From assembly GCA_916048055.1 (NCBI GenBank), contig CAJZHL010000021.1:186001-250000 (forward strand): a stretch of DNA of 64,000 nucleotides, written 5' to 3'. Origin of the DNA: Pedinophyceae sp. YPF-701 (taxonomy: Eukaryota > Chlorophyta > Pedinophyceae). The notes under the pieces are model-generated. The model saw only the letters and a list, made by a program, of their open reading frames with translations. It did not search any database and had not been told where the DNA came from. Position 1 is the stretch's first letter. Each line of letters opens with the position of its first letter. The translations under genes were made by a program, and so were the position numbers. This document shows, in pieces, positions 1 to 64,000 of the stretch.

Positions 1-1
1 C

Positions 2-322
2 GACGCGGTGGGGCGCGTGGGGTCGACGGGGCGGTCGAGCGGCCCGCATGTGCACTGGGGGGTGTATTGCAACGGGCGGGCGGTGAACCCGCTGTGCTGG
101 GCCGACGGGCGCGGGATGTCGCGGTGGATGGCGCGCGGCGCGCGGACGTGGCGGGAGGAGCCGCCGCTCGCGGTGGAGGACGCGTCGGCGGAGGGGGCGG
201 GGCGGGGGAGCGACGCAGCGGCGCAGGAGCGCTGGAGAGCGTCGCTGCTGGGGCTGGGCGTGGATGCGTCGGGGAAGGTCGAGGGGCGCACGGTGCTCGA
301 CTGGCCGATGTGGCTCATATAG
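2..322 (+). CDS. M23-family (LytM-like) metallopeptidase, C-terminal end, partial
   Basis: The frame enters from the left edge of the window, so the N-terminus is missing. It reads GSTGRSSGPHVHWGVY near its start. This is the hallmark second zinc-ligand motif (H-x-H) of M23/LytM endopeptidases, followed by the usual 'NP' turn (RAVNPL). About 70 further residues with no recognised domain follow to the stop at 320-322. M23 enzymes cleave peptidoglycan cross-links in bacteria. In algae such genes are known or suspected from plastid peptidoglycan metabolism or from transfer out of bacteria; which applies here cannot be told from this fragment. A large hairpin starts 20 bases after the stop and would lie in the 3' UTR. 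Confidence 0.75.
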   Translation, partial: DAVGRVGSTGRSSGPHVHWGVYCNGRAVNPLCWADGRGMSRWMARGARTWREEPPLAVEDASAEGAGRGSDAAAQERWRASLLGLGVDASGKVEGRTVLDWPMWLI

Positions 323-341
323 CGCGAGCGCTTCGCGTGCA

Positions 342-498
342 GAGGGCCTGGGGCCCGTTCGCGGTCGACCGCTTCGCCCACCAGCTCAACACCAAGCTGG
401 CAGCCTTCAACTTCAACTTCAACACCAAGTTGAAGGCTGCCAGCTTGGTGTTGAGCTGGTGAGCGAAGCGGTCGACCGCGAACGGACCCCAGGCCCTC
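342..498. repeat. Long near-perfect inverted repeat (70-bp arms, 17-bp loop)
   Basis: The left arm (342-411) and right arm (429-498) are reverse complements over 70 bases with two mismatches, both of which would form G-U pairs or wobbles in RNA. The loop (412-428) is TTCAACTTCAACACCAA. The element lies just after the M23 stop codon and before an AATAAA-like string at 603. It could be the 3' UTR hairpin of that gene, a microRNA-type precursor, or a small foldback (MITE-like) element. It creates spurious open frames on both strands, which are not genes. Confidence 0.95.
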
Positions 499-875
499 CG
501 CCGACCACCTGTCCCGGACCGACCCGCACTCCGAGGCCTGCCTGCCCGACGAGGCGCTCCGGGAGCTGCAGAGTAGTGCTTCGCGCGTCGCCAGTGACAC
601 GACAATAAAAGTTGTTGTTGCTTCAGTTCAGTTCACACAGTCCGCAACCTCTCCGCGGAGCCGCCACACTTTGACGCTTCACTTTGAGAAATCAGGTCTT
701 GCGTTGCTCGCTTGCTTCACCGCCTGCCCCGAGCCCCCTCGATCCGGCAGACCTCGATCCCGTCCTCGCGTCGCCGCCGCGAGAAAAGCAGCGGCGCGGC
801 GTCCACGTCCCGTGCAAGAACCTGTGCTGCCGCTATGCTATGCTTGCCAGCGCACGTGCTCTGTCCAGCGCGGCT
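499..875. other. Convergent intergenic region
   Basis: This lies between the hairpin and the 3' end of the mpaB-like gene on the opposite strand. It contains AATAAAAG at about 603, a possible polyadenylation signal for the plus-strand M23 gene. No gene is recognised. Confidence 0.5.
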
Positions 876-2204
876 TCACAGGTACTTCATCTCGCCGGCC
901 TCCTTCAGGCGGCCCGCGGGCACCCTGTCGGGCCCGAGCTCCGGGATGCGGTACCCGTCCTTGTATTTCAGGCACCCAAGACTCTTGTCGTGATACTGGT
1001 GGTAGAGTGGCTTCAAGAGGGCGAGCGCGGGGGCCGGCATGCCCGCGGGGAGGTCTCGCGGCGTGCGGTTCTTCGCCCAGCTGTCATCCGGGCGCGGGGG
1101 CACGAACACGCCCACGAACAGAGCCCGCAGCTGCGATGCAACACGAGCCATCGTTTGCCAATTGTTTGTGCGCTCTCCACTGACATGATCCGCGAGACGC
1201 GCCCCCGCCGCCAGCCGAGGCCAGCTCGCGCACAGGGCGCAGCAACGGGCTGCCGCGAACAACGGCCGCCGGGACGGAGAGAGCGGAGCGGCAGGAGTGT
1301 CATGTCACGCGTTGGTGGCCGTGCGTACCCGCAGCGCCATGGGGACGATGAAGTTGACGGGGAACAGCGCGCGCGGGTACCCGATGGCCTCCCGCAGGCG
1401 CTTGTCGCACAGCGCGTGCACGGCGGGCATCGCCAGCGGGCGCACCAGCCCGGGCATCGTCGACAGCAGGACGCGCACCGTCGCGTCGGCGCACGTGCGG
1501 TTCGAGTCCGCGTACGCGAAGTTCCGCTTCTCGTAGTCCTCCTGGAACGCGAGAAACCCCTCGTACGTGTCCGGGATGTTCTGTATGTTCATCGCTGCGC
1601 CGAACCGCCGCCAAAAGGTCACGACTGCGCGCTTTTCCACGGCCGTGCACGTCCGGAGCTCGTAGCGGCGGATCCACTCGATCGGCTGCGTGACGAAGAG
1701 CGCGAGCGTGAAGAGCATGTCCTCGTTGGTGATCGGCCAGCCCGCGTGAATGGCGTTGATGCGCTTGAGGGCGAGCTGCGCGCGCTCGGAGCCCATGCCG
1801 TGCTCGGTGGCCTCCCGGAGGAGCAGGTCCGTGTCGTCGTAGCGCCGCCCGGGGCACTGCGGGAAGTCCCCCTTCTCTGCACGCGGCAACGCGTAGCGTA
1901 GCGTAGGTGGGGTGTTGCGGGCGGCCCCAACGGCGCAGCGTGCACGGAAGCGCGCGGCGGACGGAGCTGACTGACCTAGGATGGAGCTGATGGACGGGGA
2001 TCCGAAGGTTCTGAACAGCGCGAACTCGAGCGCTCTGGTCGTGATGAGGGAGTGGTCCAAACTGCCCATCAGTCGGACCAGGCGGTCGGCCTGGTCGGGG
2101 TCGTCCGGGTCGAGCGAGTTGCGCAGCTTGCGGCGCCGCCGCCGGAGCGTCGCCACGGACAAACACCACCCCCCGAGCAGGGAGACCCACATCGGGGGGC
2201 CCAT
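876..2204 (-). CDS. mpaB-like (DUF2236) ER membrane-associated oxygenase family protein
   Basis: Three exons join in phase: 2204-1976, 1876-1329 and 1130-876, giving 343 residues. The N-terminus has a hydrophobic stretch (MWVSLLGGWCLSVATL) followed by an Arg-rich run, typical of an ER signal-anchor. The core matches the DUF2236/mpaB family of fungi and algae: a GWPITNEDMLFTLALFV block near residue 125 and an IEWIRRYE block follow in the order seen in ER-bound oxygenase mpaB. The family includes the fungal mycophenolate-pathway cleavage enzyme and is related to haem-dependent rubber oxygenase. The substrate here is unknown. Introns are 99 and 198 bp with GT-AG ends. The ATG at 2204 precedes the membrane segment directly and is a sound start. 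Confidence 0.8.
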
Positions 2205-2641
2205 GGCGCGTCTCTCAGCGCCCTCGCCGCGACTCCGATGCAGCGCACCCGCCTCACCGAGTCCTCAAGTCCCTATCTACCCTCTCGAGCGCAAGAATCC
2301 AACGGGACGGCCGTACACGCGGCCCGTGAGAGGGCCAGACACTCGCCGCGTGCAACCACCGCGGTGCCCGTGCGAGCAGCCCGGGAACTGACGTGGCTCG
2401 CGGCGATGCCCAGGCTGCCAGCGCTCGCGAGTGCTGCTGCTCTACCCGTGCGGCCGCGCTGATGACGCCCCCGCACGATGCGTGGACGTACGCCCCTCAC
2501 TGCACTCAGGCGACGCATGCGTCGGGACGCGCGGAGCGCTGCGCGCAGGTCGCCAGTCTCACATGCAAGCTGCGCGAGAGCGGTCGCGCCGCGCCCAGCC
2601 GCTGCCCCGCTCGCCCTCCACAGACACGTCGCGCGCGTGTT
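2205..2641. other. Intergenic region between two minus-strand genes
   Basis: This should contain the promoter of the mpaB-like gene and the 3' UTR of the bS16 gene. I see no coding signal or distinct element. Confidence 0.5.
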
Positions 2642-3123
2642 TCAGCCCGCGCGCTCGCTCCTGAGAATCTGCCGGATCTCCTCCCGCGACTTGTGCAGCA
2701 GGTCCGGCCGGTGGCGGTAGTACCCCTTCTGCGGGGGCTCCGGCAGCACCCCCGCTACGTGCAGGAGCCAGGCTACCCGGTCCGACGGCGTCGCTCCGCG
2801 CGCGAGCCAGTATCTGCGTGCACGACAAGATACATCGTCTACGTGAGACAACATCGGCGGGAAGAACCGGCCGGCGGAGGCGCGCTGCTGCTCGGCACGG
2901 GGCGCGCGGGCATCCCGCGGCAGCTCGCGCACCGCAACCGGTCGAACTTGATGCCCATCTGCCGGTTCCCGTCCGGTCCGATCTCGGGCTTGAAGTACCC
3001 GAGGATATCCATGTGGCGGCCCTGCACGGGCGCCTCCTTCTGCGCCACGAAGATCCTGTAAAAGGGCTTGTGTCGAAACCCTCCCCGCGCGAGGCGTATC
3101 CGCAGCGCGCCCGAGACGCCCAT
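2642..3123 (-). CDS. MRPS16: Small ribosomal subunit protein bS16, organellar (mitochondrial type)
   Basis: Two exons, 3123-2933 and 2813-2642, join in phase across a 119-bp GT-AG intron to give 120 residues. The protein starts GALRIRLARGGFRHKPFYRI and has the bS16 signatures: an LGYF-P block, 'G-I-K-F-D-R-L-R-Y-W-L' across the splice junction, and 'GATPSDRVAWLL' after it. A short basic C-terminal extension (about 30 residues) ends in RSERAG. bS16 is an early-binding 30S protein. There is little room for a cleavable presequence, which is common for mitochondrial bS16, whose own N-terminus directs import. The open frame continues upstream, but the first ATG is at 3123 and matches the family start. 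Confidence 0.9.
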
Positions 3124-3588
3124 GGCGCTACCGGTGCGACAGACACACAGCCGGCCCTCGCGACGCCGCACCCGCGCTGCGACCGCCGCCCGCCTTCGCG
3201 GCACCCAGTTTGTGTGCCCGCGACGCGCGCAGCACGAAGCGACCTACCGACGTGCCGTCCTCCGTCGTACACGCGATCGTCCGACGCGCAGCTGGCGGCG
3301 CCCACCGGGCCGCGCGCGCCATGACGCGCGGCGGCTCACCCCCCCACCGGCGCGCCTGACTCTTGCCCTGCACGCTGGCTGGCGGGCCAGGTCAGCTCAC
3401 CTCACGCCGCGCCCTTGCGCCTCCGCGACGGCTCGCTGCTTCATTCCGCAGGGCGGATTACGGGGAAAGCGGACAGAGCGCGGGCGCAGGGAGTGCGCGT
3501 TACGGACGAGAGCTACGGGACGCGGGACGGAGGGCGCTTGCTGGTGTTCGGACGGTGGGTGGCCCGGTGCGGGGCGTGGGGGGGCGCG
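3124..3588. promoter_or_regulatory. Divergent intergenic/promoter region
   Basis: This spacer of about 465 bp separates the bS16 gene (minus) from the membrane-protein gene (plus) and must hold both promoters. No TATA box or clear motif is visible. Confidence 0.4.
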
Positions 3589-4512
3589 ATGGCGCGGACG
3601 CGGACCAAGGTAGCTAGAGAGGAGGTTCCAGCTGATTCGGGGAGCGAGACGAGTCGTGGGGGCGGGGGGAGGACTCTGCGCGGCCCTGGAACCACTGCGG
3701 CTGTGGATGGGAGCAGGGACGAGTCAGGGCATATGCACGCGGTGACAGACCGGTCCCATCTGGAGAGCCTGGACTTCAGGAAGCTGCGACCGGAGAGCGG
3801 GGTGTGGGAGCAGCTGCAGCGGTCTCAGGTGCGCGCACAAGAGCTCAGCGCGTGCTGTCCGGCCCGGCGCGCGCGTGGGCCGCAGCGCTCCGGCGGCAGC
3901 AACCTCGCGGTCGCTAGATACGCATGTAGACGTGCTGCCGCGCCGCACCTCGCGGGCTACCGCGGCGCCGGCTGCCACGGCGGGGCACAGCAAGCCCGTC
4001 GTCGCTGCCGCACACGCCAGCGCCGTCGCTGCGGTTCGGTGCTGTACGTGCAGAGCGAAAGGATGACGTCCCGGCAGTCGATAGGCAGCTGGCTCCACAA
4101 GATATGGTTCAAGGCCAACGTGTTCCTGGCGCTGAACATGCTCGACGTATGGGAGCAGGTGCTGGTGTGGCTCCTGCTGCTCGCAGTGGCCTCGGCCTTC
4201 CTCCTCGCCGTGTACAAGAACGTCAACTACCTCGCCGGGTGCGCGCAGCCCCTTTCGTCAGACGCGCCGGCACCGTCTCTTGCGCTGTTGCGTCATGTTG
4301 CGCCAAGCGGTCCGTGCGCTGTCTCGCGCCGCAGGTGGCTCGAAGAAGCGAGCAGGCGGTGGCCGCTGCTGCGGCAGCACATCGTCAACGGCTCGGGCTC
4401 GTGGATGGATGAGCTGCGAGGTCTGCCGGCGCGACAGGCTGTGGTGGGCGGCGCCGTGGCGGCCGCCGTCGTCGCGCTGGCTGCGCAGCTGCTCCGCTAC
4501 GCCATAGCGTAA
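3589..4512 (+). CDS. Small membrane protein with a serine-palmitoyltransferase small-subunit-like segment
   Basis: Three exons (3589-3828, 4054-4238, 4335-4512) join in phase to give 200 residues. Residues 1-80 are polar with no recognised domain; a later in-frame ATG at 3732 is an alternative start. Exon 2 carries a W-x3-W-x-K-x-NV-x5-NMLD-x-WEQ block followed by a transmembrane helix. This closely follows the pattern of the plant/animal SPT small subunit (NV...YMLDWWE, then a helix), which stimulates ceramide-pathway SPT in the ER. Exon 3 adds a second C-terminal hydrophobic helix (about residues 180-198) ending in RYAIA. A canonical ssSPT is only 55-70 residues, so this is either a long, two-helix variant or an unrelated protein with a chance match. 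Confidence 0.6.
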   Translation: MARTRTKVAREEVPADSGSETSRGGGGRTLRGPGTTAAVDGSRDESGHMHAVTDRSHLESLDFRKLRPESGVWEQLQRSQVRAQELSACCPARRARGPQRSGGSNLAVARYACRRAAAPHLAGYRGAGCHGGAQQARRRCRTRQRRRCGSVLYVQSERMTSRQSIGSWLHKIWFKANVFLALNMLDVWEQVLVWLLLLAVASAFLLAVYKNVNYLAGCAQPLSSDAPAPSLALLRHVAPSGPCAVSRRRWLEEASRRWPLLRQHIVNGSGSWMDELRGLPARQAVVGGAVAAAVVALAAQLLRYAIA

Positions 4513-4825
4513 TGTAACATAGCGCGTCGCGAACGCCGCGGCCGGACGCCAAGATGAACCCACCGTTGCGCCGCTCCTGCCACTGTGTGCGCGCCAGTCG
4601 CCGCGAGTGACTCGGCGCCCGCGCTGCCGCCCACGAGCACGGCCACGTGCGCGGTCCGCGACGATGCACGCAGCAAGACACGAGCGCTGCTTTCCCCCTC
4701 TACCCAAACACAACAAAATAAAATAAAAACAAAACACTTTTAATTAGAAGTAAAAGTAAAAACCAGATGGGAACCTTCGATGCAAGTTGGCTCGGTCCCG
4801 CTTCTCCGCGCAAGCGTCACACGCG
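4513..4825. other. Convergent 3' region with AT-rich tract
   Basis: This lies between the stop codons of two convergent genes. Positions about 4706-4758 are strongly AT-rich (repeated AAATAAAAT/AAAACAAAA words), a sharp contrast with the roughly 70% GC surroundings. It probably serves poly(A)-site formation on both strands. Confidence 0.6.
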
Positions 4826-6724
4826 TCACCCCTGCGCCGCCGACGCCGCCAGCAGCGGCTCCAGGATCCCCTGCACCACGCACAGGTCCTCCTGCACGCG
4901 CACCTCCCGCAGCACCCCCTCCCTCAGCTTCCGCACCGCCGCGTCCACCTCCGCGCTCTGCCCCAGCACGGGCGCGTACACCTCGAGCACCCGCGCCGCC
5001 ACCTGCCCCAGCGTCCGCGTGTGCCGCGGGTCCGCCACGTGGCGCGCCAAAAAGTTGACGAGCGGAAGCAGCGCGTCCGCGTCGCGCCCGGCGATCGCGG
5101 CGCCGAGCGCCCCGCGGCGGGAGAGCTCGTCCAGCACCGCGGCCACCGTCTCCGGCCGCCCGCCCTGCAGCGCCGCCGTCAGCGCCTCGCGATGCCGGAA
5201 CCGCCGCAGAAGGCGGTCGAAGGACGACAGCCGCGCGCGGCGCTGCGCCGCGACGCGGAAGTCGTCCTCGCCGGCCTTCTCGCTCTGCCCGCGAATGAAG
5301 AAGCGAAAATTCCCCGCCGTCAGGCGCTGAGCGCCCCCGGGCCGCTCCGGCGGCGCGCTGCGTCCGCGCGGCGCCGCGGGCGGCAGCTCGCCGGGCTTCG
5401 GCACCCTGATGCGCGGCTTGATGCACAGCGTCCCGTCCGCCATCCCGACCGCGAGCGTCGACGCGCCCGGCGCCGCGCCGACCGCCGTCACGGGTGCGGG
5501 GAACCTCATGGCATGGGTCACTTTGAAAGTGTCGAGCTCGAACACCTTGACGTGGCCGTCCAGGCTGCCGGAGAGCAGCCGCGGGCCCGTGTTGCTGTCC
5601 GGACCCGCGCCGGGCACCAGACAGAGCGAGGAGACCGTCTTCTGGTGGTTGGCGAGGCGTTTGAGCAAGCGTCCGCCGCCGAGGACGTCCCACAAACACA
5701 CCGCGTTGCCGCCCGCGGACGCGAGGATCGCGCCGCCGGGGAGCCACGCGAGCGCCTCGACGGGGGCCCCTGCACGCGGGACGCCACGCCGGCGCGTCAG
5801 CGCCGCACAAGACAATCAAGAGACAGACGCAACAAGAGATATGGTTGCATGTTTGATGACCGCGAGCAATGAGTGCCGAGGCGGGCGCGCACCGTGGTCG
5901 ACGTTCAGCGTGCACTCCCGGCTGCGCACGTCCCACAGGCGGACGGTGTGGTCGTACGCGCCCGAGGCCCACATACTGTCGTCGCCAGGCCGCACCTCCG
6001 CCGCGCGCACGTAGTCGCCGTGCCCGTCGAGCCGGCACACCTGCGCGCCCTCGGTGATGTCCCACAGCCGCACCGTCACGTCGTCGCTCGCCGATAGCAC
6101 CTTGAGGCGGTCGGGCGAGAACCGCGTGCAGTGCACCGCGCGGCGGTGGCCCTTGAATTGCCGCAGGACGGAGCGGGACGCCGCGTCCATGAGCTGCACG
6201 ACGCCCTGCTCGCCGCCCGCGACGAGGAGCTTGCCGTCATCGCGGAATTTGCCACTGCGCGAACGTCGGGGCGCCAGAAGGGAAATTCGTGTCTTGCGCC
6301 GCTGGCCCGGAAGGCTGCTTCTCGCCCGCGGACGAGGCGCCGACGAGCAGCGCTTCGACAGCGCGGGCGGCGCGGAGCGCGAGCGTCGCGGCGCGAACGG
6401 AACGGAGCGGAACGGAGCGGAACGGAGCTCCGGAGCCGCGTTACCAAGCATGCACGCTCGTGTAGCAAGGTCGCCTTCTGGCAGCCATGTCTCGGCCGGA
6501 CGGGGGCGGTGGCGGCAAGGGAGGAGGGGCGCGCCTGTACGCCGTGTCCTGGAAGCGCGTGAACTGCCGAACGGGGGCTGCGGTGCGTGGGGAGTACACC
6601 AGCACGCGCACGCCGGCGGTGACGGCGAACAGGTGCGGGGCCTGGGGACAGAAGTCGATGTCCGAGACCGCTCCGAACTCCTTGTGCACCACGGGCGTCG
6701 CGAATTTCCGCCAGTACCGCCCCT
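4826..6724 (-). CDS. UTP15: UTP15, WD40 subunit of the U3 snoRNP/t-UTP complex (first exon not resolved)
   Basis: Exons 6724-6535, 6254-5893 and 5769-4826 join in phase to about 498 residues. A short 5' exon with the ATG must lie upstream, possibly ATG at about 6853. The first visible exon matches the UTP15 N-terminus (GRYWRKF...[12 protein letters not shown]). Several WD40 blades follow ([42 protein letters not shown]). The C-terminal part has the UTP15 C-domain ([20 protein letters not shown]-like [28 protein letters not shown]). UTP15 acts in the nucleolus in pre-18S rRNA transcription and processing. The first intron shown (6534-6255) starts with GC (TACAG|GCGCGC), restoring the expected 'DTAYSG-F-DGKLL' sequence. 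Confidence 0.92.
6395..6428. repeat. Short tandem repeat, 10-bp unit GGAACGGAGC
   Basis: About three head-to-tail copies of a 10-bp unit lie inside UTP15 intron 6534-6255. This is a simple sequence expansion with no coding role. Confidence 0.85.
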
Positions 6725-7751
6725 CTGCGCGCCGGACCGCACCAGGGATGCTCACAGGGCGAATGGGCGATCATGTCAAGCATTGCGCGTGAATCCATGT
6801 CCGCGGAACGACTCTGAGCACTATGATGCGTCCGCGCATCGCGAAGCCGCTGCATCAGCCGCTGTGAAGAGACCACACGGCGGGCGCCAACCCGCTCGCG
6901 GCAGCTCGTCCGGGGGCGCAGCGCGCGTGTCGACACCGGACCGCTCGTTCGCGCGGATGGAGGCGGATGACCGGACGTGCGCGCACGCGCGGCGCCTCGT
7001 CAGCGCGAGGGAGCGCGCTACGGGCGGTGCTTGCAGCCGCCGGTGCCGCCGAGGACGTGCCGGGGGCGCAGGGCGTGGAGCGACCCACCTGCGGTCTCGC
7101 GGATCGCACGCGCGGGGTACCGCTTTGGCTGGAGCTTTATATATTCGCCTGGAGTCTCCATTGTCCCTAGGTGCCTGCTATGGTTCAGACGCTCAGGCTA
7201 AGACGTGCTAGGGGCTTCAGCCCCGCGCGTACATCGCGCGGCCCTTCCGTTTCTCAATCTTCTAGATCAATGTGAACGAATTCGACGAGGTGAGGCTCGT
7301 TCGCCGCGAACGCAACGCGGTGGCGAGGCTACGAAGCTGCGTGTGCTACGAACAGCTCGTCGATCGTCCGCTCAGCTGCCACAGCTCTGTTTCCGGCCCG
7401 CTCTGACGCACCGCGCGCCCCCGCGGCCCTTCGTCGCGCCAGCGACTCGCGGCGAGCCCGACCCGTCCCTCCAGCCCGACTGACACCACTCCACACAAGT
7501 CAGACCGCAGCCGCAGGACGGCAGCCGCCGAGACGGATCCGCACACGCGGCGAAATGCCTCTGCGGGACTTCCAATGCCCCGGCGCCGCGTCGGGATCCG
7601 CTTACGACGATCGCATGGCATCACATCACGAGCCGTGCACCTTGCTCCGATGCCCGAGATCGCTGCATGCACCACGGCTACAGCCTCGACGCCGCGCGAA
7701 CCGGTCTACCCGTTCAGGTGCGAGACCCCCCCCCGCGTCCCTCCCGCCGTC
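6725..7751. other. Intergenic region, includes unresolved UTP15 5' exon
   Basis: This region must contain the UTP15 first exon and promoter plus the 3' UTR of the first RING-ARM gene. An ATG at about 6853 (minus) followed by a GT donor would give the needed phase-1 exon but is too short to be sure of. Nothing else is recognised. Confidence 0.4.
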
Positions 7752-9370
7752 TCACACAGCCGACTGCGCCTGCGCGCGCGCGTCGCGCTCCTCCTGCGCG
7801 ATCGCCCGCACGCGCACCCTCTCGATCTCGTTCTCCACCGTGCCCGTCATGCGCATCAGCACGAGCCCGCCGCCCAGCGCCCGCTGCGTCGACTTCTCGA
7901 CCGCGCGCACGAGACACTCCTCCAGCGCCATGTCAAGCTCCTGCTCCTGCCCGTACTCGATCCGCTCGTACCGCGCCCCGCCCGGGTGCATCAGGTTCTG
8001 CGCCGCGGACGCCAGCGCGCGCCACGCGGGCTCGCCGGCGGACCGCCGCAGCTGCCGGCGGATGGCGCGCTGCGCCTGCGCGCGGTGCGCGGCGTCGCGG
8101 CGCGACCCGGCCTTGCCCGCGGGCCCGAGGATGTTCCGCAGCGCCCCGCCGATCGCGATGCGCGAGCTGTCGGTCGTGCAGTTCAGGAGCGCCTTGCACA
8201 GCACTTCTGTCGTACCAATCTTGTTAAAGGCGTCGCGGCGCTCGCCCTCCCTGCCGCCGCGCGCCGTGACATTCGCGATCGCGGCCGCCGCGGCCGCGCA
8301 CGCGGGCTCGGTGGCGGCGGTGGCCGCCGCAGCGTGCAGCGCCTGCACCATGCCCGCCGCGACCGCGCCGTCGCGCCACGCGCCCTCGCCCATGCCGCTC
8401 TCGGCGTCGGTCGGCGCGCCGCCGCCGCCGCAGATCAGGAAGCTGAAGAGCCCGCCCTGGCGCCGCGGAACGGTCACGGCGCCGTGCGCGCTGTGCACGA
8501 GCGACGCCGCTGCGCCGGACAGGCAGATGCGCACGTTGTCGGAGCGCGTGGCGCCGAGCGCGGCCGCGACGGCCTCGTGGACGCCTTCGCGCAGGGCGCG
8601 GTTGCGGCGGGCGTGGGCTCCTGAGTCGTCGCCTGCCAGGAGCATGTCGACGGCAGTGCCGAGAGCGCAGATGGCAGCGTCGGAGGAGGAGGCAGAGAGG
8701 GCGGCGGCGAGGGCGGAGCACGCGCCGGCGTCCTGCAGGGGCGGGGGCAGGCGCAGGGGGCGGGTCTACGTGGCACGACACGCGCGAAACAGGAGTGGGT
8801 GCGCAGGTGTGGGAACAAAGATGGCAGCAGTCGCGACATTCGTGTTTCGGGGCTGAGTGCCGAGGCTAGCGGCGCGATAGAGCATGTCGAGGCGGCGCGG
8901 GCAAGATGATCAGGAAGGGTGAGAAAACCAGACACGGAAACGTATCTGAAAAGAATGAGAAGAGGATAACTCACCGCAGCCATCATCTGCCGCTGGAAGA
9001 AGCCCCCGGCCAGGTAGCTCGCGAGCGCGTTCCCCAGCTCCTCCCTCTGCCCGTCGCCCGTCGCCGCGCGCAGCTGCCCCACCAGCCGCGCCACGCCGGC
9101 GCCCTCGTCGCGCGACGACTCCCCCCCTCCAGACTCCCCCTCCGTTGGCCCGGGCAGCACGAGCTCCACGTGGACGGGGCCGCGGCACGTGGGGCACACC
9201 GCGGCCTCGCGCGCCCCGCGACGCGTCTGCATCAGCGCGTCCACGCACGGCGCGCAGAAGACATGTTGACAAGGGCCAATCTCCATGGGCGCCTTCACCG
9301 TGCCGGGCGCCGTGATCTGCTCGAGACAGATGTCGCACTCGCCCGCACGGGCGGAGTTCGCGCGCTCCAT
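7752..9370 (-). CDS. RING-finger protein with armadillo-like repeats (family member 1)
   Basis: Two exons (9370-8975 and 8732-7752) join in phase to give 458 residues. Residues 10-60 form a C3HC4 RING: CDICLEQI, then PCQHVFCAPCVDAL and CPTC. RINGs recruit E2 enzymes, so an E3 ubiquitin ligase role is likely by family. The rest is helical, Ala-rich and built from about 43-residue units with a 'G-x-x-G-x-RRDA' turn (GREGERRDAFNKIG, GKAGSRRDAAHRA), reminiscent of ARM/HEAT repeats. The C-terminus is an amphipathic helix rich in Glu/Arg. The gene heads a cluster of three related genes on the same strand. I cannot name an orthologue. Confidence 0.8.
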
Positions 9371-10504
9371 TGCGACGAGAGCGTGCGCGAGGGCTGGTCT
9401 GCACGCAGAGCGGGGGGTCAAGGCCGTCTCATGCCAGTAGCTAGCCGGCACGTGAGGCGGAGCCTCCCACGTGTGGCGCGTTCCGGGCGAGCCGCGGCGG
9501 TGCGATGGCGGCGCAGGGTATGCACGGAGCCGGGCGTGGCGGCCCGGGCCGCGGGGCGCCGCGGGGGCCGCGCGGACGGCGGACGAAACGGTGGCGAGAG
9601 CCGCGGCACCCTACGAGGCGGGATTCGGGCCGCAACGCGCACGATCGACACGCGTGGAGGCGCTGTGTGGTTGCAGAAGTGTGGTACGTCGCGCAGGGCG
9701 GGGATGGTTACCGTCAGCGCGCCTGGGTCGCGGGGAACGCGGCAGTGATGCTATGAGAGGACGCTCGCCCGGGAGGTCGGATGGCGTCGTGCGAGCGTGC
9801 GTGACGTGTGCGAGTGCGACTGCGTTGTGCCAAGGGCGCAGGAAGTGCGCGGCACCGTGGCCTTGCGGTGCCAAGGAGGCCTGTGGGGCCCGCGGGACGG
9901 ACGCCCCTGCTCTGATGAGGGATGTCCTGATGATGCACCGCGGGGTGCGCTGCCATTCGGCGATCCTCGACTGCCACGCTGCCCGCTGTCATAGGTCGAC
10001 AGCGTCCGCCCGAACCCGCGAAAACCAGCACGCGCTCGTCACCTGCGCGGCCGCGGAGACGGACGCTTCGTCGTCCGTGAATGAATGATGCGCTGTCTCC
10101 CGCGTCAGTGACGCGCCCTGTCCAGCGCGATGTCATCATACCCGCATGCACTCATGAACGTATGCAGCCGAGGTGGCCGCGACAAACGCGGCGTCGATGG
10201 GCAGACATCAACAGCCTGCACGCGAGCGCCGCGGACTCCGCCCTGGTGTCGTCCCCCGAGCGCACCGTGGCCGTAAGCGCCGACCAACCAACCCCCTGAG
10301 GTACAACAGCGCAGACTGTTACACTGGCGCAGCCGGCAGGCTACAGCCGTGCTCACGCGAGGTCAAAAATACACCCTTCGACGCCCCCTCTCCATCTACG
10401 ACCTACGCGGCCAGACGGGCGCTCGAGAGAGGCACAACACAGCGACGCAAGCTCCCGAACGCCCCCCGATCCACCGCGCAGACTCCCCCCCCTCCTCGCG
10501 ACGC
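9371..10504. other. Intergenic region between RING-ARM genes 1 and 2
   Basis: About 1.1 kb with no recognised coding sequence. It should include the promoter of family member 1 and the 3' UTR of member 2. The frames open here lack family similarity and splice support. Confidence 0.5.
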
Positions 10505-13027
10505 CTACACGCGGAGGTGCGGCAGCACTGCCGTCACCGCCACCGCCGCGCCCGCCAGCGCCCCCTTCCACCGCGAGCGCTCCCACGGCTGGCGTCCGCG
10601 CAGCAGCGGCCGCCCGCGCGTCATCCACACCGCCCACGCCGCCGTGTTCGCCGTCTCCGTGTCGCCCTCGTGCTCCGCGACGGCGCGCGTCATGTCCAGC
10701 ACGTGCAGCAGCGACGTCCGCGGAGCGCCGCGCGATGCCGTCATGGCGCTGACGTGTCGCTGCTCCATGGCGCCGCCCTCGCGCATCAGGTTGCCCGCCG
10801 CGCACGCGAGCGCGCGGCGCACGCGCCCCGGCCCGGCCTCGCGCAGGGCCTCGACCAGCGCGTCGACCCCGCCGGCAGCCGCGACAGCGTCGCGCCGCTC
10901 GCCCTCCAGGACCGTGCCACCGCCCGGCGCCAGCAGCGCCTGGAGCGTCTCCGCGAGGATGACGCGCGTCTCGTCGCACGTCGTGTCCGAGAGCGCCTCG
11001 CACACCGGCGCCGCCAGCGCCCAGGCCGCCACCGTCCGCCGGAACGCTGCGTTGCCGCCGTTGCCGACGAGGGCCCGCGCCGCGCACGCCACGTAGCACC
11101 GGACCGTCTCGGACTCGGCCCCGCGCAGGACGTCCCCGAGCAGCCCCGCGAGACCCATCGCGCCGTCGCGCCGCGCCCCCGCCTCCCCGCCGTTGCTCAG
11201 CAGCGCGGCCACCGCGGAACCGATCGCCGCCACCGCCGTCTCCGTCCCCGCCGCCCGCAGCGCCACCGCGAGCGCCTCGCCGGCCCCCGCGCGCCACAGC
11301 TCGTCGCGCCGCCGCCCCTCGTCGCCGCCCTGTCCCAGTAAACCGGCAATGGCCAGCGCAAGCGCCGTGCGCGCCTGGTCTGACTGCGCCTCCCGCAACG
11401 CGCTCGCGAGCGCTTGCCCGAGCTGTCGCCGCGCCGCGTCGTCGCGCTGGTACGCCTGCCCGCTTCCGAATGCGCGAAACGTGCGCTCGCCGACTCCGCG
11501 CAGAATGTCCGTGACGAACGCGCCGACGCCCGCCCACTTGATGGCCTCGTACATGCCGCCGGAGTTGCGGTAGCGGAGGCTCGTGAGCGCGAGGAGCGGC
11601 GTGAGGGGGCGCCACCACTGCCGCAGGAGGTGGGCGCGCTCGCCGCCGCCCTCGGTGAGCCACATGAAGAGCGGCGCTTTCGTGAACATGAAGAGTGTGA
11701 ACAGGAGGCTGTCGTTGTACAGGTCGTTGCGGGCGAACCTGCGCGGCCACGGCGCACGAAGCCGGGAGGGTGATGTATACACGGCGGCAGCTCGACACCA
11801 TGTCGTCGCGCACAGAGCCCTCGCACGACGAACGCGAGCGAACAGCGACGGTGCGATGGAGCGGGGGCGCACCCGAACACAACAGCCAGGGCCAGCGCGT
11901 GTTTCGACAGCCCCGTATCGCCGGGCTCGCCCCGCGCCCCAAACTCCGCGAACGCGGCGACGGTCGCCGAGTTCATCGCGAGTCGGACGGGCGCGGAGTG
12001 CAGCCACGCGAGCACCGCATGGAACGCCGACCGCGCGAGGCCCCGGGGGTGTTCCGCGCCGTCGACGGACGGGAGGTCAGCGTCCAGGCCCTCGCGCGCT
12101 GACAGCGACGAGACCAGGAACTTGGCCGCCCACGCAAGGATCATGCGCGTCTCCTCCGACTGCGCGTGCTGCAGCGCCACCGCGATGCCGCCCGACACGC
12201 CGTGGTCGGCGGCCAGCATGCGGCGCGCGCGTAGGCGGCCCTCGCCCTCCAGGATCGCGGACGTCGAGAGCGCGAGGCAGCGGATCGTCACGTCGTCGCG
12301 GGCGCGCCGCAGCCCGTCCGCGAGCGCGATCATCAGCCCGACCGACGCCGCGCGGTCGCGCCGCCCGCCCACGTCGCCACCGCCGGCCAACAGGCGCGTG
12401 GCCGCGAGCCCGAGCGCGGCCAGGGCGTCGTCGTTCGGCGCGAGCCATATCTCCTGCGCCAGCACGTCCGCGGCGCCCATTTCCGACGCCTTGTCCAGCC
12501 GGCGCGGGCTGCAGTGCGTCAGAAAGGCGGCAAGTTGCAGCGCGTGGACGCGGCGCGTGGTGCGGTCCGAGTGGCCGAGCTTGAAGATCATCGCGGCGAG
12601 CTTCCGCGCGTCGCTGTGCGTGCCCTGGCGCCGCAACGACTGGTCCATCGGCCCCCGACAAGTAGGACACTCCACAGCTTCGTCTCTGTCGATCTTGAAT
12701 TCCTGGTGGCGGTCAATGCAGCCCCGGCAATAGCCGTGCCCGCAGGGCCCGAAGCAGATGCGCGCGCGCGCGGCCGAGAAGGGCTCCATGCAGATCGGAC
12801 ACTCATCGTCGTACCGCGCGATTTCGTTGGCGCTGGCTCTGTCCTGCGGCGCAGGCGCGACACGAGCGGGGAGGGCCGAGGGGGTTGGGCGCTCGAGGGT
12901 GGGCGTGATCTGGGTAGGTCGGCAGCGGTGAGGGGCGGCGTGCGCGGGGCGCAGCCGGGCAGCGGTACGTGCTCATGGCAGAGCGCGGCCGCAGTAGCGC
13001 GAGGCGGGCGGGGCGGCGCACCCCCAT
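10505..13027 (-). CDS. RING-finger protein with armadillo-like repeats and hydrophobic segments (family member 2)
   Basis: The main exons 12843-11873 and 11738-10505 join in phase to about 735 codons. The start is uncertain: a two-codon exon ATG-GGG at 13027-13022 followed by GTGCGC would fit, but is only a candidate. The RING is near the N-terminus (DDECPICMEP, PCGHGYCRGCIDRH, ECPTCRG). Next come many ARM-like units of about 43 residues with the family turn (GDVGGRRDRA, GDEGRRRDEL, GEAGARRDGA, EGERRDAV). The middle contains an aromatic, hydrophobic block (LLFTLFMFTKAPLFMW and WWRPLTPLLALTSL). The last 20 residues form a possible transmembrane tail (GALAGAAVAVTAVLPHL). This suggests a membrane-anchored ubiquitin ligase, by inference only. 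Confidence 0.78.
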
Positions 13028-13820
13028 GGCGTCGCGGCTTTCAGACCATGTTGAGCGTGTCGGGCTCGCGCCGTGCTAACCGGGCCGCGACGAATTGAGC
13101 GCCGCGGCACCCATTAGGGTGGACCACCTCCCCTGTTGCCCGCGTGCTCGCTGCCAAGGACGCGACAAGACCTGGAACTGGTTCCAACGGGTCGCTGTTG
13201 TACGGGAGTGTCCAGCCGGGCTCGCTCGCGCCGGCCTTGAGCCTCGAGGGGGGCGCTGGGGTCCCTAGAGACGCATCAGAAGATGTTTAGTCCCCCCTAG
13301 CAGCAGGGACGGCTAGGCGCTGTATTGCCGCTCGGCGGCCACGCAGCGGCGCAGGGCTGCGAGAGCACTCGGCGATACTCGTTCGAGCCGCTCGACCGAC
13401 CAGGCCTCGCGAGGCGGTGTTGGCGGGAAGCAGCTGCGTGATGGCGTGGCAGTCGTGGGGCCGGGGTTGGGGGCGGTTCTGATGCCGAGAATGACGCTCA
13501 GTTCGCTCAGGCGCTTGCACACTGTGATTCCTGCCGTGGCGGACCTCGAGCGCCTCGCTGGCGCCAAGTGATGACAGACGCACCCTGCTGTGAGCTTGCC
13601 GGACCCGTCGCGTCCCGACCGGGGCGGCCGCGCGGCGCCAGCGCTACTCTACTCGTCAGCATCCGACACGCAGCGCGCACGGAGGCCGCAACACACCCAG
13701 AGCGACCCACGACAGCACATCACATCCCTCAACACCTCGTCTCTCACGGCCGCAATCCGCGCGACCAAGAATCACAAGTCCGCTCAGCCCGTACGCAACC
13801 AGCTCCTGCCGCTCCTCGGC
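13028..13820. other. Intergenic region between RING-ARM genes 2 and 3
   Basis: About 790 bp with no gene recognised. It is expected to hold the promoter of member 2 and the 3' UTR of member 3. Confidence 0.5.
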
Positions 13821-15626
13821 CTAGAACCGAAAGCGGCACCCCGGCGCCAGCCCCGCAAGGTTGCGTTGCATGCTCGCGTCCAGCAACTCGACGAGCTCCT
13901 TCGCGGACGCCGGAGCCGGCGCGCCGAGCGCGCCCTCGCAGGCGTCGTAGTGCAGCGACGTCGCCTCCGCGCCGTGCATCGTCGCGTCCGGCGAGTCGTC
14001 CGCCATGCTGTCAACTTGTTGCTCCGCTGTCTCCGACACCCGGATCCACGCCGGACCGAACCTGCGCTTCATCGTCTGCAGCTCGTCCTCGGGCGGCGGC
14101 GACCGGTCCGCGTCGCGCACGTCCTCCGGCTCCGCTCCGGCTTCCGCGTCAACAACGATCGACAGATCGCGACTGTACTTTCCGCGCAGCCTCCCCTCGC
14201 GCCGCAGCCGCCGCACCGCGTCGCGCGTCGCCGGACCCATCGCCTCGCCGAGCATCGACGCCGACGCCGCCGTCAGCTCCCCCACGACGTCCACCAGCGT
14301 CGCGAGCGCCTCCTGGCTCCGCACCTTGTGCACCGCCTCGACCACGTCAGGCAGGACCTCCGCGACCGCCGCGTCGCGCCCGCCGCGCCACGCGCGGCGC
14401 TCCCGCACGACCAAGTACAGCGAGATCGCGGCCATCCGCCGCACGCCGTCCGCGCCCGCGCGCCGCAGGCACTCCGCCAGGGCATGACACAGCGCCATGA
14501 CTACGGCAGCTGCGGCCTCGCCCGTGCCGCCGACAACGAGGCCCGCCGCGCCGGCGATGAGCGCCGCCGCGACGTCGCTGCTCGTCTCGCCCAGCGCGTA
14601 CGCCAGCGCCTTTGGGAGCCCGTCCTCGATCGCGGTCCTGCGCCGCGGCTCCGCCTGCTCGCCGCCGGCGAGGAGGCGGCGCGCGACGTCGCCGAGCTTG
14701 CCGCGCGTGGCGTCGGTCTTCGCGATGTACAGCGCGCGCGCGACGTTCCCGGCGAGCCCGCGCCGCGCGGCCTCGCACCGCCGCGCCTCTGCGGCCTCGC
14801 CGGTGCCCCGCAGAAACGACGCCGCGGCCGCCGCCAGGACGAAGAGAGCGCGGTCGGCCTTCGCGAGCCCGATCGCGACAGACAGCGCGTACGCGACGCC
14901 CTCGTTGTGCGCGATCGCGCGCCGGTCCACGTCCGTGCGCGGCCCGGTCTCCGCGTCGTGATTCTCGCCGCCGGCCTCCATGAGCGCTTTGACGCGCTCC
15001 GCGGCGAGCGCGCGGTCCTTGTCGCGCGTGGAGTGCGCGAGGAGCTCGACGAGGTGCCGCGCGCGCAGCGCGACGCCCAGTGCCGACGGGAGGGGTGTGC
15101 GCCGTGGGCTGTTGCCCAGAGGGGGTGTCAGGTAGTCGGGGGAGTCCGGGGACCCCTTGGCGAGGCGGCGGAGGGCGTTGCAGATGAAGCGGTCGTCCGG
15201 GAGCGCGTCGGCGAAGTGGTAGAGCGCCTCGAAGGGGCGCGTGCAGGTCGGACAACATGACTTGGTATCTGGCCCATTTTCGGTCGACAGAATGAGGAGG
15301 TCGTCGAGACACGCGCCGCAGCAGGTGCATCCGCAGGGCAGACGCTTCGGGGTGTGCGTGTCGAGGTCGTACGCGGAGGCACAGGCCGGGCAGTGCGCGA
15401 CATCCGACTTGGCGTCGCCGCAGTCGATCCTCCGGCTGTCGCGCGCCGCCGCCGCGGCCCTTCTGGCCGCGAACGGGCTCTCAGGAACCTGAAGGGTGCG
15501 GGGGGGGGGGAGGATGGTGCGGGGTCGGGGGTCGCGTGGCCTGGCGGCGATTCCGTGACGCTCTAGCCAGGCGAACCGTCCGCGGGCTCGCACGCGTGAC
15601 AGACGCGACGAATGTACCGTGTGCAT
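13821..15626 (-). CDS. RING-like protein with armadillo-like repeats (family member 3)
   Basis: One open frame of 601 residues runs from ATG 15626 to the stop at 13821. The first about 60 residues may include an unspliced intron, since an AG|GTTCCTGAG acceptor lies near 15492. The zinc domain is divergent (CPACASAYDLD, LPCGCTCCGACLDDLL, CCPTC), lacking the central His of C3HC4 RINGs in the usual position. The helical region repeats the cluster's module (AEARRCEAARRGLAGNVARAL, EPRRRTAIEDGLPKALAYAL, with GG-E turns). A C-terminal 150-residue tail is acidic and low in similarity to the other two members. E3 ligase activity is possible but weaker here because of the altered zinc ligands. Confidence 0.75.
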   Translation of the reverse strand: MHTVHSSRLSRVRARGRFAWLERHGIAARPRDPRPRTILPPPRTLQVPESPFAARRAAAAARDSRRIDCGDAKSDVAHCPACASAYDLDTHTPKRLPCGCTCCGACLDDLLILSTENGPDTKSCCPTCTRPFEALYHFADALPDDRFICNALRRLAKGSPDSPDYLTPPLGNSPRRTPLPSALGVALRARHLVELLAHSTRDKDRALAAERVKALMEAGGENHDAETGPRTDVDRRAIAHNEGVAYALSVAIGLAKADRALFVLAAAAASFLRGTGEAAEARRCEAARRGLAGNVARALYIAKTDATRGKLGDVARRLLAGGEQAEPRRRTAIEDGLPKALAYALGETSSDVAAALIAGAAGLVVGGTGEAAAAVVMALCHALAECLRRAGADGVRRMAAISLYLVVRERRAWRGGRDAAVAEVLPDVVEAVHKVRSQEALATLVDVVGELTAASASMLGEAMGPATRDAVRRLRREGRLRGKYSRDLSIVVDAEAGAEPEDVRDADRSPPPEDELQTMKRRFGPAWIRVSETAEQQVDSMADDSPDATMHGAEATSLHYDACEGALGAPAPASAKELVELLDASMQRNLAGLAPGCRFRF

Positions 15627-16510
15627 GATTATCTCGGCGAAACTTCGTCACGAAAAGGCGGACGGCGTGAATTTCGCGCTAGATCGTGCGTTTCGCGGCA
15701 GACACACCGCGTGGAAAACGAATAGGCACTGAGGACTGCTGACCGCTCACCTGCAGCATGTCTGGGGTTGCTCGGGGCCCCGATCGGCTGAGACGCACGG
15801 CTGGTCTGAGAGTGCGGCCGCGCTGGCGCGGAGGGGCGCAAGAAGGCCGCGGAGGCCCGTAGGAGTAGTACATAGGTGTCAGTAGAACTAGAAGAGCAAT
15901 CGTCATGTCTGACAGTCAGTGGCTGGCGCCTTCGAGGCGCTCCCCGCGCGGCGTTCGCGGCTGTCTCGAGGCACGCGTTGCGGAAGAATGGCGCTAGGCT
16001 AGCTACGGCCCCGGGACTGGCACGTCGAGACATATGGAGGCCGTGGCGGCCCGAGACGGGCTCCAAACGGAGTTGCGCCACCGCGCAAGCAGGCACACGG
16101 CAGTAAATAGACGCGAGACGCCCGCTCCGGGGCCGGAAATGTCGAGCTAGTCACGCGACAGCATGGTGGGGAGGAAGGAGCGCCGTAGAGTGCCAAACGT
16201 GAGCGATCCGGCGCCGCACGTGGATTTATTGCAAGCTCACGCGCCGCGGTCGCGTCCTCTTGATTGCTGATATCTTGTTCGTCGCGAATTAGTTCCTTTT
16301 TTCGTCGTCATTTCGTCGCAGTTGCACGGCCCAGCTGTGTCTCGCGGGGGCGCGCGCTGTCCTCAGGCGCCCCGCCGCGGCGATGAGGCGGGGACGGGAA
16401 AGCGGAAGCGACCTCAGGAGCACGGAGGTGGCTCAGACATCTCGCTGCTTGGTTGTACGGCTGCGCGGAGACGTGACTTCGGACAAGACGTGGACGATGG
16501 GCAGGGAGGC
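15627..16510. other. Divergent intergenic region
   Basis: About 880 bp between the third RING-ARM gene (minus) and the SETD6-like gene (plus). It includes a modestly AT-rich patch at about 16260-16320. No gene recognised. Confidence 0.5.
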
Positions 16511-18541
16511 ATGGCCGCGTGGATGGAACAGAGCGACGTCCGCGCCCGCAAGTGCCGCATCACGACGACCGCGCGAGGGAGAAGCGCTGTAGCAACGCAG
16601 GACATCAGGCAAGACTATAATTTGAACAAGAACAAGACCCCACACCTCTTCTGCGATACTGACAGACTCTCACTGGGCTCTCGGCACCGCGTGTCGCCCG
16701 CAGAAAGGGAGAGGTCGTCGTGGACACGCCGGACGACATGGTCCTCATGCCGCACTCGTCTCGCATCGCCAAGCACCTAGTCCAACATGGGCTGTGCCAT
16801 CCCTCCGAGGCACGCGCCCCCTCGCTGCGTCCTCTAGCACCAGACCGTCCCACCTGGCACCTGCTTGGACCCGGAACAACGCACACGCGCAAGAACGACC
16901 CCCCTGGGCCAAGACTGACTCAGCACTGTATCGCTCATTGCGTGGCCTGGCTGCGCGTGGGTCCGCCCGGCGCGCCGCGTGCTCACGAGACGCGTACTGC
17001 TCTGCGACGCGACGTGCAGGGCGGGGCGGGGTTCGACGCGGAGGTGGCTGGCCTGACGTTGGCGCTGATGGCGGAGCGCTCCGCAGTGTTGAGCGGGGGG
17101 GGCTCGCGGTGGAGCGGGTACGTGAGGTACCTGCCGGAGTCGGTCCCGGACTGTCCGCTGCTGTGGTCCGAGCGAGGTGCGTCGTGGCCCGGGAGTGGGC
17201 CGCTGGCCTGACGCATGTTGTTCTGGGACACTCCGGGGGGGAGTGTCTTGTCTGGCTGCGAACGCGAAGCACGAGGGCACCGCGCGGTCGTTTTGATGGG
17301 CGCAGAGCTGGGCGGTCTCGCCGGGACGGCCCTGCTCGAGCGTCTGGAGGGCCGCGCACGCCCGGAGCTTATCCCCCCCCCTGAAGCTGACGCGGGGCCG
17401 TCTCTGTGCGTCGCGCCGCCGTCGGGAGCGGCCCGGATGTACGACGAGCTCGTGCGCCCGTTTCTGGACGCCGTCGGCGACCGCTGCGGCCTCCCCAGGT
17501 CCCCTGACAGCCGTGATGCGTTCTTCAAAGCACTGTCCATCGTGTCTGGATACGGATTCGTCCTCGGCGCCGACAGGTTCCAGGCGCTCGTGCCGTACTG
17601 GGACGCGCTGAACCACGTCACGGGCCGCGTGAACGTCCGCTTGCATCACTCGGCCTCCAAGGGTCGCCTTCGTATGATTGCGAAACGAGACATCGCGAAG
17701 GGTGAGGAGGTGATCAACTCGTACGGCGACCTGCCGAACAGCGAGCTCCTGCGGTGCTACGGCTTTGCGGAGCCCAGGGCGAACCCGCACGACGCCGCAG
17801 AGCTCCACATCGCCAACCTGTTCGCCGCGTCCGAGCCTACCGCTGGGAAGGGCGCGGACGAGGCGCGGAGTAGGTGCAGTCACGGTGGAGGGGAGTGCGC
17901 GGGACGGCGCGGCGCCGGGGCTCGGCCGCAGTGGGATCTGATCGAGTTCCTGATCAATCAAGGAATCATATTTCGCAGCGGGTGGCTATGGGTCAGGCCG
18001 CGTGGGGACACGGCGAGCGTCGCGGCAGCCCTGGAGGCGGCGCGGCTCGTGCAGTCGGAGCCGCGGGCCCTGCGGAAGTTCATGATTGCTGTCCAGACAT
18101 GGAGGGCGCCGCTGGTGCGCCCGCAGCCGCCTGGAGGGAGGGGTGCCGTTCTCGGGGCCGCGGCCGCCTTGGAGCGCGCCTGCGTGCGCCGGCTCGAGCA
18201 GCTGGAGGGCGTGCGCGGCGCTGCTGGCGATGGAGGGTGGGACGGTGTTAGGGCACAGGTGCGCGTCAACAACAACCAACCAACCAGCGTTGCATGGCTG
18301 TCAACGAGCGGGAAGTGCTTCGTCGTCCTTGCACGTGCGGCGCTGCGCACGCGATCCCGCGCCGCTCTCGTCTATGCAGGTGGCGGGCAAGTTGCGTGCT
18401 GCGGAGCGTGCACATCTCCTGCGCGCCGCAAAGGTCTTTTCTGAAATATCCACGGAAGGCGGCTTGGGCTCTGCGCTGGAAACAGAGCTGGCCAACTTCT
18501 GGCAGCACCCGCGCGCGGAGCTGGACAATCAGCATGACTGA
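16511..18541 (+). CDS. SETD6-like SET-domain protein lysine methyltransferase
   Basis: Exons include 16511-16608, 16704 onward, one ending at 17176, 17306-18258 and 18380-18541. The join between about 16760 and 17030 is not resolved. The protein opens AAWMEQSDVRARKC and has the split SET domain: RGRSAVATQDIRKGE, then an alpha-helical insert (LTLALMAERS...SRWSGYVRYLPES...LLWSER), then YWDALNHVTGRVNV and the AdoMet/Tyr motif INSYGDLPNSELLRCYGF. This order (LNH...NSYG) is that of the SETD6/Rubisco-LSMT class. The C-terminal half is the substrate-binding domain. The first intron starts with GC (ATCAG|GCAAGA) and splicing restores DIRKGE. The target could be nuclear or plastid protein lysines; no transit peptide is evident. 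Confidence 0.85.
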
Positions 18542-18748
18542 TTCAGCGCGTCAGACGCGCTCGCGCTACGGTGCGCACCGCTTGCCGAGCCGGTGGTTTG
18601 AGACTGGCGTTCGGTACGCAGCCGTCGCACTGACGCCGCGAGGGCTCCACTGTTAGTCACAGACGCAGGCCCGTCAAACCCAAGAGTCGCCGACTGCACA
18701 CAGGATCCGAGTCGTTGCGACGCCTGGCGCGCCACGCGGCCGTGGCTC

Positions 18749-20053
18749 TCACGCGCCGTAGTCGAGCGCGAGGATGCACTCCCACACCCGCTTGTGCTCG
18801 TCGATGGAGTCCGCCCTCAGCCCCGCCTGACGCAGCAAGTCCTGCGCGGACACCCCCCTGACGTCAAGCACCGTCGTCGGGTGCCCGGCGGCGCGAAGCA
18901 CGGCGATCGCCACTGCATGAAGGCCCTCCGCGGCGTAGTGCAGCGCCGTGCGGCCCCGCACGTCCCGCACCATGACTATGTCAGACGGAGAGGACGCTGA
19001 CTCAATTGCCGTCCTGAGGACGGCCGTGCTCCCCCGCGCCGCCGCAAGCATCAGCGCGGTCCGGCCCTGCTCGTTCCGCGCCGCGGGGTCCACGCCCGCG
19101 GCCACCGCGAGCACCGACAGCAGCGCGCCGTGCCCTGGCGCTGGCGTCACCGCTGCCGCGTGCAGCAGCGTCGTGCGGCCCGGCGCCTTTGCGGACGCGA
19201 TGGCGGCCGGGTTCAGCACACTCATCCGCGTCAGGCACGCCACCGCGCGGCTCATGCGTTCGCCCTTCGCGACGCTTTCGATCATTCTCGCAACAAGCTC
19301 CACGTCCCTTGTTTCGAGCTGCGCCGGTCGCGGCTGCCCGACGGCGCTCTCCAGGGACCGGCGAAGCGGTTTCTGTGTGGCTGCGCCGCTGCGTGCGCGC
19401 GCCGGGGCGTCGTCGGGCTCCTGCTCGGTCGATGGCAGCGCTTTGGCCGCGGCGGGGGAGTGGAGAGGGGGTGTGGCGGCCGCGGGGGAACTCGGGACCG
19501 TCGCCGTGGCGCAGCAGTAGCTCGAGGAGCTCGCCTTGCGCCGGTGCGACGCGCGCGCGTTCTGCTCCGTGAACTCGAGTTGCGGACTGCGCAAGCAGTC
19601 ACTGTTCTTCGTCTGAAATTTCGCGGCTTCCGTGTCTTCTTCGGAGCCGCGCTGGCCGCGAGCGGGCAGGTCCCGCAGCGAAATCTCGCTCTGGCGCGCT
19701 TCGCCGCCGGACGCGAGCGCCTCGCCGCTGGACGCATCAGTCGAAGTCGTGCTTGTTCCCGACTCTCGATCAAAGCTCGACTGCCTGCAAACAGCGCAGA
19801 TAGGGCACGCCGTGCTCGCGCGAGAGGATCCCGGTACAGCCACGGGCCGCCGCGCTCCCCGCCGGCCCCGTCTGAGGCGCGATTCCGCAGTTGAGGATTC
19901 GTGATGTGACCCGCCCCGACTGCGCCGCGTTCCGGGCGCACGCCGCACCGCCACCGGCGATGCACGCGCGCCCGCCGCGACCCCGCCGAGACCTTCACGA
20001 AACGCGGCCCACGCGGCCGCATCGTAGCGCCGTGCGGCGCCCAGACAGGCCAC
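18749..20053 (-). CDS. Ankyrin-repeat protein (5' end uncertain)
   Basis: The frame encodes up to 434 residues and ends ILALDYGA. The C-terminal 200 residues hold ankyrin repeats: GRTTLLHAAAV, EQGRTALMLAAARGS, VRGRTALHYAAEGLHAV, spaced by about 35 residues. The N-terminal half is Ser/Ala/Arg-rich and low complexity. There is no ATG at the 5' limit of the open frame, so a first exon lies upstream or a splice acceptor lies inside (TTTGCAG at about 19795). Ankyrin repeats mediate protein-protein contacts; no catalytic domain is visible, so no function is proposed. It is convergent with the SETD6-like gene, with about 200 bp between stops. Confidence 0.7.
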   Translation of the reverse strand: MACLGAARRYDAAAWAAFREGLGGVAAGARASPVAVRRAPGTRRSRGGSHHESSTAESRLRRGRRGARRPVAVPGSSRASTACPICAVCRQSSFDRESGTSTTSTDASSGEALASGGEARQSEISLRDLPARGQRGSEEDTEAAKFQTKNSDCLRSPQLEFTEQNARASHRRKASSSSYCCATATVPSSPAAATPPLHSPAAAKALPSTEQEPDDAPARARSGAATQKPLRRSLESAVGQPRPAQLETRDVELVARMIESVAKGERMSRAVACLTRMSVLNPAAIASAKAPGRTTLLHAAAVTPAPGHGALLSVLAVAAGVDPAARNEQGRTALMLAAARGSTAVLRTAIESASSPSDIVMVRDVRGRTALHYAAEGLHAVAIAVLRAAGHPTTVLDVRGVSAQDLLRQAGLRADSIDEHKRVWECILALDYGA

Positions 20054-20549
20054 ACAGTCTCTCCCTGCTCACTCGAGATCGAGAGCTCTCAATCCCCGCG
20101 CGCACCTCTCCGGCTCGTCCTGCGCGGCCACGCCGCGCCCCTCCTCCCCGCACCGCGCGCCGCGAGCTCGCCTGCGGCCCGACAGCGTCGCCAGCGCGGA
20201 CGCTACCGGCCTGAGGAGACCCATCCGCGACAGGCTGTGAAAAAGGCTGCTGCTGCTTGGCAACTGGATCGGGACGCCGCGCAGGCGCACGTGACGGAGA
20301 GAGTGCGCGAGAGCGGGGCTGGCGCGCGGCGGAGACGCGCGGGCCCGCCGCGGTGCGCGTGGGGGGGTCGTGGTAGAAGGGGGGGAGTTCCGATCCGCTG
20401 CGTCAGGGAGGCGGGTCTGCTTTCTGGTCGGCGCGCCGGCGGCGGCGCGGTTCTCGCGAGGCGGTTCTTACGTCGCGGCTTGAGCCTCACGGGGGCCTGC
20501 AGCGAGGTGTTACAACGGCAGTTGCGCAACACCACAAGTGGGTTTTGCG
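20054..20549. other. Intergenic region between ankyrin and LSM8 genes
   Basis: Both neighbours are on the minus strand. The region should hold the ankyrin gene promoter and 5' exon, and the LSM8 3' UTR. No element was recognised. Confidence 0.4.
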
Positions 20550-21363
20550 CTACAAGACGACTGGTTTGAGTGGCGGCGCCTTGACGTCCGACAGGTCCAG
20601 CTGCGCGTGCTGCGCCTCGTCGAGCTCCCCGACCACGGCCCTGCGCAGTGCGGCGCCGGACGCAGCGCGAGACAACGTCAACGGCGGACACTGCAAGTGC
20701 AGGACATGCTGCTGTTTGCGCGCGGACAGCCGCGCGTTCCTGCGCAGAATGCGGAGCGAGCTCGCGCGGCGGCGTGGGAGGGCACGCACACGTTGTCTCC
20801 ACGGACGAGGTACAGGCCTAGGTCAGCTGTGGCGCAGCCGGCCTCTTCGGTGAATATCCGCTCCTGGCAGCTGGCGAGGACGAGGTTCGTCAGCGGGTCC
20901 ACGCCGCGCAGGAGACCGACGAGGTTCCGGCCGTCGTTCGTGATGACGGACACCGTCCCTGCAGGAAAGAGAGAGAGCAAGGGCCCCCTCAGGAGACGTC
21001 CTGGTGCGGCACCGACGCGATTTCGTTCCGTCCCCGAGATGGTCATACAATGAACGAAGTTTTACGATGGGATCAGGAGTGCGTCCGGCCCGCATACGCA
21101 GCGCTGGAGGGCCGAGGGGCTTCACGGAGCGCAAACGCAGCGAGTGTGCGCGGAGGCGCGCGAGTCAGGAGGTCTCCTTCACGCCGCACGGATCTCCCGT
21201 GAACAGAGACGGCACGCGCCGCCAGCCTCGCCTCAGCGGGCCACCGACCAGCGCGCCCCGGAGCCACGAGGGAAGCACGGCAGCAGACGTGTGCCACACA
21301 GGCGCCGTGGAACGTACTGTCGACGAGGGCGAGCAGCCCCTCGGCGTATCCCGACTTCGCCAT
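20550..21363 (-). CDS. LSM8: LSM8, U6 snRNA-associated Sm-like protein
   Basis: Three exons, 21363-21318, 20958-20790 and 20640-20550, join in phase to 101 residues, the usual family length. The protein runs from GLLALVDRTVSVITNDGRN through LVGLLRGVDPLTNLVL (Sm1 motif) to LGLYLVRGDNVAVVGELDE (Sm2 motif: 'Y-x-V-R-G-D-N-V') and ends PLKPVVL, close to plant LSM8. LSM8 joins LSM2-7 in the nuclear ring that binds the 3' oligo-U of U6 snRNA for pre-mRNA splicing. The introns are 359 and 149 bp, both GT-AG. The ATG at 21363 is the only start compatible with the short N-terminus. Confidence 0.96.
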
Positions 21364-21698
21364 CGCGCACCGCCCTTCGCGGCTCCCACTCCCCCCAGCC
21401 TAGGCCCTTCTCGCGCCTGCACCTCGTAAACGCTCCCCGCACGCTCACACTCCCCCCATGCGTCAGCTACCCGTGCCTCGCGCCCAGAACGTATGGTCCT
21501 CTCCCGGGGATCCCAGCGCACTGCCGCGGAGCGCGCGCCCGGGCTCCCAATCACCGTTCCGGCCGCATCATACCTTTCGCATACCACTGACACAGCAAGT
21601 GCGTTTGCTGCGCCGCAGTGGGGGGATCATGCCTGCGCCGCGCCGGCCGGCCTCGCCACGCTTTGTCTCCTGCCGGCGGACCGAGCGCGGCCGCGAAA
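21364..21698. promoter_or_regulatory. Divergent promoter region of LSM8 and EF-P genes
   Basis: About 335 bp between the LSM8 start codon (minus) and the proposed EF-P first exon (plus). No clear core-promoter motif seen. Confidence 0.35.
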
Positions 21699-23233
21699 AT
21701 GTTTGCGAAGGGTGCGGTGTGGTGCCTGCGCCCCCAGGCGCGCCCTCAGGTGCGGCCTGTGCGCACGCGTGGCGCCCGACGGCCAGCTGGTGGGTCGCGA
21801 TCGCTGGGGACGGCCTGTCGCAAGGCTGAGGTGCCGTGCGGGCTGCCGTTATGGTCGGGGCGGCGCTGGGCGATGCCAGCCACGACCTGGGCCACAGAGG
21901 TTGCTGTCGATGGCGCTCGTTCGGGCGCGTCGGAGCCTAGCCGACCAGCGGAAACGCACGAGACGTTTATTTCCATCGTATCGGGCGCGCGCTTGAGCCC
22001 TCGTTCCGCGCCATCTGATAGCAAGTCGCTTTTCGGCTGCAGGCCGTTTCCCTGCCTCCAGCTCGCGCGTCATTCGCGAAACGCGTCGCGAGAAGCAGCC
22101 GCGCACGCGTAACCACACCAACACTCATTCCTCGCAGTGCGGCCAGCCAGCTAGCCCTGCTCGCTGCGCCATTGTGCAAAAACCACCAGTCACTCAGTGA
22201 CGCACTGTCATGCGCATACCGCCCCCCTCGCACGCGTTCACCACCCACACAGCCTCCCCCCGCACAGCTCACCCCCTCCGCTATCATCCACACCACCGCC
22301 AGCCGCGCGTCAACGCGCGACCTCGCCGTGCGACCGCCTGAGCTGTGCCACCAGCGCGTGCCCAACAGCCTCGCCCCATCCCCCGCGCACGCCCGCACCG
22401 CAGGTCGCGCAGCGCCGGAGGGGCGCGCTGGTCATCCGCGCAGCCACGTGCACCTCCAACGACTTCAAGAACGGCCTGTCCATCGAGGTGCGACTCCACG
22501 TTCGCGCACACACACCGCCGGCACCCAAGCCCACTCTGCGCCGCCCCGCTGCGCCACACGCCACGGACCGCGCCTCCGCCGCCGCAGGTCGACGGCAATC
22601 CGTTCAAGATCACCGAGTTCCTGCACGTGAAGCCCGGGAAGGGCGCTGCGTTCGTGCGCTCCAAACTAAAGTCCTACCTGACTGGCAACACCGTGGAGCG
22701 GACGTTCCGCGCGGGGGAGACGGTCACGCTCGCGGACATCGAGCGCAAGGACGTGCAGGTGCGCCGCGCCCGTTCCGGCCCGCGCGGGGCGCGGGGCGCG
22801 CCGCCCGCGAGCCTCCCAGCGCGTCGCGCTGTGCGTGTGTGCTCGCTTGCTTGCTCACGCGCCGTCGCCGCGCCGGGCTCCGCAGTTCACGTACGTCGAC
22901 GGCGACACGCACGTCTTCATGGACATGGCGACGTTCGAGGAGGTCCGCATTCCGTCGGGCAGTTGGGCCAAGTGGCTCAAGGAGGGGAGCGAGGTGACGT
23001 GCGTGTTCTGGCAGGGCAAGTCGCTCAGCGTGGACGTGCCGCTCACGCTCGAGCTCAAGGTGGAGCGGACGGACCCGGGCGTCAAGGGCAACACCGCGCA
23101 GGGGGGGTCCAAGCCCGCGACGCTGGAGACGGGCGCGCAGATCAATGTGCCGCTGTTCATCGAGGAGGGCGAGCTGATCAAGGTCAACACGGAGAACAAC
23201 GAGTACCTCGGGCGCGTGAAGGAGGACAAGTGA
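21699..23233 (+). CDS. efp: Elongation factor P, organellar (probably plastid)
   Basis: Exons 22404-22487, 22588-22758 and 22886-23233 are secure and in phase. They encode all three EF-P domains: [15 protein letters not shown] (KOW-like start), the loop [18 protein letters not shown], then [10 protein letters not shown] and the C-terminal [14 protein letters not shown]. The loop residue that is modified in bacteria lies at the Gly-Lys-Gly tip; here it reads K-P-G-K-G-A-A. EF-P rescues ribosomes stalled on polyproline. The proposed first exon, 21699-21749, reads [16 protein letters not shown], splices in phase 0 with good GT and AG sites, and looks like an organelle-targeting start. It is about 650 bp upstream, so it is tentative. 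Full length would be 217 residues. Confidence 0.9.
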
Positions 23234-24086
23234 GGCGGGGCGGTGCGGCGCTCGAACTTGTGCGCAGGCGTGTGTGTGTGCGTGTGTGCGGGACGCCGCG
23301 AGGTGCGGTGTGCGCGCTCCGAGCCGCGCGAGCGGCCGCGCGGCCGCGGCAGTGACCCTTGTAAACGATACATCGACTCGGACGCGCTGGAAGACGAGAA
23401 ATCATATCTTGTGGCGCACACCTTGCATCGCACGCCGACCTGCTGCTGCTTCGACCCCGACCCTCTCCCAACGCAGCCCACGTCCACCCCGCGCGCCGGC
23501 GCGCCCGCCGCGGCCCGCACCGACGCGCGTCGGCACGCCACTACCGGCACCAGCCAACACCAGCATTCTTTCGTTTCGGTGCCTCACGTGGCGTACTGGC
23601 GTACGCCGCGCGGCAGCACGCCGCGCACGGACGCAGCCCGGCGCGCACGCCCGCTCCTGGGCGCGCGGACAGGGCGACCGAGAGGCGACATGCAGCAGGC
23701 CGGCAGACGCGGCCCCCCGCCAGCGGCTCGGCCCCGGCCCCGTGCGATCGAGGGCCAGGCCAGGAGCATGGTGGTACGAATTGTAAGCTCGATGGCCGCG
23801 CGACGGGGCGGTTGTGACGCTGCGGGGGCCGCGCGGGCGCGAAAGGGAGGACTCGCGTCCTCATGAGTCTTGCAAATGGCTCTCCCGGCGTCTTGGCTTC
23901 CTTGGCCGGTGCAGCGCCGTCCGTTCCACCGCGCCCTGCGTCTGGACCGAGGTTCCGTTCGCAGCGCGCATCCACGGCCACAGGTGTGCCGAATGCGGCG
24001 CTCTAATTGCCTGCAAGCAGCGCGGGGCTGTTGAGGTCGGTAGCCGCGCCGGCAGGGGCCCAGGGGCCGCTGCGCCCGCCGGCACG
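23234..24086. other. Intergenic region
   Basis: About 850 bp between two plus-strand genes. It contains a (GT)n-rich patch at about 23265-23290 just past the EF-P stop. No coding sequence is supported. Confidence 0.5.
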
Positions 24087-27000
24087 ATGGGCCTCTTCGG
24101 CAAGCTCCGCAAGAAGAAGCCGGAGCAGCGAGAGGACCCCCCAGAGAAGCAAAATGAGCCTGCGAAGGAAGAACGCTCCTTCACAAGGTGCGTCCGACCC
24201 TCGCGCGCCAGTCCCCTGCCGCGACATCGCGCCGCGCGCCGCGCCTTTGTATACGCGGAGACGAGCTGTGGCGCGGGCGAGGAGGCGAGAGCCGCGCTAT
24301 GCGCGGCAGGCCGCGCGATTCAGCTGTTGGGACCTACAGCGTTCGCGGGGATCGCTGACGCGGCCACGACGCGGCTCCGCCGCGGAGTTCGCGGCGGATG
24401 GGGCCACGGGCCATGCGCCGATCGCACCGCGCGCGCACCGCGCGCCAGCGCCGCAGCCAGCCGCCCCTGTCTGCTAGCCGCTCGAGCCCGGTGCGCCACT
24501 GCGGTTCGCGGTCGCCCGCGGCTGTAGGGCATCGGCCCGCGATGCCGGTGGGCGGACACGCACCTGACCGGCGGGTTCCGCCCTTCTCGAGCCCGCAGGA
24601 CGTTCACGCGGACCAGAACGACCACGAAGCGCACGGCGGAGGACGCAGAGGAGCGCCGCGAGGCCGAATACGGCTTCTGGAAGACGTTCCAGGCGTCGAG
24701 GAGCACGGGGAGGTACTCGGACGGCGAGGACGAGGACGACGACGGCGATGGAGCTCGCGGGGGGCCGCAGCAGCCGCAAGGGTGCGTGGTCTCAACTACA
24801 AGTCGAGATCCAGGCTCTTTGCCTCGCTCGTGCTGCTTGGGACTTGGCCGGGGACGCGCGCGCGCCCACGTGCGCACGCGGGTCGGCGCTCGAGGGTCCT
24901 GGCCAAGGTCTTCGGATCCGGCCAATGCACTGACGACGTGCTCGAGGTATCAGCAACTCAACTGTGTCGTCTTTTCGTGCCGTGTCCGGTCCCCATTTCG
25001 CAGGGCGCGTGCGCAGGACGGCCCTGCGAAGAAGAAGCACTCGCTCCCGCCGCTCGCGGAGGACCACAGCGACCAGGAGGGCGCGCACGGCCACCACCCA
25101 TCCTCCTCGTCGCACCAGACACGCCCCGCGTCCTCGCGCATGCCGTCCAACGAGCGGCCCTCGGCCGCCTATCGCACCACCCAGCAGCGCGGACCGTCGC
25201 GGCACAGCAGCCGCGACAGCCGCAGCCACCCTGGCCCCTCTCGGGGACCCTCCGGCAGCTCCTGGCGGCAGCATTACGGCTCCCGCGACGAGTACGACCG
25301 CGACAGCGAGGTGCGCACGCCCGCCTGCGCCGCACGCCCGCCCGCTCTGTCGCGGGAACCCGAAAAACACCCCCCTGAAGCTCGTGACACCCCCCGAAGT
25401 TGCTGCGGCGTGTGTGCGTGTGTGCAGGGGTCGTACGACGAGGACGACATCGCGCGGCAGGTGCAGCAGGCCGCGTCGCAGCAGGCCGCGGGCTCCCAGC
25501 GCATGTACGTGGAGAAGGAGCACAAGCGACAGGACATCAAGGGCATCAAGGGCCTGATGGACCAAGTCATCATGGTGCGCAACGTCATATCGAAAACATA
25601 TCTAATTGTTTGTTTGCTTGTCTCTATGATAGTGATGGTGATATGGTACTGGTGTGGAGGCGGCCGGAGAGAGCGTGCCGTTGGCGATGCGCGTGTTCGT
25701 GGCACGGCCCAGCTGAGAGCGCGCACCGGCGGCAAGGCATGCGCGCGCCGAGGTGGTTGTGTCCGGCGGGGGCGGCCGGTTGCCTGTCCCCGCGCGGCCT
25801 GCGCCGCCGCCGTCGCCCCGTCGTCGTTAGCGCTCGGGCGTGAACCACAACCAGTATTTCGTGGTCTCCCGTCCCTCATTCTGGTCCTATCTGCCTTCCC
25901 CGCGCCGTTCCGCGCCCCGCCAGCCCCCGCACGCGACGCAGCTCGCGCCCTCTCCCCGCAGGGCGCTACGGGCCAGGAGCAGAAGCGCACCCGCGAGCAG
26001 GGCTACCTAGGGGGTCTCTTTGCACACAAGGGTGCTGAGGAGGAGACTCTACTGCGTGACATGGACCGCGACCTCACGGAGCTCGTGCTCGACGAGATGG
26101 AGGACCTCACGGCCGTCCTGAACGTGTTCGACGACCGGAGCGGCCAGGCCGGGTGGCGGAAACTGAACAAGGACCTGAAACTGATGAAGGGCATGCGGCA
26201 CCACCAGGCGCTCGTGAAGACGCGGTTCTGCATCGAGGGGTGCGACGAGGCGCTCGAGCGGATCGACGCGCGCATCGTGCGCCTGCAGGCGAGCCGCGCA
26301 GCCCCCCGTGCCGAAATGTGGTGGGCGCGATGCTGTGGCTGCAGCTGACGTGTCGGCGAGAGCGCGGCGTGCGTGTGTGTGGGTGCATCTGCGGCGGATC
26401 CTATTGCCTCGATCGACTGCTTGTATGTTGTATGGAAAAAACATATATGAATGTATTAATTTGATGAAAGAAAACGAAATGGACCCTGTTTGGTGTGCAG
26501 CACGAGCGCGACGGGATGCTGGACGCGCTCGACGGCATCGAGGAGGCCTTCGAGGAGCGCGAGGTCGTCCTCGAGCAGGAGCGCATGCGCGCGCGCATCC
26601 AGAACGCGGCGCGCGAGGGCCGCGAAGCCGCCGAGCGCGCCCGCGCCGCCCAGGAGGCGCGCCGCCGGCAGGCCGAGGTCGAGCAGCGGCAGAAGGAGCG
26701 CGAGGCCGAGCGGCTCGAGCGCGAGCGGCGCATGGCTGCGCGCGCCGTCCACTGGGAGGCGGTCGAGGGCCGGAACTCCACCGACGCGGGCGCGGCGCGG
26801 GAGTCGTTCGCAACAGGAACGTCGATGGAGCCGCGGGCGTCGTCGCGGACGGGCCGCGTGCGCGTGACGAACACGGCGGGGTCGAGCGGCGGCGGGAGGG
26901 CTGCGCCGATCGGGTGGGTCCGCACGGGGTCGCACGGGCGCGCGGGCGGCGAGGCGGCTACGCCGAGCGGCCGCGCGCTGCTGTCGCCCGGGCCGCTGAC

Positions 27001-30000
27001 GGCGAGGGCGTCGTTCAACAAGACGGCGCCGGCGGGGTCTGGGCTGAAGGAGGCGCTCGCGGCGGCGTGCTCGCCGCAGGACGCGCAGGGGGAGTCGGCG
27101 CAGGACCCGGGGGGGTCGGAGCACAACAGCGCCCCCCTCGGGCAGGCGCTGGGGTTCGCGTCGACGGTCGAGGTGCACCGCGGCGCGGAGCGCGTCAGGG
27201 CGGACGACATAGCGGAGCAGCGCGCGCGGCGCCTGCAGCGCCTGAAGTCGTCGCTCCCTGCCAGGTACACATATGCCATATATTGTTGCGCGGGGCACTT
27301 ATGACCCTTATGTTCGCTTTCTGGCCACGCCCGTCTCTTCCGCGCGTCGGACATGCGCATTTCGTTGCGGCGCGGTGATGCGGTCTCATATATATATGGC
27401 CTGATATGTGGACGGGGGCTGCCAAGATAGGCCGAAACATGGGCGCTAACCCGCCCCTGCGGCGTGATTCCCACCACCGCAGGAACTTCAAGGACGTGCT
27501 GGAGCGCACCAACACGAAGATGATCACGCTGAAGGAGCCCGCCAGCGACGCCACGTCAGCCTCCGAGGCCTCGGGCGGCCCCGCGGCCCACGACGGCAAA
27601 CCAACCCCTGCTCTGAAAGCCCTCAAGTCGCTCGCGCGCGCCCGCGAGGAGGAGGCGCGCGCCCAGGGCGCCGACGAAGCCGCCGAGGACGCGGCCGCGC
27701 CGGAACAGATCCAGCGCGGGGCCTCGCACAAGAATTTGTCCGTCGCCATTCCCGGAGACCCCCCCCCTGACGCCAAGCCCGCCGCGTCCGTGTTCAAGGC
27801 GCTGGGCGGCGCGGGCAAGAACCGCTGGCAGGCGGCCGTGAAGGGCGTCGTTGCGGGGCAGCGGTTCGTCCCGCGAAGCAGGCAGAGGCAGGGCGCGGCC
27901 GCTCTGCTTGGGTTGGCTGGCGAGGAGGAGCCCGAGACGCCCGCGGCGCCGGCGACGCCCGGGGCTGGCGCGGAGGGCCCGTCGCTGCGCAACCGTCCGT
28001 CGGTGCTGCAGCGGGCGTTCACGCTGTATACGGCGGCGAAGAGGGCGAACGACACCCCCGCGGCCTCAGGACACAACCCCCCGTCGCAATTCCAGCGCGC
28101 CGCGTCCTCGGCGGCCGTGTCGGGCGCGACGGCGTCGTCTGCGGCCTCGGCGCGGGAGCCAGACGCGGGCGGAAGCGCCCGAGAGGAGGGCGAAAAAGGA
28201 AAGCTCGAACGGAGTCTTACGAGCCATCGCATCGATCCAGAGGCGCCGGCGACGCCGCAGGCGGTCGCCGAGGGCGCTCCGCCGGCGGAAATGGAGGAGA
28301 CCGACGGCAAGGAGCTGCGCGCGCTCGGCCTGGACCCCTCCGTCATGCTGCGGGCGCGCATGCTGGTGCGCATGCGCAGTCAGCTCAAGTCGCAACGGAA
28401 CCTCCTTCCGGGGGCGTACAAGCCCGACGGCGCGGACCAGGCGCGCGCGGCGACGCGGGTGTCCGGCGGGGCGGCTCCGCTGAACACCCCCGCGACTACG
28501 CTACCCAGGAGCAACGCACAGTGGGTGTCGACGCCTAAGGTGGAATCGACGCGGCCGAAAGTGGTCAGAGAAGACAGCAGGGAGGATGCGGCGTCGCGGG
28601 ACGACTCCGACGGCGGCGGGGCGGACGCGGGCGCCCGGCCGGGCCTGCAGCGGCTCAACAGTCACCGCGTGATGGTGTCTGACGGTGACGTGGAGGACGA
28701 TGTGCCGGTGCAGTCGTCCGGCGCGCAGTCGACGGCTGGGTGGACGTACCCGCCGCGGCACGCGTCGGACGACGGCGCGGCGAGCGAGATGGGCGACTGG
28801 GAGGAGCTGCAACTCGAGGAGGAGGCGGCGGCGTTGGAGGAGCAGCTGTGGAGGGTTGAGGAGCTGCTGGTGGACCTGGAGGACCTGTGGGAGGCGTTCG
28901 AGTGGGCGACGCAGGCGGCGCACGCGTACGCGTGCATGCTGATGGGTCACATAGAGGTGCGGGCGCGACGGCGTTGTTCCTGCTGCGTGGTTCGGTGCCG
29001 GCGCTCTGCTCGTGCAGCAGAGCAGCGCGCCTCCTTGGCCGTGCTGCTGCTGCCCCGGGCCGAGAAGTAGTCTTGAACTGTATGTATGTACCTTGAGCAT
29101 GTCGTGTCATGTCATGTGCGCAGGGCACGCACGGGCACCTCGTGCGCATCCTCGTGGACCACATCAAGCACGAGCACATCGCGGACCTCCTCATGCTCGT
29201 CCTCCAGGAGGACGACGTCGAAGCCAAGAAGACGCGCTCGCGCGAAGTCGTGCGCAAAGTCACCCTCATGGAGGCCGAGGTCGCGGCCTACGTCGCCGCG
29301 GCGCGCGCCGCGCACGAAGACGTCCTCGACGACCTCAACGACGTCCTCCTCGACATGCCGGGCGACGTGCCCTCGAAGCGCGCCATCACGTCGCGCTCCC
29401 TCGGCGCCAGGGCCCACGGCAGCGGGAGCTCGGGATACGCGCGGAGCAGCCGCGGGGCGATGTCCGCGGCGCCGCACCGCGGGGACCTGGCGGTCGATGC
29501 GTCCGGGAACAGCCTCGACATGATCAGACATGGGCAGCCTGCTACGTCGAGTGCTACGCAAGTCGGCAAGGCGAAGTCGTCGGGCGCGGGGGCGCCGTCG
29601 CGGTCGCGGTTCGGCGCGACGGCGTCGGATCCGCGGGGCCGGGCGCCGGAGAAGGCGTCGAGCTTCGCGGAGGAGGTGGGGAGGGGGGGGGGAGTCGGCG
29701 CGGAGGACTATGACTGGGGGGGGGAGGACTACGAGAAGGCGCAGGCGGAGTTCTTTTCGCGGAAAGGTGCGAGCGCGGCGCGAGACGAGCGGCGGCGACG
29801 CGCGCGCGCGCGCTTTCGCGTGTGTGTGTATGTTTGCAACGAACAGCGAGGTTCAATTACAGGCTTTGTTGATGTGTGCAGCGTCGAAGGACGCGGAGGA
29901 CGGCGCGCTGGAGGGCGCGGCGACGATGGGCGGCGACGAGGCGGAGCAGCGGATGATCAGCGCGGTGCGGAGCCGCCGCATGCAGCGCATGCAGATGGGA

Positions 30001-31011
30001 CAGCTCTCGCGGCGCGCGAGCAGCCGCAACGCGGAGTCGTTCATGCAGAGCCCGTCGCAAGGCCCGCTCTCGCGAGGCAACAGCGCCCAGCACGCCCTGA
30101 ACGGCGGCGGCGAAATAACCCCCCAGAAACTCCCCCCCGTCAAGTCCGCGAGCGACGACGACGAAGACGACGGCGGCGGCCGCGGGCGCAGCCCCCCGCG
30201 CAGCAACGGCGCGGCCTCGCCGGCAGACGGAGGCTCGCGACGCGCGCTCGAGACCCGCACGTCGTCGCGGGGCCTCGGGCGGTCCACCAGCCGCCTCGGT
30301 CGCACCGCCTCACGCGGGGGAGCAACTTCGCAGCGGTCGCTGTCGCGCAAGTCCTCGAAGAAGGGCTCGTTCAGGGAGCAGTGGAACGCGCAGGAGGAGG
30401 CCCTGCTGTTGCGCGAGAAGCAGCTGAAGCAGATGGAGTCGGCAATGGCGTCCAACGGGGGCGACGCGGAGTCGGCGGCGAGCTCCGAGATCGTGGACGA
30501 CGACTTCCTGGACGACGCGCAGCGCTCGAAGTACCTCGTCAGGCGCACGTCGTCGCTGCGGCGCACTCGGCAGATCGGGTCGTTCCGCGCGCTTGCCGTC
30601 GAGGACTCGCCGCACGCGGGCGCGCCGTCGTCCGGCGGGCAGAGCCCGGCGACGTTCGCCGCGGCGGGCGCGAGCCTGCGGCGCATCGCGCTGCCGATGG
30701 ACGGCGACGCGTCGCCGGAGCCGGCAGCGGGCAAGCGCGGGAAGAGCGCCAAGAGCTCTGCGGGCGGGAGCTCGCCCAAGGACCCTGGACTCAAGTCTCC
30801 AAGTCTGAAGAACCTCCTGTCGCGGCTGACGAGCGAGAAGAAGAAGGCGGCCGCGCCCGAGAAGGAGCGCGCGGCGCCCAAGTCGCAGGTGCAGAAGACG
30901 GCGTTGGCCGACCAACGCGCGAACTCGAAAAAGACGAGGTTCCAGCGGCACATGCAGAAGACGGGCTCCATCGTGCCCCCGAAGCGCCGGAGCGGCGCCG
31001 AGGACGAGTAG
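24087..31011 (+). CDS. Large unrecognised coiled-coil/low-complexity protein, 1,691 residues
   Basis: Nine exons join without any phase error: 24087-24187, 24599-24781, 25004-25310, 25428-25574, 25962-26288, 26501-27264, 27483-28956, 29124-29766 and 29882-31011. The N-terminus MGLFGKLRKKK is a possible N-myristoylation plus basic membrane-binding signal. Residues about 260-440 are a charged coiled coil, beginning TREQGYLGGLFAHKG and including the block MDRDLTELVLDEMEDLTAVL. Residues about 1050-1190 are a second helical region with an acidic run followed by GHLVRILVDHIKHEHI. The rest is Ser/Arg/Ala-rich and probably disordered, with a basic tail (KKTRFQRHMQKTGSIVPPKRR). No known domain was recognised. 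The intron after 26288 starts with GC (CTGCAG|GCGAGC). Confidence 0.75.
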
Positions 31012-31330
31012 GCTGCGGGCCCGGAGCATCGTGACTGCGCGTCACATGGATGTGCCTGTGCGGGAGGATGCGCGTGATCTGTTCCCAAGGGCAACGCCGC
31101 GCGGCGGGTACGTGAGGCCACGGTCCGCCTATTGCGACTGCTGTCTGCCCTTGATATGTGATTGAATGTTGTCCTTCTCCCGCCTCGGGCTCTCCCGTGG
31201 CGCCTTGCGCCCCACGATTGGCGCCAACAGTTGGCGCCAACAGCCTGTTGCCGCCCGGACCCGAGGTCCCGACTGACAAGAGCATTGCTGCAACACCGCG
31301 TGCGTAATGCCCCCATGCACGTCCTTGTGC
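31012..31330. other. Convergent intergenic region
   Basis: About 320 bp between stops of the large coiled-coil gene and the golgin gene. It includes a small inverted GTTGGCGCCAAC-type palindrome at about 31217-31240 (TTGGCGCCAACAGTTGGCGCCAACAG). No gene. Confidence 0.5.
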
Positions 31331-33523
31331 TCACGCCGTGCTGTTCGATGCCACCGCGCGCCCGACATCGAGGCCCGGCGGCGCGTGCATCTCCCTGCAC
31401 AGCCCCGCGCCGTGTCCGCGCCACATCAGCGCCACATGCAGCACCGCAACGTACGCGACCAAGGCGTACCGCATCGCGAGCGCCGGCCGCCCCAGCACGC
31501 GCCGCACTGCAGGCGGCAACCACGCTGGGCCCACCATCGGCGCCGGCGCGGCCACCCCCGGGGGCGTCCTCCTGACTCCCCCCCTGCCCAGCTTCGCAGC
31601 CTCCACCTCCCCGCCCGACAGCATCGCGACCTGCCACGCGAGTTCCTTGTTCCGCCGCGACAGCTCGTTGATCCGCGCCACCGCGTCCGGGTCCTGGGCG
31701 CCCCCGCCCGTGCCGCCCACACCCCCCCCGCCCGGCACAGCGCCCATGGCCTCCCAGCGCCGCCGCTCCGCCGCCGCCGCCGCGTCCGCCGCATTGCGCT
31801 CCCGCTGCGCCGCCCGCGCCTCCGCCGCCACGCTGTCCGCCTCCAGCTGCGCCACGCGCGCCCGCAGCCCCTCGCACTCCCCCCGCAACGCCCCCGAAGC
31901 ACGCACTGCCTCCTCTGCCGCCCCGCACCGCGCCATCGCGCGCTCCAGCTCCCCCTCGACCTCCTCGACGCGCTCCCGGGCCTCCGCCGCGCGCTCGCGC
32001 AGCGCCACCGCCTCCGCCTGCGCCGCCGCGAGCGCTTCGTTCACTCCCCCCCCCGAGTCATCTTCCGAGGCCTTTTCTGCGCGGGCGAGGGCGCTGCGCA
32101 GCTCGGCGACGTCGGCCCGCAGCTGCTCCACCGCGCCACGCGCCTCGTCGCGCTCGCGGGCCGCCGCAACGGCCGCGGCGCGCGCCGCCTCGCACTCTTG
32201 GCTCAACTCGTCAATTTCAGTCTTCAAACTCGACTCCTTCGCCCCAAACGTCTCCTGGATCACCGCGAACCGCCTCCGCCGCCCCTCCGCGTCCCGCTTC
32301 ATCTCGTCCATCTCCCGGCGCGCCGCACTCTCCCGATCCCGCGCCGCAGAAGCCTCCGCACTCAACTCGTCACACCTGCGTTGCGCCGCCTCCGCCTCGC
32401 TCCGCAGCGCCGCAATCTCGTCGTCGCGGCCCCGAGCGCCCGCGGACGACTGCTGCTCCCGCAGCGTGGCCGCTGCTGCGTCGCGCGCCTCGCTGGCGGC
32501 CACTTCGGCGCGCTCTTTGGCAGCAATGGCCTCCTGCAGTCTTCTGTTGAGGTTCACGGCCTCCTCGCGCGCTGCGTGCTCGGCCTCACGGGCCTCGTCG
32601 CGGGCCTGCTCGGCGGCGCGCGTGTTCGCGCCGGCCTCGTCGACCTGCGCGCGCAGATAGGAGCACCGCGGCGTCAAACAATAGGAAACCGGTATCCGGT
32701 TCTGATTCCGAACCTCTCAATCGCGTCGCAGGCCGCGGACCGCGCGAGCTCAGCGCGCCGCGGAGCCACGCATACACGCGTCACGTCAGCCCTCGCAGCC
32801 CAGAACAACACAAACCATTCGTGGGAACAAGTTGCCTACCTGGCGTTGCAGGTCCTGCAGGGCCTCCTGGGACGCCGCGTCGATCCCCTCGACCACCGCG
32901 AGCCTGCCCTCCTTCTCCGCGAGCCGCGCCTTGAGCTCCGCCACCGCGGCGTTCGCGGCGGAGGACGCCGCCTCTGCGCGCTCCGCACGCGCCTCCGAGT
33001 CGCGCACCGTCTGCGCCGCGGCCTCGAGAGCCTCTTGCATCATGCGGTTCTCGCTCTCGAGGTCGTGGAGTCTCTGCCCGTCGCCGTCGCGCGGCCTGTC
33101 CTGCGCGGACTTCGCCGCTGGCTCCGCGCGTGCCTGCAAGCGGTGCGGAGACTTCAGGAAGGGTTTGCCACGCGTTGGCATGGGTGCGCTACATTCCCTG
33201 CTCAATCGTGTCTCTGATGATGTTGTTACACAACGCTGCCGCCCACACGATGGATGCGTCCCTGTTTGCGCGGAAGCGGGCGTTGTGCTGGTGGTGCCCC
33301 GACCCGGAGGGCAGCAGCGTCCCGCACGCGCGACGTCCGCCCTCACCTGGAGCTTCGCATTGAGGCGCTTGATCTCTGCGTCCTTGGCGTTCCGCTCACT
33401 TTCAATCAGCTTGCCCTTTTTGATGGCATTGCGCAGTTTCGCTTTCGCAGAGTCCACCTCCGCGCGCACCGCCGCTAGCTCCGCGCGCAGCGACTCCGCA
33501 TCGTCCCCCGCGGCGCCCGACAT
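31331..33523 (-). CDS. Tail-anchored golgin (golgin-84/CASP-like coiled-coil Golgi protein)
   Basis: Three exons, 33523-33347, 33133-32840 and 32644-31331, join in phase to 594 residues. Almost the whole protein is heptad-type coiled coil rich in Glu, Arg and Ala (for example SLRAELAAVRAEVDSAKAKL). Near the C-terminus are RINELSRRNKELAWQV, a Pro-rich linker, then a single membrane helix, RYALVAYVAVLHVALMW, and about 30 luminal residues. A C-terminal transmembrane anchor with a Y-x4-LH pattern after a long coiled coil is typical of golgin-84 and CASP. These tether vesicles at Golgi rims. The coiled coil itself is too compositional to choose between the two families. Confidence 0.75.
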
Positions 33524-34287
33524 CCTCAGCAGCACCCTCGTCACTCCCGTGGCAGCGACGTGCCCCGCGGACGCAGCCCGTGCTCAGCAGCCTCGCTGTA
33601 GTGCACGAGTCCACATGCCCCCCGCGTTCGCGCTCCGGTGGCGCCAGGGCCGCTCGCGCGCGCTGCCGAAGTGGCGGGACGCCTCCGCATCGCTCCCCCG
33701 ATCCAGCCGTGTCCCCCGCGACGCAAGCGTGAAGACGGGGGTGTACAACACCGAACAACAACACTCCCCCCCTCGCGCGGCAAGGCGCGCCCTTCGCACG
33801 AACACAACCGCGTTCCTCGCGCGCACGGACAGACCGCACGCCGCGCTCCCTACCTCGATTCCGCCACGCCCCGGCTCACGATCAAGAGGTTGCTCACACC
33901 CGCCACTGGCGCGGCGCAGGCTCCGCAACGCGTGCCAGGTCGTCGACGTCGCACGGCTCGCGTCCTCGGCAGCCCGGTGTGCCAGTCCTTTGGCAGGGAA
34001 AACCACTCGAGCTTGGATATGTACTCGTCACTCCCTCACTCATGTCCTCCAGGGCCGTCGACACGCGCCCGGGGCGCGCCCGCCCGGTGTGGACTCGAAC
34101 TGGCGGGAGGAGGCGCTGTGGCTTCGGAACGGCCGCAGTGGGCGCTATCGTGCTCTCGGGGGGGCGGGTATTGTATGGTTTCGTGGCGGATGCGATGTGA
34201 GGTCGGGGCGCCGCCTCGCGGCCCGTCGCAGCCGGCGGAGGAGGCGCGGAGGGGGATTTCGCATCTCGTGCGCACACCCCCCCCCCC
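33524..34287. other. Intergenic region
   Basis: About 760 bp upstream of the golgin gene and downstream of the plastid-type membrane-protein gene, both on the minus strand. It includes an ACACTCCCCCC tract at about 33766. No gene recognised. Confidence 0.45.
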
Positions 34288-35627
34288 TCAGTAGAACCCG
34301 CCCGCGCTCCTGTCGAGGTTCAGCGCGTCGGGGGCGGCGTCGGTCATGGGCGGCGGCCGCTGCATCGGCACCATCGGGTCGTACGTCGGCTCGTTCAGCA
34401 GCTCGTAGGGGTCCACTTGCGTGTACTCGAGCTGCTCCCCGCCGTGCACGAAGTTTGGGAAATACATCACGGTGGCAACGATGGCGATGCCCACGCCGAG
34501 GATGAGAGGGCCGAAGCTGAGGAAGAACGTCCCGCCGAGCTGGAGCAGCTGGGAGGCCCTGCGTGGCGCCGTGGCGAGCGGGGCGGTGTGCCGGGGGGCG
34601 TCCGGCCCTCTTTTGTAACAGGGGGGGTGTGTTTGGGGGGGTTGCGGGCCCGGAAGCGCGGCGATCCGGTGGGGTGTGCTTCGTGGGTGTACGGCGCGCG
34701 GGTGCGGGTGGGTTGAACGGAGCGGGTGCGCTGCGGGGAGCCGCGGGGCGGCGTTGCGTGTTGATTCGTGGGGCCAGCACGTGGCGGCCACGCGCCGGCC
34801 TGGTGCCGCGTTGAGGGCCGCGCGGGCGCTTCTCGTCGAGTACAGGAGAGGCTCGACGCTTGGGAGGAAGAAGCCGCGAAAATGGCGCCGCGTGGCGGCC
34901 GGAAGAGGCTGAAGTGCAAGCGACGGCAGAGGCGCACCTAGCGGGGAGGCCGTCGAGTCCCTCGCTGTTCAGCAGACGGCTGCGCTCGAGCTGCCCCTCC
35001 ATGGACGCCGCGGCGTTCCCGCGCGCCCCCCTCGCGCCCCCAGCCGCCGTTGCCTGCGCAGCTGCCCCTAGGTCACCATCCTCGTCCTCGTCCGTGATCT
35101 GCACACGGGGCGTGTCGCGCCGAGGTGAGGCCTCGATACCACGGCTCCAGCCCGCGGTGCTCGGCGGCGGCGCAGCGGCCCGCGGGAGGTCGCGACGACG
35201 AGGAGAAACCCGGGACACCCAGTGAGCCCACCGCCCGTGCCCGAGCGCCGCGCCATGCGGGCTCGCGCGCGTCCCCCGTGCCGCTTCGCAGCGAGTCCCG
35301 GGCAGTATCTCCGCAGAGCGCGCGCGGTCAGGCTGGGAAACGGCGCGGGGAGCCCGCAGCGCGCGGCATTCGCTGAGGGACTCACTGCCGCGCCAACGCG
35401 TGGCGCGGCCGCGTTTTCACGCGTGGCGCGGCCCGAACGGTCCGTGACAGCCGCGTGCGCACCTGCACCGTGATGCTTCGCCGCGAGAGTTCCTGGCTAA
35501 AGAGAGATTCCAGACTGTCCTCGCTGCCTCCCGCGCGCACCACCGGGCTGCGCCGGGCCCGGCACGGGCGCGCGCAGCCGGCCCGGGCGGGCGCCGCGAA
35601 GGAGAGCCTCGCAGGGGCACGGAGCAT
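34288..35627 (-). CDS. Probable plastid-targeted single-helix membrane protein, function unknown
   Basis: Exons 35627-35463, 35098-34938 and 34558-34288 join in phase to 198 residues. The first about 33 residues (LRAPARLSFAAPARAGCARP) have the Ala/Arg/Pro composition of a chloroplast transit peptide. Next come an acidic stretch (SEDSLESLFSQELSRRSI, then DEDEDGD), an amphipathic block (RSRLLNSEGLDGL), one transmembrane helix (FFLSFGPLILGVGIAIVATV), and a tail VDPYELLNEPTYDPM. The layout fits a thylakoid or envelope protein with a short stromal domain. I do not recognise a named family. The frame without the first exon could start at ATG 35002, giving a 112-residue form, but the phase-perfect upstream exon favours the long model. 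Confidence 0.65.
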
Positions 35628-36168
35628 CGCGGGCGGGCCGGTCGCGAGCGACGAGGAGCGCGGGCGAGCAGCCAGATCTCCTGAGCAGGGAGCGCCTCCA
35701 CAGGTACGACGACGGGTCGCTGCGGCTGGGTGAGGGCGCGCCGGCGTAGCTACGGGAGGTGCGGAGGACGCCGCGGCGCGAAAGCAATGATGCGCGGCCG
35801 GGCACGGACGCCCTGCGGTCCATGGCTCATACTTTCCAGGTTTCGGGTTGGTCCTGCCGGCCTGCCGCGGTCGACGGTGCCGCGCGCGGGCGCCGTGGCT
35901 CGCCATTCACACAGCCGAATTATTTCGCCACCTGCACGGCTCGCAGACACGTGGCGCTCGACGACCGGAGCGGTTTCGGTTCGAGCAGCGGACCTCCGTG
36001 CCCCCCCGCAGCCCCCCGCCCCGCCATGCCCGCTGCGGCGCCAGCCCTGACCCCCGCGATCGAATGGCGTGCCTGCACGCCCACCGCACTGGCGTAGATA
36101 GCCCCGGCGCCGCGTCTCCGTGCGGCTCTCCCTCTCCCTGCCTCTCAGACGCGGGAGCGCGCACGACG
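35628..36168. promoter_or_regulatory. Divergent intergenic region
   Basis: About 540 bp between the plastid-type protein gene (minus) and the NDK-like giant gene (plus). No motif stands out. Confidence 0.4.
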
Positions 36169-39100
36169 ATGCGGACGTCCATGCGGCCGACGTTCCCGGA
36201 CTGGTCCAGCGACGATGACGCCGCCGCGACCGACCACCGCGCCCAAGGCCCCTTCACTCCCCCACAGGCGAGCCCCGCGCCCCACGATCTGAAGCACACC
36301 TTGCAACATGGCTTCCCGACTCCCCCGCGCAGCCGCGGGCCTCCCGCGCGCAGCGCGCGCCGCGACTGCGTCGCCATGGGCCTAACGCGCGATCCTGGCG
36401 CGCGTGCGCGCGGAACGCGGCGCGCACAGCGCCGAACGCGGCCCCAACAGCGGCCGACGGGGCCTGTGCAGCCTGCTGTCGCTCACCGCGGCGGGCGCAG
36501 CGGCCCAACGGCGGCCCCCGATCGCCCGCCGGTGCAGGGGCCAGCGGTGGGGTACGGCAGGCCGGACGAGGCGGACCGGGAGCTCCAGGAGGCGCTTATG
36601 CAGCTACCGAGCCTGGGTGCGCTGAGTGAGTCCGAGACCGGCGACGACGGGGTGCCGGGGGACAGCGCGTCGGACGCCTCGGGGCACGTGGGCCCCACTC
36701 TGATCTTCAGCAAGGTAGACTACGGCACGGGGTCGCTCGACACGGCCAAGCCGCGGCCCGTGGCGCCCCCTGCGGCAACAGGGCGGACGCACGAGGTGCG
36801 CGCGGGGGCGGAGCGCGTGCGCGGGAGCCCGCGGCGGCCCGCCGACGGCCCCCGCGCGGGCCGCTTCAGCAACGAGAACTCCGCGCCGTCGTCCCCGCCG
36901 GGCTGGACCATGCGGCCTCCGCGCGCGGCGGCGGGCGCCGGCACGCGCGCGGCGTTTCGGCCGCGTTCGGCGCCCAGCGCCGCTGCAGGCGCTCAACCGC
37001 GACGCGCCGGCGGCGGCGGCCGCGCGCGACGTCGCGGAGCCCGCCGCGCCGCCCGTGCGGGTCGTGGCGTCGCACAGCGTGGGGGTGGGCATGGACGACG
37101 ACGGTGGCCCGGGCGGCTTCACGGGCGGCGGCGTGACGGTGGACGCGGCGCCGCCGGCGGCGGACAAGCAGCCCGCGGCTGTGTCGCGCGGGACGAGCCC
37201 TGCGGAGCCGCCGGCGAGCGACGCGCGGCCGGCGGGTGCAGCGGCGACGCTCGCTGCGGGCGAGGAGGACGCGGGGGGTGGCGCGCGGCTGCTGGAGCGG
37301 CGGCAGGGGTTCAGCTTGTCGCTGGAGGAGACGGTCGGGCGGCTGGACCTCGACGGGCTCATTGCGCGGCTCCAGGCGGGCCAGGTGGACCTGTCGGGGC
37401 GCGCACAGTCAACACTCCCCCCCGCGGAGTCGCTCTGGTCGGACGACGACGACGACGCGGCGCGCGACAAGTACGGCGCACGGTACCTCGAGGACGCGGC
37501 CGCCGACGGCGCGACGCCCCCACGGAGCCGGGAGGAGGAGGCACAGCATCGTCGTCGGCAGGAGCGCGACGCGGAGCGCGCGGCGCGGCGGCGGCGGTTC
37601 CTGACCGTCGACGGCGTCCTCGAGCGCGTCCTCGGCCAGCCGGGCTTCGCGCGCGTCGGCTCCAAGGCCGGGCCGGCGGACCGCGGCGGCGGCGCTGACG
37701 TGGACGCGTCGTCGCCGCCCCTCTCGCCCCCGGCGGCCGACGTGAACTTCGAGCACGCGGACGCGCTGATCGACACGTCGCGGCCGTGGTTCGCGCAGAT
37801 CGAGCCGCGCAGCCCCGCGCCCGCGCCCGGGCCGGCGCCGCGGGAGGTGGCGCGTGCACACCGCCGTGCCCTCTACCCCGCGAAACCGGGCCACACGCCG
37901 GAGCAGTCGCCGCGCGGGGCCGCGGGGGCGGCCGGCCCGCCCGTGCGCGTGACGGCGGAGGGCACGCGCGTGATCGACCTCACGCGCGGCGCCCGCGCCA
38001 CAGCCCCGGAGGCGTCCGCGGACCCCCAGTCAGGCCCCCGTGCGACGGCGCCGGCGGGACGCCCGCGGGATGGGCGCGCTGTACGCCGCGGGCGCGACGT
38101 CGTCCTCCGCGACGTCGTCCTCCTCCGAGAACAGCGACGCGAGCGCGGGGAGCAGCAGCGAGGACGAGGGGCTGTGGGCGGCGACCCGCCAGCGCGTGAA
38201 GCGGGCCGCGGGGGGCGCGCGGAGGCCGAAGCGCACGCTGCGGCGCAAGCGCGTGTCCGTGTCGCGCAGCCGCTCGCCGACGCCGCCGCGGCGGACGCGG
38301 CACGAGCCGCAGGCCGTGAAGTGGGAGGACGTGAGAGAGGGGATGCTGAGGGATGTTCCGGGACTCCCCCGGGGGCCTACGCGCGCGGAGATCGAGGCCG
38401 CGGAGGCCGAGCGCGCGGCGGCGGAGGCGGCCGAGCAGCGGCTGGCGGCAGCGCGGCGGGAGCTGAGGGAGGAGCGTAGGCGGGAGCGGATCGCTGCGGC
38501 GGCGGCGGCGGCGGCGGGAGGGCGCGCGGAAGGGGAGGACGTGGTGCGGAGCGCGCAGGACGCGGCGCTGCGGCAGCATGCCGAGCGGCGGGTGCGGTCC
38601 CGGGAGGGGGCGTGGGGCAAGGCGCTGGCGGGCGCGGCGGGCGGCGCGGCGCTGCTGTTCGAGCCGGGCGTGTCGTTCGGGCCGGCGATTCCGTCGCTGC
38701 CGGGCGACGTCGACGCGGCGCGCGTCGTCGCGGTGCACTTCGCGGTCCCGCACAAGAGACTCCTCCCGGGGGTGTTGCGGCTGATGACGTCGGGCGGGTA
38801 CAACAGGGCGACGCGCGGGGGCGCGCGGTTCGAAGACCACGCCCTCACGGTCATCGGCGCGCAGCTCTGCGCCGACGCGCAGCCGGGCGGCCCCGCGCCC
38901 ACGCGGCTCCTCGTGGCTGTTGCCGTCGGCGCTCCGGGGGTCCCCGCCACGGCGGCGGCGCGGCAGCTCAGCGCGCAGCTGGCCGGCGCGTCGCTCGCCG
39001 GCTGCGGCGCGACGCACGGGCCCGACGCCACCGGCCCGTCCGTGGGCGCTCTCGTCGACGCCGTCGTCGCCGGCCCGGGGGACTTTTGCCGCGAGCTGGC

Positions 39101-41783
39101 GATGTGGCACTCCCCCCCCGGCGACGAGGCGTGCGGCGACCCGACGCTCGCCGTCGCCGTCGCGCGCGTCGGCGCCGCGGGCGGCGCCGGCTGGGCGTGG
39201 GAGGCCCTGTGTCTCGCCCTCGAGCGCGCAATGGCCGACGGATTGGATGTCTGCGGGCTGCGGACGTGCTACCACGCAGCGAGCGATGCGCAGGCGGCCG
39301 CTGCGGCGGCGGGGAAGCGCGCGCGGCATCCCGCGCTCATGCCGCCGCCTGCGCCCGGCCGCGCGACGGCGCCAGGCCCTGACGTCGCGGTCGCGGTGCG
39401 GGGGCCGGCGGCGGGCGCGCGATGGATGGCGCTGCTCGGACCGCACGTGCCGAGCGTCGCGCGCGTGACCGACCCGGCCTCGGTCAACGCGGCCCTCCCG
39501 GGGGAGTGCGACCACTCCCCCCTGACGTCCATCTATGACGCAGCCACCGCCGCCGCCGAGGCGGTGTGGCTCTTCGGCGGGCGCGTCGACGCCGCCGCCG
39601 ACCCAGCAGCCTGGCTCGCGCAGCGCGCGGACGCAGCGACGACCGCCGCGGCCCCCCCGACGCCGCCACCCGCCATCGCACAACCTACCTGCGCCCCCCA
39701 GCGCGGGGGGCTCCTGTCCGGCTTGCGCGCGAAGGCCGCGGCGGCGGAGGAGACGAACCACGCGCCGGCGCCGACGCGGACGTCCAGCCTGCGGCCTCTC
39801 GCGGCGCTGTGCTGCGCCCCGGCGTCGCGGTGCGCGATCCTGGCACCCGCCGACTCCCCCTCCGACCTGCGGGCGTGCTCCGCGGCGCTCGGCGCGCTCG
39901 GCGCGACGGGGTTCGCGTGCGAGGCGCTCTCGGTCGTGCACGTTCCCGACGACGCGGCCGCGGGCGAGCTCCTGTGTGGCGTTCGCGGCACGGGGCACGC
40001 GGTGTGGCTGGCGGCGAGCGGGGGCGATGGTGTGCAGCGGACGGCGGCGGCGCCCTCGGACATCGCGGGGCGTCGCGTCGCGGTCGGGGTGTTCGCGCGC
40101 GCCGGTGCGGCGGCGTGGGCGGAGGATGCGGCCGCGGAGGCGGCACGACGCGCAGCAGCGGCGACAGGCGGTGAGGTGCGGGTCGCGGCGCTGCTGTCGG
40201 CGTCCGCGGGCCCCGCGGTCGCTGGGAAGGGGCGGTGGCCCGCTGCGGCGCCCGTGGACGCGCCTCTGCGGCTCGCGACGCGGCGGCCGGCGCCGCACGA
40301 GTCGGACGCGCTGCTGACGTCAGTTGCCGCGTTCCGCGCGGCGCACGGGCTCCCGACGGTCGAGGACGCGGCGCGCGTGCCGCACGCGCCGGAGATCGCC
40401 CTCGCGGCCGTCGCCGCGCCCGCGCACCGCCTCGCCGACGCCGCCACGGCCGTTCAAAACATCCTGGAGACCCTCTGCGCTGCGACGGGCGGCGCGGCGC
40501 CGCTGCGCGTGCTCGGCGTGCGGCTGGAACCGGACATCCGCAACGCGGTGCAGCGCCACCTGCACCCGGTCCCGCACGGCCACGCCGCGGCGATAGCCGC
40601 CGGCAGCCTGCATGCGCTGCACGGGCCGCATGTCCTGGTCGCCCTGCAGGGCGTGGACGCGCACAAGCGGCTCCGCGGCGTCGCGGAGGAGCACGCCGGC
40701 ATCGCGGCGGTCTCGGGCGGCCCGGTCGACGGCCTCGCGGCCGCGGCGCGCGCGTTCTGCGCCTCGGAGTTAGCGACGCCGTCGGGGGGGGAGTCCGTTG
40801 CGGAGGTGCTCGCGGGCGGCCGGCCGACGACGGCGGCGTGCCTGGTGGCGGCGCCGAGCGGCGCCGCGGGCGCCGCCGCGCGCGCGCTGCCGCGGGTGCT
40901 CCGCGCGATGCACCGGCTCGGGTTCACGCTGCGAGGTATGAAGCATGTGCGGGAGGGGGTGTTTTCCGGGGACGGGGGGCACGCGGTGCTGCTGTGCGCG
41001 TCGCGGCAGGGCGCGGCGTCGTGCCTGCAGGCGGCGCTCGCGGACGGCTCCGGGACGAGCGCGTCGGGGCTGCTCGGAGTGGCGGCACGGATGGTGCCAT
41101 GGGCGGGGAGCTGGGAGGCGATGGGCCGTCGGTTCGAGTCCGCGCCGCAGGGCGGGTGCGGGGCGGTGTGGGAGGAGCGGCTCGAGGCGATGCGGGGCGA
41201 GGGCGGGGACTCGCGGCTGCTGCAGGCGTCTGTGTTGTCGGTGGCGTGTTGCGACGCCGACGCTGTCCCGGAGGGGGCGGTGCAGCGGCGCGGCGCGGAC
41301 GCGATGGACGGTGCGGAGCTGAGCGACGTCGCGGGGTGCATCGAGACGCTGGTCGAGGTACGCAGACACCCTTTCTCGATCCATGCTCTCCTTTTTCAAT
41401 CGAATATTCCCAATTGCTGGCACCGCCCTACCCGTGCCACGCGCTGCTCACAGCACCCGCCACCATCGCGCACCTGTCCTCCGCAGGCGGGCTTCACGCT
41501 CCTCGACACACGCCTCACGAACGGCACCCTCATGGCACGACGCGCGCGCGCGACCCCCGGCCGCACGTCCACGAGCCCCGACCGCCCCACGCTGCACCTC
41601 GTCGTCGGCCGGGACAACGCGGTCGCGGGGCTCGGCATGCGTCTCCAGCAGGCCCAGCAGCGCGCCGGGGCCCACGGACACAGTTCGGACCCACTGGCAG
41701 ATGTTGTGCGCTTCGCTGCGTGCGCGGCGGACGCAGCGGAGGCCCGGGAATGGCTCGCGCGGCTCGAGCGAGGGCAGGCCTAG
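36169..41783 (+). CDS. Very large protein with a chain of degenerate nucleoside-diphosphate-kinase-like modules
   Basis: Probable exons are 36169-36267, 36538 to about 36928, 36989-37942, 38034-41357 and 41487-41783, giving about 1,690 residues. The early 5' splice sites are the least certain, and a GC donor is needed at 36268. The N-terminal 550 residues are low complexity with acidic and basic runs (SSSSENSDASAGSSSEDEG, ERAARRRRFLTVDG). From about 38700 the protein repeats a beta-alpha-beta pattern like NDK: a hydrophobic strand, an amphipathic helix, 'GF/GL-x-hydrophobic' strand, then 'h-h-V-A-V-x-G-x-x-A' and an 'SDP...AA-A-E' helix. Examples are ILAPADSPSDLRACSAAL with GATGFACEALSVVHV, and PTLHLVVGRDNAVAGLGM near the end. 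None retains the catalytic N-x-x-H-x-SD. Axonemal NDK-domain proteins are a possible kinship; this is inference. Confidence 0.65.
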
Positions 41784-42149
41784 GTAGGCGGGCGCGGCGC
41801 GTACGCTTTTTGCGGGTGCGTGGCCTGGAGGGCGATCAGCGCCTGTGGAGGTTGTCACCGGAACAGAATCGCGACGAATCGCGACCGGTGCGCGATTTTG
41901 TGATGTGGAGACGCGAGCGAGGCTGCGTGCGTGTCCGTGCTGCACTCGTGGGACCGAGGCCTCACCCCCCCCTGATTGCATCTTTCGGAACGCTGGTCGG
42001 TCACGAGGGCGTGAACGGCGACGCCGGGGCCTCCGCGTGGCCAGTGTCGCGCTCGAGGTCCGGCGAGGCGTCCCGGGCGACGAGGCACGTTTGCGGGGCT
42101 GGCACTACCGGGTCGCGCCTCTGCGCTGTGCTCAACACCAGCGGGCGCG
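41784..42149. other. Intergenic region between two plus-strand genes
   Basis: About 366 bp containing the 3' UTR of the NDK-like gene and the TORTIFOLIA1-like promoter. No element recognised. Confidence 0.45.
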
Positions 42150-45100
42150 ATGGCGGAGACCCTAGCGCCGAAGCCGCGCCACCGGGCGAAGGAGCGCGTG
42201 CTGCACATTATCGACCGTCTAGGTACGCAATGGTTCGCGCCCCGTGCGCCCTCCAGACCGCAAACCGCGCTTCCGCACATAGCAGCTCGTCTCCTTTTAC
42301 ATATTGCATCCTGTACCGCGATTCAAAGGCTTGATTTCCAATCTCACACTGCGTTCTCGAGAGTAAGGAAGCTCCGAGGTCGCGGTCGTGGCGTTTGGCT
42401 GCTCGGAGAGGCCACCGCACCGGATTTTCATCCGCAGCTCTGCACGCACACGCGGCCCGCCCAGTGCGTCGTGCCACGGGCTTCCCACCCGCGTGTCTCC
42501 CCACCTGCAGCGCGTTTCAGTCGTTGAATTCATGTTTCTGTGCTCGCGCATCACGGAGGACACCTCAACACGCCGTTTCGCGGCTCCTTTGTGCGCAGCG
42601 GACCGGGACACCCACGGGCCGGCCATCGGGGAGCTGGCGGCGCTGATATCGCGGCTGGACGCGGCGACGCTGCCCGTGGTGCTGTCGTGCCTGTCGCCGA
42701 CCGCGTCGGACCCCAAGGCGTACGCCAGGCGCGAAATGGTCGCCGGCCTGGCCAAGCTCGTCGGGGAAAGCAGCCCCGTACGCCACACGGCGTTGCAGCA
42801 GACCAACCTCGCGAAGATCCTCCAGACCCTCAAGGCCAGGTGCGTCCAGCGCGCCGGGCCCGCGCCGCGCCCGGGCAGCAGCGCCGCGTCGATCGCCCGC
42901 AACAGCTGCTTTCGCGCACCGGCGCGCCGTGTGCCGCAGCGTCTCGGCGCGACCGGACGTCGCACTTCCCGCGCACGCCCAGCGCAGCCCATAGCATCCC
43001 CGCGCGGTTCACGCCGCAACGCGCCCGCGTGACGTCCCCGCGACACCGCTGGCTGTGCTCCTCCGCCCCACCGTCCACGCAGGATGAAGGACCAGGACGC
43101 GTCGGTGCGCGAGGCCGTCACCGCCGCGCTCGTCGCTGTCGCGGAGGCCATGGCGGAGACCGCCTCGCCCTACGGCTGCGGGGACCACACAAACCCCCTC
43201 GTGCGCATGCTCATGGAAAGCATAACGCAGGACCGGAACCGCAACGTCCTGGACACCGCGTGCCACGCCCTCGCGGGCGTCGTCAGGCACACCGGCGGCC
43301 TGGAGGTCACGATCACGAAGCAGATCGTGCGATTGCTGTCAACGGCGACGTTCCGCTCGCACGCGGGCATTCTGCACCTCATCGGGAACACGGGCCCGCC
43401 CGCGGGACCGCAGAGCTCGGGGCGGCCGCTGGTGCGCGCCGGCCGCAACGTGCTCGCGCGCGCGCCGCCGCGGCGCCGCTTGTTCCTCGCTGCTGTGCGC
43501 CCGCAGCTGCGATGTGCTGGTTCCCGTGCGCTTGCTCGCAGACGGGGCGCGGCGCGCCGTCGTCCCCGCGCGGCGACGTCTTCGGCTCCTCCACCGGCGC
43601 CGTCAACCCCCCGGGGGGGCTCGTGATGTCCTCCAGCGGCGTTATACTGCCCTACCTCTCCACCATCCTAGGTCAGACCGGCCGCTCCGAGGACGCCGGC
43701 AGCGGCTCCGGCGTCCTCGGCGCCCTCTCGGACCCCGACTGGGCCGTCCGCCGCGCCGCCCTCGACGCCTGCACCGCGATCGTCACCGTGCTAGGGCCCG
43801 CCATGGACGTCAGCGCCCCGCAGGGGGCGCCCCCGGACGACCCCGCGCGCCCGTCCGCGCGCGTGCTCGCCGCGCTGTCGGCGCTGCGGTTCGACCGCGT
43901 GCGGCACGTCCGGGACATGTCTGCCGCGGCGCTCGCGTGTGCCAGAGGGCTGCAGGACTTCATTGCTGCGGACACGAACCCCGCGGATTGGCCGGCGCAC
44001 ATCCAGGCGCTGCGGGAGCAGGAGGCGGCGGCGAGCGCGGCGAACAGGACGGCGCGAGGGCCGTCGCCGGGGCCGCGGTCGCGGCCGCACACCCCGGTGC
44101 GCGCGCGCTCGCCTGCACACGTACCCGTGTCGCCGCGCGGGCGCGGCGGGCCGCGGCAGCTGAACCCGGAGTTCGCGAAGGCGCACGCCGAGAAGGCGAA
44201 CCAGGTGCTCGAGCCGCGGAAGGTCAAGGAGCTGCGGACCTCCGCGGAACAGCAGCAGCAGGTGCAACAGCAGCAGATGCAACCGGAGAGAGTGCAGCAT
44301 GGTGGGTACGAGGAGCCTGAGAGGCCGCCGAGTCCAGCGCCGGCGGCGCCGCAGCGCAGGGCGGTGCCGAGCCGCAACGGCTCGGCGGCCGGGAGCCGCC
44401 GGGCGAGCCGTCAGGACCTGACTCCGGGAGGGGGGGACTCTGCGAACCCCCCCGAAGGCGCGGTGGCGTCGCGGCCGCCGAGCGCGCGGAGCGGCCCGCC
44501 GCCGTCGGAGCAGTGGGCGCCGAGCGAGGTCCCAGCGCGACCGCGGTCGGCGCGCACCCGCGCGGCGGCCAACGGGCACGTCGCGGACGCGGCGGGGCGC
44601 GTGGGCGACTGGGGCGCGGTGGAACGGCAGCTGGAGGCGCTCGTCGAGCAGCAGGAGCGCATGATGCGCATCCTCGGATCCTTCGTCGACTCCACGAACG
44701 CCGCGATGGCATCTCTCGAGCGGCGCGTAGGCGCGATGGAACACGCAACGGACGACATTCGCTCGGCGATGGACTTCCTCTCGCGGTTCGGCCCCGCGAA
44801 CAAGAACTACGGCGCGCTCCCGGAGGTGCACGGCGACGAGGACGACGCGTACCTGCCGCGACCCCCCTCGGTGGCTGCGTCGCGGGAGACACCGCATCTG
44901 CATCCGCGGAGCTCGCGGCAGGATGGCGTTCCTGGGAGCCCGCCGCAGCACAACGCCGCGCCCGAGGCGCCGCGCTCGCGGCCGGCGTCGTCCGCGGGGC
45001 GCGCGGCGCCGTCGCCGACGCCGTCTGCGCCGCCCGCGCTGCCCGTGCGCCCGGAGCCGTCGCGGCAGTCCGTCGCGAGCCTGCGCTCGGTGCCGACTGC

Positions 45101-46215
45101 GCGGATGGGGGCGGCGGACCCGGCGCGCGCCAGCGCGCCGCAGTCTCGCCGGCTGACTCCGGAGCAGTCGGCTGACGCAGGCGGTATGACACAGAACAGG
45201 TACGACGGGGTCGACGAGAGCGGGAACGACCTCATCGCGGGCGACGTCGAGGACGAGTACGACGAGGCGGAGGGCGCGAGCGCGCCGCGGCACGCGGGGC
45301 CGGCGGCGGCGGCGGCGGTGGAGGCTGCGGTGCGCAGCGGCGACGATGGCGCGCTGCTGGACGTGATGCGGTCGTGCGAGCCGTGTTTGGGCGACATGCA
45401 GCCGGCGCAGGCGCACACGCTGGTGAAGGCGACGGCGCGGCTGCTGGCGACGTCGGATGCGGCGGGGGGCGACGCTGCGGACGCCGAGGTGGGGGAGTGT
45501 TTGGCGTGGCTGAGTCAGCTCGCGGCGATGGCGGCGGGCCGGGACGAGCGGGCGCTGCGGGTGCCGATGGACGTCAAGTTCCACGTGCTCGCGGCGCTGG
45601 GCGAGGTCGGGACGCAAGACACGAGGAGCGGGCGGAAAGCTGCCGGGGTGGCGCAGGTGCTCGAGGCGGCGTGGGGGCTCGGAGATGCCATGGTGAGTCC
45701 CGAACATCGTGCAGATTTCCGGCCGTTCGCGCCGGGCGGGCGGGCGCGTGCGTCTGAATGCCGATCCGAGAACGAGGAAGTCAGTGAATCGGAAGATGTG
45801 GTTTCGTGACTGTTTTTATTCCGTTCCGTGCTGGTCGTTGCAGGCGTCGCTGCGGTCCTCGGCGCCGACGAGCGGCGTGGGCGACAGCGCAGCGCCGAGC
45901 CCGGCGCGCGCCCAGCCGGCGAGGGTCTCCGGCGCGGCCCCTCAGACACCGCCCGGGGACTCCATGGACTTTATGAATTTGGCTCTGGGCGACACACAAG
46001 AGATCATGGCCGAGGCCGCGGCGATCGATGCGAAGCGGCGGCAGGCGCGGTCGCGCGAGCAGGCCAAGGCCGCGGCGGGGCGCGCCAGTCGCGGCCAGTC
46101 TGGCGCCGGCGGGCGCGTGTCCGCGTCGGGGCAGGGCCCCGGGCTGCAGGACCTCCGGAACCAGCTCGCGGAGATGGAGGCGCGCATGGCACGGCAGCAG
46201 CCTCCGAGCCGCTGA
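42150..46215 (+). CDS. TORTIFOLIA1/SPIRAL2-like microtubule-associated protein
   Basis: Five exons, 42150-42222, 42599-42839, 43083-43431, 43542-45692 and 45844-46215, join in phase to 1,061 residues. The N-terminal 300 residues are HEAT-type helices: ERVLHIIDRLADRDTHGPAI, LPVVLSCLSPTASDPKAYAR, then MKDQDASVREAVTAALVAVA and VILPYLSTIL. This order is diagnostic of TOR1/SPR2. A Pro/Ser/Arg-rich linker follows, then the short family coiled coil (VERQLEALVEQQERMMRILG followed by SLERRVGAMEHATDDI), and a C-terminal helical domain ending in ARMARQQPPSR. Plant SPR2 binds microtubule minus ends and severing sites and controls cell growth direction; a similar cytoskeletal role is expected. All introns are GT-AG (376, 243, 110 and 151 bp). 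Confidence 0.92.
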
Positions 46216-46690
46216 CGCCCGGGACCGCCAGCGACCTGTGCGTGCTTAACAGCACGCACGCAGCGCACGTCGCCTCTGGGGGCGTGGCGGCTTCTCCCGC
46301 GGCGCGAGCGCGCCGCCTGGTCGGCGAGGCGATGCGTGCGGCAGGGCCAGGGTGCTGCGCGTGCGTGTGATCGCGGCCACGGAGCCCTGCGCGCATGACG
46401 GCTGTGTTGCAGCACTACAACAGAGGAGCCTCATCATCACGCCGACAGTCCTCCTGGTCGCGCGCGAAGCGCTCATGCGCGGCGCTCACGCGTGGCACCG
46501 TACATACGATCCTGACATGCTGCCGAACCTGTTGCTACCATAACGGTGGGGGGTTAGCATGACTCGCCACCTATTCGAATGATCTTTTCAGGTCCCAAAG
46601 CCTTAGGGCTGACGACGCGAAGAATGTGACACCTCACCTCACCTCATGCGGAACCAGCGTCGCGAAAGCCCACTATCAATCACTAGTCAG
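46216..46690. other. Convergent intergenic region
   Basis: About 475 bp between the TORTIFOLIA1-like and U-box/beta-helix genes, which run toward each other. No gene or repeat seen. Confidence 0.5.
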
Positions 46691-48802
46691 TCACGACTTT
46701 CCTACAAAGGCGTCAGTGCTGGTCCGCAGCTCGCCCTTCTTGTTCCCGGACAGGTCGACGCCCTTGACCGTGACCTTGGCGTAGTCCGACGCGTCCAGCC
46801 CGTACGCCCCGTTCAGCACGCACGCCACGTCGACCACTGTCAGCATCGTACCCTCATTCATAGCAACGGCCCCCGACGCGCCGTTGTCGCGGCACCCGCC
46901 GCCCTCGAGCGTCACCTTGGACAGATACTGCGCGAACACCCCGCTGCCGTCGTTCCCGCCAGCCTCCAGGTTTCGGCACGACGCCACCGCACGGTTGAAG
47001 CACCAGAGCCCGTCGCCGCCGTTGCCCACGCTCTCGCCGCCCTCCACGGACAGCCGCGCGCCGTCGCGCACGTAGATGCCGTGCCCGACATTCCTGCTGC
47101 TCTCCACGCCGGCCGCGTGCAGCCGAGACCCCCCCCCCAGCACTAACACCCCCCGCCCATTCCCCCGCGCACACCCCGCCTCCATGCGCACCTCCGCGCC
47201 GTCCCGCACCACCAAGCCGTGCCCGTTGTTCGCGAGCCTCGCCGTCCCGTTCCCCTCCATCCAGCACCGCCGTATCGACACCCCCTGCGCCCCCGCCACG
47301 TACACCCCGTCTCCAGCCCCCTCCCTGACCACCACTTCGTCCATAAGAAAGCCCTTGGCGCCCTCCCCCACGAACAGCGTCACGACGCCCTCGTGCGGCT
47401 CCGGCGCCACCCCGCCCGCGCCGCGCAGGATGCCGTTCCGGAGCACCACGCCCGGCCGGCGCACCAGCAGCGCGCGCCCGACACTCAACGTTTTATAATT
47501 GATCGTGACTGTCTCCGAGGCCCTCCACTTCACCTCCAGCCCACCCAGGTCCACCACCGGCACGCTCGCGTCGTCCAGCAGCGCCTGAACCTCTTCCACC
47601 TCCCAGTGCGAGCCTCCCGCGGGGCCCGGGTGCGTCGGCAGCGCGTTGGCCGCCGCGTCCGCCGCCGCCCGCGCCGCGGCCATCGCGGCCGCCGTCTCGC
47701 GCTTGCGGCGCTCGCCCGCAGGCAGCGCGTCCACGGCCCCTCTCATGGCGTAGTTCGTGACGATGCGGAGCGGCAGCTGCACTCGTTGGCGCGTTTTCGG
47801 ATCAGTTGGGATTTTGGCATGTCGGATCCACTCTTCAATGCATAACCGACAGTACGTCTGCCCGCTGTCCACCTGCGCGAGGACCAGACGCGCACGGGCG
47901 CAAGCCGTTCGGTGCTTGCGCTCTCCCCTGTCGTGCGTGCGGTCGTTTGCGCGCGTGTGTGTGTGTTCGCGGGGTTGCGGGGGGTGTTGAATGCGCACCA
48001 GGAGCACGGGGTCGGCCATGACGTCGCAGCAGATGGAGCAGAGCAGGTCGGGCGGGGGCACCGCGGGCCCGTCCGGCTCGCTGTCCGCGGCGCGGTCGTT
48101 GGCCAGGGGCGCGTCGCCAGTGGCGGGCCGCGCGGGGGCCGGCTTCGCTGCGGCGCGATCTAGCTGGTCCGTGAGCGCGCTGAGCTGCTCCGTGCACTCG
48201 AGGACGCGCTTTTTGAACGTACGGGCCATGGCGGCCGCGGAGATCGAGCCGCGAGCGCGATGCTTGCCCAGTTGTTCCGCCAGGATTATCAGAACAGAGG
48301 CCTGCGTAAACAACGCGAACCGCGAGGGTGGGATTCGGGAACCATCGTAGGTGTCCGGTGCGCCAATACACGGCGGGTTTCGGAGTTCGACGAAGCCGGC
48401 GTGGGCCGGAACGTCCGCACGAGCAGGGGCGCACCAGCTCGACCGCAATGCTGTCCACCTCCGGGTCCGCGAGGGCCTGGTCGAGCGCTTCGCGCGCCGA
48501 CGTGACCGCCTTGATGACGTCCCTCGATCTGGTCAGCGCAGCTTGCACTCCCGGCACGGTGTCGACGTCCTTCGGCTGCAGAGCACTTTGACGGTCACGC
48601 GCTGCATCAGAAGCGTGCGTCGGACCGTTTCAGCGCTTTCGCTCCTCAGGTATGTCCGAATCGTGCCAGGGACGCTCCGACGAAGGCTCGAGGGGGCTAT
48701 ATCTGTTTGTGCGGGCCGGGAAAGCACCTTTGCCTTCTTGCACGCCAACCACTCCGCTGTGGCCGACGCGGCCGACTGCGAGGCGACGGTGAGCGATTCC
48801 AT
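46691..48802 (-). CDS. U-box protein with a C-terminal parallel beta-helix
   Basis: Four exons, 48802-48728, 48575-48435, 48301-47999 and 47872-46691, join in phase to 566 residues. Residues about 25-130 are helical (TSAREALDQALADPEV, RTFKKRVLECTEQLSALTDQ). Residues about 165-235 form a U-box: LLCSICCDVMADPVLLVDSG, then TYCRLCIEEWI, 'TDPKTRQ' and 'IVTNYAMRGAV'. U-boxes act as E2-binding E3 ligase domains. From about 275 onward the chain is a right-handed beta-helix of the pectate-lyase/carbohydrate-binding type, with repeating 'G-h-x-h-x-D-G-A-x-h-x-h' rungs (NGHGLVVRDGAEVRMEAG, VGHGIYVRDGARLSVEGG, GDGLWCFN, GSGVFAQYLSKVTLEGGG). The pairing recalls F-box protein FBXO11, where a beta-helix binds substrate. 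No signal peptide is seen, so it is likely cytosolic or nuclear. Confidence 0.85.
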
Positions 48803-49421
48803 GACGCTCGCACGCGCACGTCGAGCACCAGGGCCGACGAAATCACTTTTCGAACAACGCGTCACGGGCCACGGCAGACGACGGACGACTGCGATGCGCG
48901 CAGTCCCGGCTCCGTGCCGTTCCGCTCCGGCGGCGCGGCTGCGCGCGAGGTGCGCCCGAAGGACGGCCGCTACTGCTCCGCCGCGGCCGCCGAAGAGCCC
49001 GGCGGTCCACGCGGTCAGACTGACGGTGCCCGACTGACCTGAGTCAGTAAGTTCCATCACGTGGGGCGGCCCGCGACTGTACCCGTCATCCAGCGAGGCT
49101 CAGAGAGTGCTGCTAGGGACTGCACCATGTGCGGTGGTCCTGTTCCAAGAGCCAGGTTGTTGAATGGATTCGTGTGGCGTCAGAGCGCAGGCGGCACGTA
49201 GATGACGCTGCATTTCGGTGCTGGTCGCGGCGCGAGGGAGGGCGCCGTCCCCGGGATCGGCGACGAGATTTGCGCCGTCGTTCGAGGTGGAAGGACTAGA
49301 ATAAAAAGCAAGGGCCTAGTTCACAATACCCCCCCTCGACACCTCCACACAAGACGCACCCGCTGCGAGGCCCCGGCGCAACGGCAATCACAAGCCCCGG
49401 CGCCCTGTCCACTCTCATCGA
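48803..49421. other. Intergenic region between two minus-strand genes
   Basis: About 620 bp holding the U-box gene promoter and the LRR gene 3' region. There is a slightly AT-rich patch at about 49297-49330. No gene recognised. Confidence 0.45.
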
Positions 49422-50906
49422 TCACGGCCCGTCCGGCGCTCGGAACGACACGTTGCTTCCCGTGTCCCGCGCCGGCGGTGCGACCATGCCCTCCGGGAGC
49501 CTCCGCAGCGCGCTGTCGTCGGCGCGCAGGTCCCGCAGCCGCCCGATCGACGACAGCGGCAGCCAGTCGTCCCTCAGCTGCGTGCACCGCCGCAGATCCA
49601 GCGCCTCTAGCGCCGTCAGCCCCTCGGGCACTCTGCGCACCGAGCTGTCCCAGGCGCGCAGCTCGCGGACGCCGTTCCGGGACGACTCCGGCAGGAAGTC
49701 CTCCGCGAGGCCGCGGCAGAACGAGACGTCGAGGACCTCGAGCGCTACGAGGCCCTCGGGCACCCTTCGCAGGAGACTCGACGCGGAGTGCAGCTCGCGG
49801 ACGCGGGCGCGGCTGGACAGCGGGAGGAAGTTGCCGTCCTCGAGCTTGGTGCAGCGCCGGACGTCGAGGAGCTCGAGCGAGGCCATGCCGTCCGGCACGC
49901 GCTGCAGCGCGCTGCCGTCGGCACGGAGCTCGCGCACACGGGCGCAGCTGGACGGCGGCACGAAGACGGGGTGCTGCAGCTCCTTGCAGCCGCGCACGTT
50001 GAGGTCCTCGAGCGCGAGCATGTTCTCGGGGAGCGCGCGCAGGCCGCTCCCGGCCGCCTGCAGCACGCGCACGCGCCCCGCTGATGACGACGGCAGCCAC
50101 TCCGCGTCGAGCTCCTTGCACAGACTCACGTCGACCTCCTCGAGCGCGGCCATCCCCGCGGGCAGCCGTCGCACCGCGCTGCTGTCCGCGCGCAGCACCC
50201 GCACCCGGCCCGCCGAGGACCCCGGCAGCCACTCGTGCGCGTCCAGCTCGTCGCACCCGCTCACGACGAGCACCTCGAGCGCCCCCATGCACTCCGGCAG
50301 CCGCTGCAGCTTCGACCCGCCCACCCGGAGCTCCCGCAGATTCTTCGCGACGTTCGCGGGCAGCCACCGCGCGCCCCACGCCGCCGACAGGTCGAACGCC
50401 AGCCGCGACACGTCGAGGTACTCCAGCCCCGTCATCTCCTCGGTGATCACGAGCCCCGGCGCGTTGCCGAGCGGGACGGCGCCGTACGACACGACGACCT
50501 CGGCGCGCGATATCGATGATAGACGCTCGGGGTCAGCACCAGCGCGGCGGTAGAGCCGCCACCGCGCGTCGTCGCTCGCCCACCCCAGGGACGACCGCGC
50601 TCTCGCAGAGACGCCGCCCTCGACCTTGCCGGCCACCGCCCACCCGATGCGGCGCTTGTGCGCCGTCCAGAGCGCACGGTCGCAGCTCTCGAACACGCAC
50701 GCGAGCATGCTGGACGACGTGGCGGCGAGGGCGGCGCGCGAGTGCTTGGGCAGGAGGCGGATGACGGTCGCGAGCGGGCCGCCGTCTTGCCCGCACCGCA
50801 GGTCGGCCAGGTGCGCGCGCGCGAGCGTGCACAGCCCTGCGTCGTCGATGCGCGCGCGCACGGAGGGCGTCGACGGACGCGCAACGTCGCCGCTGCACGC
50901 TGACAT
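49422..50906 (-). CDS. Leucine-rich-repeat protein with tandem 44-45-residue double-LRR units
   Basis: A single exon of 494 residues runs from ATG 50906. The N-terminal 150 residues are helical and contain a region that could be F-box-like (VIRLLPKHSRAALAATSSSM) followed by ALWTAHKRRIGW. From about 185 there are at least six tandem units of 44-45 residues, each made of two LRRs: one 'RVRxLRAxxSxxRRxPEGM' and one 'ALExLDVxxCxxLxxxxLP', linked by an 'L-P-x-S-S' corner. Examples are GRVRVLRADSSAVRRLPAGM and ALEVLDVSFCRGLAEDFLP. The repeats are highly alike, suggesting recent internal duplication. LRRs bind proteins; the specific partner is unknown. No membrane segment or signal peptide is visible. 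Confidence 0.82.
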   Translation of the reverse strand: MSACSGDVARPSTPSVRARIDDAGLCTLARAHLADLRCGQDGGPLATVIRLLPKHSRAALAATSSSMLACVFESCDRALWTAHKRRIGWAVAGKVEGGVSARARSSLGWASDDARWRLYRRAGADPERLSSISRAEVVVSYGAVPLGNAPGLVITEEMTGLEYLDVSRLAFDLSAAWGARWLPANVAKNLRELRVGGSKLQRLPECMGALEVLVVSGCDELDAHEWLPGSSAGRVRVLRADSSAVRRLPAGMAALEEVDVSLCKELDAEWLPSSSAGRVRVLQAAGSGLRALPENMLALEDLNVRGCKELQHPVFVPPSSCARVRELRADGSALQRVPDGMASLELLDVRRCTKLEDGNFLPLSSRARVRELHSASSLLRRVPEGLVALEVLDVSFCRGLAEDFLPESSRNGVRELRAWDSSVRRVPEGLTALEALDLRRCTQLRDDWLPLSSIGRLRDLRADDSALRRLPEGMVAPPARDTGSNVSFRAPDGP

Positions 50907-52524
50907 CGTGGAGGGGAGTGCCGTCGTCTCCTGGAGCGCCGCGTTCGTCGCCTGCGGGCGCGGGGACGGGTGCGGCTTGCGCTCTTGCCAGAGCGAGGCT
51001 GCGCACGCGCATCCATGGAAACGTCAATTTCCGCGCTACCGTGGAAGGGTGCCTGCCGTCTGAGCATAATCCACGTGCCATGCGCGGAATCAGTCCACGA
51101 ACGGCTGCGTGATCGTGGCTGTGGCTGTGGTGAGGTCCACGCCCGCGCCATCACGCCGGGCCCGCACGAGACGCGAGCTTCGCCGCCCCCCCACGACGAC
51201 CCGAGGGCGAGCGCGCGTCACGCGAAGAGCTCACCTGTCAGTGCACGACCGCACGTGGCGCGCCGCTGCTTGCACCCACTCGCGCACTCCCGTCCTCGCA
51301 CCCGGCGCCGCTGTGACCGCAACCGCGCAGCGTCAGTCCACGAGACGCCTAGTTCGGGCTACGTGTGCCAGCGGGCGCGACCACCTGGCCCACATCAGCC
51401 CACATCCGCCCCAAACCAGACACACGCCCCTGAGGGCCCTGGCAGGGCCCTGCGCACCGCGGCGCGACGAACACGCGCGTCGTTTGCCGAATCGCGATCG
51501 CGCGACGGGAGCTGCTGCCTTCCGGCTGCAGGTGCGTCGCCGTCGCACCAGTGGCCCGCTCTGTACCACGCCCACGGAGGGCGGTCCCGGTCCCACGCTC
51601 CTCGCGCGTGACCGAGGGCGCGACGTTGCGAGGTGCCGTCGGGCTGCCGTGTCTGTTTGGAGCTCCGGAGAGGTCACCTGAGTGAGTGACAGGTTAAATA
51701 TGTTCGGTTTTGCCCTCATAGTAAGAGAAACAATGTTTTGATCGCAAACATGTTTTGCCCTACTGGGGTGGCACGACACGGTTGGCGTGGGCGGTGCTGC
51801 GAGCCCAACAGTGCTCCACGAGCTCCGCCTATTGCGCGCCGGCTGGCGGGCCACACAACGCGCGCCCCGGCAAGGCAAGGAGCCGCGAGGGGCGATGCGC
51901 AAGGCACGAGGCAATGCGCATTCAAGCTCACCCCGGCGCATATCCCGAGGGATTCGAAACGTTCATGGCGCACTCGTCTGGGGCCCGAACGCGGCCCATG
52001 CAGTGGGAAGCGGCGCAGGGCGCGCTGTCCACGCTCGGACAGCTCGGTGTGTACGCCCCGCGATGAGCTGTGGCGACACACAGGGGCCGCAGCGAACGGG
52101 GGCGACCGTTGCGGTGCACTCCTGGATCTCGAGGCCTCAACTACGCTGCGTCGCGGCCGCTTGAACCACGACTTGAGTCTCAGTTGCCACGTCAAAATGG
52201 CTCGGAAAGCCCGGCCTATGCTGGGCTGTATTGCGAAGGGGTCGCTCGCGGCCGCGCGCCCCGCTGGAGCGTCGATGCGGTCGCCCACCTCCGCAGTGAT
52301 ATCGAGAGGCCACCCGGGCGCTTGTTGTCGGTACCGAGCCGCGGGACGTTGATTCTGCGGGGCTGTGCCACCACCAACTGCCACCTGACTCAACACTCCC
52401 CCCTGCGGCTGCTCGCGCCTTCCTAGGGCCCCCGCGCGGCGCTAGCCGCGCAGTCGCGGCGTACACCATCGAGCGCACCACAAGTCACGGAGCACACACC
52501 ACAAGTCGAGCTCGCACGGCAAAC
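50907..52524. other. Long divergent intergenic region (LRR gene / histone H4)
   Basis: About 1.6 kb and the largest gap in the window. An AT-rich patch lies at about 51690-51755 with a near-repeat of GTTTTGCCCT (about 51705 and 51752). The H4 promoter must be within the right end, but I see no clear TATA or histone-specific element. No coding region is supported. Confidence 0.45.
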
Positions 52525-52854
52525 ATGGCGCACCAGGACCACTCGCACGGCCGCGGCAAGGGCGGCAAGGGCCTCGGGAAGGGCGGCGCGCGCAGGCACC
52601 GCAAGCTGCTGCGCGACAACCTGCAGGGCATCACGAAGCCCGCGATCCGCCGCCTCGCGCGCCGCGGCGGCGTGAAGCGCATCTCTGGGCTGATCTACGA
52701 AGAGACCCGCGGCGTGCTCAAGCAGTTCCTGGAGAACGTCATCCACGACGCGGTGACGTACACGGACCACGCGAAGCGCAAGACGGTCACGGCGCTGGAC
52801 GTCGCGTACGCGCTGAAGCGCCAGGGCCGCACTATCTACGGCTTCGGCGTGTGA
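52525..52854 (+). CDS. H4: Histone H4, divergent, with N-terminal extension
   Basis: A single exon of 109 residues. The core is unmistakable H4: [20 protein letters not shown], then YEETRGVLK and [12 protein letters not shown], ending RTIYGFGV. Compared with the almost invariant eukaryotic H4, the N-terminus reads [13 protein letters not shown], adding about six residues rich in His before the usual GRGKGGKG. Lys16 is Arg ([10 protein letters not shown]), while Lys5, 8, 12 and 20 are kept. Other changes are V21L, I26L, V60Q, R67H, E74D, M84L, V87A, L97I and G102V. H4 pairs with H3 in the nucleosome. It is intronless, as is usual. No canonical histone 3' stem-loop was found just after the stop. 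It may be the only H4 or a variant copy. Confidence 0.97.
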
Positions 52855-53345
52855 GGGGGCGGGCCCGATGCGGGGCGAGGGCGCGGCGCGGAGGGCTGAG
52901 CTGCGGCCGGGAGGCGGGGCGATGTCGATGTGATCCGTTGCGCTGCGTGAATGGAGTCATGCGAGTGCTGTCGCGCGGGGCGTGCGGTGTAGGTGCCGTG
53001 GCTGCCTGCCGTGAGGTTGCCCGCAGAATCCGCGGGAGTGCCGCGGCACGCCGGTCTCGGGACCGTGCTCGCCCTCTCCGTCACGCATTTGCATCCCCTA
53101 CGGAAAAATTTGCGCCCTTCCGAAGCGCAAACGCCGCGGCGCGAGGCTCCCCACCAGCCGCCAACAACACACACGCACCAGCACGTTTTCCCGCGCCTTG
53201 CCGCCCTCCCCGCCCACGCCACGCCCAGTTCCGCCATCCTCACACTCACATACGTCGCGCACGCGCGTCCCGCCGCCAACGGCGCCACACCCCACACCCG
53301 CCCGCCTCCACCAAGCCTCCGCCATTCCGGCAACAATCACCGCCG
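52855..53345. other. Convergent intergenic region
   Basis: About 490 bp between the H4 stop and the COG7 stop. No element recognised. Confidence 0.5.
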
Positions 53346-56300
53346 TCACTGTCCGCGCATGCGCAGAATCGCGCTCGCCGCCGCCTCGCCCGCAGCACCC
53401 ATCGGCTGCACGGCCGCCCGCACCTTCGCCGCGCCGCCGCGCACCTCCCCTAGCGCCGCACCCCACGCCTGAAGCGACGGCGGCGCTGCCACCCCAAGCG
53501 CGCTCAACACGTTGCCGACGTACTCCAAGTCCGCCGCCATCTGCGCCGCCCCGGCGTCCGACAGCCGCGGCACGCCTGCGAGCGCCTGGATGACCACGTC
53601 CGCCGCGCTCGATCCCAGCGCGTCCAGCCAGCGCTCTGCATCAAAGTCCTGCGGCGCATCGTCGCCGTTCGCGGCGTCGGCGTCGTCTGCGCCCTCGGCG
53701 AGGGGCTCGAGGAGCGCGGGGAGGGCCATGAGGTGCTCGCCGACGGTGGTCGCGAAGAGCTGCGGGTATGCGGAGAAGGAAGGCGTGGGGGCGCTGCCGG
53801 CGGTGCGCGTGTCCTCGGTCCAGCAGGGGAGCGCTGCGACGCCGCTGACGGCCTTCGCGACGCCGTTGAGCGCGACGCCGCGCACGCACTCCTCCACCGC
53901 GCCGTCGACGTCCTGCACGACGCGACGCAACGCGCGGTAGACTTCATTCGCCCGTTCATGTCTCAAATATCAGTCCTCGACTGACAAACACTTCTTGATC
54001 GAGGGTTCTCCTCGCACGGAGCCTCAAGGTCGTGTCGCGCACCTTGAGGGCCTGCAGCGTGCTCCCGAACATGGCCTGTGCAGAGCTCGAACGCATGTTT
54101 GCCAGCACCCCCTCCAAACGCGCCTCCGTCTTAGGGCTGCTGCACACGCTCACGTGCAGCAACTCGGTGCCCTCCGGCGGCGCGGCGCCGCTCGGCGTCT
54201 CCAGGACGTCGCCGAGGCGCGAGGCGCACGTCACGCGCGCGTGGCTCTCCGCGCCGCGCACGACGGCGGCGAGAGCGTGCGCGGCGCGGATGGCGCGCAC
54301 GGCGGCGCCCGCAGCGTCCGAGGTCGCGGCTGCGCGCGCGGCCGAGGCGCGCAGCGCGGCGGCGAGCTTCGAGAGGAACGCCGGCGCGGTGTTGTCGACG
54401 GCGGTCGACAGCCCCGGGGACTCCGAACCCGCTGTCAGCGCCGCGCACGTGTCGACCGCTTCCTGCAGGGACGCCGGAGCGGAGCCAGTCGCAGTCTCGC
54501 CTCGCGCGCGCCAAGCATGAGTGCGCAACCGTCCAGGACATCCAGGCGGCTGTGCCGGCCCAGGCGGAGCTGCCGCCTGGGGCCCGTGCTCTCGTCGAGG
54601 AGGTCACGACGCTCGGTGTCCTGACGACGGGCCTGCCCACCGCGCCTGCTCCAGGATAGTACCGCACTGACCACCGCGCCGACGTACGCGAGGGCTCGAG
54701 GCCCGTCTGCCAGCGGGCGAGACCTTGTCGGCGGAGATGCGACATGCGCTGAGGCTCATCCGCCACGACATGCTCAAGCGGGGCAACGTTCGGGAGGCCC
54801 CACGTCGGACTGGGGCTCGCTGATCGTGCTGGTACGCAAGAAGCCCAGGACAGACGGGGACAATCGTCGGCTGTCAGCGGCTCCCCGTCGGGTCTTGGCT
54901 TCTTGCGTACCAGCACGATCGGCGAGCCCCAGTCCGACGTGCCAACCAAGCGGGGCGGAGCACCCCAACCAGACATGAACAAAAACAAAAAGGGACCAGA
55001 GTTCATGGATGCAGGTCTAGAATGAATCTTACCCGGAGACTGGACTCAAGCACCGGCGCGGCCTCCTCCAGCGCCCCGACCGCAGCGCCAAAGTCCCTCC
55101 GCGCCGCCTCGAGCCCCAGCTCGCCCTCTGCCGCCGCGAACTTCCCCGCCAACCACTCCTGCTGCATCTTGCCGTAATCGTGGACCGCGCGCGCGACGGG
55201 CAGCGTCGCATCGAGCGCGAGCGCGAGGAACTGCGCCCGGGGGATGCCCACACGCCCGCTGTCCCCCGCGCCCACCAGGAGACCCTCAATCTCGACTAGA
55301 AACCCGCCGCACGCCTTGACTGCCCCCTGGAGCGTCGCGAGCGCCCCGGACGCCGCCGCGCCGCCCTGCGCCGCGCCGAGCGCGCTCCGCAGCCGCGACG
55401 ACAGCGCGCCCTGCTGCGCCCGCACAAAGCTCGACAGCAGCGCCGCCAGCAGCTCAGCGGCCTTCGCAGGCGCCACCAGCCGCAGCCACTCCAGCTCGTC
55501 CGACGCGTACCCAGCGACGCGCGTGAAGAAGCCCTGCGGGCACACGGGGCGCGCGGGCGCCGCGGTCGAGTCGAGGCCTTCGGAGCCGACGCAAGACACG
55601 AAATCCATATCAATCCTTTCGCGAAACGTTGCGGCTGCCGTCTCACCTCGAGCCAGGTCGCGAAGCCGGACTCCGCGGGATTGCCCTGCCCCCACAGCGC
55701 CTGGAGCGCAGGCGTCGCGGCGCGCAGGTACAGCTGCGTCAGCGCGTCGGCGCGCGACAGCCCTTCGAGCAGCCCCAGCAGCGTTCGCGCCTGTCCCGCA
55801 TCACGAGACCGCACGGCCTGCCCGAGCGACGACTCCACGAGGGACTGCAGGCGGGTCTCGAGGGACCGCAGCTGCTCCTCGCGCGACGCGATGCCCGGAA
55901 CGGACCGCACGATCGCCACGGAGCGGCGCACGGAGGCCAAGATGGTGGCGGCGCGGGGGAGGTCGCCGCGCTGGAGGGCCGCGGACGCCTCCGGAAAGAG
56001 CTTGCCGACGCTCGCGGCCTCGGCGAGGGTCTCGCTGCGCGGCGGGGGGGCGCGGGGAGTGCGTTTGCGGCGGCGGCGCGCGCGCGCGCTGGTGTGCGTT
56101 CGTGATGTGTGAGGGTGGTGCAGGCGCGGGACGTACCGCGTGGACTCCATGCGGTCGCGCACGAGCGAGACGTCTTCGAGCTCGTGCGTGAGCGAGCGGC
56201 CGGTGTTCGCGATCTCGGCCATGGCGGCCTTGGCGCGCTGGGCGTTGCCGAGGAGCGCGCTGACGTCGCCCGTCACTCCCGCGACCTCCTGGGTCACGGC

Positions 56301-56786
56301 CTCGAGGCTGGCCGTGGATTTCTCCCACAGACGCTCGAGGCTACCCTCCACGTCCTCGACGACGAGCTGCAGCTTCGTCTCGAGGCCGGTGAGCGCCTCG
56401 ACTGCCGCGTCCTTGTGCGTCACGTCGCGCAGGTAGCCGTTCAGCCACGCGGCCGCATCGAAACGCTCGTCCTGCAGCGGCCAGGGCGAGAAGTCCTCGA
56501 CCTCAGGCAGGCAGACGCTGGGTGTCTCCGTTCGCGACGGGGCGGGGGCGCGCACAGCTGAGACAGAGGCAAGGCCGCCTCCTGAGGCAAAGTCGCGCCC
56601 CTGGAACCACGACCGTGGATCCAAGAGAGGAAGAAAGACGAAAGCATGCTGTCGCGGGGCCGTAATCGGTCGCGGAGCCCACGCGCTCACCTCGAACACT
56701 TGCAGAGACAGCGGGTCGAGTTGCGCCTCCTGCTCGGCCGCGTCACGGTCGAAATCCGGCCCCGCGGCCCCGACCGCAGCCTCCAT
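53346..56786 (-). CDS. COG7: Conserved oligomeric Golgi complex subunit 7
   Basis: Six exons, 56786-56691, 56501-56137, 56034-55647, 55533-55033, 54462-54041 and 53961-53346, join in phase to 795 residues, close to animal and plant COG7 (about 770-840). The characteristic start DFSPWPLQDERFDAAAWLNG is in exon 2, followed by helical-bundle sequence (KLQLVVEDVEGSLERLWEKS, LASVRRSVAIVRSVPGI). The end has the family block VGEHLMALPALLEPL and AQMAADLEYVGNVLSALGV. COG7 belongs to lobe B of the COG tether, which guides retrograde vesicles within the Golgi. The intron 55032-54463 (570 bp) is unusually long because it holds a decayed retroelement. The last intron (54040-53962) seems to use a GC donor. 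The first exon is inferred from phase and splice sites. Confidence 0.9.
54490..54965 (+). mobile_element. Decayed Ty3/gypsy-type reverse-transcriptase fragment in a COG7 intron
   Basis: On the plus strand, opposite to COG7, frameshifted pieces read like the start of a Ty3/gypsy reverse transcriptase: a 'LPPGARALVEE' and 'YRTDHRADVREGSRPVCQRAR' type region, then LSAEMRHALRLIRHDMLKRG, then SDWGSLIVLVRKK. There are stops and frame changes, so it is non-coding. The minus strand carries a second copy of the SDWGSPIVLVRKKPRPDGE segment. The fragment explains the extra length of this intron. Confidence 0.8.
54801..54941. repeat. Inverted repeat of the reverse-transcriptase segment (60-bp arms, 21-bp spacer)
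   Basis: Positions 54801-54860 and 54882-54941 are inverted copies with only a few mismatches. Both encode the SDWGS-IVLVRKK motif, one on each strand. The spacer is 54861-54881. This head-to-head arrangement points to a foldback or rearranged insertion. Confidence 0.92.
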
Positions 56787-57149
56787 GGCAGCCCCCTGCG
56801 CTGGCACCCCAAATGGCCCGCGCCCTGCCGGGAACAAGCGGCGTCAGGGGCGATCTGTGTCGCGCCGCTGATGCCCGGCCCTGGCGCCGGTATCGCGCGC
56901 AACGTGTGCTCCGCTGGCAAGCAGCGACTGTCGCGGTCACCCAGCGACCAGCTCCCTCAGCGCAGGCCGCGGAACTGCCGCGTCAGGGCCGCGAACGCCC
57001 CAGGCTTCACTCCTCCAGGCTCCTGAGCGCGCCGCACCGGCCGTCAAGGGGCCGCTTCCGCGCCGCACGGACGCCACAGGGTCCAGTCGAAGCACGGCTG
57101 CGATCTGGAGCGCAGAAACACGCTGGCGCTGCTTCGTTGGCTGTCTACC
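56787..57149. promoter_or_regulatory. Divergent promoter region of COG7 and oligopeptidase B
   Basis: About 363 bp between two divergent start codons. No clear TATA box or other motif found. Confidence 0.4.
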
Positions 57150-60100
57150 ATGAAGACGAGGAGCGTTGCCAAGGCCTTGGGGCTGGCCGCGATCGGGGTC
57201 GTCCTCGCGAGGTGATCCCCACACTCCCCTGCTGTCTTCACGCCGCTTCGGACGCTCGCTCGCGCCCGCACGCGCGCGCATCACCCCCACCTTCCGGCCA
57301 CTGCAACACCACCTTGCGCGGGGCGAGACACGCAACGAAGCCGGCGGTTCGACACCAGACCCCCACGAACATCTTCCAAGCACGCGCTCGCGTCGCTCAT
57401 CCTGTCAGTCACACCCCTGTGCCGCCGCCACAGGCCCCACACCTCTCCCGCGTCGCCCGCAGGGTCGGCACGCGGCGCGTGCGCTCCATGCGCACGCGCG
57501 CGATCGCATCCAGCCCCCCCTACGCCGAGAAGCGCCCCAAGGTCCTCCAGTCCGACCACGGCGAGCGCCACGACGACTACTACTGGCTGCGCGACGACGA
57601 CCGGAAAGACCCCGCCGTACTGAAGCAGCTCGACGCCGAGAACGCGTACCAGAAGGCCGTCATGGCCCACACGGAGAAGCTCCAGGAGGACATCTTCAAG
57701 GAGATGCGCGGGCGCATTCAGGAGGCCGACCAAAGCGCAACCCTGCGCGACGGACCGTACTACTACTACACTCGGACGCTCGAGGGGAAGCAGTACCGCG
57801 TGCACTGCCGGCGGGCGGTGCCGGAGGCCGCGGCGGCGCGCGCGCCTGACGTGGCGGACGTCATGGATGAGTCAGTCCCGGAGGAGGTGTTGTTGGACGA
57901 GAACGCGGTGGCGGCCAAGTATAAATTCTACATGACGCGGGGGGTGTCGGTGTCGCCGGACCACAAGTGAGTGGCGCGCGCCGCGCTGCCGTGGCGCTGC
58001 GCGCCCGACGCGGGGGGGGGGGATGTTGCACACGTGGGGGGTGTATGGGTCCCTCGCTGCGCGCCAGCGGCGTCTCGATGCTGTCGGAAAGAGGACAGAC
58101 CGCTCGCGAGCGCCGCCGGTGGTGCTTCGAACACCCGCGCCTGTGTTCCGCACGTCGCCTCGTTGCAGGTACATGGCTTGGGGGGAGGACACCGTGGGCG
58201 GCGAGAAGTTCGACCTGCACGTCAAGGAGATCGCGACGGGCCGCGAGGTCCTCAAGCGCCCGATCACGGCCACGTCCGGCAACGTCGCCTGGGCCTCCGA
58301 CAACAAGACCTTGTTTTATGTCACCAAGGACAAGCTGGACCGGCCCGAGAAGGTGCGACGACGCGCTGCTTCTTCTGCGTGCGCGCGCTCTGCCAGCGGA
58401 GCCACGCGTATGGATGGGAGCCGGCGCAGAAGGGAATTCCTCGAATGTTGCTACGGCGGTGTTTGAGAGGGTGGTGCGTGCGCGTGCAGGTGTGGCGGCA
58501 CATCATCGGCACGGACCCGAGCGAGGACGTCGTTGTCTTCCACGAGAAGGACGACGCGTTTTACGTCGGCATCTCGCGCGCCCGCTCCGGCGCCGTCATC
58601 TACATCAGTGCGGGGTCGGCGGTGACGTCGTACGAGATGTACGTTCCCGCGGACCGACCGCTCGAGGAGCCGAAGATCGTGATGGAGAAGAAGCAGGACG
58701 TGGAGTACGACGTGCGGCACCGCGGGGGCGAGTTCTGGGTCGTGGTGCGCGACGAGCAGCGCCCGAACAGCGAAGTCGTCGTGATGCCGATGGGCGACCC
58801 CTCGAAGGCCAAGGTGCGAGCGCGACGGAGTTCCGTGCTGTCGCACGCACGTACGCGGCGTCTGAGAGCTCGATATCGCCGTAACAATCACGAAAACAAC
58901 AACGAACAAAGAGATAAAGAAACAAAGAAAGAAACAAACGTGTTGTTTGTGACTGGGTGCGTTGCCGCGCAGGTCGCGGTGCCGCACCGCGCGGACGTCA
59001 AGATCGAGGGCATCTCTCTCTCGCAGGGCCACGTCGCGGTCTTCCAGCGCGTGAACGGCCTCCAAACCGCGGAGATTTTCAAGTTGGGCGACCCCGACGC
59101 CGCGACTCCCCTCCCTCTGTCAGGTGGCTCCGTGGTGTCGCTGCCGGAGCCGTCGTACGAGCTGGACGCCGCGGCGCAGGGGGACTTCGAGAGCCCGGTG
59201 CTGCGCCTGGCGTACACGTCGCTCGCCACGCCGCTGTCGGTGATGGAGGTGGACATGAACACCATGCAGCGGGAGGTAAAGAAAGTGACGCCGGTGCTGG
59301 GGGGGTTCGACGCGGACAAGTACGAGACGCGGCGCCTGTGGGCGACGTCGCACGACGGCACCAAGGTGCCCATCTCGGTGAGGCGCACCGCGCAGACTGC
59401 TTTTGTTCACACTCCTATTTATATATTGCTTTTTGTGGACATAATTGTGTGTGTGTTTGAGCTGGCGTCGACGGACTTGTCCGCGGTGGACTCGCTCGCG
59501 CTGGCGGTGTGTTCGAGCCGTGCGCGACCTGGCAGGACTCATTCGTTGCCCACAATAATTGATCTGGCCGTGCACGTGCCCTCAGGTGGTGTTCCGGAAG
59601 GACCTGGCGAAGCTCGACGGCTCGGACCCGCTCCTCCTGGACGCGTACGGCGCGTACGAGATCCCGAACGACCCGTGGTTTGCGCAGCAGCGGCTGTCGC
59701 TCATCGACCGGGGGTTCACCTTTGCCATCGCGCACGTGCGGGGCGGCGGGGAGATGGGGCGGAACTGGTACGAGGACGGCAAGTACCTGAAGAAGAAGAA
59801 CACCTTCCTGGACGTGATCGCGTGCGGCGAGCACCTCGTCCACGAGAAGTATACCAACACGTAGGCAACGCACGCACCGCGACGGCGTCTTGCATTGCCG
59901 TCTTGCTCGGCCGCGCCGACGTCGTGGCAGCTGTCAGCTGACCGTTCCGGCTCGAGGCTTTCCGGCGTTGCGTGCAGGGACAAGATGTGCGTGCAGGGGC
60001 GCTCCGCGGGGGGCCTCACGATGGGCGCGACGGTCAACATGCGCCCGGGCCTGTGGAAGGCCGTGATCATGGGCGTGCCGTTCCTGGACGTCCTCACGAC

Positions 60101-60619
60101 CATGTCCGACCCGTCCATCCCGCTCACCGTGATCGAATGGGAGGAGTGGGGCAACCCTGCCAACAAGGTAGGGGGAGTCCGCCGCTGGTCCTGTCTGTCT
60201 GTCTATCTTCTGCGTCAGGAATCTGTGCGTGTGCTTGCTGCGCGTCCGTGGCGCTGGGGCCGAGCCGGCGCTGCGTGCAGACTTGCTTTGCGGGGATTCT
60301 GAGTCGAGAAACCCCATCTGGCGTCGAGTCCTTGCAGGAGTACTACGAGTACATGAAGTCGTACTCGCCCGTCGACAACGTCGCGAAGCAGGCGTACCCG
60401 CACATCCTGATCACCGCGGGCCTGCACGACCCGCGCGTGGGCTACTGGGAGCCCGCGAAGTTCTGCGCCAAGTTGCGGGAGCACAAGACCGACGACAATA
60501 TGCTGCTGTTCAAGTGCGACATGGGCGCCGGCCACTTCAGCCAGTCGGGCCGCTTCGACAAGCTCAAGGAGACCGCCGTCGAGTACGCGTTCCTGCTCAT
60601 GGCCGTTGGGCTCGTGTGA
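57150..60619 (+). CDS. Oligopeptidase B (prolyl-oligopeptidase family S9A serine peptidase)
   Basis: Eight exons, 57150-57211, 57463-57966, 58169-58352, 58490-58813, 58973-59377, 59586-59860, 59978-60167 and 60338-60619, join in phase to 741 residues. The beta-propeller domain includes [30 protein letters not shown] and [14 protein letters not shown]. The catalytic domain has [30 protein letters not shown], the nucleophile motif GRSAGG, the acid [10 protein letters not shown] and the His in [10 protein letters not shown]. The enzyme cleaves small peptides after Arg/Lys. The first exon encodes a short hydrophobic, basic segment ([20 protein letters not shown]) that could be an organelle or secretory signal; an in-frame ATG at 57488 would give a form without it. 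Introns run from 117 to 251 bp, all GT-AG. Confidence 0.95.
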
Positions 60620-60857
60620 AACCCACACGTCTGTTCTAGAATATTATTATAATAATAAGAATAATTCTGTGCGTGCTTTGTCCTTCCGGCGCTTTGTGCG
60701 ACGGAGGGTGCACGCAGGGCTGACTGACCGACGCGTGACGGAGCGTGTGAGCGCGCGGATGGCCATGGCGTGGGTCCGACGGGCTCCTCAGTCGAGGAGC
60801 CCAAGATGCGCGTCGATTCGATGTTTTCGTATTTCTTGGCTGCTCGTTACAGGGCCC
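60620..60857. other. Convergent 3' region with AT-rich tract
   Basis: An AT-rich run (TTCTAGAATATTATTATAATA) at about 60634-60675 sits right after the oligopeptidase B stop, between two convergent genes. It likely contributes to polyadenylation. Confidence 0.6.
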
Positions 60858-62272
60858 TCAGGCCCGCCCGTCGGGCTTCGGCGCCGAGTCGTTCGGAACG
60901 ATCTCCGCCGGCAGCAGGCCGCGGAAGAACCCGCGCAGGCGCCCCCGCCACTCCTCCGCCCCCCCCCAGGACACCCCCGAAGCACCCTTTGCGTCCGCGC
61001 CGGCGCCCCGGCGCGCCATCGCGCGCAGCTCCTCCGCGCTGCGTACCCCGAGACCCTGTGTGACGAACACCGCAGCGAGGGACACGAGCGTGACAGCGCC
61101 AGCGGCGCCGTAGGCCAGGGCGCGCACCGCAACCGCCTGCGCGCGCCGGGCGCCCTCGATCGCCTCCTTCGACACCGGCGGGCCCCTGCAGCGAGCAGAT
61201 CCGTCCGCGTTCGCTCGTCCGTCGCGCGCCGTCGCTAAAAAAGCCAACACTGTGGTTTATAAAACGTACAGAGAGAGCTATGCGCGAGGCACGTCTGCTC
61301 CCGACTCAGCCCGCGCAGGCCGGGCCAGGCTCGGACCTTGGCTTGCCGGTGTCCCAGCCCTCGCCGCGCAGCAGCTGTCGGCGGTGATCGGCGTCCGGGA
61401 GGGAGGCCCACGCCGACGCGCCGCCGCCGCCGCCCCGAGCCGGCAGCGTTCCTAGCGCGAACCCGCCCAGCGGCTCGTACTTCCTGCGCACCTGCACACA
61501 CGGAACGCTTAGCATGCGATCGCGACTTCGTCAATGCACACACGCGCACACAGAAGTCTTATTTTCCTAATGCGCGACGCGTCGCAGCTTCCTCTTCCTC
61601 TTCTTCGCGCGCCACGACGCATGGCTCCCGCACGCGCATGTCGTCGGTGGCGACCCACAAGCCTGCGCCGCGCCGGTGAGCGACAGCGAACGCACCATGG
61701 CGCTTGCAGCCGCGGCAACGGCCTCGCGGTCCGGTTCCGGGAGCCGCGCGACGGGCCGCGGGACAGCCTCCGCGCGGCTGCGCGCCGAGCCGGTGCCCAT
61801 CCGCGCCTCCGCGGCGTGGACCTCGGCGAGGACGCCTGAAATGTCGCGCTCCGCTGGCGGGTCAGGGAGGCCGTTGGGCATGGGGTGGGCGTGCGTGCGC
61901 GCGACGCTGGGCTTCTTCGGGGACTCTTCGACGAGCTGCATCTTGCCGTCGACCATCTTGCGGCGGCGGATCACCGAAATCGCGGCTTCCTGCACCAGGG
62001 AGCACAGCGGACGTGGGATGCGCTTGCGGCGCCGTGACGGGGCAATGAGCGGCGCTTCTCAAAGTTTCGATGGTTTTCAGGCCTACTCGAACCGGAATGC
62101 TGGTTGTTCGCGCGCAGCATCGCTCGCGACGCGGGAGCCAGGATGATGCACGCTTGCGCTAGTGCACCCTGCCCGCTTCCGCCCTTGAGCCCTGCCGGCG
62201 AGCACTCACCTGCTCGGCTTTGAAGAAGCCATCCTCCCTCGCCTTGCCGAACTTTCCCAGCAAGTTCGACAT
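60858..62272 (-). CDS. Unrecognised single-pass membrane protein, 279 residues
   Basis: Four exons, 62272-62210, 61989-61696, 61491-61337 and 61185-60858, join in phase. The N-terminus reads SNLLGKFGKAREDGFFKAEQ, then a basic region (ISVIRRRKMVDGKMQLVEES) and an Ala/Glu-rich helical stretch. The third exon encodes VRRKYEPLGGFALGTLPARGG and a Gly-rich linker. The last exon has one transmembrane helix (ALAYGAAGAVTLVSLAAVFV) followed by QGLGVRSAEELRAMAR and a short tail. The helix plus 'GV...EEL' pattern is faintly like TMEM242, an ATP-synthase assembly factor, but the rest does not match. I do not assign a function. Treating the last exon as a separate gene fails because it has no ATG and its phase fits exon 3 exactly. 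Confidence 0.7.
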
Positions 62273-62636
62273 CTCGTGATCCTCGGCTGCTCAGCCTTAG
62301 GTTTCCTCGTCCCCTGCAGCGCAGCGACTCCTTCGCGGACGAACGACCGGACCTGCCGACCCTGAGCTCTTTGCGCGACACCGCGCAGCGCGCGCCCACA
62401 CCAGCCCGACGCCCTGGGCACCACACGGAGCACTCTGTCTTGTCAGGCTCAGGGGTGTGCGGTGATTCAGCGCCTATGCCTGACTCAGGCAGCCACAGCG
62501 CCGGCCTCGAGTGTGTCACGGAAGTGAGGGATCCGCCAGCACCCCAACATCTTCATTTCACTGCCTACCCCGGTCTGGCCTGGGCGTTCTATGCCAGCGG
62601 TGCTTGCGCGCGCCTCCAGCCGTCGTTAGGGCAACG
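62273..62636. promoter_or_regulatory. Divergent promoter region of unknown membrane protein and RF1
   Basis: About 364 bp between divergent start codons. No motif recognised. Confidence 0.4.
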
Positions 62637-64000
62637 ATGCGACCGCCCCGCGCAGCGGCAAGATGCCTGAGTTGTTTCCAGCAGGCGGCGATGGCCGCTG
62701 TGGAGAACAGAGCGCTGCAGGCGGAAGGCAAGGCCCGCGCAGCACTGGCCGGGCTCGCTGAGAGCCCGTTCCGTGTGCGTGGGAGCCACGACGGACCCCC
62801 GCACCGGTCGTTCGAGTCCCCGCAAGACACAGCGAGCCTCCGAGGCTTCGGGTTCTCAGCAGGGAGGGCCGGAGGGGACACGCCCGGCGCAAACCTGCCG
62901 ACGCGTGCTCCGGCCTGGCGCCCGGTGGCGGGCCGCAGGCTGTGGTCGAGCCGCGCGGCCGACGACAGCGACAGCGCGGACGAGGGCGGCGACGACGGCG
63001 ACGAAATGCACGACGTCGAGCTGTCCCCGGCCCTCGAAGCCAGCTTGAAAGAAAAGCTCCAGGTCGGTAGCATCAGTTTGACAGTTTGACACAAACTGCG
63101 GGGGATCGGAAGCTCGCGCCGCCTTCCGGCCGCCTGGTCTCGTTGTGTGCGCGCGCCAGATATGATTTGGTGTCTTGTTTTGCGCAGGAGTACGAAGACC
63201 TGCAATCCAAGCTGTCTTCGAGCGAGGCCGCAGACATGAAGCAGAGCGAGCTCAGCAGGATCGCGCGGCGCGTCGGCGAGCTTGCGTCGCTCGCCGAGAA
63301 GTACCAGACCCTCCTGGAGCTGCGCGAGGCGCGTCCACACCCCCCCAAACAACATCAACTCCCCCTCCGCCGCCACGACCCCCGCGCGCCGCGCGAACCG
63401 GACTCGCCCCACCACCGGCCTTGCCGGAACTGCAGGAGCTCGAGGGGCTCGTTGCGATACTGAGCGACGCGAAAGAGGGCCCGGAGATGCGGGAAATGGC
63501 AGAAGAGGACGTTGTGCGCGTTGAGGCGTCGCTCAAGGCGCTCGAGCGGGACGTGGCGCTCGGATCGCTGCCCCCCGAGCCGGAGGAAGAGCTCGACGTC
63601 CTCCTCGAGGTGCGCGCCTCCCCTCCCGTCGCACCCGGGGGCGTAATGCAACACAGCCCTCGCTGGCCGCTGCGCGCCGTGGTGCGTCGAGACAAGCAGC
63701 GGCGTCGGCGCCGCGCTTGCGTTGCAGGTGCGGGGCGCCGTGGGCGGCGAGGAGGCGTGCCAGTTCGCGCTGGAGCTGTACCGCATGTACGAACGTTACG
63801 CTGCGGCGCGCGGGTGGGACTTTCGCGTGGTGGAGTGGCAGGCGAGCGAGTCCGGCGGCGTGAAGATGGCGACGGCGCAGATCGCCGGCGACGGCGTGTA
63901 TCGGCGGATGCGGTTCGAGGGCGGCATCCACCGCGTCGCGCGCGTGCCCAAAACAATCGGCGGGGTGGACAAGATCCAAACGAGCGCGGCGAGCGTGGTG
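62637..64000 (+). CDS. Peptide chain release factor 1, organellar, 5' part
   Basis: Exons 62637-63062, 63188-63328, 63436-63609 and 63728 to the window edge join in phase. The frame is still open at 64000, so the GGQ domain is outside the window. The first about 110 residues are a presequence and an acidic stretch. The RF1 coiled-coil domain follows (AEKYQTLLELR|EELEGLVAILSDA... and EMAEEDVVRVEASLKAL), then the RF1 core: VRGAVGGEEACQFALELYRM, RYAAARGWDFRVVEW, GDGVYRRMRFEGGIHRVARV. RF1 releases the chain at UAA/UAG in plastids or mitochondria. After HRVARVPKT the usual E-x-x-GRIHTSA is replaced by a form ending GGVDKIQTSA. The intron 63329-63435 uses a GC donor (CGCGAG|GCGCGT). Confidence 0.9.

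Follow-up and report, generated by a model that had tools for sequence, protein, structure and literature searches.

A probable replacement-type histone H4 variant with arginine at position 16 and a histidine-rich N-terminal extension in a pedinophyte green alga

To our knowledge, fewer variants have been described for H4 than for any other core histone. Divergent H4 proteins combining arginine at position 16 with longer tails are already published as the fungal H4E histones, which comprise hheA of Aspergillus nidulans and its relatives; according to the available part of that report, many H4Es carry arginine or even a non-polar residue at K16, their genes contain introns, their products extend further at the C-terminus and have few lysines in the tail, and H4E could not replace canonical H4.1 (PMC10878826). 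The rice variant H4.V, as described in the accessible sections of its report, has the length of H4, is 72.8% identical and loses K5, K8, K14, K16 and K20 by that paper's own list (PMC7617672). In trypanosomes, H4.V is defined by its location at the transcription termination sites of polycistronic units (PMC13052989, available part), and Oikopleura H4t carries three changes only and belongs to a male histone cluster, with no K16 change mentioned in the portion of the report at hand (PMC3156773). In yeast, H4 K16R was reported, in the part of the paper available, to give a constitutive interaction between H2A and the H4 tail and a readout of compacted chromatin even in G1 (PMC4755758).

The genome of strain YPF-701 (NIES-2566), a chlorophyte since described as Akinorimonas japonica (PMC12574857, available part), is assembled as 27.9 Mb in 32 contigs, and the window analysed here is a 64 000-nucleotide part of contig C21. 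A divergent histone H4 coding sequence was located on the forward strand at 52525..52854 from the open reading frame list, by phmmer and by genome search; it encodes 109 amino acids in one exon, and neither an internal stop nor a frame break was found in this interval. Against solved H4 chains phmmer gave E 2.3e-57 over query residues 6-108. In Pfam the CENP-T_C histone fold scored above its cut-off (34 versus 28.1 bits), while PF00125 scored under its own (21.3 versus 26.4 bits); full-length alignment to H4 and the histone fold place the protein among the H4 histones. The only in-frame ATG is that at 52525, in the context AAACATGG, and the frame upstream is open for 75 codons with no other ATG. 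The residues AHQDHSH (52528..52548, forward strand) stand in place of the Ser1 of canonical H4 and precede GRGKGG, which represents a net gain of six residues, and the reading frame ends at H4 residue 102 with no C-terminal extension. Upstream of the gene the window also contains a 494-amino-acid open reading frame on the reverse strand (49422-50906), in which leucine-rich-looking repeats were noticed by eye.

The variant differs from the canonical H4 of the same genome at 10 of 101 residues (2-102), namely K16R, V21L, I26L, V60Q, R67H, E74D, R77K, V87A, L97I and G102V. Tail lysines K5, K8, K12 and K20 are present, K16 being the sole tail lysine lost. Comparison with canonical H4 places codon 16 (CGC) at 52591..52593, the V60Q codon (CAG) at 52723..52725 and the R67H codon (CAC) at 52744..52746, all on the forward strand. 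With ten changes and the extension, the protein departs from the canonical sequence that characterizes a replication-dependent H4. The preliminary description had recognized an H4 with K16R and a histidine-rich extension of about six residues, together with at least nine further core changes including R67H and V60Q; the translation agrees in each respect, with nine changes besides K16R in residues 2-102. It had also named a sequencing error at codon 16 as an observation that would remove the key point, which does not apply here, because CGC and the AAG of the canonical copy differ at all three bases and one base-call error cannot yield R16.

Most of these residues are rare or absent among the database H4s listed for comparison. 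Among those covering each site, R16 was found in 0 of 163, L21 in 0 of 165, L26 in 2 of 166, Q60 in 1 of 213, H67 in 4 of 213, D74 in 0 of 213, A87 in 1 of 213, I97 in 0 of 209 and V102 in 0 of 187, counts which are not frequencies in nature because the sample of 214 H4s derives from two query-biased searches, each listing its best 120 hits out of thousands, from a database clustered at 90% identity. Lysine at position 77 is common in the same sample (181 of 213), so R77K is not unusual.

A whole-genome search with the variant returned seven places including the variant itself. Four are canonical H4 genes, on C1, C8 and C19 (two), which encode identical proteins over residues 2-102, all with K16, and each of which adjoins an H3 gene in divergent orientation. 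Of the remaining two, the one on C5 is a 73% identical copy and the one on C25 a partial match of 41%. Searches for histone genes found no other match on contig C21, and the variant gene has neither an H3 partner nor a surrounding histone cluster.

A 3' hairpin is located ∼55-85 bases past the stop in all eight canonical H3/H4 genes (for example ACTGGTGTTATTCAACACCAC followed by CGGAA) and also in all six H2A/H2B genes examined; in an alignment of the 14 sites the stem, the flanks and a downstream CGGAA-like element are conserved. A genome-wide search for GGTGTTN{3,6}AACACC gave 19 places, of which 11 adjoin these histone genes, against three for the reversed control pattern. The genome also has one match for an SLBP RNA-binding domain. 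A covariance model (R2) built from the genome's own 14 histone stem-loop sites scored these training sites at 45-62 bits, by construction, and detected nothing else above 10.5 bits in 18 loci (101 kb). The 10-kb locus of the variant (L014) gave no match even when E values as high as 10 were admitted, and in the stretch after the gene (52855..54355, forward strand) the best score with filters off was 3.4 bits, at 53984. A hairpin search found a GC-rich hairpin of unrelated sequence, CCGCGGGAGTGCCGCGG, on the forward strand 175 nt past the variant stop. Neither the divergent H4 and H3 genes on C5, nor divergent H3 genes on C8 and C29, nor H2A-like genes at C19:638360, C19:639409 and C10:1489901 gave an R2 match of their own; the two on C19 (L043 and L046, reverse strand) are H2A variants near a canonical H2A/H2B pair. 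The Rfam histone stem-loop model gave no match over its gathering score in seven loci, canonical ones included, and a second search with it gave two canonical sites only, at 23.4 and 19.8 bits against a gathering score of 34, in a sub-cut-off range where matches are also obtained in 14 of 14 prokaryote controls. Because the Rfam model reaches threshold at no locus, the stem-loop evidence comes from within this genome, from its own conserved set of sites.

Seventeen nine-mers recur in the upstream stretches of all four canonical H4 genes, and none of them is present in the 300 nt upstream of the variant (52225..52524, forward strand). The variant lacks the 3' stem-loop of a canonical replication-dependent H4 gene and shows the features of a replacement-type histone, namely a gene of its own, a distinct protein and no stem-loop, although an absent stem-loop alone does not prove replication independence.

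Canonical H4 copies differ among themselves by 0-3 synonymous changes, whereas 32-33 synonymous and 17 nonsynonymous changes separate the variant from them (dS ∼0.6, dN/dS 0.14), a pairwise average that hides near-zero residue change on the canonical branch. Random placement of 50 base changes (5000 trials) produced a mean of 32.9 and a minimum of 23 residue changes, against the 10 observed, and introduced a stop in 72% of trials; the variant gene has none. With 50% of the synonymous changes assigned to the canonical branch, the variant branch departs from neutrality at P = 0.003 with a dN/dS of ∼0.37, and with 70% so assigned P rises to 0.16. Because the divergence is mostly synonymous (33 versus 17), these data suggest that the variant is likely to be under constraint, depending on how the changes split between branches; the argument would be weaker if the canonical branch had taken most of the synonymous changes, in which case a recently silenced copy would be conceivable.

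The same figures bear on whether the gene might be a redundant backup, that is, an extra H4 gene which, having lost its stem-loop, is drifting as constraint relaxes and serves no separate function; K16R would be tolerated because canonical H4 supplies the bulk. Ten residue changes, against none among the canonical copies, agree with such drift, as would a variant-branch dN/dS of 0.6-0.9, which is obtained if most synonymous change is placed on the canonical branch. However, the frame has remained intact after a dS of ∼0.6, only 10 changes are seen where random placement predicts 33, and the changes other than the extension all leave a histone fold that can be aligned over its full length; we regard redundancy as conceivable and, on balance, unlikely.

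Searches for an ortholog returned canonical, fused or duplicated H4s, with no clear ortholog among the best 120 listed of 7989 candidates scored with the full-length protein or among the best 120 of 5531 hits to residues 57-109; the variant itself is missing from the lists and the database is clustered at 90% identity, so an ortholog may be hidden and this absence proves little. Matches with 97-99% query coverage were rejected as orthologs, being canonical H4s with upstream sequence and not the same extension. A metagenome H4 (P0065) has Q60 in common with the variant and a weak tree pairing with it (85/77), but has K16. In a scan of viral contigs the patterns matched in 26 stretches, none of which was confirmed. 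A tree was constructed from 16 rows, consisting of the three H4 types of this genome and 13 H4s taken from the database sample of 214, selected by filters for an intact GRGKGGKG start, length and non-identity; none of its 13 inner branches was well supported. A clade of the C21 and C5 variants was neither supported nor rejected (p-AU 0.505), and one clade of all three of the alga's own H4 types was not rejected (p-AU 0.356). D74 and I97 are common to the C21 and C5 proteins, which hints at a common origin of the two, a question that trees of 100-residue H4s cannot decide. Judged from its sequence, the variant gene appears to be a separate, older duplicate.

The C5 paralogue (C5:99392-99703, in locus L019), found by genome search, resembles the C21 variant in its altered N-terminus and in having no stem-loop match, besides D74 and I97. 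It differs in that its tail, MTAKKYTYGRGKGGPKRRPLPLN, rewrites the K8-K20 region, in its lower identity (73%) and in its position, as it lies on the same strand as an H3 variant and ∼2.3 kb before it. A 3' fragment of an H3 gene is found just after it (C5:99798-99884). The H3 variant itself (L019:7033-7443, where L019 is C5:95000-104500) is 91% identical to canonical H3, has no stem-loop match and carries K27A plus T11V, T22A, A24F, A31R, K37R and others. A natural H3 that lacks K27 is of interest in itself, and the C21 variant gains interest beside the C5 H4 and the K27A H3.

Further divergent histones were observed elsewhere. The 57-kb contig C25 has a third, very divergent H4-like gene (L020, from 3875 with a second part from 4351), apparently split by an intron with putative splice sites, whose parts read MPGRGGPKRHQ...EHARQE and then MTVRPLHVFLALKRRGVSLYGAPG with a long C-terminal continuation. 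Divergent H3s with altered tails, 68% and 55% identical, are present at C8:273315-273641 (L026) and C29:252879-253265 (L027); their loop 1 is slightly longer by eye, and they are candidate centromeric H3s.

It is quite improbable, in our estimate, that the C21 variant is a stage-specific packaging histone of a gamete, zygote or cyst, belonging to one set together with the divergent H4 and the K27A H3 of C5, in a role like that of Oikopleura H4t. The testis-specific H4t is found among the Oikopleura male histones (PMC3156773, available part), neither the C21 nor the C5 H4 has a stem-loop match, and the two residues they have in common are those seen in 0 of 213 and 0 of 209 of the listed database H4s; against this, the two-variant clade gains no support, though it is not rejected either, the two genes are on separate contigs, and multiplication is reported to be by binary fission in the part of the species description available (PMC12574857). 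A parallel replacement H3/H4 set lacking the main tail switch residues (K16R H4, K8-K20-rewritten H4, K27A H3) likewise seems to us distinctly unlikely; were it to exist, its nucleosomes would be shielded from acetyl-K16 and methyl-K27 signalling, for a chromatin domain or a life stage. A silent pseudogene or an assembly or sequencing artefact is very improbable indeed, given the three base differences required for R16, the absence of stops and frameshifts where 72% of random placements give a stop, and the distinct flanks on a 436-kb contig.

We favour the reading that the gene encodes a single-copy replacement-type H4 variant, probably made alongside canonical H4, because four canonical H4 genes with stem-loops exist beside an intact, mostly synonymously diverged copy with neither a stem-loop nor the shared upstream motifs. 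The preliminary description had offered two options. A reorganization of H4K16 signalling in the species is not supported, in view of the four H4 genes with K16, two encoded MYST acetyltransferase domains and SIR2 matches at four places in the genome, whereas a specialized variant is supported by the single copy, the missing 3' stem-loop, the solitary position and the signs of constraint. The search for other H4 genes which it had proposed yielded the four canonical genes; it had expected a silent divergent copy if several such genes occurred and this one was not expressed, and the first half of that statement holds. As the four other genes encode canonical H4 with K16, this residue is not replaced as such, and the alga has not given up H4K16; the altered H4 is probably an additional, specialized histone instead of a sign that the H4 system as a whole has been rewritten.

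As a replacement-type variant, its mRNA would escape stem-loop/SLBP (S-phase) control and would be polyadenylated, so that the protein could be synthesized when the cell is not in S phase, or at a particular stage. The protein would pair with H3 and be deposited in nucleosomes. Arg16 would hold the positive charge of a deacetylated lysine and not be acetylatable, with the other four tail lysines remaining, and variant nucleosomes would therefore locally resemble permanently K16-deacetylated, compaction-prone chromatin. A natural H4 in which essentially one tail acetylation site is altered and the others are kept offers a ready-made experiment, as it would reveal how a cell uses nucleosomes fixed without acetylation at K16. 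Both the histidine-rich lead and the missing Ser1-Gly-Arg start may alter N-terminal processing; loss of the Ser-Gly-Arg-Gly start presumably removes the NatD acetyltransferase site, and metal binding by the histidines of the extension is a speculation. Residues 67, 74 and 87 lie near the H4-H2B contact region, so that the variant might also alter tetramer-dimer stability.

A description of this algal protein was not found in the literature searched, which leaves out most subscription papers, and the main text of a recent survey of algal H2A variants contains neither 'histone H4' nor 'Pedino' (PMC12459048). Of the described systems, trypanosome H4.V is similar in being encoded by a single-copy gene that stands apart from those for canonical H4 (PMC13052989, available part), and is distinguished by its definition from genomic location. 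Oikopleura H4t, too, is altered at V21 and within the alpha-2 helix, and is likewise a second H4 isoform of one species (PMC3156773, available part). Like fungal H4E, the variant is a divergent extra H4 beside canonical genes, with a longer N-terminal tail, a changed K16 and a basic patch more or less kept, as far as the accessible account describes it (PMC10878826); unlike H4E, it has one exon and no C-terminal extension, and it keeps K5, K8, K12 and K20. Rice H4.V, also from the green lineage, is likewise a lone divergent protein beside numerous canonical H4s of identical sequence and has lost the K16 acetylation site (PMC7617672, available part), whereas the algal variant has 90% identity over residues 2-102, lacks no tail lysine but K16 and carries the extension in addition.
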